A stretch of 34,574 bases of DNA from Bacilli bacterium (GTDB lineage Bacteria > Bacillota_I > Bacilli_A > RF39 > UBA660), in contig JAGHHZ010000035.1 of NCBI GenBank assembly GCA_017887425.1, forward strand, positions 1 through 34,574. Reading direction: 5' to 3'. Positions 1 to 34,574 of this stretch are shown piece after piece (within the stretch, counting starts at the first letter, position 1; the number at the start of each line of letters is the position of its first letter). Under the pieces are notes generated by a model. It was not told the origin of the DNA, did no database searches, and worked only from the letters and a program-made list of their open reading frames with translations. A program made the position numbers and the translations under genes.

Positions 1-298
1 CAAGTCTTGGTTTTAGATAGTTCTTAATAATATTAAGATAAGTTACTATAGTAGAATACTTCAGATTAAAATTACAATAAGTATCTATCCAATAATCTAA
101 AAAATCCGAATAGGACATATTCTTCTGTTTTTGAACTCGCCCAACCCTATAGTACTCATTATAAGCAAGTGCTCCTTGCTGTAATGCCTCTTGTTTAGTT
201 TTAAAACCTGACTTCTGAATCCATTTTCTTACTCCATCAATTGAGGTAGTACTAAACCTATACTCATAAACCTTTCCTCTCTTTCTAACATTGACCAT
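1..298 (-). CDS. Tyrosine site-specific integrase, N-terminal part (runs off the window)
   Basis: The minus-strand frame from the ATG at 298 stays open to the window edge and encodes about 99 residues. It begins MVNVRKRGKVYEYRF, then has a TKQEALQQGALAYNEYY helix and a SYSDFLDYWIDTY...STIVTYLNIIKNYLKPRL segment. This matches the first two domains of phage/ICE tyrosine recombinases: a small AP2-like arm-type DNA-binding domain (about residues 1-45) and the SAM-like core-binding domain (from about residue 60). The catalytic R-H-R-Y domain lies outside the window. A strong ribosome site, AGGAAGGAG, precedes the ATG. The gene lies downstream of secA in the same direction, separated by a terminator-like hairpin and short GTGGTCAAA repeats, so it probably marks one edge of, or a remnant of, an integrated element. 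Whether it is intact cannot be seen. Confidence 0.82.
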   Translation of the reverse strand, partial: MVNVRKRGKVYEYRFSTTSIDGVRKWIQKSGFKTKQEALQQGALAYNEYYRVGRVQKQKNMSYSDFLDYWIDTYCNFNLKYSTIVTYLNIIKNYLKPRL

Positions 299-321
299 AC
301 TTATACTCCTTCCTGTGAGCA

Positions 322-355
322 AACAAAAAAGATGTCATCGTTTGATAACATCTTT
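322..355 (-). terminator. Hairpin with T-run between secA and the integrase
   Basis: AAAGATGT (328-335) pairs perfectly with ACATCTTT (348-355) around a 12-nt loop. Read on the minus strand the stem is followed by TTTTTTGTTT. It ends just before the integrase ribosome site, so it would stop secA read-through into the integrase. Confidence 0.6.
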
Positions 356-384
356 ATACATTAATTCACATTCATTGAATAATC

Positions 385-459
385 TTTGACCACAATTCAA
401 AATTCTGTGGTCAAAATGTGGTCAAATCGCATTTTTCGGTATAAATTCACGTGGTCAAA
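385..459. repeat. Phased GTGGTCAAA repeats, one inverted and three direct
   Basis: The 9-mer GTGGTCAAA occurs directly at 407-415, 418-426 and 451-459, and inverted (TTTGACCAC) at 385-393. Direct copies start 11 and 33 bp apart, whole multiples of about one helical turn, so the same DNA face is presented. Short phased repeats beside an integrase gene resemble arm-type integrase binding sites of attP-like regions, but no att core can be proved without the other element end. Confidence 0.45.
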
Positions 460-485
460 ATCCTCGCAAACCCTTATATTTCCTA

Positions 486-2972
486 CTACTTACCACAGCA
501 TTGTTTATATTTTTTCCCTGAGCCACATGGACATGGTTCATTTCTACCAATTTTATTTACCTTCTTTGGTTCTTTTTTCTTTGGTTTGTTATCACTAACA
601 GCTTCACCTTTAGCAACTTGTTTTCTAACTGAATTTTGTCTTATTTCTGCTCTTAATAAATACATTGTTGTTTCTTTTTCAATAGTATCTAACATAGCAT
701 CAAACATTTCAAAACCTTCATTAGTATATGCTCTTAAAGGATTTTCTTGAGCATAGCTTCTTAAGTGAATACCTTCTCTTAATAAAGACATAGCATTAAT
801 ATTTTCCATCCAATGCATATCGATAACTCTTAAATAAATTGCTTTTTCAAATTCAGCCATTATTTCTTTAGGAACTGATTCTACTTTTGCTTCATACTCT
901 AAAACTATTTGTGTACATATATAATCGATTACTTTGTGGTAATCCATATTATCTAAATCATCTAAAGAAATTTTATTAGTTAATAATTTGCCATTGACAA
1001 ATTCAAGTATTTCATTTAAATCTTTACCACTTAAATGATTATTATCTAAGTGACTTTCTACTAAATGAGTAATAAAATCATTAAACACTTTAATAACAAT
1101 TTCATGAATTGATTCACTATCTAATATTTCATTACGTTTTTCATAAATTATTTCTCTTTGTTCATTAACAACATTATCATACTCTAACAAATGTTTACGA
1201 ATATCAAAGTTATTACCTTCAACTCTTTTTTGAGCAGTTTCAATAGAGTTAGCTAACATTTTTAAACTAATTGATTGATCATCAGTAAATCCTACTTTTT
1301 GTAATAATCCTTTAGCTCGATCTGTTCCGAATCTAACCATTAATTCATCTTCAAATGAAACGTAAAATCTCGTATATCCTGGATCTCCTTGACGACCAGA
1401 TCTACCTCTTAACTGATTATCGATACGTCTTGATTCATGACGTTCGGTACCAATTACACATAATCCACCAAGCTCTTTAACACCTTCACCTAATTTAATA
1501 TCAGTTCCACGGCCAGCCATATTAGTGGCAATTGTAACAGAACCTTTAACACCAGCTTTAGCAATTATTTCAGCTTCACGAGCATTGTTTTTGGCATTCA
1601 ATACTTCGTGAGGTATTTTAGCTTTTTTCAACATCGAACTAATTAGTTCACTAGTTTCAACTGCTATTGTACCAACTAAAATTGGTTGTCCTTGTGCATG
1701 TCTTTCTTTAATTTCATTAATTATCGCTTTATATTTACCATTTTTAGTAGCGAAAACTAAATCCGTATCATCAACTCTTATAACAGGTTTATTAGTAGGT
1801 ATTACAATAACATACATGTTATAAATATCTCTAAATTCTTCTTCTTCTGTTTTAGCAGTACCAGTCATACCTGCTAATTTATGATACATTCTAAATAAAT
1901 TTTGGAATGTAATTGTTGCTAAAGTTTTAGTTTCTTGATTAATTTGAACTCCTTCTTTAGCTTCAATAGCTTGATGTAATCCATCAGAATAAGCTCTTCC
2001 TTGCATCAAACGACCAGTAAATGGATCGACGATGACAATCTTACCATCGCTAACGACATAATCAAAATCTCTTTTCATTCCATAGTTAGCTTTTAAAGCT
2101 TGATTGATAAAATGAACTAAAGTAGTATGCTCAATATCATATAAGTTATCGATTCCAAAAGCTCTTTCCGCTTCTTTAACTCCTTTATCATCTAAAGTAA
2201 CAGCTTTAGTTTTTTCGTCATATAAATAGCCATCATTTTCTTTTAATGACTTAGCAAATCTATCAGTTTGAATATATAAATTAGCGCTATTCATTGCCCC
2301 ACCAGAAATAATTAATGGTGTTCTTGCTTCATCGATTAAAACTGAATCGACTTCATCGACAATCGCAAAGTTTAATCCTCTTTGAACGCGATCACTCGCT
2401 TTAACAACCATATTGTCTCTTAAGTAGTCAAATCCAATTTCATTATTAGTTGAATAGACAATATCTGATTCATATACAGCTTTTTTTTCTGAAGATGTTA
2501 ATTCTCGTAAATTAACGCCAACAGTTAAACCTAAAAAACGATAGATACTTCCCATCCATTCCGCATCACGATTAGCTAAATATTCGTTAACTGTAATAAT
2601 ATGAACTCCTTCACCAGTTAAAGCATTTAAATAAGCTGGCATAGTTGAAGTTAATGTTTTACCTTCACCAGTTTTCATTTCTGCTATATTACCATAATGG
2701 ATAGCTAAACCACCAATAACTTGAACATAATATGGCTTTTCACCTATTACACGGTAAGCAGCTTCTCTAGCTACCGCAAAAGCTTCTACTAATATATCTT
2801 CTAATGTTTCCCCATTTTTTAATCTTTCTTTAAATTCCTTTGTTTTATTCTTTAATTGTTCATCAGATAATTTACTATATTCTTCATCTTTTGCCACAAT
2901 TAAATTTGCTTGTTCCTTAAATTTTTCTAACTCTTTATATTCATGGTCAAAAAGTTTTTTTAAAAATTTCAT
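486..2972 (-). CDS. secA: Preprotein translocase ATPase SecA
   Basis: This 828-residue protein is a full-length SecA, the cytosolic motor that pushes unfolded preproteins through SecYEG using ATP. Walker A (MKTGEGKT, about residues 99-106) lies in nucleotide-binding domain 1 and is followed by the DEVD box (206-209) with downstream LIDEARTPLIISG. The second nucleotide-binding half has NMAGRGTDI and the LRGRSGRQGDPG arginine-finger region. The C-terminus carries the SEC-C zinc motif (NEPCPCGSGKKYKQCCG), which binds phospholipid, SecB or ribosomes in other bacteria. GGAGG sits before the ATG, and a consensus TATAAT box lies at 2995-3000 on the minus strand. hpf lies upstream but ends in its own terminator. 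No sign of an accessory SecA2: length and tail are those of the housekeeping protein. Confidence 0.98.
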   Translation of the reverse strand: MKFLKKLFDHEYKELEKFKEQANLIVAKDEEYSKLSDEQLKNKTKEFKERLKNGETLEDILVEAFAVAREAAYRVIGEKPYYVQVIGGLAIHYGNIAEMKTGEGKTLTSTMPAYLNALTGEGVHIITVNEYLANRDAEWMGSIYRFLGLTVGVNLRELTSSEKKAVYESDIVYSTNNEIGFDYLRDNMVVKASDRVQRGLNFAIVDEVDSVLIDEARTPLIISGGAMNSANLYIQTDRFAKSLKENDGYLYDEKTKAVTLDDKGVKEAERAFGIDNLYDIEHTTLVHFINQALKANYGMKRDFDYVVSDGKIVIVDPFTGRLMQGRAYSDGLHQAIEAKEGVQINQETKTLATITFQNLFRMYHKLAGMTGTAKTEEEEFRDIYNMYVIVIPTNKPVIRVDDTDLVFATKNGKYKAIINEIKERHAQGQPILVGTIAVETSELISSMLKKAKIPHEVLNAKNNAREAEIIAKAGVKGSVTIATNMAGRGTDIKLGEGVKELGGLCVIGTERHESRRIDNQLRGRSGRQGDPGYTRFYVSFEDELMVRFGTDRAKGLLQKVGFTDDQSISLKMLANSIETAQKRVEGNNFDIRKHLLEYDNVVNEQREIIYEKRNEILDSESIHEIVIKVFNDFITHLVESHLDNNHLSGKDLNEILEFVNGKLLTNKISLDDLDNMDYHKVIDYICTQIVLEYEAKVESVPKEIMAEFEKAIYLRVIDMHWMENINAMSLLREGIHLRSYAQENPLRAYTNEGFEMFDAMLDTIEKETTMYLLRAEIRQNSVRKQVAKGEAVSDNKPKKKEPKKVNKIGRNEPCPCGSGKKYKQCCGK

Positions 2973-2994
2973 CTTGTTTCCTCCAGTCTTATTA

Positions 2995-3000
2995 ATTATA
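2995..3000 (-). promoter_or_regulatory. secA -10 box
   Basis: A perfect TATAAT in a TTTGATATAATTAA context lies about 22 bp before the secA start. No good -35 is visible at 16-18 bp, so the assignment rests on the -10 and its position after the hpf terminator. Confidence 0.45.
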
Positions 3001-3031
3001 TCAAAAAAACAATAAAATTACTATTATTTTT

Positions 3032-3060
3032 AAAGAAAAATAGGTGAATTTCACCTATTT
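3032..3060 (-). terminator. Intrinsic terminator of hpf
   Basis: An 11-bp perfect stem, AAATAGGTGAA (3038-3048) with TTCACCTATTT (3050-3060), includes the hpf stop codon. It is followed on the minus strand by TTCTTT and further U-rich sequence, and separates hpf from secA. Confidence 0.7.
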
Positions 3061-3585
3061 AGTTTCGATAATACCATAATTGCCATCTCTTCTTTTATAC
3101 AAAATATTAAACTCATTTGTCGCTTCATTTGTGAATACAAAGAAATCATGACCTAATAAATTCATTTGCAAAATTGCTTCTTCTTCGTTCATTGGTTTAG
3201 TTTCAACAATTTTTCTTTTGACAATTCTACCTTTTTCGTCTTCATCTTTTTCTATTTTAAAATCAACTTTAAAGTCGATAAGTTCTTTACTTACTTTCTT
3301 TTTCATTCTCGTTTTATTTTTTCTAATTTGACGTTCTAATTTTTCAGATACCAAATCGATTGCCGCATATAAATCATTGTGCGTATCTTCTGCTCTTAAA
3401 ATTAGTTTTTTCATTGGAATTGTAACTTCGACAGTTTGGTCTTTTCCTTTAACCTTAACTACTACATTAGCAGTTACATTACTAGGATCTTCTAAGTATT
3501 TATCTAGCTTTCCAATTTTGTTTTCAATGTAATCATTGATGGCTGGCGTAATCTTAACTTTACTACCACGGATATTCATTTTCAT
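3055..3585 (-). CDS. hpf: Long-form ribosome hibernation promoting factor
   Basis: The 176 residues fit long HPF, which in low-GC Gram-positives dimerises 70S ribosomes into inactive 100S particles in stationary phase. The N-terminal part (about residues 1-105) has the S30AE fold signature: MNIRGSKVKITPAINDYIENKIGKL, then alternating strands and the RAEDTHNDLYAAIDLVSEKLERQ helix. After a charged linker, the C-terminal domain (about 125-176) has PMNEEEAILQMNLLGHDFFVF and NILYKRRDGNYGII, the dimerisation module absent from short HPF/YfiA. The ATG has a good GGAGGG ribosome site 7 nt upstream, and TATAAT at 3606-3611 is a likely -10. The position directly before secA is common in Firmicutes. Confidence 0.95.
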   Translation of the reverse strand: MKMNIRGSKVKITPAINDYIENKIGKLDKYLEDPSNVTANVVVKVKGKDQTVEVTIPMKKLILRAEDTHNDLYAAIDLVSEKLERQIRKNKTRMKKKVSKELIDFKVDFKIEKDEDEKGRIVKRKIVETKPMNEEEAILQMNLLGHDFFVFTNEATNEFNILYKRRDGNYGIIETK

Positions 3586-3605
3586 AATATCACCCTCCTA
3601 TTAGT

Positions 3606-3611
3606 ATTATA
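3606..3611 (-). promoter_or_regulatory. hpf -10 box
   Basis: TATAAT in AGTATGGTATAATACTA lies 20 bp before the hpf ATG, in a 75-bp gap that also holds the upstream gene's terminator. The -35 is not convincing. Confidence 0.5.
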
Positions 3612-3646
3612 CCATACTTTTTAATTAAAAATGTGGAATTTTATGT

Positions 3647-3675
3647 GAAAAAAAGGAAAGAATTTAATCTTTCCT
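3647..3675 (-). terminator. Terminator of the polymer-forming protein gene
   Basis: AGGAAAGA (3668-3675 on the minus strand) pairs with TCTTTCCT (3654-3661) and is followed by a run of seven T. The stem starts within the last codons of the gene. Confidence 0.75.
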
Positions 3676-4704
3676 AAATTGTTGTAATATAATGCCCATT
3701 CCAACAATTACCGCAATAAAGCTAAATACGATTCCGACATTTGGAATAAAAGTTAAAACGCTTAAAATTGATAAACCAATTAACCCAATTATTAAAGGAT
3801 TGTCTTCTTTTTTCATAAGTTTTTTCCAAATCACAAATCCCAATAAATATCCCGCAAAAACAGTTGATACACATATCGCAATTACAAATAAAACTAAAAG
3901 TAATAATGCTAATGGAATAGTAAAGACAAATCTAAATAACAATAAGAATATAGCTGGAATTAAAACTAATGATAAAGCTCCAAAACCAAACAATGAAAAG
4001 AAACCTAATGTATCAATATTTTCATTTTTCTTATTTATTCTCTTAAATAACTGTGGAATAATTAAACAAATGACTGTAAAAAATACTAATATACTTACTA
4101 AATTAATAATAAAATTCATAATTTTATCTACTGTAGTTTGCTCAGTATATATTTCATCAGTTAAAATCGTCTTATTTATTTTAGCATTATCATCGACATC
4201 AACAACAGCATCTTTATTATAGGATAATGTTCCAACACTAGCTCCATTAATATCGATATTTTCAGCATTAATTGTTAAATTACCAGTTATATTTCCGTTG
4301 ATAACAACACTAATCGCATATACTCTAACATCACGATTTATATTACCATTTATCTTTACTTCGTTACCTAAAATAACTAAATCTCTATTTATATTTGCAT
4401 TATCATTAATATTAACAACGCCACCAAATACAAATGCATCATTATTAACTGTTCCATTGATATTAATATTATTACCCAAAACTAAAGCATAATCACTAGT
4501 TCCATTAAAATTAATATCATATCCAAATAAAGCTTCTATTCCTTTAGTAGTGTTATTAGAAGTGATTTCGTTACCAAAAATAGCTGAGCTACTATCGACT
4601 TCTTTTCCCTCTTCGATACTATCGCCAGTTACTGCATTAACATCAGCTTTAGCAATCATCGGTACTACTAACAACAATAGCAACAAATACTTTAACTTTT
4701 TCAT
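3664..4704 (-). CDS. Secreted/membrane polymer-forming (bactofilin-like) protein
   Basis: Using the ATG at 4704 (AGGTGA ribosome site 5 nt away) instead of the upstream in-frame GTG at 4713 gives 346 residues. The N-terminus is a signal peptide, with a Lys-rich start, a Leu-rich core and AKA|DV. Residues about 60-185 are a ladder of short strands with recurring ING/NRD turns (NININGTVNN, VNINDNANINRD, VKINGNINRD, VVINGNITGN), the right-handed beta-helix of bactofilin/DUF583 polymer-forming proteins. From about residue 197 come several hydrophobic segments (one, then a long pair, then two more near the C-terminus). This gives an extracytoplasmic beta-helix followed by a membrane domain, unlike classic soluble bactofilins. 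Function is unknown; a scaffold or envelope-shaping role is a guess. It stands alone with its own promoter and terminator. Confidence 0.72.
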   Translation of the reverse strand: MKKLKYLLLLLLVVPMIAKADVNAVTGDSIEEGKEVDSSSAIFGNEITSNNTTKGIEALFGYDINFNGTSDYALVLGNNININGTVNNDAFVFGGVVNINDNANINRDLVILGNEVKINGNINRDVRVYAISVVINGNITGNLTINAENIDINGASVGTLSYNKDAVVDVDDNAKINKTILTDEIYTEQTTVDKIMNFIINLVSILVFFTVICLIIPQLFKRINKKNENIDTLGFFSLFGFGALSLVLIPAIFLLLFRFVFTIPLALLLLVLFVIAICVSTVFAGYLLGFVIWKKLMKKEDNPLIIGLIGLSILSVLTFIPNVGIVFSFIAVIVGMGIILQQFRKD

Positions 4705-4730
4705 TATTATCACCTAATTAATATATTACC

Positions 4731-4736
4731 ATTATA
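4731..4736 (-). promoter_or_regulatory. -10 box for the polymer-forming protein gene
   Basis: TATAAT in CCATATAATGG on the minus strand lies 27 bp before the chosen ATG, in the divergent intergenic region. No -35 with 16-18 bp spacing stands out. Confidence 0.4.
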
Positions 4737-4792
4737 TGGTTAAAAAGTCAAAAATATTTTATAAAATAGCGTAATTTTTTAATTAAAAATGG

Positions 4793-4798
4793 TATAAT
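4793..4798 (+). promoter_or_regulatory. -10 box giving a very short leader for the UPF0316 gene
   Basis: TATAAT ends 16 bp before the likely ATG at 4815, so transcription would start at or inside the AGTGGTGA ribosome site. The 16-mer ATAATATAAGTGGTGA found here recurs exactly before uvsE near 26451. Confidence 0.45.
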
Positions 4799-4814
4799 AT
4801 AAGTGGTGAATAAT

Positions 4815-5342
4815 ATGGAACTGTTTTTATTATGTTTAAAAATATTTGGAGCGAGAATTTTAGATGTTTCACTAGGAACATTAAGAATGATGATTACCGT
4901 TAAAGGTAAGAATTTATATGCTAGTCTGGTTGGTTTTTTCGAAATATTTGTTTGGTTTATTGTAGTTAGAGAAGCTTTAAATACTGATGAAACTAGTATT
5001 TGGATAGCAATAGCTTATGCTTTAGGTTTTGCTACCGGTACTTATATTGGTGGCATCTTATCTAAAAAATTTATTTCTAGTAATTTAAGTGTTCAAATAA
5101 TTACTGATAAAGCTTATCCTGATATGGTCAATATCTTAAGAAATGAAGGCTATGGAGTTACTGTTATTGACGTCGAAGGTAAAAACACCGACGAGGAAAA
5201 AGATATGCTATTTATTGAAATAAATAACAAAAGCTTTAATCATTTACAAAAAATCGTTAAACAAATTGATCACGACGCTTTTATTGTTGTTAACGAGACT
5301 AAATATGTCATGAATGGTTTTTTAGAAAATATAGTAAAATAG
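4815..5342 (+). CDS. UPF0316 (DUF5698/DUF2179) membrane protein
   Basis: Starting at the ATG at 4815, spaced after GGTGA, gives 175 residues. An in-frame GTG at 4803 would overlap the probable transcription start and is less likely. The N-terminal half has three hydrophobic segments with the UPF0316 signature (ARILDVSLGTLRMMITVKG, then FFEIFVWFIVVREAL and AIAYALGFATGTYIGG), which is the DUF5698 membrane domain. The C-terminal half (about 95-175) is a soluble DUF2179 domain (VQIITDKAYPDMVNILRNEGYGVTVIDVEG ... EINNKSFNHLQKIVKQIDHDAFIVV), a ferredoxin-like fold also found in YitT-type proteins. Molecular function is not established. It converges on the lipoprotein gene across a shared terminator. 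Confidence 0.88.
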   Translation: MELFLLCLKIFGARILDVSLGTLRMMITVKGKNLYASLVGFFEIFVWFIVVREALNTDETSIWIAIAYALGFATGTYIGGILSKKFISSNLSVQIITDKAYPDMVNILRNEGYGVTVIDVEGKNTDEEKDMLFIEINNKSFNHLQKIVKQIDHDAFIVVNETKYVMNGFLENIVK

Positions 5343-5372
5343 CTTAGGAACTTAACCTAAGCTATTTTTTTA
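5341..5372. terminator. Bidirectional terminator between convergent genes
   Basis: AGCTTAGG (5341-5348) pairs with CCTAAGCT (5356-5363), followed on the plus strand by a run of eight T. On the minus strand the stem is flanked by T-rich sequence too, so it can serve both the UPF0316 gene and the lipoprotein gene. Confidence 0.8.
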
Positions 5373-5906
5373 ATAATTATAAACACCATTTATTTTATCA
5401 TAAGTCATCTGATCTTGTGTATCTACTGTCCATTCATCATTTACTCTTGTTAAACTAATTTCAAGTGTATATCTTACTTTATCTTTAGCATCCTTTAATT
5501 TATTTAATTTATAATCATTGAATTTAGATACACTATAATTACCATTTTCATCATTAAATTCTGCCATATTATTATTCATATAGTTATTTGCTTCATCTAA
5601 TACTTTTTTAAAATCAGTTACCGATATTTCTACCGTTACAACAGCTTCATCGCCATCAATAGTTTCTTCTTTAATTTCATAAGCTAAATTTTGATAATGT
5701 TTTTTCATTATATCTTCATACATAACCTTTTGACTTTCATTTAAAGTAGTATCTTCATTTAAAACATTATCTAAATCAGTTAACACACTACTATCTAAAG
5801 ATTGATATTTCTTTAAAAACTCCTCTGTTTTTTTCGTTGGTGTATTAGACAAATCATTACAACCACATAACAATATACATAAACCAATACCAATTAATTT
5901 TTTCAT
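5370..5906 (-). CDS. Putative lipoprotein with a DUF4878/NTF2-like body
   Basis: The 178 residues begin MKKLIGIGLCILLCGC, a type II signal peptide whose lipobox (LCG|C) predicts lipidation at Cys16 and anchoring on the outer membrane face. The mature part is charged and alternates helix and strand: EEFLKKYQSL near the start, then AVVTVEISVTDFKKVLDEA, RYTLEISLTRVNDEWTVD and a Tyr-rich tail. This resembles small NTF2-like lipoproteins of gut Firmicutes, but no residue fixes a family or function. AGGTGA lies 5 nt before the ATG. Both are embedded in a 13-bp inverted repeat (5903-5950) that could fold in the leader RNA or act as an operator. Confidence 0.75.
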   Translation of the reverse strand: MKKLIGIGLCILLCGCNDLSNTPTKKTEEFLKKYQSLDSSVLTDLDNVLNEDTTLNESQKVMYEDIMKKHYQNLAYEIKEETIDGDEAVVTVEISVTDFKKVLDEANNYMNNNMAEFNDENGNYSVSKFNDYKLNKLKDAKDKVRYTLEISLTRVNDEWTVDTQDQMTYDKINGVYNY

Positions 5907-5950
5907 ATTTCACCTCAAATTTAGTTTAACCAAATTAAGGTGAAATATGA
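5903..5950. promoter_or_regulatory. 13-bp inverted repeat covering the lipoprotein ribosome site and ATG
   Basis: TCATATTTCACCT (5903-5915) is the exact reverse complement of AGGTGAAATATGA (5938-5950), with a 22-nt spacer. On the lipoprotein transcript one arm holds the ribosome site AGGTGA and the ATG, so the hairpin would occlude translation if transcription starts upstream of 5950. It could otherwise be a repressor site. Confidence 0.55.
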
Positions 5951-5989
5951 CTATTTTTTTATCAAAAAATATTTATATATTAAATAACA

Positions 5990-6022
5990 TCACACCTTGC
6001 CAGTTTCTTCGGCAAGGTGTGA
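5990..6022 (-). terminator. Strong 12-bp hairpin downstream of the prepilin gene
   Basis: TCACACCTTGCC (5990-6001) pairs perfectly with GGCAAGGTGTGA (6011-6022) around a 9-nt loop. It lies about 40 bp after the prepilin stop. The following minus-strand sequence (TGTTATTTAATAT) is T-rich but lacks a clean T-run, so it may be a terminator or an mRNA 3'-end stabiliser. Confidence 0.5.
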
Positions 6023-6062
6023 TTCCATTGTTTGAAGTTTATATATTTGTTTTATTATTAGC

Positions 6063-7724
6063 TCATTGCAACTCATATGGTTGCTCAGCAGTACCTTCAC
6101 CTCCTGTGAAGGTTAAAGCTGACGAACCTGACTTCAGGTAGATAACTGCGCGAGCACCGTTACTGAACGACGGACTATTGCCGTTGAGGTTGCCATTGAG
6201 GTTGACGTTATACACGATAGACGAACTATAACGATTCATTAGCCAATAATAACTTGACACAGTTGGATTTTCAATTGTGGCTACATTCACAAATGTTTTG
6301 GTACTTGATGTTCCTAAATCGATGTCATTTCCACTAAACATCTCACCAACAGTTGGTAATCCTACATTAGCTGACAACGTTTCATCTTGAACATCTTTAT
6401 AATTTGCACCACTTGGATAATCACCAATATAGAATGTCTTATTTCCGGTATAACGATATTCACTTGATATATTATTAGCAAATGTATTTAACGGTGTATA
6501 TATCGTATGACTAGTTGTGATTGTTACTGTATCGCCATATGCACTTGTTGTTGGAAGTAATCCATTTAATACTACTTTGATACTATCACTATCTTTACTT
6601 ACTACCCTAAATGTACATTTATTATCATCACCACAGGCATTATCACTTCCACTATATGGCACATTGATATATTCGCCCACTTGAATATCACTTGTATTTG
6701 TTGCTTTGTTCCCTGCTTCATAATTTGACTCTAGAGTACCATTACCTCCGGTAATGGTTATATTAGAAATCTTTATAACTGCGCGAGCACCGTTATTGCT
6801 CGACGGACTAATGTTGCTCATGTAGCCAATGTTGCTGACGAAACGAACGTAAGACGAGCTATAACGATTTCCTAACCACCAAAAATCTTCTATATCTAAA
6901 TATGAATCTTGACCACCTGCTCTAGTGTATTGGTTTTCATCTAATAACCCTACTTTTTGACTTGTTGTTATCTCATCAACATCAGTATAGATTCCGACAT
7001 TAAAGGTGTTACTAATAATACTATTTTGTACACTACTATCTAAACTATTATAAAAATAATCATTTAACCATGTATTGATATAACTTGCTTCATATTCTTC
7101 TTTAGTATCCCATACAGCACTAGCCAGTTGAATACTAGTTAATGGCTGCTGTGAAATAAGCAATAAGGTATCAGCATCTGTATCAAACTCTACTACTCGC
7201 CAATGATGTCCTCCATACCATAAATAATTATTACTTACTTCTTCATTTGTTCCAGTATAGTAATATATATTACTATTTGTTTCATCTTGCACTAATCCAG
7301 TAGTATTATCAGGACTATATTGTTCTAATAAGATTTCAATTAGGCCAGTCTTAATTATTTTTTCCACACATTCATTATTTAAATTATAACTAAATCTATC
7401 TTGTTCATATTTAACTTCAACCATATTAGTTAAAGGTACTTCATCGCCACTAACTGCATCATAAACAACATCAGGTAAATAATCACCTTGCGTTAAAGTA
7501 TCTAAAGTAACACAAAAAGTATTACCATTAGTTTTAGGGAAACTATTAGAATTATCGCTAACATACAAACTAGTAGCATTATAAATTATTTCTTCGCTAG
7601 CTTCACTAATTTCTGATTCTTTTTCTCTAATCGCATTTAAAATAGGTGGTAAAGCAATTAAAGCAATAAGTCCCAATACAATTATCACACCGATTAATTC
7701 AACCAAAGTAAAACCTTTTTTCAT
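6063..7724 (-). CDS. Prepilin-like surface protein with two variable repeats (candidate DGR target)
   Basis: Starting at the ATG at 7724 (AAGGGG ribosome site; the upstream GTG at 7733 is too close) gives 553 residues. MKKGFTLVELIGVIIVLGLIALIALPP is a textbook type III signal: prepilin peptidase cuts G|F, leaving a hydrophobic alpha-1 helix. The remainder holds two related modules, about residues 135-335 and 335-553. Each has a body of the DUF6273 kind (YLWYGGHHWRVVEF / CTFRVVSKDSDSIKVVL), then W..NRYSSS, then an ending NGARAVI and a TGG.GT.E..YE tail. NGARAVI sits where formylglycine-enzyme/C-type-lectin-like folds have G(V/F)RPV. In each module the 32 codons from NRYSSS to NGARAVI (residues about 286-317 and 497-528) form a 95-bp repeat with DGR-like variability. 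The stop of asnS overlaps this gene's ribosome site, so the two are probably co-transcribed. No pilus assembly genes are nearby. Pilin anchor: clear; DGR target: inferred. Confidence 0.85.
   Translation of the reverse strand: MKKGFTLVELIGVIIVLGLIALIALPPILNAIREKESEISEASEEIIYNATSLYVSDNSNSFPKTNGNTFCVTLDTLTQGDYLPDVVYDAVSGDEVPLTNMVEVKYEQDRFSYNLNNECVEKIIKTGLIEILLEQYSPDNTTGLVQDETNSNIYYYTGTNEEVSNNYLWYGGHHWRVVEFDTDADTLLLISQQPLTSIQLASAVWDTKEEYEASYINTWLNDYFYNSLDSSVQNSIISNTFNVGIYTDVDEITTSQKVGLLDENQYTRAGGQDSYLDIEDFWWLGNRYSSSYVRFVSNIGYMSNISPSSNNGARAVIKISNITITGGNGTLESNYEAGNKATNTSDIQVGEYINVPYSGSDNACGDDNKCTFRVVSKDSDSIKVVLNGLLPTTSAYGDTVTITTSHTIYTPLNTFANNISSEYRYTGNKTFYIGDYPSGANYKDVQDETLSANVGLPTVGEMFSGNDIDLGTSSTKTFVNVATIENPTVSSYYWLMNRYSSSIVYNVNLNGNLNGNSPSFSNGARAVIYLKSGSSALTFTGGEGTAEQPYELQ
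6093..6113. repeat. Inverted repeat downstream of variable repeat A
   Basis: ACCTTCAC (6093-6100) and GTGAAGGT (6106-6113) form an 8-bp stem with a 5-nt loop, in the codons of the C-terminal TGGEGT motif. Confidence 0.5.
6126..6139. repeat. Small hairpin immediately after variable repeat A
   Basis: ACCTGA (6126-6131) pairs with TCAGGT (6134-6139), readable as a 5-bp stem with a 4-nt loop. It starts 2 nt beyond the coding-3' end of repeat A. In the Bordetella phage DGR, a hairpin a few nt past the variable repeat promotes retrohoming. The match here is by position and shape only. Confidence 0.45.
6142..6236 (-). repeat. Variable repeat A (VR-A), candidate DGR target
   Basis: This 95-bp segment aligns without gaps to 6775-6869, with 22 differences. 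The coding-3' end is an identical 21-bp GC-rich block (6142-6162), resembling an initiation-of-mutagenic-homology element. Variable codons encode I,Y,N,N,L,N,N,L,N,G,N,F,S, against Y,R,F,S,N,I,Y,M,S,N,I,S,N in the other copy. Third codon bases are almost all unchanged. It lies 25 codons from the C-terminus, the usual place for a DGR variable repeat. Confidence 0.7.
6738..6758. repeat. Hairpin downstream of variable repeat B
   Basis: ACCATTACC (6738-6746) and GGTAATGGT (6750-6758) form a perfect 9-bp stem with a 3-nt loop, 16 nt past the coding-3' end of repeat B. It overlaps the codons of the TGGNGT motif, as the hairpin after repeat A does for TGGEGT. Confidence 0.5.
6775..6869 (-). repeat. 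Variable repeat B (VR-B), candidate DGR target
   Basis: This is the second copy of the 95-bp repeat, 633 bp (211 codons) upstream in the coding direction and in the same frame. Homology starts at AATCGTTATAG and stops abruptly after GCAGTTAT. Beyond these edges the two copies show no nucleotide similarity, as expected if both were overwritten from one template and not for a plain old duplication. Confidence 0.7.
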
Positions 7725-7736
7725 AAAGTTCACCCC

Positions 7737-9104
7737 TTAATAATCACAGTTACCAGGTGTTCTAGGATAAGGTATAACATCACGGATGTTTTCAACACCA
7801 GTTAAATAAATTAATAATCTTTCAAACCCCATTCCAAACCCTGAATGAACACAACCTCCATATTTTCTTAAATTTAAGTACCATTCCATACCATCAGTAG
7901 GCATATTTAATTCTTTCATACGATTAACTAACTTATCATAATCCTCTTCTCTTTGAGAACCACCCATAAGTTCACCTGCTCCTGGCACTTCTAAATCGAC
8001 AGCAGCTACTGTTTTACCATCAGGATTTAATTTCATATAAAATGCTTTAATATCTTTTGGCCAATCAGTAATAAATACCGGACCGTTAAAGTATTCAGTT
8101 ATATATTTCTCGTGTTCTTTAGCAATATCTTCACCATATTCAGGAGTAAATTCAAATTTAACTTTGGCTTCTTTTAAAATTCTAATTACTTCTTCATGAG
8201 TAACACGAACAAAGTTAGAATTAATTAAATTTTTAAGTTTATTAATTAATCCATTTTCCACAAATTTATCTAAAAACAACATTTCATCAGGACAATTATC
8301 TAAAACATACTTAACAACATATTTAAGCATTTCTTCCATAATATCCATATCACCTTTTAAATCACAAAAGGCAATTTCTGGTTCGATCATCCAAAATTCC
8401 GAAGCATGTGTTTTAGTATTAGAATTTTCAGCTCTAAATGTTGGACCAAACGTATAAGTTTTTTTATACGCTAAAGCAAATGTCTCAGCTTGTAATTGAC
8501 CAGATACGGTTAAATTAGCAGGTTTACCAAAGAAATCTCTACTATAATCAGGTTTACCATTTACTTTATTTAAATCTAAAGTTGTTACTTGAAACATTTC
8601 ACCTGCTCCTTCGCAATCGCTTGCTGTAATTATTGGAGCGTGAAAATAAACATAACCATTGTTTTGAAAATAAGAATGAATAGCAAAAGCAGCGACACTT
8701 CTTACTCTAAACACAGCTTGAAATAAATTAGTTCTTGGTCTTAAATAAGCTACCTCTCTTAAAAACTCTCTTGTATGTCTTTTAGGTTGAATTGGATAAT
8801 CTTCAGGACAATCACCTAATAAAATAATGTCACGAGCAATTACTTCATAATCTTGGCCACTACCTATTGATTTAGATAAAACACCTACTACTTTGATTGC
8901 ACTACCAACTCTTAATTTAGAAATAAAGTCAAAATTAGATAATTTATTATCATAAACAACTTGGATACTTTTAAAACAAGTTCCATCATAAAAATCGATA
9001 AAACCAAATTCTTTTTGTTTACGATGATTTCTAATCCAACCTTCTAAAATAACTTCTTTATCTAAATGTTCACCTATATTTTCATATAATTTTTTTAAAT
9101 CCAT
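7737..9104 (-). CDS. asnS: Asparaginyl-tRNA synthetase
   Basis: The 455 residues form a class IIb aminoacyl-tRNA synthetase that charges tRNA-Asn with asparagine. An N-terminal OB-fold anticodon-binding domain (about 15-100; VILEGWIRNHRKQKEFGFIDFYDG) is followed by the catalytic core. Motif 2 is in FGPTFRAENSNTKTHASEFWMIEPE, and motif 3 at the C-terminus is GFGMGFERLLIYLTG ... RDVIPYPRTPGNCDY, whose YPRTPG ending is the AsnRS form and not the AspRS one. GGAGAG precedes the ATG by 7 nt. A 55-codon membrane ORF lies 12 bp upstream and pcrA just before it. The prepilin gene follows with overlapping signals. No T-box leader is seen, and there is no room for one inside the cluster. Confidence 0.97.
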   Translation of the reverse strand: MDLKKLYENIGEHLDKEVILEGWIRNHRKQKEFGFIDFYDGTCFKSIQVVYDNKLSNFDFISKLRVGSAIKVVGVLSKSIGSGQDYEVIARDIILLGDCPEDYPIQPKRHTREFLREVAYLRPRTNLFQAVFRVRSVAAFAIHSYFQNNGYVYFHAPIITASDCEGAGEMFQVTTLDLNKVNGKPDYSRDFFGKPANLTVSGQLQAETFALAYKKTYTFGPTFRAENSNTKTHASEFWMIEPEIAFCDLKGDMDIMEEMLKYVVKYVLDNCPDEMLFLDKFVENGLINKLKNLINSNFVRVTHEEVIRILKEAKVKFEFTPEYGEDIAKEHEKYITEYFNGPVFITDWPKDIKAFYMKLNPDGKTVAAVDLEVPGAGELMGGSQREEDYDKLVNRMKELNMPTDGMEWYLNLRKYGGCVHSGFGMGFERLLIYLTGVENIRDVIPYPRTPGNCDY

Positions 9105-9115
9105 TGTTATCTCTC

Positions 9116-9283
9116 CTAATCTTTATGTAATGATCTATAAACAAATTCAAATATAAGTAATCCTACTACAATAATAGCAATCCATAAAAAGGGATTACGA
9201 CTATGTTCTAAGAAAAAATCCTTAATATCATTACCTAATTCAACAAAAAAATCTCCTATTTCAGTCCATATACTTAATAACAT
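9116..9283 (-). CDS. Small membrane protein of 55 residues
   Basis: The ATG at 9283 begins 4 nt after the pcrA stop, and AAGGTG in the last pcrA codons acts as ribosome site. The product starts MLLSIWTEIGDFFVELGNDI, an amphipathic helix, followed by KDFFLEHSRNP and one membrane span (FLWIAIIVVGLLIFEFVY), ending RSLHKD. The basic tail after the span suggests the C-terminus is cytosolic. It is tightly packed between pcrA and asnS, ending 12 bp before the asnS ATG, so it is probably translated. No family is recognised; function unknown. Confidence 0.65.
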   Translation of the reverse strand: MLLSIWTEIGDFFVELGNDIKDFFLEHSRNPFLWIAIIVVGLLIFEFVYRSLHKD

Positions 9284-9287
9284 ATTA

Positions 9288-11363
9288 TTACACCTTCCTT
9301 ATATTTTTATGACCTTTCATCAACATTTTAATACCATATGGATGTTTAAAGGCAACCGTTAATACTTTATCTTTAATACCAACGATTACTCCTTCACCAT
9401 ACATATCAAAATAAATATGTTCACCGACTTTGTATTCGATACTATCATCGACATTTGCAGAAATACTAGAAGTTTCTTCACTTGAAGAAATTACTTTATC
9501 AGTATTTAATAATTTGCTATCAATTTCTTTTATAAATCTGCTTTCAGGATTCTTAACTTTATTACCATAAATAGTTCTAGCTTCAGCATTAACTAACCAC
9601 AATCTTTTTTTTGCTCGAGTAATAGCTACATAGCAAAGTCTTCTTTCTTCTTCTAATTGTTCATTGCTATCAAAAGAATTCATATGTGGGAAAATACTTT
9701 CTTCTAATCCAACGATAAAAACATTGTCGAATTCTAATCCTTTAGCTGAATGAACAGTCATTAAAGTAATACCATCATTATTCTTATATTCTGTTATATC
9801 GGCTACTAAGCTTATTTCATTTAAGAAATCCTCTAGACTAATTATACCATAATTCTCTTCAAACTGTATAGCAATAGTCTTAAACTCGTTAAGGTTTTCA
9901 ATTCTTGTTTCGGCTTCAATTGTATTTTCACTTTCTAATTCTTTTATTAAATTAGTTTTATCTAAAACAAGTTGAATAAAATTAGCTAGAGTCATCTCAT
10001 CTTTTTGACTTCTTAATTCTTCAATCAAATTTTTAAATTCCAATTCTTTCCCCGAATCGATAGCATCATATAAAGAAACATTTAAATCATTAGCTTTTTC
10101 TCTTAATTTATCGATGGTCATCTTACCGATTTTTCTTCGTGGAACATTGATAATGCGCATTAAACTAACATCATCATCTTTGTTGTAAATAAGTTTTAAA
10201 TAAGCCATCAAATCTTTAATTTCCTTACGGTTATAGAAATATACACTTCCTACTACCTTATAAGGAATATTACTTAAAACTAACTCTTTTTCAAAGTTTT
10301 GTGATTGCGCATTAGTCCGGTAAAGAATGGCAATATCACTTAATTTAGCACCTTCATCAATTAACTTATTTATTTCTCTAATTACATAATAAGCTTCATC
10401 TTTTTCATTACTAGCAATATGATACTCTATCTTAACGCCTTCTTCATTATCAGTCCATAAATTTTTATCTTTACGATGAACATTGTTTTTAATTAATTCA
10501 TTAGAAGCTTCGATAATTGTCTTAGTTGAACGATAATTTTGCTCTAGATAAACGGTTTTGCAATCAGGATAATCTTTTTCAAAATTTAAAATGTTTTTAT
10601 AATTTGAACCTCGCCAAGAATAAATTGATTGACTATCATCACCAACAACACATATATTTTTATATTTTGCACTTATCATTTTTGCTAATAAATATTGTGC
10701 CTCATTTGTATCTTGATATTCATCGATTAAAATATATTTATATTGCTCTTGATATTCTTTTAAAATATTCGGATATTTTCTAAATAAAACAATTGGTAAC
10801 ATCAATAAATCATCAAAATCAACACTATTATTCCTTTTTAATCTATCTTCATATCTTTGATAAACATCTAAAACCATCTCATCATAATCATTACTTACAA
10901 ATCTTGCAAATTCTAAACTATCAACTAAAGCATTTTTATTGTTACTGATAATACTTCTAATAGCACGATAGTTTTCATCATAATTGCGATCTTTTAAAAT
11001 ATTTTTAACCACAACATTACTATCATCACTATCTAAAATGGTAAAATTTTTACTTAATCCTAATTTATCATAATGTTTTTTTAAAATTGCTAAACCAAAT
11101 GAATGGAATGTTGATATCTGTATTTTATAACCGACCATTCCTACCATATTTAAAATTCTATCTTTCATTTCTTTAGCTGCTTTATTAGTAAAGGTAATAG
11201 CTAAAATATTATCTGGACTAACGTTTTTTTCTAAAATCAAATAAGCAACTTTAGTAGTTAAAACTTTAGTTTTACCACTACCAGCGCCAGCTAATACTAA
11301 AAGAGGACCTTCTGTTATATTAACAGCTTCTCTTTGTCTTTCGTTTAAAGTATCTAAATTCAT
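9288..11363 (-). CDS. pcrA: ATP-dependent DNA helicase PcrA/UvrD
   Basis: This is a superfamily 1A 3'-5' DNA helicase used in excision repair, replication-fork clearing and recombination control. From the ATG at 11363 it has 691 residues. Motif I is LVLAGAGSGKT near residue 30, Ia AITFTNKAAKEM, II (Walker B) DEYQDTN, III VVGDDSQSIYSWRGS, IV LEQNYRST, V LMTVHSAKGLEF and VI YVAITRAKKRL. The C-terminus (YGEGVIVGIKDKVLTVAFKHPYGIKMLM) is the Tudor-like domain of PcrA that contacts RNA polymerase. GAGG is 11 nt from this ATG. An in-frame TTG at 11369 has better spacing (5 nt) and is a real alternative. pcrA usually precedes ligA, but here it precedes a small membrane gene and asnS. It diverges from rnr. 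Confidence 0.96.
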   Translation of the reverse strand: MNLDTLNERQREAVNITEGPLLVLAGAGSGKTKVLTTKVAYLILEKNVSPDNILAITFTNKAAKEMKDRILNMVGMVGYKIQISTFHSFGLAILKKHYDKLGLSKNFTILDSDDSNVVVKNILKDRNYDENYRAIRSIISNNKNALVDSLEFARFVSNDYDEMVLDVYQRYEDRLKRNNSVDFDDLLMLPIVLFRKYPNILKEYQEQYKYILIDEYQDTNEAQYLLAKMISAKYKNICVVGDDSQSIYSWRGSNYKNILNFEKDYPDCKTVYLEQNYRSTKTIIEASNELIKNNVHRKDKNLWTDNEEGVKIEYHIASNEKDEAYYVIREINKLIDEGAKLSDIAILYRTNAQSQNFEKELVLSNIPYKVVGSVYFYNRKEIKDLMAYLKLIYNKDDDVSLMRIINVPRRKIGKMTIDKLREKANDLNVSLYDAIDSGKELEFKNLIEELRSQKDEMTLANFIQLVLDKTNLIKELESENTIEAETRIENLNEFKTIAIQFEENYGIISLEDFLNEISLVADITEYKNNDGITLMTVHSAKGLEFDNVFIVGLEESIFPHMNSFDSNEQLEEERRLCYVAITRAKKRLWLVNAEARTIYGNKVKNPESRFIKEIDSKLLNTDKVISSSEETSSISANVDDSIEYKVGEHIYFDMYGEGVIVGIKDKVLTVAFKHPYGIKMLMKGHKNIRKV

Positions 11364-11384
11364 ATGCAACACATCCTCTAAAAT

Positions 11385-11390
11385 ATTATA
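11385..11390 (-). promoter_or_regulatory. pcrA -10 box
   Basis: TATAAT in ATGTTATAATATTTT lies 21 bp before the pcrA ATG on the minus strand, in the pcrA/rnr divergent region. The -35 is weak. Confidence 0.45.
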
Positions 11391-11417
11391 ACATAAATAT
11401 TTGATAATTTATTGTAA

Positions 11418-11446
11418 TTGATTATAAGATGTGATATATTTATTAT
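11418..11446 (+). promoter_or_regulatory. Sigma-A-type promoter of rnr
   Basis: TTGATT (11418-11423) and TATTAT (11441-11446) are separated by exactly 17 bp and lie just before the AGGGGGAG ribosome site of rnr. Confidence 0.65.
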
Positions 11447-11463
11447 AGATAGGGGGAGTGAAA

Positions 11464-13533
11464 ATGGATATCAAAGAACTATTTAGAAACAATGTCAGAT
11501 TAACACTAAAAGAAATTCAAAAAAAAGCTAATTTAGATTTAGAAACACTAATAGCCAATTTAAAACTTTTAGAAGAGCAAGGTATAATTATGGAAATAGA
11601 TAATCATTATCAATTATTGCCTAGTAATTATATCGTCAAAGAAATAAAAGGGTTAAAAAATGGTTATGGTGTTTTTTATTTGAATAACGAAAAATATACT
11701 ATTCATCAACTTGATTTAAATGGAGCTTTAAATAACGATTTATGTTTATTTGTCTACGATAAAATAACGCATCGCGCTAAAGTTAAAAAAATATTAAAAA
11801 GAGCAAATGAGTTATTAGTAGCTGAGGTTAAAGATAGTAAATTAAGTGTTTATGGTAATAATTTAAACTATCAAGTTGATGTCCCATCAAATGAATTAAA
11901 AAAATCGGTCGAAGGAAATCGCGTTTTAGTTAAGATAAATAATGAATGTGGTAATTTAGAAGGACATATAATTGAAATAATCGGTCATAAAGACGATCCC
12001 GATATCGATTTAAAACAAATCGCTTTAAGTAAAAGTTTTGCTCTAAATTTTAGTGAAAAAGCACTTGAAGAACTAGAACATATCCCAAGTGAAGTTACTG
12101 AAGAAGAAATAGAAGGTCGTCTAGATCTAAGAGATAAATTAATTTATACAATCGACAATGATCATACTAAAGATATGGATGATGCTATTAGTATAGAAAT
12201 AAATGAAAAAGGCAATTTTGTCTTAGGTGTTCATATTGCCGATGTTACTCATTATGTCAAATATGGAAGTGCTTTATTTGATGAAGCATTTTCAAGAGGT
12301 AATAGTGTTTATATGTTAAACTCAGTTATTCCAATGTTACCAAAATATTTGTCTAATGGCATTTGTTCTTTAAATCCTAATGTTGACCGATTAACTAAAT
12401 CTTGCATTATGGAGTTTGACCAAAACGGAAATATTATCGATTATAAAATAGTTAAAAGTGTTATCAATTCTAAGAAAAAAATGAGTTATTCTAAAGTCAA
12501 TCAAGTGTTAGAAAAAGGAATTGTCTCTGAAGATTATATACCGTTTGTTGACAATTTAAAGTTAACTGAACAACTAAGTAATATTTTAAATAAAACAAGC
12601 TTTAATCGTGGCTATATCGACTTTCAAAGCAATGATTTAGAAGTTGTTTTAGATGAAAAGAATAAACCACTTGAATTTATTATGCCTAAACAAGCAACTG
12701 CTGAAAAATTAATCGAAAATTTTATGTTAGCAGCTAATGAAACTGTTGCTAGTCATTATTGTTGGTATCCATTTATATATCGTATCCATGAAATGCCTGA
12801 TAATGAAGTTCTAGAAGAAATATTTGCATTTTTAGGAAAAATAGGTTGTAAAATTCCCCATGTTAAAAATTTTAGCAATCCTAAAACCATTCAAGGAATT
12901 TTAAAAAGTTTAATTAATGATCCTAATTTTAAAATAATTTCTCGGTTTATTTTAATGGGAATGAAAAAAGCGCGATATTCTAGTCAAAATACAGGTCATT
13001 TTGCTTTAGCTTATGAAAAATACACCCATTTCACATCACCGATTAGAAGACTATGTGACCTGATGGTACACTATTTAATTGACATGTATGATAATCCTGA
13101 TTTATCAATCGAAGAGTTAAATAGTTTAGAAAATCTATTATTAGAAACGAGCATTCAAGCATCATACAAAGAAAGAAAAGCTGATGAAGCAGAAAATGAA
13201 GCTAATATGATGAAAATGGCTGAATATATGGAAAATCATATTGGCGAAGAATTTAAAGGAAAAATAACTAATATAACATCTTCTAAAATATATGTCGAAA
13301 CTAACAATATTGTTGGAACAGTTAAATTTTCTGACATTCAAGGAGACTTCTTCATATTTGATAAAGAAAGATTTACTTTAACTGGTAAATCGAGTAAAAG
13401 AGTATTAAAAATTGGCGATCAAGTTATTTTAAAAGTTTTAAATGCGTCTAAAGAAATGCGCGCAATTGACTTTCAAATATGTAAGCAATCTTATTTACCA
13501 AAAACTAAAACACTAAGTATCAAAAATTCTTAG
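11464..13533 (+). CDS. rnr: Ribonuclease R
   Basis: RNase R is a processive 3'-5' exoribonuclease that degrades structured RNA and acts in rRNA/tmRNA quality control. From the ATG at 11464 (AGGGGGAG site; an in-frame GTG at 11458 overlaps that site) it has 689 residues. An N-terminal winged-helix segment (LTLKEIQKKANLDLETLIANLKLLEEQG) is followed by cold-shock OB folds and the RNB catalytic domain. That domain has the metal-binding TIDNDHTKDMDDAISIE and GVHIADVTHYV, and later HFTSPIRRLCDLMVHYLI. A C-terminal S1 domain (GEEFKGKITNITSSKIYVETNNIVGTVKFSDI) completes it. The Lys-rich tail after S1 is short. In many Firmicutes rnr sits with secG and smpB; here it stands alone, ending inside its own terminator. 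Confidence 0.97.
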   Translation: MDIKELFRNNVRLTLKEIQKKANLDLETLIANLKLLEEQGIIMEIDNHYQLLPSNYIVKEIKGLKNGYGVFYLNNEKYTIHQLDLNGALNNDLCLFVYDKITHRAKVKKILKRANELLVAEVKDSKLSVYGNNLNYQVDVPSNELKKSVEGNRVLVKINNECGNLEGHIIEIIGHKDDPDIDLKQIALSKSFALNFSEKALEELEHIPSEVTEEEIEGRLDLRDKLIYTIDNDHTKDMDDAISIEINEKGNFVLGVHIADVTHYVKYGSALFDEAFSRGNSVYMLNSVIPMLPKYLSNGICSLNPNVDRLTKSCIMEFDQNGNIIDYKIVKSVINSKKKMSYSKVNQVLEKGIVSEDYIPFVDNLKLTEQLSNILNKTSFNRGYIDFQSNDLEVVLDEKNKPLEFIMPKQATAEKLIENFMLAANETVASHYCWYPFIYRIHEMPDNEVLEEIFAFLGKIGCKIPHVKNFSNPKTIQGILKSLINDPNFKIISRFILMGMKKARYSSQNTGHFALAYEKYTHFTSPIRRLCDLMVHYLIDMYDNPDLSIEELNSLENLLLETSIQASYKERKADEAENEANMMKMAEYMENHIGEEFKGKITNITSSKIYVETNNIVGTVKFSDIQGDFFIFDKERFTLTGKSSKRVLKIGDQVILKVLNASKEMRAIDFQICKQSYLPKTKTLSIKNS

Positions 13534-13540
13534 TGTTTTT
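13507..13540 (+). terminator. rnr terminator overlapping its stop codon
   Basis: AAAACACTAAG (13507-13517) pairs perfectly with CTTAGTGTTTT (13529-13539) and runs into five T. The rnr stop TAG lies in the right arm. Confidence 0.85.
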
Positions 13541-13606
13541 CTTAGGCCTTTTAAAGCACCACAAATTATAATAAGAATATACTAATAAAGAGAAAGGGGA
13601 ATGATT

Positions 13607-14602
13607 TTGAAAAAATATATTATTCCGATAATTATAGTTATTTTAATTATTGGACTTATTGTAATTAGTTTGGTATTTAAGAAAGATGATAACAATTTAA
13701 CTAAAATCAAAGTAGCTGAAGTTACGCATAGTATTTTTTACTCACCTCAATACGTTGCTCATGCTTTAGGATACTTTGAAGAAGAAGGATTAGACGTTGA
13801 ATTAATGTTAGTGCCAGGCGCTGATAAAGTAACTGCTGCTGTCTTATCAGGCGATGTTCAAATTGGCTTTTGTGGAAGTGAAGCATCAATATATGTTTAC
13901 AACCAAGGACAAGAAGATTATTTAGTTAATTTTGCTGGTCTTACTAAAAGAGATGGAAGTTTTATTGTATCACGTGAAAAAATTGAAAATTTTACTTTAG
14001 ATGACTTAAAAGGTAAAACCATTATCGGAGGAAGAATTGGTGGTATGCCAGAAATGACTTTAGAGTGGACTTTAACTGAAGCAGGAATCGATCCTAAAAA
14101 TGATTTAACTATCGACACAAGCATTGAATTTGCTGCTATGTCAGGAGCATTTATCGGAGGAACAGGTGATTTTGTTTCACTATTTGAGCCTAATGCCTTA
14201 CAATTAGAAAAACAAGGATACGGTTATGTAGTAGCTTCATTAGGAGAATTAGGGGGCGTTGTTCCATACACAGCTTATAATACTAAAAAAAGCTATTTAG
14301 AAGAAAATCCAGAAATAATCGAAGGATTCACTAAAGCAATTCAAAAAGGATTAGATTATGTTCATAGTCATACTGCTAGCGAAATTGCCGACGTGATATT
14401 AGATTATTTTCCAGATACATCAAGAGATGATTTAGAGACAATCATTCAAAGATATAAAGACATTGACTCATGGTTTACTACTACATATATAACAGAAGAA
14501 AACTTTAACCATATTCAAGAAATAGCCGAAAACGCTGGTCAATTAGATACGCGTGCACCATATGATAAATTAGTCGATAACACTTATTCAAAAAATGAAT
14601 GA
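13607..14602 (+). CDS. Substrate-binding protein of an SsuA/ThiY/NMT1-like ABC importer
   Basis: The 331-333 residue product opens with a basic/hydrophobic anchor (KKYIIPIIIVILIIGLIVISLVF) without a lipobox cysteine, so it is tethered by an uncleaved helix and not lipidated. The periplasmic-binding fold starts at IKVAEVTHSIFYSPQYVAHALGYFEEEGLDVEL, typical of the NMT1/SsuA/TauA family, then GADKVTAAVLSGDVQIGFCGSEA and a second lobe. Such proteins bind aliphatic sulfonates, pyrimidine thiamine precursors or similar small molecules; the ligand cannot be read from sequence. No TPP riboswitch is found upstream. The TTG at 13607 is 7 nt from AAAGGGG, while the ATG at 13601 is only 1 nt away, so TTG is preferred. 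It overlaps the ATPase gene by 8 bp. Confidence 0.88.
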   Translation: MKKYIIPIIIVILIIGLIVISLVFKKDDNNLTKIKVAEVTHSIFYSPQYVAHALGYFEEEGLDVELMLVPGADKVTAAVLSGDVQIGFCGSEASIYVYNQGQEDYLVNFAGLTKRDGSFIVSREKIENFTLDDLKGKTIIGGRIGGMPEMTLEWTLTEAGIDPKNDLTIDTSIEFAAMSGAFIGGTGDFVSLFEPNALQLEKQGYGYVVASLGELGGVVPYTAYNTKKSYLEENPEIIEGFTKAIQKGLDYVHSHTASEIADVILDYFPDTSRDDLETIIQRYKDIDSWFTTTYITEENFNHIQEIAENAGQLDTRAPYDKLVDNTYSKNE

Positions 14603-15338
14603 ATTATTAAAAATTAAAGATTTAAGTAAAAATTATCACACTAAAAAAGATGAGACTTTAGCTGTTGATAATTTTTCATTTGATTTAAAAAATGGTGAAT
14701 TTGTTGCTATTGTCGGTCCAAGTGGCTGTGGAAAAAGTACAATTTTAAATATTTTAGCGGGATTAGATACTAAATCAAGTGGCGAAATTATTTTAAGTGA
14801 CAATACTAAAATGGGCTATATGTTACAGCAAGATGCCTTATTCAACTGGAAAACTGTTCTAGAAAATTGCTTATTAGGATTAGAAATTAATAAAAATTTA
14901 ACTAAAGAAAATAAAGACTATGTTTTAGATTTATTAAATACTTACGGTTTGAAAGATTTTATCAATAGTTATCCGAATACATTATCTGGTGGTATGCGTC
15001 AAAGAGTAGCTTTAATTAGAACACTAGCTACTAAACCAGATTTACTATTAATGGATGAACCCTTTTCAGCTCTTGATTATCAAACGAGACTGTCCGTATC
15101 TGACGATGTTTATCAGATTATTAAAAAAGAAAAAAAGTCAGCAATTATGGTAACTCATGATATTGCTGAAGCTATTAGTATGGCCGATAAAATCATTATT
15201 TTATCTAAACGTCCTAGTAAAATTAAAAAAGTAATCGATATTAAATTAACTGATAAAAGTACCCCTATTAACAATCGTAAAGCCAAAGAATTTTCTTACT
15301 ATTATGATTTAATATGGAAAGAGATTGACCATGTTTAG
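14595..15338 (+). CDS. ABC transporter ATPase (SsuB/ThiZ/TauB-like)
   Basis: This 247-residue nucleotide-binding protein powers the importer made with its neighbours. Walker A is GPSGCGKST near residue 42, the Q-loop region is MLQQDALFNWKTV, the ABC signature is LSGGMRQRVAL, Walker B is LLLMDEPFSALD and the H-loop is VTHDIAEAISMADKI. The LFNWKTV and EAISMADKIIILSKRP stretches are typical of the nitrate/sulfonate/taurine (SsuB/TauB) subfamily. The ATG lies inside the last codons of the binding-protein gene, and the permease gene overlaps its 3' end by 8 bp, implying translational coupling in a three-gene operon. Confidence 0.94.
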   Translation: MNELLKIKDLSKNYHTKKDETLAVDNFSFDLKNGEFVAIVGPSGCGKSTILNILAGLDTKSSGEIILSDNTKMGYMLQQDALFNWKTVLENCLLGLEINKNLTKENKDYVLDLLNTYGLKDFINSYPNTLSGGMRQRVALIRTLATKPDLLLMDEPFSALDYQTRLSVSDDVYQIIKKEKKSAIMVTHDIAEAISMADKIIILSKRPSKIKKVIDIKLTDKSTPINNRKAKEFSYYYDLIWKEIDHV

Positions 15339-16119
15339 TCTAGAACATAAAAATTATTTAAAAAAAATTAAACGTAATAACTTTTTTGTCAAATTAACGC
15401 AAATTCTTATTTTAATAGTATTTTTAATTATTTGGCAACTTTTATCAGATTATAAAATAATTAATCCTTTTATCTTCTCCTCACCTATTAAAGTAGTAGA
15501 AACAATTATCAATCTTCATACAACTGGTGATTTATATAATCATATTTTAATAACCGTTTGGGAAACATTAATAAGCTTTGTTTTAGGTACATTATTAGGA
15601 ATATTAATAGCTAGTATTATGTGGTGGAATAAATTCTTTGCTAAAGTAATCGATCCTTATTTAACCGTTTTAAATAGCTTACCAAAAGTAGCTTTAGGAC
15701 CTATTTTGATTATTTGGGTTGGAGCTGGTATGCAATCAATCGTTGTAATGGCTCTATTAATTTCCACAATTATTACGATTATTAATGTTTATCAAGGATT
15801 CATCAATATCGACCCTATTAAAATTAAACTTATGCAAACATTTAAAGCTACTAAAAGCCAAATTTATTTTAAATTGATTTTACCAGGAACTATTTCTAAT
15901 ATTATTAGTTGTTTTAAAGTTAATATTAGTATGTCATTAATTGGTGTAATTATGGGAGAGTTTTTAGTTTCTAAAGAAGGTATCGGATATTTGATTATGT
16001 ATGGATCCCAAGTATTTAATCTTGACTTAGTTATAACGGGAACAATAATTTTATGTATTGTAGCTGCTATTATGTATAGTTTAGTTCTTTATATCGAAAA
16101 AAAACTAATTAAAAATTAA
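15331..16119 (+). CDS. ABC transporter permease (SsuC/ThiX/TauC-like)
   Basis: This is a 262-residue integral membrane permease with about six hydrophobic segments and the binding-protein-dependent transport signature: LNSLPKVALGPILIIWVGAG, then INVYQGFINIDPIKIKLMQTFKATKSQIYFKLILPGTI, which is the EAA loop that docks the ATPase. The ATG at 15331 overlaps the ATPase stop region. An in-frame TTG at 15325 is less likely. Operon order is binding protein, ATPase, permease, closed by a good terminator. Homodimers are expected. The substrate is unknown, as for its partners. Confidence 0.93.
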   Translation: MFSLEHKNYLKKIKRNNFFVKLTQILILIVFLIIWQLLSDYKIINPFIFSSPIKVVETIINLHTTGDLYNHILITVWETLISFVLGTLLGILIASIMWWNKFFAKVIDPYLTVLNSLPKVALGPILIIWVGAGMQSIVVMALLISTIITIINVYQGFINIDPIKIKLMQTFKATKSQIYFKLILPGTISNIISCFKVNISMSLIGVIMGEFLVSKEGIGYLIMYGSQVFNLDLVITGTIILCIVAAIMYSLVLYIEKKLIKN

Positions 16120-16153
16120 AAACTATAATGAATTACTTCATTGTAGTTTTTTT
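16120..16153 (+). terminator. Terminator of the ABC importer operon
   Basis: AAACTATAATGAA (16120-16132) pairs with TTCATTGTAGTTT (16137-16149) with one U-G pair and a 4-nt loop, followed by seven T. Confidence 0.85.
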
Positions 16154-16217
16154 ACTAATAGATAACAGAAAATAGCCCAACTATTCGAAATTCATTTTAA
16201 TTAATTTAAACAAATGT

Positions 16218-16223
16218 TATAAT
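16218..16223 (+). promoter_or_regulatory. -10 box upstream of the RhuM-Fic gene
   Basis: TATAAT in ATGTTATAATGCC implies a leader of about 80 nt before the AAGGAGG ribosome site. No strong -35 is visible. The rest of this 156-bp gap holds nothing recognisable. Confidence 0.4.
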
Positions 16224-16309
16224 GCCATTAGGGATATTATTTAAAGTTAACTATTATATAGGGAAAAACTTATTCACTATTTTAATTTAAAAAAAAGGAG
16301 GCAGAAAAT

Positions 16310-17263
16310 ATGAAAAATGAAATAGTATTATTTGAAAATCAAAACATCAAATTAGAAGTAAATATGAAAGACGAAACAGTTTGGCTTAATACTGAACAAA
16401 TGGCCGAATTATTCGACAGAGACTATAAAACTATTAGAAAGCACATTAATAACGCTTTAAAAGAAGAATTAGATAACTCAACTGTCGCAAAATTTGCGAC
16501 AGTTCAAAAAGAAGGCATAAGAGAAGTTACCCGTAATATCGAGTATTATAACTTAGATGTTATCATAAGTGTCGGTTATCGAGTCAAATCACAAAATGGT
16601 ATTATATTTAGAAAATGGGCTAACAAAATTATAAAAGATTATTTGTTAAAAGGTTATGCTATTAATGAAAAAAGATTAGAATATCTTGAAAAAACAATCA
16701 AATTAATCGATATTGCTGGAAGAATCGATACTGAATTAAGTAGTCAAGATGCTAAAGAAATAATTAAAGTTATTAACAATTATTCAAATGCTTTAAATCT
16801 TCTTGATGACTATGACCATAAAAGAATACTTAAACCTAAAGGAACTAAAAACAATAAAAAAATCACTTATGAAAATTGTATAGATATAATTATTAAACTA
16901 AAATTTAACAGCGATAGTGATTTATTTGCTCTTGAAAGAAATGAAGGACTAAAAGGTATTATAGGTAATATTTATCAGTCTTTTGATGGCAACGACTTAT
17001 ATCCAACAGTTCAAGAAAAAGCAGCCAATTTTCTATATTTAGTTACCAAAAATCATACGTTTATCGACGGTAATAAAAGAATAGCAGCGACATTATTTAT
17101 ATATTTTTTAGAATTTTATAATATTTTATACACAGAAAACGGACAAGTTATCGATAACAATACACTTGTTGCAGTTACAATTCTTATTGCTCAATCTAAT
17201 CCTAAAGAAAAAGATATTCTAATTGATTTAGTAATGAACTTCTTAAACCACGAAACAGCCTAA
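16310..17263 (+). CDS. RhuM-family protein fused to a Fic/Doc domain
   Basis: The 317 residues contain two parts. Residues about 1-115 match the virulence RhuM family (VWLNTEQMAELFDRDYKTIRKHINN ... NIEYYNLDVIISVGYRVKSQNGIIFRKWANKIIKDYLLKGY), a KilA-N/Bro-like putative DNA-binding module. Residues about 165-317 are a Fic/Doc domain with the active-site loop HTFIDGNKR (249-257). Fic proteins transfer AMP and Doc transfers phosphate to target proteins, with the His as general base. The match to HxFx(D/E)GNKR is complete, so catalysis is plausible. The fusion is known from other bacteria, often in accessory regions. No separate antitoxin and no clear (S/T)xxxE(G/N) inhibitory helix is seen. The very strong AAGGAGG site and solitary setting fit a horizontally acquired cassette. 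Confidence 0.88.
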   Translation: MKNEIVLFENQNIKLEVNMKDETVWLNTEQMAELFDRDYKTIRKHINNALKEELDNSTVAKFATVQKEGIREVTRNIEYYNLDVIISVGYRVKSQNGIIFRKWANKIIKDYLLKGYAINEKRLEYLEKTIKLIDIAGRIDTELSSQDAKEIIKVINNYSNALNLLDDYDHKRILKPKGTKNNKKITYENCIDIIIKLKFNSDSDLFALERNEGLKGIIGNIYQSFDGNDLYPTVQEKAANFLYLVTKNHTFIDGNKRIAATLFIYFLEFYNILYTENGQVIDNNTLVAVTILIAQSNPKEKDILIDLVMNFLNHETA

Positions 17264-17281
17264 CTATAAATTATATATAAA

Positions 17282-17320
17282 AAAACACTATATCAAAAAT
17301 CAAAATTTTTTATAGGTTTT
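17282..17320 (+). terminator. Weak AT-rich hairpin after the RhuM-Fic gene
   Basis: AAAACACTATA (17282-17292) pairs with TATAGGTTTT (17311-17320) with one bulged base, followed by a T-rich tail. The rest of the 186-bp gap to 17449 is featureless AT-rich DNA. Confidence 0.35.
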
Positions 17321-17449
17321 ATTATTTCTAGTTTTAATAAATCATCATATTCTAATATAGTATAAATTATATTCATAAAAAATATATTATATAAATAAAC
17401 CTTACTTTTCAAAATTCAATAATTTTTGTAATATCACATAATTTAATTT

Positions 17450-17845
17450 TTAATAGTCAATAATATCACAAATATGGGAATTATCGACAGTAATATTATT
17501 ATTTATATTTTTTACAATTAAATATCCTACACATTGTTCAAAATCATCGCTTACTTGAGGTCTCCTAACAATTCTTATAATTTTATCGGCAATTCTAGTT
17601 TCTAATAAATAATCCATTTTCAAAACGAAAGTATCATTTTCGTCAAACTGAAATAAATCAGGATTAATTTCATATAATTGCTTTACTTCTTCAGTATAAT
17701 CAGGAAGTTTATTTTTATCTTCTAAATAAAGTTTAAAATCTCTTATAAATACAACAATTAATATACTTAAAGGTATTAATAATAAAGCTAGTAATATATA
17801 ATAAAAAAGATATCGATTAAAATGCATTTTTAAACTACTTTTCAT
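17450..17845 (-). CDS. Unknown single-span membrane protein
   Basis: From the ATG at 17845 (GGTGAT site 4 nt away; the upstream TTG at 17860 lies before that site) the product has 131 residues. A short basic N-terminus (MKSSLKMHFNRY) leads into one long membrane span (LFYYILLALLLIPLSILIVVFI) and a 90-residue soluble part, probably outside. That part is acidic (PDYTEEVKQLYEINPDLFQFDENDTFVLKMD) and ends in a Cys-containing segment (FEQCVGYLIVKN ... NSHICDIIDY). Two cysteines about 30 residues apart could form a disulfide. No family recognised. It overlaps the end of the upstream membrane gene by 11 bp, so the two are translationally coupled and probably act together. Confidence 0.7.
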   Translation of the reverse strand: MKSSLKMHFNRYLFYYILLALLLIPLSILIVVFIRDFKLYLEDKNKLPDYTEEVKQLYEINPDLFQFDENDTFVLKMDYLLETRIADKIIRIVRRPQVSDDFEQCVGYLIVKNINNNITVDNSHICDIIDY

Positions 17846-18404
17846 ATTTATCACCAACAATCACATTAAAACTAAAATGCGTTTTGACGCCACTAAACCA
17901 ACCATCTTTCCTATTCATATAAATATGAATATAATATCTGCCATTTTCATTAAGATAATTGCTTATATCAGCAATATAATCACCACTATATAAAACTTTA
18001 TCCATTCTTTTTATCTCTAATTTAATTTTAGAATAATCAACTTTTTTATATGTAAAATCGTTTAATTTTGCCCAATAGTCATCTGCTGAAACTCTTCTTC
18101 CAGCTTTGTTATAAACTTCATATTCATTTATTTGTAAAATCATTTTATCGCTTAACAAAACTCTATTTATAGATTTATCAGTATAATTATCGCCTTCATC
18201 ATTAAAATGAACAAATAAATTACTAGAAATGGTTTCTTTATAATTTCCAACCATCAACATATCATTTAGTTTTATTTCAAATAAATTTTGATTATAAATT
18301 CCATGTCTTAAAATCATATAAGACAATAAGATAAACAAAACAACTAGAGATATAATTAAAATCCTTTTAAATGGATAAAATATTTCGGAAAGTCCTACAT
18401 TCAT
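17835..18404 (-). CDS. Unknown membrane-anchored protein with a beta-rich exterior
   Basis: This product of 189 residues has one N-terminal membrane span (about residues 12-34; FKRILIISLVVLFILLSYMIL), preceded by MNVGLSEIFYP, which leaves the bulk probably outside. The exterior alternates strands: VHFNDEGDNYTDKSINRVLLSDKMILQINEYEVYN, KLEIKRMDKVLYSGDYIADISNYLNENGRYYIHIYMN, HFSFNVIVGDK. It reads like a small beta-sandwich adaptor, but no family is recognised. GAGG is 8 nt from the ATG. It is the first gene of a two-gene unit and diverges from the SIS-domain gene. Same overall build as its partner (short N-tail, one span, soluble outside part). Confidence 0.75.
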   Translation of the reverse strand: MNVGLSEIFYPFKRILIISLVVLFILLSYMILRHGIYNQNLFEIKLNDMLMVGNYKETISSNLFVHFNDEGDNYTDKSINRVLLSDKMILQINEYEVYNKAGRRVSADDYWAKLNDFTYKKVDYSKIKLEIKRMDKVLYSGDYIADISNYLNENGRYYIHIYMNRKDGWFSGVKTHFSFNVIVGDKYEK

Positions 18405-18492
18405 ACTAATTACCTCAAATTAATTATATCAAACATTTACACATTTCAAAATATTTTTAAATAAAAACTTTCCTAAATAACAGTATTTGTGT

Positions 18493-18498
18493 TATGAT
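18493..18498 (+). promoter_or_regulatory. -10 box of the SIS-domain gene
   Basis: TATGAT in GTGTTATGATTAATATAGGAGG lies 18 bp before the ATG, which gives a short leader. No strong -35. Confidence 0.4.
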
Positions 18499-18516
18499 TA
18501 ATATAGGAGGTAAAAT

Positions 18517-19551
18517 ATGAACGAAACAATAATGTTAAGTGAAATCAAAGCACAACCAGAATTAATCAAAAGATGCATGGAAACAAACCGTGAACTTATT
18601 AAAGAAATTGGTCAAGCAATTAAAGAATTTAAACCAACTAATGTTTTAATTGCTGCAAGAGGTACTTCTCTACATAGTGGTATGTTAGCAAAATATTTAT
18701 TTCAACTATACTATCACTTACCAGTTAGTATTGCTACACCTTCTGTTTTTACAGTTTATGACGGAGAAGTTGATTTAAGTAAAACCTTAGTTATTGCTAT
18801 TAGTCAATCAGGAAAAGGAAAAGATATTTGGAAAGTTGTCGAAAAAGCTAATAAATGCAATGCATTAACCGTTGGTATTACTAATACTAAAGGTTCAATC
18901 ATCGCTAATGAATGCAAATATAATTTATGGAACGATGTCGATGAAGCTAAATCATATGCTGCTACTAAAACATACACTTCATCATTATATTTATTAATAG
19001 CTTTAATTCATGAATTAACTGGACATGAAGATTTGAATTTAGAAAATGATAAAGTAATTGCCGCTTTAAACGAAGGATTTAATCACTATGAAGAAATAAA
19101 AGCTTTAGCGCCGGTTTTAAAAGATGCTGAAAATACTTTAGTTATGGCAAGAGGTAAAGATTTATCACTAGCTATGGAATTAGCTTTAAAAATTAAAGAA
19201 ACTTCTCATTATCCAGTTCATGCTTATCCATGTAGTGAATTCTATCACGGACCTATTGTTATGGTAAGTGAAAAAACACCGACTATTCTATTTGGTGTTG
19301 ATAAAGTAACTAATGATAATATTTTGAAAACGATTAAAGATTTAAAAACTTTAAATGCAAAAACAATTGCTTTCACTAACAATCAAGAAATAGCCAATGA
19401 AGCTGATAATGCTATTTACTATAATGTTGAAGATAAATATGCTATCTTTACTTCAGCAATTGTTCTACAGTTGTTCACTAATGAATTATCAGTTTTAAGA
19501 GGTAATAATCCTGATTTCCATAAAGTTTTAGAACATATTGATACAATTTAA
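18517..19551 (+). CDS. Double-SIS sugar-phosphate enzyme (NagB-II/AgaS/FrlB-like)
   Basis: The 344 residues contain two SIS (sugar isomerase) domains. The first has NVLIAARGTSLHSGMLAKYLF, LVIAISQSGKGKDIWKVVEKA and a later AATKTYTSSLYLLIALIHEL; the second begins around LVMARGKDLSLAMELALKIKETSHYPVHAYPCSEFYHGP. This is the layout of the isomerase half of GlmS without the glutaminase domain, as in type II glucosamine-6-phosphate deaminases, AgaS and fructoselysine/glucoselysine-6-phosphate deglycases. AARGTS followed by ATPS in the first domain fits the NagB-II-like group best. The mannose-family PTS operon lies two genes away on the other strand, so a role in the first cytosolic step after uptake of an amino sugar or glycated amino acid is inferred. 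AGGAGG precedes the ATG. Confidence 0.85.
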   Translation: MNETIMLSEIKAQPELIKRCMETNRELIKEIGQAIKEFKPTNVLIAARGTSLHSGMLAKYLFQLYYHLPVSIATPSVFTVYDGEVDLSKTLVIAISQSGKGKDIWKVVEKANKCNALTVGITNTKGSIIANECKYNLWNDVDEAKSYAATKTYTSSLYLLIALIHELTGHEDLNLENDKVIAALNEGFNHYEEIKALAPVLKDAENTLVMARGKDLSLAMELALKIKETSHYPVHAYPCSEFYHGPIVMVSEKTPTILFGVDKVTNDNILKTIKDLKTLNAKTIAFTNNQEIANEADNAIYYNVEDKYAIFTSAIVLQLFTNELSVLRGNNPDFHKVLEHIDTI

Positions 19552-19577
19552 AAACTCACGCCTTGTGAGTTTTTTTT
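19551..19577. terminator. Terminator shared by the SIS gene and the convergent membrane gene
   Basis: AAAACTCAC (19551-19559) pairs with GTGAGTTTT (19565-19573) around a 5-nt loop and runs into eight or more T on the plus strand. The minus-strand gene stops inside it. Confidence 0.8.
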
Positions 19578-19990
19578 AACCTAATCATTGATAATATCAT
19601 TAGAATAAGACCAATTAAACAGTTTGGGTAATAATTATATAAATACATTAAAACACTCTCATAAAAGGCTTTAAAGCCATAAAAATTACCACATAAACAT
19701 AATCCCGAAAAGCCATTAATTGCAAAATAAATTCCTAAAAATAAAGCCGTTAAAAAAGGAAGAAAACCAATGACTAATAAAATAATCCACATCGTTTTTT
19801 CATCAGTTTTAGGAAAATATACTATTTCTAATAACAAAGATAGTATAAAAATAAAAAAAGTAGTCATCTTAAATATAATAAGAGGTGTTACTTCATCCAT
19901 AAAATGGTACCAACCAGTAAGATCAAAAATAACTATTGTTATTAAAAAAGCAGCTAAAATAAATAACAAAAAATTTAAAAATTTCTTCAT
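19556..19990 (-). CDS. Small four-span membrane protein, unknown
   Basis: From the ATG at 19990 (GGTGA site; the in-frame GTG at 19999 is part of that site) the product has 144 residues with four hydrophobic segments: NFLLFILAAFLITIVIFDLTGW, IIFKMTTFFIFILSLLLEIVYF, TMWIILLVIGFLPFLTALFLGIYFAI and NYYPNCLIGLILMILSMI. The third loop carries CLCGNFYGFKAF. The C-terminus is basic (RLKKTHKA), probably cytosolic. No family recognised. It stands alone between the SIS gene and the PTS operon end. Confidence 0.65.
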   Translation of the reverse strand: MKKFLNFLLFILAAFLITIVIFDLTGWYHFMDEVTPLIIFKMTTFFIFILSLLLEIVYFPKTDEKTMWIILLVIGFLPFLTALFLGIYFAINGFSGLCLCGNFYGFKAFYESVLMYLYNYYPNCLIGLILMILSMIRLKKTHKA

Positions 19991-20058
19991 TGAAATCACC
20001 TTTTACATTTTTATAATTTTAAATTATATAATTATAATATCATAAAAATAATGAAATT

Positions 20059-20084
20059 AAAAGTTGACAATTAAGTCAACTTTT
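20059..20084. terminator. Terminator of the PTS operon
   Basis: AAAAGTTGAC (20059-20068) pairs perfectly with GTCAACTTTT (20075-20084) around a 6-nt loop that includes the HAD gene stop. It has T-rich flanks on both strands. Confidence 0.75.
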
Positions 20085-20694
20085 TTAAATCTTTTAAACT
20101 TTCAAAATAATAATCATGTTCTACTTCTTCAACTGCTCCCCAACCAGCAAGACCGAATTTAATACCAAAACTTTTAGCACATTTACTATCATTACTGCTA
20201 TCACCAATAAAAATTGATTCATCCTTTCCCCAATTAGATAATTTAAATAAGACCTCTAAACTTTCTTTATCAGGTTTAGGATTTACAACATCACTAGCAG
20301 TAATAATATAATCAAAATAAGGTAGTAATTCATCTAATTTTGGTTCGTTATAAACTTCGTCTTTATTTCTTGAGGTTACAATAGCTAAAGAAGCTTGATT
20401 ATCTTTTAAATATTTAATAACCTCTAAAGCACCATCAAACATTTCAATATCTTTAGAAAACTCATTATAATAAATGCTTTCTTTTTTTAAGATTTCTTGA
20501 CCTAAAGGAGTATTTAAGTCAACTCCTAATAATTCTAATGATTTTTCAGAAGTTGAAGCAAAACCCAAATCAAACATTTTCTTATCAAAAGGAAGATTAT
20601 ATTCTTTTAAAACTTTTTCTTTAGCTTTATAAGCAACTGAATAAGTATTTAATAAAGTTCCATCAATATCAAAAATATAGTTTTTAAATGCCAT
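20071..20694 (-). CDS. HAD-superfamily hydrolase, last gene of the PTS operon
   Basis: The 207 residues are a subfamily I HAD phosphatase. Motif I is FDIDGTLLNT (nucleophile Asp9, acid Asp11), motif II lies in LAIVTSRNKD, and motif III/IV in NPKPDKESLEVLF ... FIGDSSNDSKCAKSFGIKFGLAGWG. The helical cap between motifs I and II (about 15-85) puts it with phosphoglycolate phosphatase/beta-phosphoglucomutase-like enzymes. It overlaps the IIA gene by 11 bp at the distal end of the PTS operon. This suggests it acts on a sugar phosphate from the imported substrate, perhaps as a detoxifying phosphatase; substrate specificity is not readable. Confidence 0.88.
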   Translation of the reverse strand: MAFKNYIFDIDGTLLNTYSVAYKAKEKVLKEYNLPFDKKMFDLGFASTSEKSLELLGVDLNTPLGQEILKKESIYYNEFSKDIEMFDGALEVIKYLKDNQASLAIVTSRNKDEVYNEPKLDELLPYFDYIITASDVVNPKPDKESLEVLFKLSNWGKDESIFIGDSSNDSKCAKSFGIKFGLAGWGAVEEVEHDYYFESLKDLKKLT

Positions 20695-21088
20695 CGGTAA
20701 CTTCCTTTTCTACAACTTTCAAATCTTTAATATTAACAACACTTTTTAAACTTGTTTGTTTTAAATTATCTGCCAACTCATTTAAAGATAATTTATCTAT
20801 TTTTAAAGCAGTATCAAGTAGACCACCTAAATTAGTTCCAATTAAGATTTCTTTATTTAAATCAAGACGTGAAACTACTTTATAAGGCGTACCACCCATT
20901 AAATCACAAGCAAACAAGTAATTGTTATTTTTATCTAAATCTTTGAATTTTAAACTAAATTGTTCTTCACTCTCTTCTTTCAAAAAGTCAAAAACTAAAA
21001 CATTATCTTTAGGTCCAATTATTAATTCTAATGCACTTTTTACGCCACTAGCATAATGGCCATGGCCTGTTATTACTAAATAATTCAT
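20684..21088 (-). CDS. PTS mannose/amino-sugar family enzyme IIA
   Basis: The 134-residue single-domain IIA accepts phosphate from HPr on a histidine and passes it to IIB. The start MNYLVITGHGHYASGVKSALELIIG matches mannose-family IIA, with His9 (GHGxxA) as the phosphorylated residue. CDLMGGTPYKVV is the conserved FTDLxGGTP-type loop near residue 62, with Cys instead of Thr. The usual IIA-IIB fusion is absent: IIB is a separate gene upstream. It follows directly on IID, whose stop overlaps this start, and overlaps the HAD gene. Confidence 0.92.
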   Translation of the reverse strand: MNYLVITGHGHYASGVKSALELIIGPKDNVLVFDFLKEESEEQFSLKFKDLDKNNNYLFACDLMGGTPYKVVSRLDLNKEILIGTNLGGLLDTALKIDKLSLNELADNLKQTSLKSVVNIKDLKVVEKEVTDGI

Positions 21089-21900
21089 TATAAGATTCCA
21101 AAGAATGCTAATAAAACAGAAACAACTAAAGTAGATAGAATTAATACAGTTGGATTAACTTTCTTCTTAAGTAAGAAGTAAATTAAGAATGTGAAGGCAA
21201 ATGGTAATAAATTAGGAATAATCTTATCAACTAAATCAGTTTGTAAACTAATAAATGTACCATCGCTAATTTCAATTTGTGGCAATAAAGTAATTGACAC
21301 ATAACTAGCAATTAAACCACCTAGAATAGTAACACCTAAAATAGATGCTGCATTCCCCACTTTTTCAGTATTAGCTTGAATTTTATCCAAAGCACTAACA
21401 CCAGCACTATATCCCATATGAGCAAGTGGAAATCTTAATAAGAATACAGCTAAGAATACTAAGAAATATAAAATAGGTCCTAAAATATTTCCCTCACTAG
21501 CTAATGAAGCACAAATACCAGACATAATTGGCATAACTGTAAACCAGAAAATTGCGTCACCAATACCAGCTAAAGGACCAAACATTGAAATTTTAATTTT
21601 TTTAACAGTTTCGGGATCTTCATCGCCTTCATATAAAGAAACCATTAATCCTTCCAAAAATGGAACTAAAACATTATGTGTATTGATAAATTCTAGATTG
21701 TCTTCAGTAACTTCCGCTAATTTCTTCTTATCGTCTTTATAAATTTTTTTAAGACAAGGGGTTAAAGTAGCAGTAAAACCAATGTTTTGCATTCTTTCAT
21801 AGTTAAAAATTGCTTGGTTAAGTAAAGAACGATATCCTAAAGCAGTAATATCTTTTTTACTAACCTTTTTATATTTTTTTTCTTTATTAGATGCCTTCAT
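21088..21900 (-). CDS. PTS mannose/amino-sugar family enzyme IID
   Basis: From the ATG at 21900 (GGGAGGTGA site) it has 270 residues; an upstream in-frame start at 21930 is inside the IIC gene and unlikely. IID, with IIC, forms the membrane channel. The N-terminal cytoplasmic part (SKKDITALGYRSLLNQAIFNYERMQNIGFTATLTPCLKKIY) and the signature KISMFGPLAGIGDAIFWFTVMPIM are typical, followed by membrane segments at the C-terminus (LLPFAFTFLIYFLLKKK ... VLILSTLVVSVLLAFFGIL). It overlaps IIC by 14 bp, indicating coupled translation. Confidence 0.95.
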   Translation of the reverse strand: MKASNKEKKYKKVSKKDITALGYRSLLNQAIFNYERMQNIGFTATLTPCLKKIYKDDKKKLAEVTEDNLEFINTHNVLVPFLEGLMVSLYEGDEDPETVKKIKISMFGPLAGIGDAIFWFTVMPIMSGICASLASEGNILGPILYFLVFLAVFLLRFPLAHMGYSAGVSALDKIQANTEKVGNAASILGVTILGGLIASYVSITLLPQIEISDGTFISLQTDLVDKIIPNLLPFAFTFLIYFLLKKKVNPTVLILSTLVVSVLLAFFGIL

Positions 21901-22651
21901 TAGTTTCACCTCCCTTAGTACTATTAACACGATAATATTCTAAAAGTGCAAATGCTAATCCCATAATCGCAACTGGTAAAATATTGTCGATTGGAATAAA
22001 TGTAGCAAATAAGAATCCAGCTAATAAATAAGGAACATATTTTGCTTTTAAAATAACTCTTAATAACATTGCAAATCCAATTGCAGGTAATAAACCACCA
22101 GCTACAGAGAATCCATGAGTTAACCATTCAGGCATCATGTTAACTAATTCTACTAAAGCATCTTGTGCAACATAAACAGATAAGAATGTTAAAACACCAT
22201 ATATAACTACAGTTAAAGTCATACCAAAGATACATAATTTCATGATACCATTTAAATTACATTCTTTAGCATAACGGTCAGCAGTTTTATTAAAGAATGA
22301 AAGAACTGTTGACTTAATATTTCCTATAAATTGAGCTAATAAACCAAATGGTACTGCTAAAGCAAAAGCAGCAGCAACTGGTTGGCCAGTTGTCTTAGCT
22401 AAAACAACTGTCATAATACTTGTCATAACTGCATCAGGTGGCACAACCCCACCAACTGCTGTAATTCCAGCAAAAGCAAGTTCAACAATACCAGCAGCAA
22501 GTAATCCAGTTTCTAAATCACCGACTGCCAAACCAATCAATGGGCAGACAATAATAGGACGGAAGATAAAAAATCCTTCCAAAGAACTATCTAAAGCTAC
22601 GACCATTGCAATTAGAGTAATAATAATACCCATAAGTAAAGTAACTTCCAT
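21887..22651 (-). CDS. PTS mannose/amino-sugar family enzyme IIC
   Basis: The 254 residues form a polytopic membrane protein of the EII-Sor/AgaW type. Characteristic stretches are LDSSLEGFFIFRPIIVCPLIGLAVGDLETGLLAAGIVELAFAGI, then GGVVPPDAVMTSIMTVVLAKTTGQPVAAAFALAVPFGLLAQ. The GAVVPPD-type loop resembles N-acetylgalactosamine and related amino-sugar permeases more than classic ManY. AGGAGG overlaps the IIB stop, and IID overlaps the 3' end. The exact sugar is not determined. Confidence 0.95.
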   Translation of the reverse strand: MEVTLLMGIIITLIAMVVALDSSLEGFFIFRPIIVCPLIGLAVGDLETGLLAAGIVELAFAGITAVGGVVPPDAVMTSIMTVVLAKTTGQPVAAAFALAVPFGLLAQFIGNIKSTVLSFFNKTADRYAKECNLNGIMKLCIFGMTLTVVIYGVLTFLSVYVAQDALVELVNMMPEWLTHGFSVAGGLLPAIGFAMLLRVILKAKYVPYLLAGFLFATFIPIDNILPVAIMGLAFALLEYYRVNSTKGGETNEGI

Positions 22652-22660
22652 AAACTCCTC

Positions 22661-23131
22661 CTAAAATTCTTCTTTTTTAAAATCAGGGGTATCCTGAATA
22701 TAAATTTCATCAACCTTACTTTTAATGAAATTTAAATCTTCTAAATCCTTGTCGTCGACGTAAACTTTATCAGAAATTTTCTTTTTACCTTCTGAAAAAT
22801 GTAAATTTCCGATATTTACGTTTTTAATCTCCACACCTCCTTCGATTAATTTTCTTAAAACTTGAGGCGTTTTACACACTAATAATATCTTTTGACTATC
22901 ACTAGCTTTATCGATAACATCGATAGTATGTTGAACAGTAAAAAATCTTGAATCAAATCCTAATGAAGAGGCAGCCAATTGCATAATACTTTTTTCGGTA
23001 TTACTATTAGCAGTTTCATCATCGACAACAACGATCAAGTTAGCTCCTACTGTTCCCGCCCAGTTACAAACAACTTGTCCATGAATCAATCTATTATCGA
23101 TTCTTGTTAATAAAATATTATTTTTTGCCAT
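22661..23131 (-). CDS. PTS mannose/amino-sugar family enzyme IIB
   Basis: This 156-residue cytosolic IIB carries the phosphorylated histidine in TRIDNRLIHGQV (His17). The C-terminal half has VEIKNVNIGNLHFSEGKKKISDKVYVDDKDL and ends with IYIQDTPDFKKEEF. NIGNLHFSEGKK is the form seen in AgaV-like (N-acetylgalactosamine/galactosamine) IIB proteins, supporting an amino-sugar substrate; this is a family-level inference. AGGAGG lies before its ATG and the gene follows ptsI by 9 bp. Confidence 0.94.
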   Translation of the reverse strand: MAKNNILLTRIDNRLIHGQVVCNWAGTVGANLIVVVDDETANSNTEKSIMQLAASSLGFDSRFFTVQHTIDVIDKASDSQKILLVCKTPQVLRKLIEGGVEIKNVNIGNLHFSEGKKKISDKVYVDDKDLEDLNFIKSKVDEIYIQDTPDFKKEEF

Positions 23132-23140
23132 AAATACCTC

Positions 23141-24853
23141 CTAATAAAATTTTCCATATTTTTCTTCGGCAAATTTACTTAATCTTTCTTCAATTTCTTT
23201 AACAGTTTTGAAATCTAATAATGATTTAACGAAATCTTCAGTTTCTTTTTTATTAAGCATTGAAATATATTTTTTTACTCTTTTAACAGTATTAATATTG
23301 ACGCTAAACTCATCTAATCCTAATCCTACTAATAGGACTATTCCTAATGGATCGGCTGCCATTTCACCACACATACCGACAAATTTGTTATCATATTTTT
23401 TAGTAGCATCAATTGAATTTTTTATTAATCTAATTACTCCCGGATTAAACCACTGATATAGCTTACTTATTTTTGTATTTCCTCGATCAACAGCAGTTGA
23501 ATATTGAACTAAATCATTAGTTCCAATACTAAAGAAATCAACTTCTTCAATTATCATATCAGCCATTGCAGCTACTGCTGGTATTTCCACCATAACACCA
23601 ACTTTGATATTTTCATTAAAATTAATATTATCATTTTTCAATTCTTGTTTAGCTTCTTCCAAAATTAAATTAGCTTTACGAATTTCCTCAATTGAAGAAA
23701 TCATTGGATACATAATTGCAATATTGCCAAAAGCACTAGCTCTTAAAATTGCTTTTAAAGAAGTTTTAAAAAAATCTTTATGATCCAAACAATATCTAAT
23801 TGCCCGATACCCTAAAAATGGATTAGCTTCATCACCAATTTCAATGTAAGGACATTTTTTATCTCCACCAATATCTAGTGTTCTAATAATCATTTGTTTA
23901 CCATTTAATTTAGTAGCAAAACTTTTATAAACTTCGAATAAATAATCTTCAGTTGGAGGAGTTGTTTTATTTAAATATAAAAATTCTGTTCTAAAAAGAC
24001 CAATTCCATCCAAAGGAATTTCACTAATTCTTTCTAATTCAGTTAAATCTCCTGTATTAGCACTTACTTCAAATAAATATCCATCAGTCGTTCTGGCTTC
24101 TTTAACATCATCTAATTCTTTTGCAAGCTCTATTTCACTAGCTATTTTTTCTTTAATCTCAGTTATTTTTTCTTCTTCTAAATTTGTTTCAACAAAACCT
24201 TTATTTCCATCGATAAAAATAAGTTCACCATTTTTTAGATTCTTAACATCAATTCCAAATACTGAAGGAATTCCTAAAGATGTAGTTAATATACCAATAT
24301 GACTTGTTTTTCCTCCTAATTCTGATACGATTCCTTTAATATATTGTAAGTTATCAGTTAGTAAGACATTGGCAGTCATTTCATGAGAAACTAAAATTAC
24401 ATCTTCCTTTAAATTATCCGGATTAAATTCAACAACATTATAATATTTTGATAATACTTTATGTCTTATATCTTTAACATCTTTTGCTCTTTCTTTTAAA
24501 TAATTGTTATCTAATGCTTCTAATTGTTTAATTTTATTATTAAAATAAATATCGATTGCAAGGTCACCATAACATTTTTTATCATTAATAGTATTTTCTA
24601 TTTCTTTTTTTATACTTGGTGATATTAAAACATTTTTATTAAATTCTGTTAATGATTTTAAATCTTCATCATCTAATGAAGCAATAATATCTTCATAGTC
24701 TTTAACAGATTCATCTATTGCACTGTTTACTTTAGTTATTTCTTCGTTTAAATCAGCAGCTGTTCCTTGATTGATATTTGGTAATTTAGTATCGACAAAT
24801 AAACATTTACCTAAGCCTAAACCATTGCCAACTTTAATTCCTAATAATTTCAT
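23141..24853 (-). CDS. ptsI: Phosphoenolpyruvate-protein phosphotransferase (enzyme I)
   Basis: The 570 residues are a complete enzyme I: it takes phosphate from PEP onto His185 (ELGGKTSHIGIL) and donates it to HPr. The N-terminal HPr-binding helices (about 30-140) are followed by the phosphohistidine domain and the PEP-binding TIM barrel. In the barrel, GIGLFRTEFLYL, RTLDIGGDKKCPY, PFLGYRAIRYCL and the conserved DFFSIGTNDLVQYSTAVDRGN ... MCGEMAADP are all visible. It overlaps the HPr stop (TAAAATG), so the pair is coupled. Location inside a sugar-specific operon, not as a stand-alone ptsHI, is notable: either the only copy in a small genome or a dedicated one. Confidence 0.97.
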   Translation of the reverse strand: MKLLGIKVGNGLGLGKCLFVDTKLPNINQGTAADLNEEITKVNSAIDESVKDYEDIIASLDDEDLKSLTEFNKNVLISPSIKKEIENTINDKKCYGDLAIDIYFNNKIKQLEALDNNYLKERAKDVKDIRHKVLSKYYNVVEFNPDNLKEDVILVSHEMTANVLLTDNLQYIKGIVSELGGKTSHIGILTTSLGIPSVFGIDVKNLKNGELIFIDGNKGFVETNLEEEKITEIKEKIASEIELAKELDDVKEARTTDGYLFEVSANTGDLTELERISEIPLDGIGLFRTEFLYLNKTTPPTEDYLFEVYKSFATKLNGKQMIIRTLDIGGDKKCPYIEIGDEANPFLGYRAIRYCLDHKDFFKTSLKAILRASAFGNIAIMYPMISSIEEIRKANLILEEAKQELKNDNINFNENIKVGVMVEIPAVAAMADMIIEEVDFFSIGTNDLVQYSTAVDRGNTKISKLYQWFNPGVIRLIKNSIDATKKYDNKFVGMCGEMAADPLGIVLLVGLGLDEFSVNINTVKRVKKYISMLNKKETEDFVKSLLDFKTVKEIEERLSKFAEEKYGKFY

Positions 24854-24854
24854 T

Positions 24855-25106
24855 TTAACTTCCTATATATTCTTCCAATGCTTTAACTGCTTCCTCTTCA
24901 TCGACACCATTTGCTTCAATTATTATTTCATCATTAAAGTTAATATTTGCTGATAAAATTTCTAACACCTCTTTAGCATTAATTACTTTATCATCTTTTT
25001 TCAAATTTATATCCGATTGAAATTTCATTGCCAAATCGACAACTTCACTTCCTGGTCTTGCGTGAAGACCAGTTTCTTTTTTTACAATAACTTTCTTCGC
25101 TATCAT
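24855..25106 (-). CDS. ptsH: HPr phosphocarrier lacking the regulatory Ser46
   Basis: The 83-residue HPr relays phosphate from enzyme I to IIA. His15 with its surroundings (ETGLHARPGSEVVDLA) is intact. Residue 46, the serine phosphorylated by HPr kinase for CcpA-mediated catabolite repression in Firmicutes, is Glu here (INAKEVLEIL against the usual VNLKSIMGVM). The product should therefore work in transport but not be switched by HPrK; Glu might mimic the phosphorylated form. It is first in the operon ptsH-ptsI-IIB-IIC-IID-IIA-HAD and has a GGGAGGG ribosome site. Confidence 0.95.
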   Translation of the reverse strand: MIAKKVIVKKETGLHARPGSEVVDLAMKFQSDINLKKDDKVINAKEVLEILSANINFNDEIIIEANGVDEEEAVKALEEYIGS

Positions 25107-25126
25107 ATTACCCTCCCATTATCTTA

Positions 25127-25155
25127 ATAATACCATTTTTATTAAAATTTGAAAA
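25127..25155 (-). promoter_or_regulatory. Promoter candidate of the PTS operon
   Basis: On the minus strand TTTTCA (25150-25155) and TATTAT (25127-25132) are 17 bp apart, with the -10 box ending 20 bp before the ptsH start codon. No clear catabolite-response (cre) palindrome is seen. Confidence 0.45.
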
Positions 25156-25204
25156 GGTTTTTTTAAAAAAAGTACATTTTATTTGCGTTAAAAATTAAAA
25201 ATAA

Positions 25205-25237
25205 TAATTAAAAACATAATCTATTTCGATTATGTTT
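25205..25237 (-). terminator. Terminator of the rubredoxin/ferredoxin operon
   Basis: AAACATAATC (25212-25221) pairs perfectly with GATTATGTTT (25228-25237) around a 6-nt loop. The minus strand continues with TTAATTATT, a moderately T-rich tail. Confidence 0.65.
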
Positions 25238-25243
25238 AAAATG

Positions 25244-25741
25244 CTACTCATTAAAATCCAATAAATCAATTAACTTTTCTATATCTTTTTTTAGCGTTTC
25301 ATCTTTAGTTTGTTGTAATAAATTTTTTAAAAAATCTTTAGTATTTTTACTTTGTGGTAACATAAAACCCGCTTCCCGGTATAAATCCTCAGTCATTAAT
25401 CTATTAGCTCTAATAATTGCTTTTGCTAATTGTTTTTCAATACTATCATTACTATTTTTATAAATATATTCAGCCATTTGTTCTTGCTCAACTTTACTTT
25501 GAATTAACTTGTTTAATTTTGCAATAACTAAATCATCTTTAGTTTGTTGTTTAGGGTATTGATAAGGTACCATTGAAATAGCACCAGAAGGACAAGCCTT
25601 ACTGCAAACACCACAGCCAATACACTTAGAAAAATCTATTTGCCCTGTCTCTGTATCAGTAGCACCAGTCGGGCAAACATAAAGGCATAGACAATCTTTA
25701 CTACAAATTCTTAAATTTCTTACTGCTCTTACTTCACTCAT
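25244..25741 (-). CDS. 4Fe-4S ferredoxin-type protein, partner of the rubredoxin-like protein
   Basis: From the ATG at 25741 (AGAGGTG site) the product has 165 residues. The N-terminal 60 hold two cysteine clusters: an atypical one, CSKDCLCLYVCP (Cx3CxCx3CP instead of Cx2Cx2Cx3CP), and a canonical one, CIGCGVCSKACP. The rest is mostly helical (DLVIAKLNKLIQSKVEQEQMAEYIYKNSNDSIEKQLAKAIIRANRLM ...) and of unknown fold. The stop of the upstream rubredoxin-like gene abuts this start, so the two are coupled and probably exchange electrons, for instance in peroxide or oxygen detoxification in an anaerobe. One Cys spacing being off means the first cluster may be a 3-Cys or non-standard site. Confidence 0.85.
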   Translation of the reverse strand: MSEVRAVRNLRICSKDCLCLYVCPTGATDTETGQIDFSKCIGCGVCSKACPSGAISMVPYQYPKQQTKDDLVIAKLNKLIQSKVEQEQMAEYIYKNSNDSIEKQLAKAIIRANRLMTEDLYREAGFMLPQSKNTKDFLKNLLQQTKDETLKKDIEKLIDLLDFNE

Positions 25742-25742
25742 T

Positions 25743-26369
25743 TTAAGCACCTCTTTCTACTTCTAGTAACTTAAAGCTAGGAACTTTACAAACTGGACAA
25801 ATTTCTGGCTTTTCATCACCAACATAAATGAAGCCACATATATCACATACATATACTTTAGTATTTTTTATAAAATCTTTATCATTTTTATATTGCTCTA
25901 ATAAAGATTTTAAAATCATCGTTACTTTTTCCCCCCAAGTAATAACTCTTAAAGCGCCACGATCTTCTTTTTCACTAGCTACACTTCTTGCTTTTTGATA
26001 ATTAGTCTCTAAATCATTATTAATTTTAGAAACTAATTCTTCAAAGCTTGATGATTCTTTAATTTCAGATTTACTTTTATAATAATTAGCTAATTTAGTA
26101 AATAATTTAGATTCTTCTCCTAAATATTGCTTTTCACATCCACGAGCTAAACTACTGCATAAAGCGCTGATTTCTCCATAATTCATTTCTCTTAATTCTT
26201 CTTCATCATCTTCTTCAGAAACAACTACTTCTATAGCTTCAGCTTTAAAAAGATTCTTTGGAGCGCCACACAAAGGACATTTCCAATCATCTGGTAAATC
26301 GTCAAACTTAATTCCTTCTTTTTCTTCATCGTAAACATACCCACAAATCGGACAAATATATTTCTTCAC
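25743..26369 (-). CDS. Protein with rubredoxin domains at both ends (rubrerythrin-like layout)
   Basis: The 208 residues start at a GTG (26369) 7 nt after GAAGG. The N-terminal domain (1-45) is a full rubredoxin: [13 protein letters not shown] ... [12 protein letters not shown], two CxxC pairs for one iron. The C-terminus (about 172-200) is a short rubrerythrin-type rubredoxin: [21 protein letters not shown]. The helical middle (about 55-165) looks ferritin-like in length but shows no ExxH pair, the usual rubrerythrin diiron signature. It is therefore unclear that it has a diiron peroxidase site. The ferredoxin gene follows in the same operon. A role in oxidative-stress electron transfer is inferred. 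Confidence 0.85.
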
Positions 26370-26392
26370 AAAACAACCTTCTTTCTAATAAA

Positions 26393-26398
26393 ATTATA
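26393..26398 (-). promoter_or_regulatory. -10 box of the rubredoxin/ferredoxin operon
   Basis: TATAAT in ATGATATAATTTTATT on the minus strand lies 23 bp before the GTG start. No good -35. Confidence 0.45.
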
Positions 26399-26426
26399 TC
26401 ATATTTTAATTCAATAATTAAACATT

Positions 26427-26455
26427 ACATATTTAAATTATTTAAACCCATAATA
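26427..26455 (+). promoter_or_regulatory. Candidate sigma-G promoter of uvsE
   Basis: ACATAT (26427-26432) and CATAATA (26449-26455) are 16 bp apart. CATAATA fits the forespore sigma-G -10 pattern CATnnTA and the -35 is partly matching. A sigma-A reading (TAATAT) is also possible. Confidence 0.35.
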
Positions 26456-26469
26456 TAAGTGGTGATATT

Positions 26470-27402
26470 ATGAAAATTAGATTAGGATATGTTTCTATTT
26501 CTAAAACATTAGATTTAACTTGTTCAAAAACAATTACATATACAAACTTTCAAAAAAGCAATAATTTTAATAAAATCGATGAAATTATTGTGGAAAACTT
26601 AGAAAATTTAGAAAAAATTATTGATTATAATATTAAAAACAATATCCATTTTTATCGTTTAACTTCAAAGTTAATTCCCCTTGCTACTAAAACAGATGTA
26701 GTATTCGATTATACATTGAAATATAAAAAACAATATCAAAAAATAAGTGAGAAAATAAATAATAGTAAAATGCGTGTTGATGTTCATCCTGACCAATTTT
26801 GTGTTTTGAATAGTACCAAAAAAGAAGTTTTAGAAAATACCTTTCAAATTTTAGAATACCATTATAAAATTTTAGAAGCTTTAAATATTAAAAATAAAAT
26901 CATCATTCTTCACATTGGAAGCAATGTTTTTGGTAAAGAAAACAGTATCAAAAGATTTATCAACAATTTCTATAAATTACCTGACTACATTCAAAAATGT
27001 ATTGCTGTGGAAAATGACGATAAAATATATAATATTGTGGATTGTTTAAACTTATGTAAAAAATTAAACATTCCATTCGTTTTAGATTATCATCATCATT
27101 TGTGTAACAACGACGGTATTGAAATTGATAAATATCTAAACGCGATTTTTTCGACTTGGAAAACTACACCCAAAATTCATTTCTCATCGCCAAAAAATAA
27201 AACAAAGAAAGATTTTCGCTCACATCACGACTATATTAATATTAAAGATTTTATTAGTTTCCTAAATAAAATTAAAAATTTAAATATTGATTTAGATATT
27301 ATGCTAGAAGCTAAAGCAAAAGATGAAGCTTTATTTAAATTAACAAGATTATTAAAATATTATAACTATCAATTTATTGATGAAACAACATTCATAATTT
27401 GA
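26470..27402 (+). CDS. uvsE: UV-damage endonuclease UvsE
   Basis: The 310 residues match the UvdE/UvsE family, TIM-barrel enzymes that nick DNA 5' of UV photoproducts without a glycosylase and start alternative excision repair. It begins MKIRLGYVSIS. Metal-binding positions are visible in MRVDVHPDQFCVLN, IIILHIGSNVFGKENSIKRF, CIAVENDDK and IPFVLDYHHHLCN, plus KIHFSSP and LDIMLEAKAKDEAL near the end. In Bacillus subtilis the orthologue (YwjD) is a spore UV-repair enzyme; with the gerA genes nearby, a spore role here is plausible. AGTGGTGA gives a very short leader. The stop overlaps the promoter of the next gene. Confidence 0.93.
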   Translation: MKIRLGYVSISKTLDLTCSKTITYTNFQKSNNFNKIDEIIVENLENLEKIIDYNIKNNIHFYRLTSKLIPLATKTDVVFDYTLKYKKQYQKISEKINNSKMRVDVHPDQFCVLNSTKKEVLENTFQILEYHYKILEALNIKNKIIILHIGSNVFGKENSIKRFINNFYKLPDYIQKCIAVENDDKIYNIVDCLNLCKKLNIPFVLDYHHHLCNNDGIEIDKYLNAIFSTWKTTPKIHFSSPKNKTKKDFRSHHDYINIKDFISFLNKIKNLNIDLDIMLEAKAKDEALFKLTRLLKYYNYQFIDETTFII

Positions 27403-27426
27403 CAAATAATTCTTTTTGATTATAAT
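27399..27426 (+). promoter_or_regulatory. Consensus sigma-A promoter within the uvsE stop
   Basis: A perfect TTGACA (27399-27404) and a perfect TATAAT (27421-27426) are 16 bp apart. The -35 contains the uvsE stop TGA. This should drive the methyltransferase-like gene strongly and independently of uvsE. Confidence 0.8.
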
Positions 27427-27454
27427 ATTAAATGTTTTAAAGGGGGTTTTAAAT

Positions 27455-28114
27455 ATGAACTTAAATGAATTTTTAAATAAATATAAAGATCAATATCCAC
27501 AACCCGCTGTTGAATATATTGTAAATAATTTTGGTAAAGTTTTACCTTTAAACAATCCTGATATTTTAAATCAAGTTTATGATGCTTTAGGAATGTTCAA
27601 AGATAGAAACCCTTATCTAGCATACTTAAAGCTATTAGAACAACATTTTGACATTTCTTCTAATATTTTAGAAATTGGTGGCGGATTTTATCCAGCTTTT
27701 GCCACTCATGTTCGTGATCGTCAATTACAAACAAAAAAAGGTACCATTACCGTTTATGACAAAATGCTAGTTACACAAGATTTACCACATATGAAACTAG
27801 TAAAACAAGATTTTAAAATTCAAGATTCTGTAGCCCCTTATGATTTATTAGTCGGAATATTACCTTGCGATGCTACTACTTTGATTATCAAAAAAGCCAA
27901 CGAAGAAAATAAAAATTTCTTTATTGTTTTATGTAATTGTACTCACTTTTCTCGTCAATATTTAATGTTTAATAGACCAACCTTAGAAAATTGGCGCAAA
28001 TATATAAAAGAAGTTTTTGATTCAACCAAAAAAGATAATGAGGAAATGTTAGTTTTAGACTCTCCGACAGAATATACAAATTATAAAGTATTAATAAAAA
28101 AGCAGAAAAATTAA
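27455..28114 (+). CDS. Rossmann-fold protein resembling SAM methyltransferases
   Basis: From the ATG at 27455 (AAGGGGG site) the product has 219 residues; an in-frame start at 27416 lies within the promoter and is rejected. After a helical N-terminus (LNKYKDQYPQPAVEYIVNNFG) comes ILEIGGGFYPAFATHVRD, a motif I-like glycine loop, then GTITVYDKML in the place of motif II. YDLLVGILPCDATTLIIKKANEENKNFFIVLCNCTHF follows in the place of motif IV. The catalytic part is not clearly conserved, and the short Cys/Asp-rich LPCDATT/LCNCTH elements are unusual. Methyltransferase activity is a guess. It has its own consensus promoter and a terminator. Confidence 0.6.
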   Translation: MNLNEFLNKYKDQYPQPAVEYIVNNFGKVLPLNNPDILNQVYDALGMFKDRNPYLAYLKLLEQHFDISSNILEIGGGFYPAFATHVRDRQLQTKKGTITVYDKMLVTQDLPHMKLVKQDFKIQDSVAPYDLLVGILPCDATTLIIKKANEENKNFFIVLCNCTHFSRQYLMFNRPTLENWRKYIKEVFDSTKKDNEEMLVLDSPTEYTNYKVLIKKQKN

Positions 28115-28127
28115 TTTCTGTTTTTTT
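28096..28127. terminator. Terminator between convergent methyltransferase-like and P-ATPase genes
   Basis: CAGAAA (28103-28108) pairs with TTTCTG (28115-28120), extended by A-run/T-run pairing on both sides, so it works on either strand. Both flanking stops lie in or at it. Confidence 0.75.
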
Positions 28128-30687
28128 AAACGCCTCCGATAATTCCTTTTTTTCTTAAATATATTTTTCTTAAAAAATCAACGGGTACAACAGTAAAACT
28201 TAATAAAAACATGATTTGAAATTCAAAAAACGTAAGACCTGATGTTCTAAATAAATCACCACCAAAATAAATTAATAAAACTTGAACTATGAAAATAAAG
28301 CTAATGATAAATATAAATGCTTTATTACCACTTAAATGCGATAATAAATTAAGTCGATGCGTTCTAGCATTAAAACTATTAAAAATACTAATGAATATAA
28401 ATAAACCAAAGAAAGCTGTTAAAATATATTGTTCGCCACTTCTAAACAATTGATGAAAAATCGGTAATTTCAAAAACAAGATACAAATTAAAGTGGAATA
28501 AATACCTGTAAAAAGTATTTCATCTTTCATGTATTGATTGATGATAGGTTCATCTCTTTTTTTAGGTTTCTCTTCCATATATTCTTTTAATGGAGCTTCA
28601 AAAGAGAACGCTAAAGCAGCTAAAGTATCCATAACCATATTTATCCACAGCATTTGAATAACTGTAACTGGTGTATCAACACCGATAAAAGGACCAATTA
28701 TTGATAGACTTACAGCACATATATTAACGGTCAATTGAAAAATAATAAATTTACGAATACTTTTAAAAATAGTTCTTCCAAATAAAATCGCTTTAGCAAT
28801 CGACAGAAAATTATTATCAAGAATAACAACTTCACTTGCTTCTTTAGCAACTTCTGTCCCCGAACCAAAAGCAAAACCAACATCGGCTCTTTTTAAAGCT
28901 GGCGCATCATTAACACCATCACCAGTCATGCCGACAACTAAATCTAATTCTTGACTAATTCTAACTAAACGACTTTTATCCTGAGGAATAGCTCGAGCAA
29001 CAACCCTTAATTTTGGTAAAACTTCTTTTAACTTCTCATCAGTCATATTTTTCATTTCATCACTAGTTAAAATTAAGTCACCTTCTTGATATAAGCCTAC
29101 TTCTTTAGCTATAGCTAGAGCAGTCAATTTATTATCACCAGTTACCATAACAGTTTGAATTGAAGCCTGTTTTACCAAATCAATCCCTTCAAAGGCTTCT
29201 TTTCTAATTTCATCTTTTATTAATACAAAACCGACTAAAGTTAAATTTTTAACGTTTTCTTTAGAAGAAGCAAAAGCTATAATTCGATTACCTTCTTTAG
29301 TCAATTTTTTCAAATTATCTTCAATAATCATTTTCTTTTTCAAAAACTTTTTATTGCCTTCACTATCATAATAAAATTCACATTGCTTTAAAATAACTTC
29401 TGGTGCTCCCTTAATTAAATATATATTTTCATTTTTATATTTTATCGTTGTAGAAGAATATTTATTTTTACTATCAAAGGGAATTGTTTCAACAACATCA
29501 TATTGATTCTTATCTTTTATATTGGTAAATTTTAAAATAGCTCGATCAGTAATATTTCCACCAATTATTTTATCTTTATCATAAGTACTAGCATTATTAT
29601 AAACTAACGAAATCAAAGCTATTTCTTTTAAACCTTTTTCTATATTATCAAAACAATCATATTTTTTTAAATCACTATCTAAAAAATGGGTGACCTCTAA
29701 GTTACCTTTTGTAATAGTTCCCGTTTTATCACTAAATAAAATATTAATACTTCCGGCCGTTTCTATTCCTGTTAATTTTCGAACTAAAACATTATTTTTA
29801 AGCATTCTTTTAACATTAGAAGATAAAACCAAAGTAATCATCATTGGTAGTCCTTCTGGAACCGCTACTACTATTACCGTTACGCATAACGTTAATGCAT
29901 ATAAAATATGCCCGCTTATTAACGGTAAATTTGTAACAGTTTCTTTAATTAAATCAATATCAAAATTATTTTTTATAAAAATAACGGAAAATAAATAAGA
30001 CACAAAAACTAAAAAAGCTCCGATATAACCAATTTTACTAATTATTTGCGCTAATTTTCTTAGTCTTAATTTAAGTGGACTTTCCGGTTGTTCTTGTTGT
30101 AGTTCCTTAGAAATAGCACCATAAAAAGTATTATCGCCCACTTTAGTAACAATCATTGTCGCTTGTTTTGAATAAACAATGGTACCCCGATATACGATTT
30201 TATTTTCAATATTTTTATAAATTTCTTTAGTTTCTCCAGTCAAACTAGATTCATCAACACTTATTTCTCCCTCAATAATCTCACCATCAGCCGGTATTCG
30301 ATCTCCCGATTCTAACAAAACAATATCCCCAACTACAACTTCTTCAATATCAACTTCTTCAATTTTATTATTTCTTTTAACTCGACATTTTATTTTAGAA
30401 GACTCTTCTTGTAATTTCTCAAAAGCTTTCTCGCTTCCATATTCACTAACTGTCGAAATAAAAGAAGCCAAAAATATTGCTATAACTATACCAACTGTTT
30501 CATACCAATCAAAACTTTGAATTAAAAAAACTGTTTTAATTCCTAAAGCAATCAATAAAATTCTAATAATTGGGTCACCTAAAGTCGCAATATATTGTTT
30601 TATAAAACTATTTTTCTTACTCGAATTTATTACATTAGCGCCAAATTTCTTTCTTGATTCAATTACTTCATTATCCGTTAGCCCCAT
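28126..30687 (-). CDS. Calcium-type P-type ATPase (PMCA/SERCA-like)
   Basis: The 853 residues form a P2-type cation pump, most like bacterial Ca2+ ATPases. The actuator loop is SLTGE (148-152), PEGL in membrane helix 4 at 277-280 (VAVPEGLP; the typical Ca2+ form), the phosphorylated Asp320 is in SDKTGT, and the hinge is MTGDGVNDAPALKRADVGFAFG. Membrane helices are present in pairs: M1-M2 (40-80), M3-M4 (about 215-290) and a C-terminal cluster of six. MLWINMVMDTLAALAFSFE matches the M6 region of Ca2+ ATPases, supporting calcium export over other ions. AGGTGA is 6 nt before the ATG. The gene is flanked by strong terminators, so it is monocistronic. Confidence 0.93.
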   Translation of the reverse strand: MGLTDNEVIESRKKFGANVINSSKKNSFIKQYIATLGDPIIRILLIALGIKTVFLIQSFDWYETVGIVIAIFLASFISTVSEYGSEKAFEKLQEESSKIKCRVKRNNKIEEVDIEEVVVGDIVLLESGDRIPADGEIIEGEISVDESSLTGETKEIYKNIENKIVYRGTIVYSKQATMIVTKVGDNTFYGAISKELQQEQPESPLKLRLRKLAQIISKIGYIGAFLVFVSYLFSVIFIKNNFDIDLIKETVTNLPLISGHILYALTLCVTVIVVAVPEGLPMMITLVLSSNVKRMLKNNVLVRKLTGIETAGSINILFSDKTGTITKGNLEVTHFLDSDLKKYDCFDNIEKGLKEIALISLVYNNASTYDKDKIIGGNITDRAILKFTNIKDKNQYDVVETIPFDSKNKYSSTTIKYKNENIYLIKGAPEVILKQCEFYYDSEGNKKFLKKKMIIEDNLKKLTKEGNRIIAFASSKENVKNLTLVGFVLIKDEIRKEAFEGIDLVKQASIQTVMVTGDNKLTALAIAKEVGLYQEGDLILTSDEMKNMTDEKLKEVLPKLRVVARAIPQDKSRLVRISQELDLVVGMTGDGVNDAPALKRADVGFAFGSGTEVAKEASEVVILDNNFLSIAKAILFGRTIFKSIRKFIIFQLTVNICAVSLSIIGPFIGVDTPVTVIQMLWINMVMDTLAALAFSFEAPLKEYMEEKPKKRDEPIINQYMKDEILFTGIYSTLICILFLKLPIFHQLFRSGEQYILTAFFGLFIFISIFNSFNARTHRLNLLSHLSGNKAFIFIISFIFIVQVLLIYFGGDLFRTSGLTFFEFQIMFLLSFTVVPVDFLRKIYLRKKGIIGGV

Positions 30688-30698
30688 AAATAATCACC

Positions 30699-30731
30699 TA
30701 ATAAAAAATATTAGAAAATTTTTCTAATATT
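30699..30731 (-). terminator. Terminator upstream of the P-ATPase
   Basis: AATATTAGAAAA (30707-30718) pairs perfectly with TTTTCTAATATT (30720-30731). The minus strand continues TTTTATT. It ends transcription of the preceding three-gene cluster. Confidence 0.7.
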
Positions 30732-30754
30732 ATCTTTTTTATTCGACAATTTTT

Positions 30755-31414
30755 TTATTTATTAAAAACTATTTTATCTCGATTATAAGTTACTGCAAAA
30801 GTTCTTATAAAGGCTAATATTAATAATTCATTACTCAATAGCACTCCTAAAATTGCTATCATCAACGCAAAATATAACCCACTTTCTTTATGTTTTAACT
30901 CATTAATTAATGTAAAGCAAAAATATACACTTAAACCACAAAGAATTATTTTAACAATTGTACTAAAATTAGAATATTTAGTAAGCGAAAAATACATACC
31001 GAAAATCGCGAAGAAAAGAAATATGTAGCTAAAATTAATGTCATCGATTATAATTTTCTTTTTTATATTATTACTTTTAAATAACAATAAATTTAATAAT
31101 AATAAGATTAAATTTAATAATAATAATCGAACAATCATATAAGAGTAAGTAAAGACTTTAAAATCATTGAAATTTAATGAATGTTCAAATAGTGCTCGGC
31201 CAATGATAACTAATAAATATAAATTTATTAAAAATTCTAATATTTCATACATTAGGTTAGAATTAATATCTTTATCTAACAAAATTCCCCTAATTTTAGG
31301 AAATAATAAAAGTAAAGTAACTGAAAATAATCCTAAAATACTACCAGTAAAACCGTCGACTATAAATAAGCCAATAACAACTATAAAATTTAATATTAAA
31401 TTAAACTTGTTCAT
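30755..31414 (-). CDS. Unknown multi-span membrane protein
   Basis: The 219 residues are almost wholly hydrophobic, with about six to seven spans. The first is LILNFIVVIGLFIVDGF; then a Leu-rich run (IVRLLLLNLILLLLNLLLF), IFLFFAIFGMYFSLT, IVKIILCGLSVYFCFTLI and YFALMIAILGVLLSNELLILAFI. Loops are short and basic (KSNNIKKKIIIDD, KHKES). No family recognised. It starts 14 bp before the end of the preceding gene with a strong GGAGGAAAG site. The tight linkage suggests a partner of the coiled-coil membrane protein upstream. Confidence 0.7.
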   Translation of the reverse strand: MNKFNLILNFIVVIGLFIVDGFTGSILGLFSVTLLLLFPKIRGILLDKDINSNLMYEILEFLINLYLLVIIGRALFEHSLNFNDFKVFTYSYMIVRLLLLNLILLLLNLLLFKSNNIKKKIIIDDINFSYIFLFFAIFGMYFSLTKYSNFSTIVKIILCGLSVYFCFTLINELKHKESGLYFALMIAILGVLLSNELLILAFIRTFAVTYNRDKIVFNK

Positions 31415-31871
31415 TATAACTTTCCTCCACCATCTCGATAAAAGTTGATGTTATATTTACTTCATTGGTTAAAACTTTTTCAAAAGATTCTTCAATACTT
31501 TTGTCATTATATAAATTTATATGTTGATATAAACTGACACTTTCATAATTATAATCCATGCCATTACACCATCCACCAACACTATTTTGATTAATATAAT
31601 AAATATCTGCAATATCGATAAATTCTTGTTCTAATATCTCTTTATATTTTATAATGTTTCGACATCTATTTATTGTAGTCATTAATTCGTAATCAGCTAC
31701 ATTATAATTTTCAATAATTTCGATATTATTTTTTAACTTTTCTATTTGATCAATATAATTATTTGTATCAATTTCATAATTTAAGATTTTATAGTTATGG
31801 TATTCTAAATATAACATTAAAATCAAAACAAAAAACAAAATAAAGTAACCGATTTTTAAAATCATGCGCAT
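31401..31871 (-). CDS. Unknown membrane-anchored coiled-coil protein
   Basis: The ATG at 31871, 10 nt after AAGGAG, gives 156 residues; the GTG at 31892 lies before that site. After MRM one membrane span (ILKIGYFILFFVLILMLYLEY) is followed by a heptad-like helical part (YIDQIEKLKNNIEIIENYNVADYELMTTINRCRNIIKYKEILEQEFIDIADIYY). A Trp/Cys motif (GGWCNGMDYNYESVSLYQHINLYND) and an acidic tail come after. The bulk is probably outside. No family is recognised. It overlaps the following membrane gene by 14 bp. Confidence 0.7.
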   Translation of the reverse strand: MRMILKIGYFILFFVLILMLYLEYHNYKILNYEIDTNNYIDQIEKLKNNIEIIENYNVADYELMTTINRCRNIIKYKEILEQEFIDIADIYYINQNSVGGWCNGMDYNYESVSLYQHINLYNDKSIEESFEKVLTNEVNITSTFIEMVEESYNEQV

Positions 31872-31902
31872 TTTAAATTCACTCCTTAACACTTAATCAA
31901 AT

Positions 31903-32334
31903 CTATCTTTTTTTATCAGAGCAAATAAAAGTATTATCTAAATCATTCATAACAAATTCATTTGGTAAAACATTTTTTAAATAATAATTAAATTCTTGAT
32001 TAGTTATCTTTTGATAACCATTAGTCAATAGTTTTAAAAACTTGGCATCTTTATTTAAAAATTGTTTATAAGTTAAATCTAATAAATAATAATTTATTCC
32101 ATCATAGGCTAAAACAAAACGATGAGAAAAAGAAAAGCCTAAATCTTTTGTATCAATTATATGCGCTAATAAATGATGTTCTAATAAATTTTGATATAAA
32201 TAACTACTATAAATAAAGCACATTCTCTCTTCATCTAAATCTTTTAATTCTAGTTTAGTTTTTTGAATTGCCTTTTTTATACATTCTTCATAATCAATTC
32301 CTTTTATATTAAAAATTTTGTTCATTAAATCCAT
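31903..32334 (-). CDS. Small cytosolic protein with a possible Cys-His-Asp catalytic triad
   Basis: The 143-residue product has no signal or membrane span. MCFIYSSYLYQNLLEHHLLAHIIDTKDLGFSFSHRFVLAYDGINYYLLDLTYKQF reads like a short transglutaminase/papain-type core: Cys39 at the start of a helix, His71 on a strand followed by YDG, and Asp86 in LLDLTY. Such C-H-D spacing is typical of transglutaminase-like and related thiol enzymes. No closer family is recognised, so the call is tentative. AGAGGAATAAC precedes the ATG. It is the first of three adjacent minus-strand genes and diverges from gerAA. Confidence 0.55.
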   Translation of the reverse strand: MDLMNKIFNIKGIDYEECIKKAIQKTKLELKDLDEERMCFIYSSYLYQNLLEHHLLAHIIDTKDLGFSFSHRFVLAYDGINYYLLDLTYKQFLNKDAKFLKLLTNGYQKITNQEFNYYLKNVLPNEFVMNDLDNTFICSDKKR

Positions 32335-32369
32335 AGTTATTCCTCTTTTAATTTATTATACTATAAAAC

Positions 32370-32399
32370 GTATTAAATTTGTAAATTTTACCCATAATA
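32370..32399 (+). promoter_or_regulatory. Candidate sigma-G promoter of the gerA operon
   Basis: GTATTA (32370-32375) and CATAATA (32393-32399) are 17 bp apart, fitting the forespore sigma-G pattern (GnAT(A/T) and CATnnTA). GerA-type operons are sigma-G controlled in Bacillus subtilis. The -10 ends 20 bp before the gerAA ATG. Confidence 0.5.
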
Positions 32400-32419
32400 A
32401 TTAAAAAGTAGGTGATTTT

Positions 32420-33877
32420 ATGGATCAAGAATTAGATAAGATAATTAATCATATTAAAACAATGAATGGCAATAGTACAGACATTAATGTTCGATATTTT
32501 AATATTCACAATCAAAAAGTAGCTTTTATATTTTTAGAAAGTGTCGCTAATGATGATAAAATTAGTAATTTTTTAGGTAAAAGTTTAAGTATTAGCGTTA
32601 GAAGTAAAAAAAATTTATTTGAAAATTTATTCGATAGTATTAATAATACTATTCCAAATAGTAAAGTTAAGATAATAGATAACTATGACGATATTTTTTA
32701 TCATTTAGCAAGCGGTTTTACTTGTGTTTTTGTCGACGGTTATAATAAAGCAATCACTTTAGAAACTAAAGCTTTATTAGATAGAAGTGTTACTGAAGCT
32801 ACTAGTGAACCTGTTTTAAAAGGTCCTAAAGATTGTTTTATTGAAAATATTTTAGCCAATATGGGATTAATTAGGAAAAGAATTAAAGATCCCAATCTTT
32901 ATTTTGAAGAAACAAAAGTTGGAAAAAGGACAAAAACAAAAGTTGTAATTGGTTATATTAAAGATATTGCTGATGAAGAAAAAGTAAATTTATTAAAGAA
33001 AAAGCTAGAAAAAATTAATATTGATGGAATCATCGATTCAAATTATATAAAAGAATTATTAACCGATAATCAAAAATCTTTTTTACCAAGAGTAATATCT
33101 ACAGAAAGACCTGATTTAACTGCCATGGGATTATTAGACGGTAAAATAGCTATCATCGTAGAAAATACTCCTTATGTTTTATTATTGCCTACTGTATTTG
33201 CTGATTTTTTCAAATCGCCTGAAGACTATTATACAAAACCATTTAATGCCTCTTTTACAAGAATTTTAAGATATATTGCATTCTTTATTGCTATTTTAGT
33301 ACCAGCTTTTTATATTGCCGTAACAACATTTAATATGGAAATTGTTCCTAGTTCTTTATTAATATCATTTTCCATTCAAAGGGAAAGTGTTCCCTTTCCC
33401 ACCATAATAGAAGTTCTAATACTAGTAATTTCTTATGAGATATTAAGAGAAGCCGATACAAGAAAACCACAAATCATGGGCGCATCCATCAGCATTGTCG
33501 GCGCTTTAATTTTAGGTGAAGCCGCTGTTTCTGCCGGCGTTATATCACCAATTGTTGTTATTGTTATTTCTATTTCAGCCGTTTCAGGAATGGGTTTCAA
33601 TGATCCTGATATTACAAATGCAATTAGAACATGGAGAATATTATTTATGTTGGCAGCATGTTTATTCGGTATTGTTGGTATAGTTATTTTATTCATTATC
33701 TTTATAACTAAATTAAACAGTATTGAAGTATTAGGTACACCTTATTTAGCGCCTTTATCTCCTTTTAGTTTAAAAGATTTTAAAAATTCTTTGACCAGAT
33801 TCCCTCAGCAAAAAATCAAGACAAGACCAACTTATTTTAATAAAAAAAATATTAATAGAATAGGAAGTGACAAATGA
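32420..33877 (+). CDS. gerAA: Spore germination receptor subunit A (GerAA/SpoVAF family)
   Basis: The 485 residues match the GerA family, membrane subunits of nutrient germinant receptors of endospores. The N-terminal hydrophilic domain (about 1-280) includes DVRY-like start, GFTCVFVDGYNKAITLETKALLDRSVTEATSEPVLKGPKDCFIENI, GYIKDIADEEKV and the NTPYVLLLPTVFADFFKSPEDYY stretch leading into the membrane part. From about 285 come several spans with FSIQRESVPFPTIIEVLILVISYEILREADTRKP and MGASISIVGALILGEAAVSAGVISPIVVIVISISAVSG, the typical GerA signature. It is followed by the C subunit gene with an ATGA overlap. The usual B subunit (amino-acid-permease type) is not between them. Order A-C-B is known elsewhere; SpoVAF cannot be excluded but would not normally precede a GerAC. 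Confidence 0.93.
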   Translation: MDQELDKIINHIKTMNGNSTDINVRYFNIHNQKVAFIFLESVANDDKISNFLGKSLSISVRSKKNLFENLFDSINNTIPNSKVKIIDNYDDIFYHLASGFTCVFVDGYNKAITLETKALLDRSVTEATSEPVLKGPKDCFIENILANMGLIRKRIKDPNLYFEETKVGKRTKTKVVIGYIKDIADEEKVNLLKKKLEKINIDGIIDSNYIKELLTDNQKSFLPRVISTERPDLTAMGLLDGKIAIIVENTPYVLLLPTVFADFFKSPEDYYTKPFNASFTRILRYIAFFIAILVPAFYIAVTTFNMEIVPSSLLISFSIQRESVPFPTIIEVLILVISYEILREADTRKPQIMGASISIVGALILGEAAVSAGVISPIVVIVISISAVSGMGFNDPDITNAIRTWRILFMLAACLFGIVGIVILFIIFITKLNSIEVLGTPYLAPLSPFSLKDFKNSLTRFPQQKIKTRPTYFNKKNINRIGSDK

Positions 33878-34574
33878 AAAAACTATTAATCATTCCATTA
33901 ATATTCCTATTAACTGGGTGTTGGAATTATCGCGAACTTAATCAATTAGCTATAACAACTGGAATTGCAGTAGATAAAGAAAATGATAATTATAAAATAA
34001 CTATTATGATAGCTAATTCTAAAAAAAGCAGTAGTTCAGATGGTAGTATAACGCCATCAGCAGCTGTTTACGATGGAACAGGTCAAACAATTTATGAAGC
34101 CTTTAAAGACACTTCTTTAAGTGTATCTAAACAAATTTATCTAAGCCATATTGATGTATTAGTATTATCTGAAGAAGTCGCAAAAAATAATTTAACTGAT
34201 GTAATTGATTTTCTATTTCGTTATCCCCAAACAAGAAATAATTTTTATTTAGTTTTAGCAAAGGATAAAAAAGCTAGCGACATCTTAAAAGTAACTACAC
34301 CATTAGAGACATTTCCCTCTCAAAATCTAGCTAAAAATCTTGAAATAACTGATAAATTACAAGGATTTACTTATACAGTCGATTTTACTGATTTCACAAA
34401 ATCACTTGTATCAGAAGGAATAAATCCTATTCTTCCATCAGTAACAGTCATCGGAAATAGTGAAGAAGGAAATAAAGAAGAAAACGTACAACAAAATGAA
34501 CCATCTACTTATTTAAAATTAGACATGTTAGGATTATTTAAAAAAGATAAATTTGTTGCATGGGCTAATCCTAA
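33874..34574 (+). CDS. gerAC: Spore germination receptor lipoprotein subunit C (GerAC), 3' end beyond the window
   Basis: The ATG at 33874 overlaps the gerAA stop (ATGA), and AGGAAGTG serves as ribosome site. The frame is open to the window edge, about 233 residues. MKKLLIIPLIFLLTGCWNYRELNQ is a lipoprotein signal with lipobox TG|C followed by the W-(N/D)-x-R-E-L hallmark of GerAC proteins. Next are ITTGIAVDKENDNYKITIMIANS, IYEAFKDTSLSVSKQIYLSHIDVLVLSEEVA, DFLFRYPQTRNNFYLVLAKDKKASDILK and PLETFPSQNLAKNLE, all typical of domain 1 of the B. subtilis/B. cereus C subunit. The C-terminal domain is missing only because the window ends. It confirms that the organism makes endospores, or descends from one that did. 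Confidence 0.93.
   Translation, partial: MKKLLIIPLIFLLTGCWNYRELNQLAITTGIAVDKENDNYKITIMIANSKKSSSSDGSITPSAAVYDGTGQTIYEAFKDTSLSVSKQIYLSHIDVLVLSEEVAKNNLTDVIDFLFRYPQTRNNFYLVLAKDKKASDILKVTTPLETFPSQNLAKNLEITDKLQGFTYTVDFTDFTKSLVSEGINPILPSVTVIGNSEEGNKEENVQQNEPSTYLKLDMLGLFKKDKFVAWANP

Follow-up and report, generated by a model that had tools for sequence, protein, structure and literature searches.

A sugar phosphotransferase operon with glutamate at HPr position 46 and an enzyme I altered at the contact with it

The closest described systems to the one reported here are those of the Bacillus type, in which HPr carries Ser46 and is connected through HPr kinase (HPrK) to CcpA. An acid in place of Ser46 is the standard imitation of the serine-phosphorylated form, P-Ser-HPr. 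According to an excerpt of PMC12445079, enzyme I (EI) uses P-Ser46 HPr poorly as a substrate, and earlier work cited in an excerpt of PMC5320558 placed the phosphoacceptor activity of S46D HPr about 2000-fold lower. For the contact itself, an excerpt of PMC3724859 gives a docking model in which EI Glu84 hydrogen-bonds HPr Ser46 and makes a salt bridge to Lys45, and for the E. coli complex it gives the contacts Glu84–Lys49 and Asp82–Lys27. No description of a natural HPr with an acid at position 46 was found in the literature, the search covering open-licence papers. The HPr described below has such an acid and is encoded next to an EI that differs at the residues making this contact.

The HPr gene and its residue 46

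The ptsH gene occupies positions 24855–25106, minus strand, of the window (the whole 34,574-nucleotide stretch that was analysed) and encodes an HPr of 83 amino acids from an ATG start with GGAGGG upstream. The protein scores 74.9 bits against the NCBIfam HPr model TIGR01003 (cut-off 47.9), also matches PF00381, and aligns without gaps to B. subtilis HPr. Its structure model (pLDDT 91) has the HPr fold, with a TM of ~0.95 to HPr structures. His15 (codon at 25064–25062, minus strand) stands in an unbroken HARP motif; by the two family models, the fold and this histidine, the product is a predicted phosphocarrier of the HPr family. Residue 46, encoded by GAG at 24971–24969, is Glu, and in the alignment it stands opposite the Ser46 of B. 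subtilis HPr. The initial annotation had read this minus-strand gene as having an intact His15, a Glu at 46 and no serine for HPr kinase, and the codon, TIGR01003 and the alignment bear it out.

It had also named two ways in which that reading could fail, namely another serine at the regulatory site or an error at codon 46, and neither holds. Misalignment is ruled out by the gapless alignment, and the residues flanking Glu46 are Lys45, Val47 and Leu48, leaving no neighboring Ser to occupy the site. Sequencing error is ruled out by the recurrence of the acid in other assemblies, through GAA, GAG or GAT. Glu46 is encoded by GAA or GAG in eight named loci of other assemblies (L002–L009) and is found in 10 of 10 HPr-bearing genomes of the genus, counting this one, although the two sets overlap and are not independent, at least five of the eight loci being contigs that also belong to the genus genomes.

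Among 126 distinct HPr-family sequences, which were pooled from every locus fetched and are skewed to high-scoring matches rather than being a random sample, residues 15 and 46 are His/Ser in 95, His/Glu in 13, His/Asp in one and His/Arg in one; the remaining 16 have Ser46 with a residue other than His, or no coverage, at 15. All 14 sequences with an acid at 46 come from the window's family, where they make up 14 of 14 distinct HPrs bearing His15 (13 Glu, 1 Asp). The other 112 comprise 111 with Ser46 and the one with Arg46, a count that includes three weak partial matches from the family (G764, G768 and G816) left out of the 14 of 14. The single Asp, encoded by GAT, belongs to the distant member G805, whose HPr has the lowest identity to the window HPr of the acid-46 set (37%). 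Glu49, whose codon in the window is at 24962–24960, is retained in all 14.

Enzyme I at the contact with residue 46

EI is encoded by ptsI at 23141–24853, minus strand. It has 570 amino acids and the motif GGKTSH with active-site His185. With E. coli numbering counted on the alignment, its Ser78 (24622–24620) aligns with Asp82, Ser80 (24616–24614) with Glu84, and Lys107 (24535–24533) with Gln111. The equivalents of Asp82 and Glu84 are both Ser in all 14 distinct EIs that partner acid-46 HPrs. In 40 other EIs, position 82 is invariably Asp, and position 84 is Glu (20), Ala (14), Asp (3), Val (2) or Gln (1) and never Ser. Lys at 111 divides the two groups in the same way (14 of 14 against 0 of 40). 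The Ala at 84 in 14 of the 40 indicates that Glu84 is dispensable alongside Ser46.

The mean charge of the EI interface is +0.6 in 12 acid-46 EIs and −2.6 in the 40 others, and off the interface in the same region the acid-46 EIs are also less acidic (−3.75 versus −7.6). Altogether 32 of 570 EI columns separate these 12 from the 40. Five of them fall among the 28 interface columns mapped from a published contact list, an enrichment with p of 0.016, or 0.029 within the first 250 residues, both calculated post hoc. The acid-46 EIs (13 of the 36 rows in the tree) group in a single, fully supported clade on a long stem; on this tree, the swap arose once. Since they are one clade on a long stem, the paired change counts as a single event, and coevolution is not statistically testable.

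The Glu84–Ser46 contact of the published model, taken with the activity loss of S46D, suggests that the HPr–EI contact has been turned round in the acid-46 pairs. We infer coadaptation of HPr and EI as the best reading of the aligned sequences, short of proof. Phosphate would pass from PEP to EI His185, then to HPr His15, EIIA, EIIB and the sugar. In an ordinary pair, Ser46 would touch EI Glu84, an acidic residue that an acid at 46 would oppose, hindering phosphorylation. In the acid-46 pairs, the polarity would be reversed, with Glu or Asp at HPr 46 opposite Ser at EI 84, Ser likewise in place of Asp82, and Lys newly at 111, and this reversal would allow the acid to be tolerated or used in pairing. 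On this mechanism, a natural, fixed phosphomimetic-like HPr would owe its function to a reciprocal change in EI (Ser46–Glu84 to Glu/Asp46–Ser84), giving an orthogonal pair with seryl control of the phosphotransferase system (PTS) lost, and we give it an even chance of being right. In genome G480, the EI that partners the Arg46 HPr has Asp opposite it at both positions (the equivalents of 82 and 84), which also fits a rewired contact. The fixed acid with its changed EI offers a natural means of testing which contact is behind inhibition of the S46D type, and the window pair is a candidate orthogonal phosphorelay.

HPr kinase, CcpA and the distribution of the pair

The genome containing the window (G000; 36 contigs totalling 1.24 Mb, completeness 87.6%) has a single HPr (one PF00381 match), and the same is true of each HPr-bearing family genome seen, which speaks against an acid-46 HPr standing beside one with Ser46. 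A second match to the EI query in G000 we take to be a PPDK-like enzyme. Of 146 genomes of the order, 3 have HPr; in the genus it is 10 of 18, and in the family 11 of 386, where eight matches are solid and three are weak, partial and without His15. The three weak matches, G764, G768 and G816 (E of 3.5e-7, 1.4e-8 and 1.3e-5), pass the Pfam cut-off and have a Ser46-like motif, and in one of them the frame runs across three TAG stops; all three were left out of the eight.

Two HPr-kinase models gave no match in G000, itself 87.6% complete. Above the cut-off, HPrK was found in 0 of 146 order genomes and in 0 of 15 HPr-bearing family genomes (G000 and 14 others), with 3 of 3 control genomes positive. 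Weak HPrK-like matches in 26 of the 146 order genomes are all partial and below the cut-off, many lying in open reading frames of ~550 amino acids; one of the 15 family genomes, G119, likewise has a partial 19-bit match in a 550-amino-acid frame. Across the class, 217 of 395 genomes pass the cut-off of the HPrK model, and it is on these and the three controls that sensitivity rests, B. subtilis in the control panel being matched by neither model. Three genomes, G163, G175 and G233, have HPrK above the cut-off and no HPr match. The CcpA model, searched in the genus, matched 0 of 18 genomes, as against 9 of 14 in the panel, and no other LacI-type protein matched in the same 18. In the window, cre-like sites are at chance level, with 15 found and 14.85 expected. 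The initial annotation had pointed to a Ser46 ptsH, hprK and ccpA as the genes to look for. None of the three was found in the 87.6% complete genome, and its alternative of a dedicated second HPr was not found, there being one ptsH. In a cell with no HPrK, seryl phosphorylation is not available to damp the relay; uptake would instead be governed by PEP supply and gene expression. The sugar-uptake relay probably runs without HPrK/CcpA control in this small-genome lineage of Bacilli.

With HPrK and CcpA lost, Ser46 might simply have drifted, Glu arriving by chance and without a role, and the EI differences being ordinary divergence along a long branch. Such relaxed constraint agrees with the failure to find either protein, with the single origin and long EI stem, and with the many further EI columns that also differ. 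However, the site has drifted no further, since only Glu or Asp occurs in 14 of 14 distinct sequences and the codon changes are synonymous. Genomes outside the family argue against it as well. Reading by eye identified 11 class genomes with HPr but without an HPrK match, and the 10 of these with a full HPr all keep Ser46 (the eleventh, G186, has only a fragment). A strict rule that Ser46 tracks HPrK therefore fails, and kinase loss alone neither frees the site nor explains the acid. It also points to something besides the kinase, such as the EI contact, as what keeps Ser46 in place, and we regard drift as an unlikely explanation.

A second possibility, close to the suggestion in the initial annotation that Glu46 mimics the phosphorylated state, is that this HPr acts as a permanent P-Ser-HPr on some target, for example a metabolic enzyme. 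S46D and S46E are standard mimics, the S46D crystal structures 1sph and 1opd share the same fold, and S46E HPr alters GapA kinetics in vitro, according to an excerpt of PMC12445079. Yet the 18 genus genomes gave no match to CcpA or another LacI-type protein, the cre-like sites of the window do not exceed chance, and EI differs at the residue touching 46, a change unneeded for a purely signalling role. Since no known reader of P-Ser-HPr was found, regulatory mimicry is the less likely role; the suggestion is not supported, and we consider it very improbable. Most likely, Glu46 is fixed as a residue of the interface.

HPrs altered at the other site were also seen. Ten Crh-like HPrs (L073, L074, L075, L081, L083 and L086–L090) have T, N or D in place of His15, keep Ser46 and occur with HPrK; their genomes (G225, G253, G312, G282, G500, G190, G437, G307, G242 and G419) have one HPr match each. 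The six of these genomes included in the EI search gave weak EI matches only, so these may be signalling-only HPrs, a mirror image of the window case. The HPr of L079 (G494) has Gly15 and keeps Ser46, with no HPrK match and only a weak EI match, so that the enzyme seems to be missing for both known sites. Acid-46 and mirror-image HPrs together suggest that HPr can lose either of its two sites without the other.

The operon and its relation to known systems

Beyond ptsI, the minus strand encodes EIIB at 22661–23131 (NF007288, 226.2 bits, cut-off 180; RLIHGQV, His17), EIIC at 21887–22651 (NF007289, 288.8 bits, slightly below the cut-off of 300), EIID at 21088–21930 (NF007359, 374.2 bits, below the cut-off of 400), EIIA at 20684–21088 (PF03610, 41.4 bits; TGH motif, His9) and a HAD-type phosphatase at 20071–20694. 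The listed GTG start of EIID overlaps EIIC, and an inner ATG at ~21900 is likelier. All four EII proteins match the mannose family; the galactosamine-type cut-off is passed by EIIB only, and EIIA falls further below it than EIIC and EIID. The phosphorylation motifs are unbroken in EI, HPr, EIIA and EIIB. A SIS-domain enzyme (GlmS/NagB-II-like, PF01380) is encoded on the plus strand at 18517–19551. It also lies beside the operon in G119, G636 and G708, from whose operons the HAD-type phosphatase, found in the genus loci, is absent. Gene order and model matches agree with the initial annotation of a sugar-specific operon having its own EI, and the sugar imported is likely an amino sugar, as judged from these matches.

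The order HPr–EI–EIIB–EIIC–EIID–EIIA recurs in other genera and is identical in G636 and G708. The G069 operon fits it as well, its EIIB being read partially by the ORF filter, and the contig of G805 ends within EIIC. In G119, a 689-amino-acid protein without a Pfam match is encoded between EI and EIIB (L131 4976–7042). Just past EIIA in G069, an opposite-strand frame cut by the contig end (L132 14300–14848) is a putative transposase. Elsewhere, the window encodes a GerA-type spore germination protein (32420–33877; PF03323, 522.8 bits), in a genome of 1.2 Mb, a UvdE-type endonuclease (26470–27402), a 556-amino-acid protein with a prepilin-type N-terminal methylation motif and DUF6273 (6063–7733), and a RhuM-family protein fused with a Fic domain (16310–17263). 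Scans of the window for tRNA and Rfam families gave no matches.

Upstream of the operon, a P-type ATPase is encoded in the window's genus as well as in G708, and so vertical inheritance with many losses is possible. A different history would have the acid arise in an HPrK-bearing ancestor or donor, where it shielded one operon from seryl control, the operon then being inherited or acquired whole. G480 lends this some plausibility, being a genome with HPrK in which an operon-bound Arg46 HPr and its own EI (L142 7697–7993 and 6052–7680) lie beside NagA/NagB and PTS genes, with three further HPrs in the genome; the window operon, for its part, is self-contained, and its occurrence in the family is patchy, with 8 solid matches in 386 genomes. 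No HPrK-bearing genome in the pool of 126 sequences has an acid-46 HPr, however, and other operon-bound HPrs (L146, L149, L152–L154) keep Ser46. Nor is there a near donor in 392 phylum genomes or the plasmid collection, the best EI outside the family being ~40% identical. Plasmid records with an HPr match number 170, and the 10 fetched all have Ser46. We think it rather improbable that the acid arose as such a shield. The explanation that we favor, and hold to be somewhat probable, is a self-contained amino-sugar PTS whose private HPr–EI pair has adapted to the lack of HPrK/CcpA control.

The window HPr shares with the Bacillus type its fold, His15, the HARP motif and an adjacent EI. It differs in having Glu46 and Glu49, in an EI whose equivalents of Asp82 and Glu84 are Ser, and in that neither HPrK nor CcpA was found. 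Laboratory S46D and S46E mutants have the same kind of residue at 46, but in the window the acid is natural, fixed and paired with a changed EI, whereas the S46D mutant is a poor EI substrate (PMC5320558, in excerpt). The HPr of G480 is likewise operon-bound, with its own EI and without Ser46, but there residue 46 is basic, facing two Asp residues, and HPrK is in the genome. For Haloarcula, an excerpt of PMC2405797 describes self-contained PTS clusters that encode an HPr and EI of their own. Haladaptatus (L153) and Haliovirga (L152) also encode HPr and EI with sugar- or donor-specific PTS genes, but unlike the window HPr, theirs keep Ser46. As to the nitrogen PTS, the window EI matches TIGR01417, the model of ordinary EI, from residue 3 of its 570, with no room for an N-terminal GAF domain. 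Finally, Crh is a relative of HPr that has also lost one of the two sites; it keeps Ser46 without His15, and the window HPr is the reverse.
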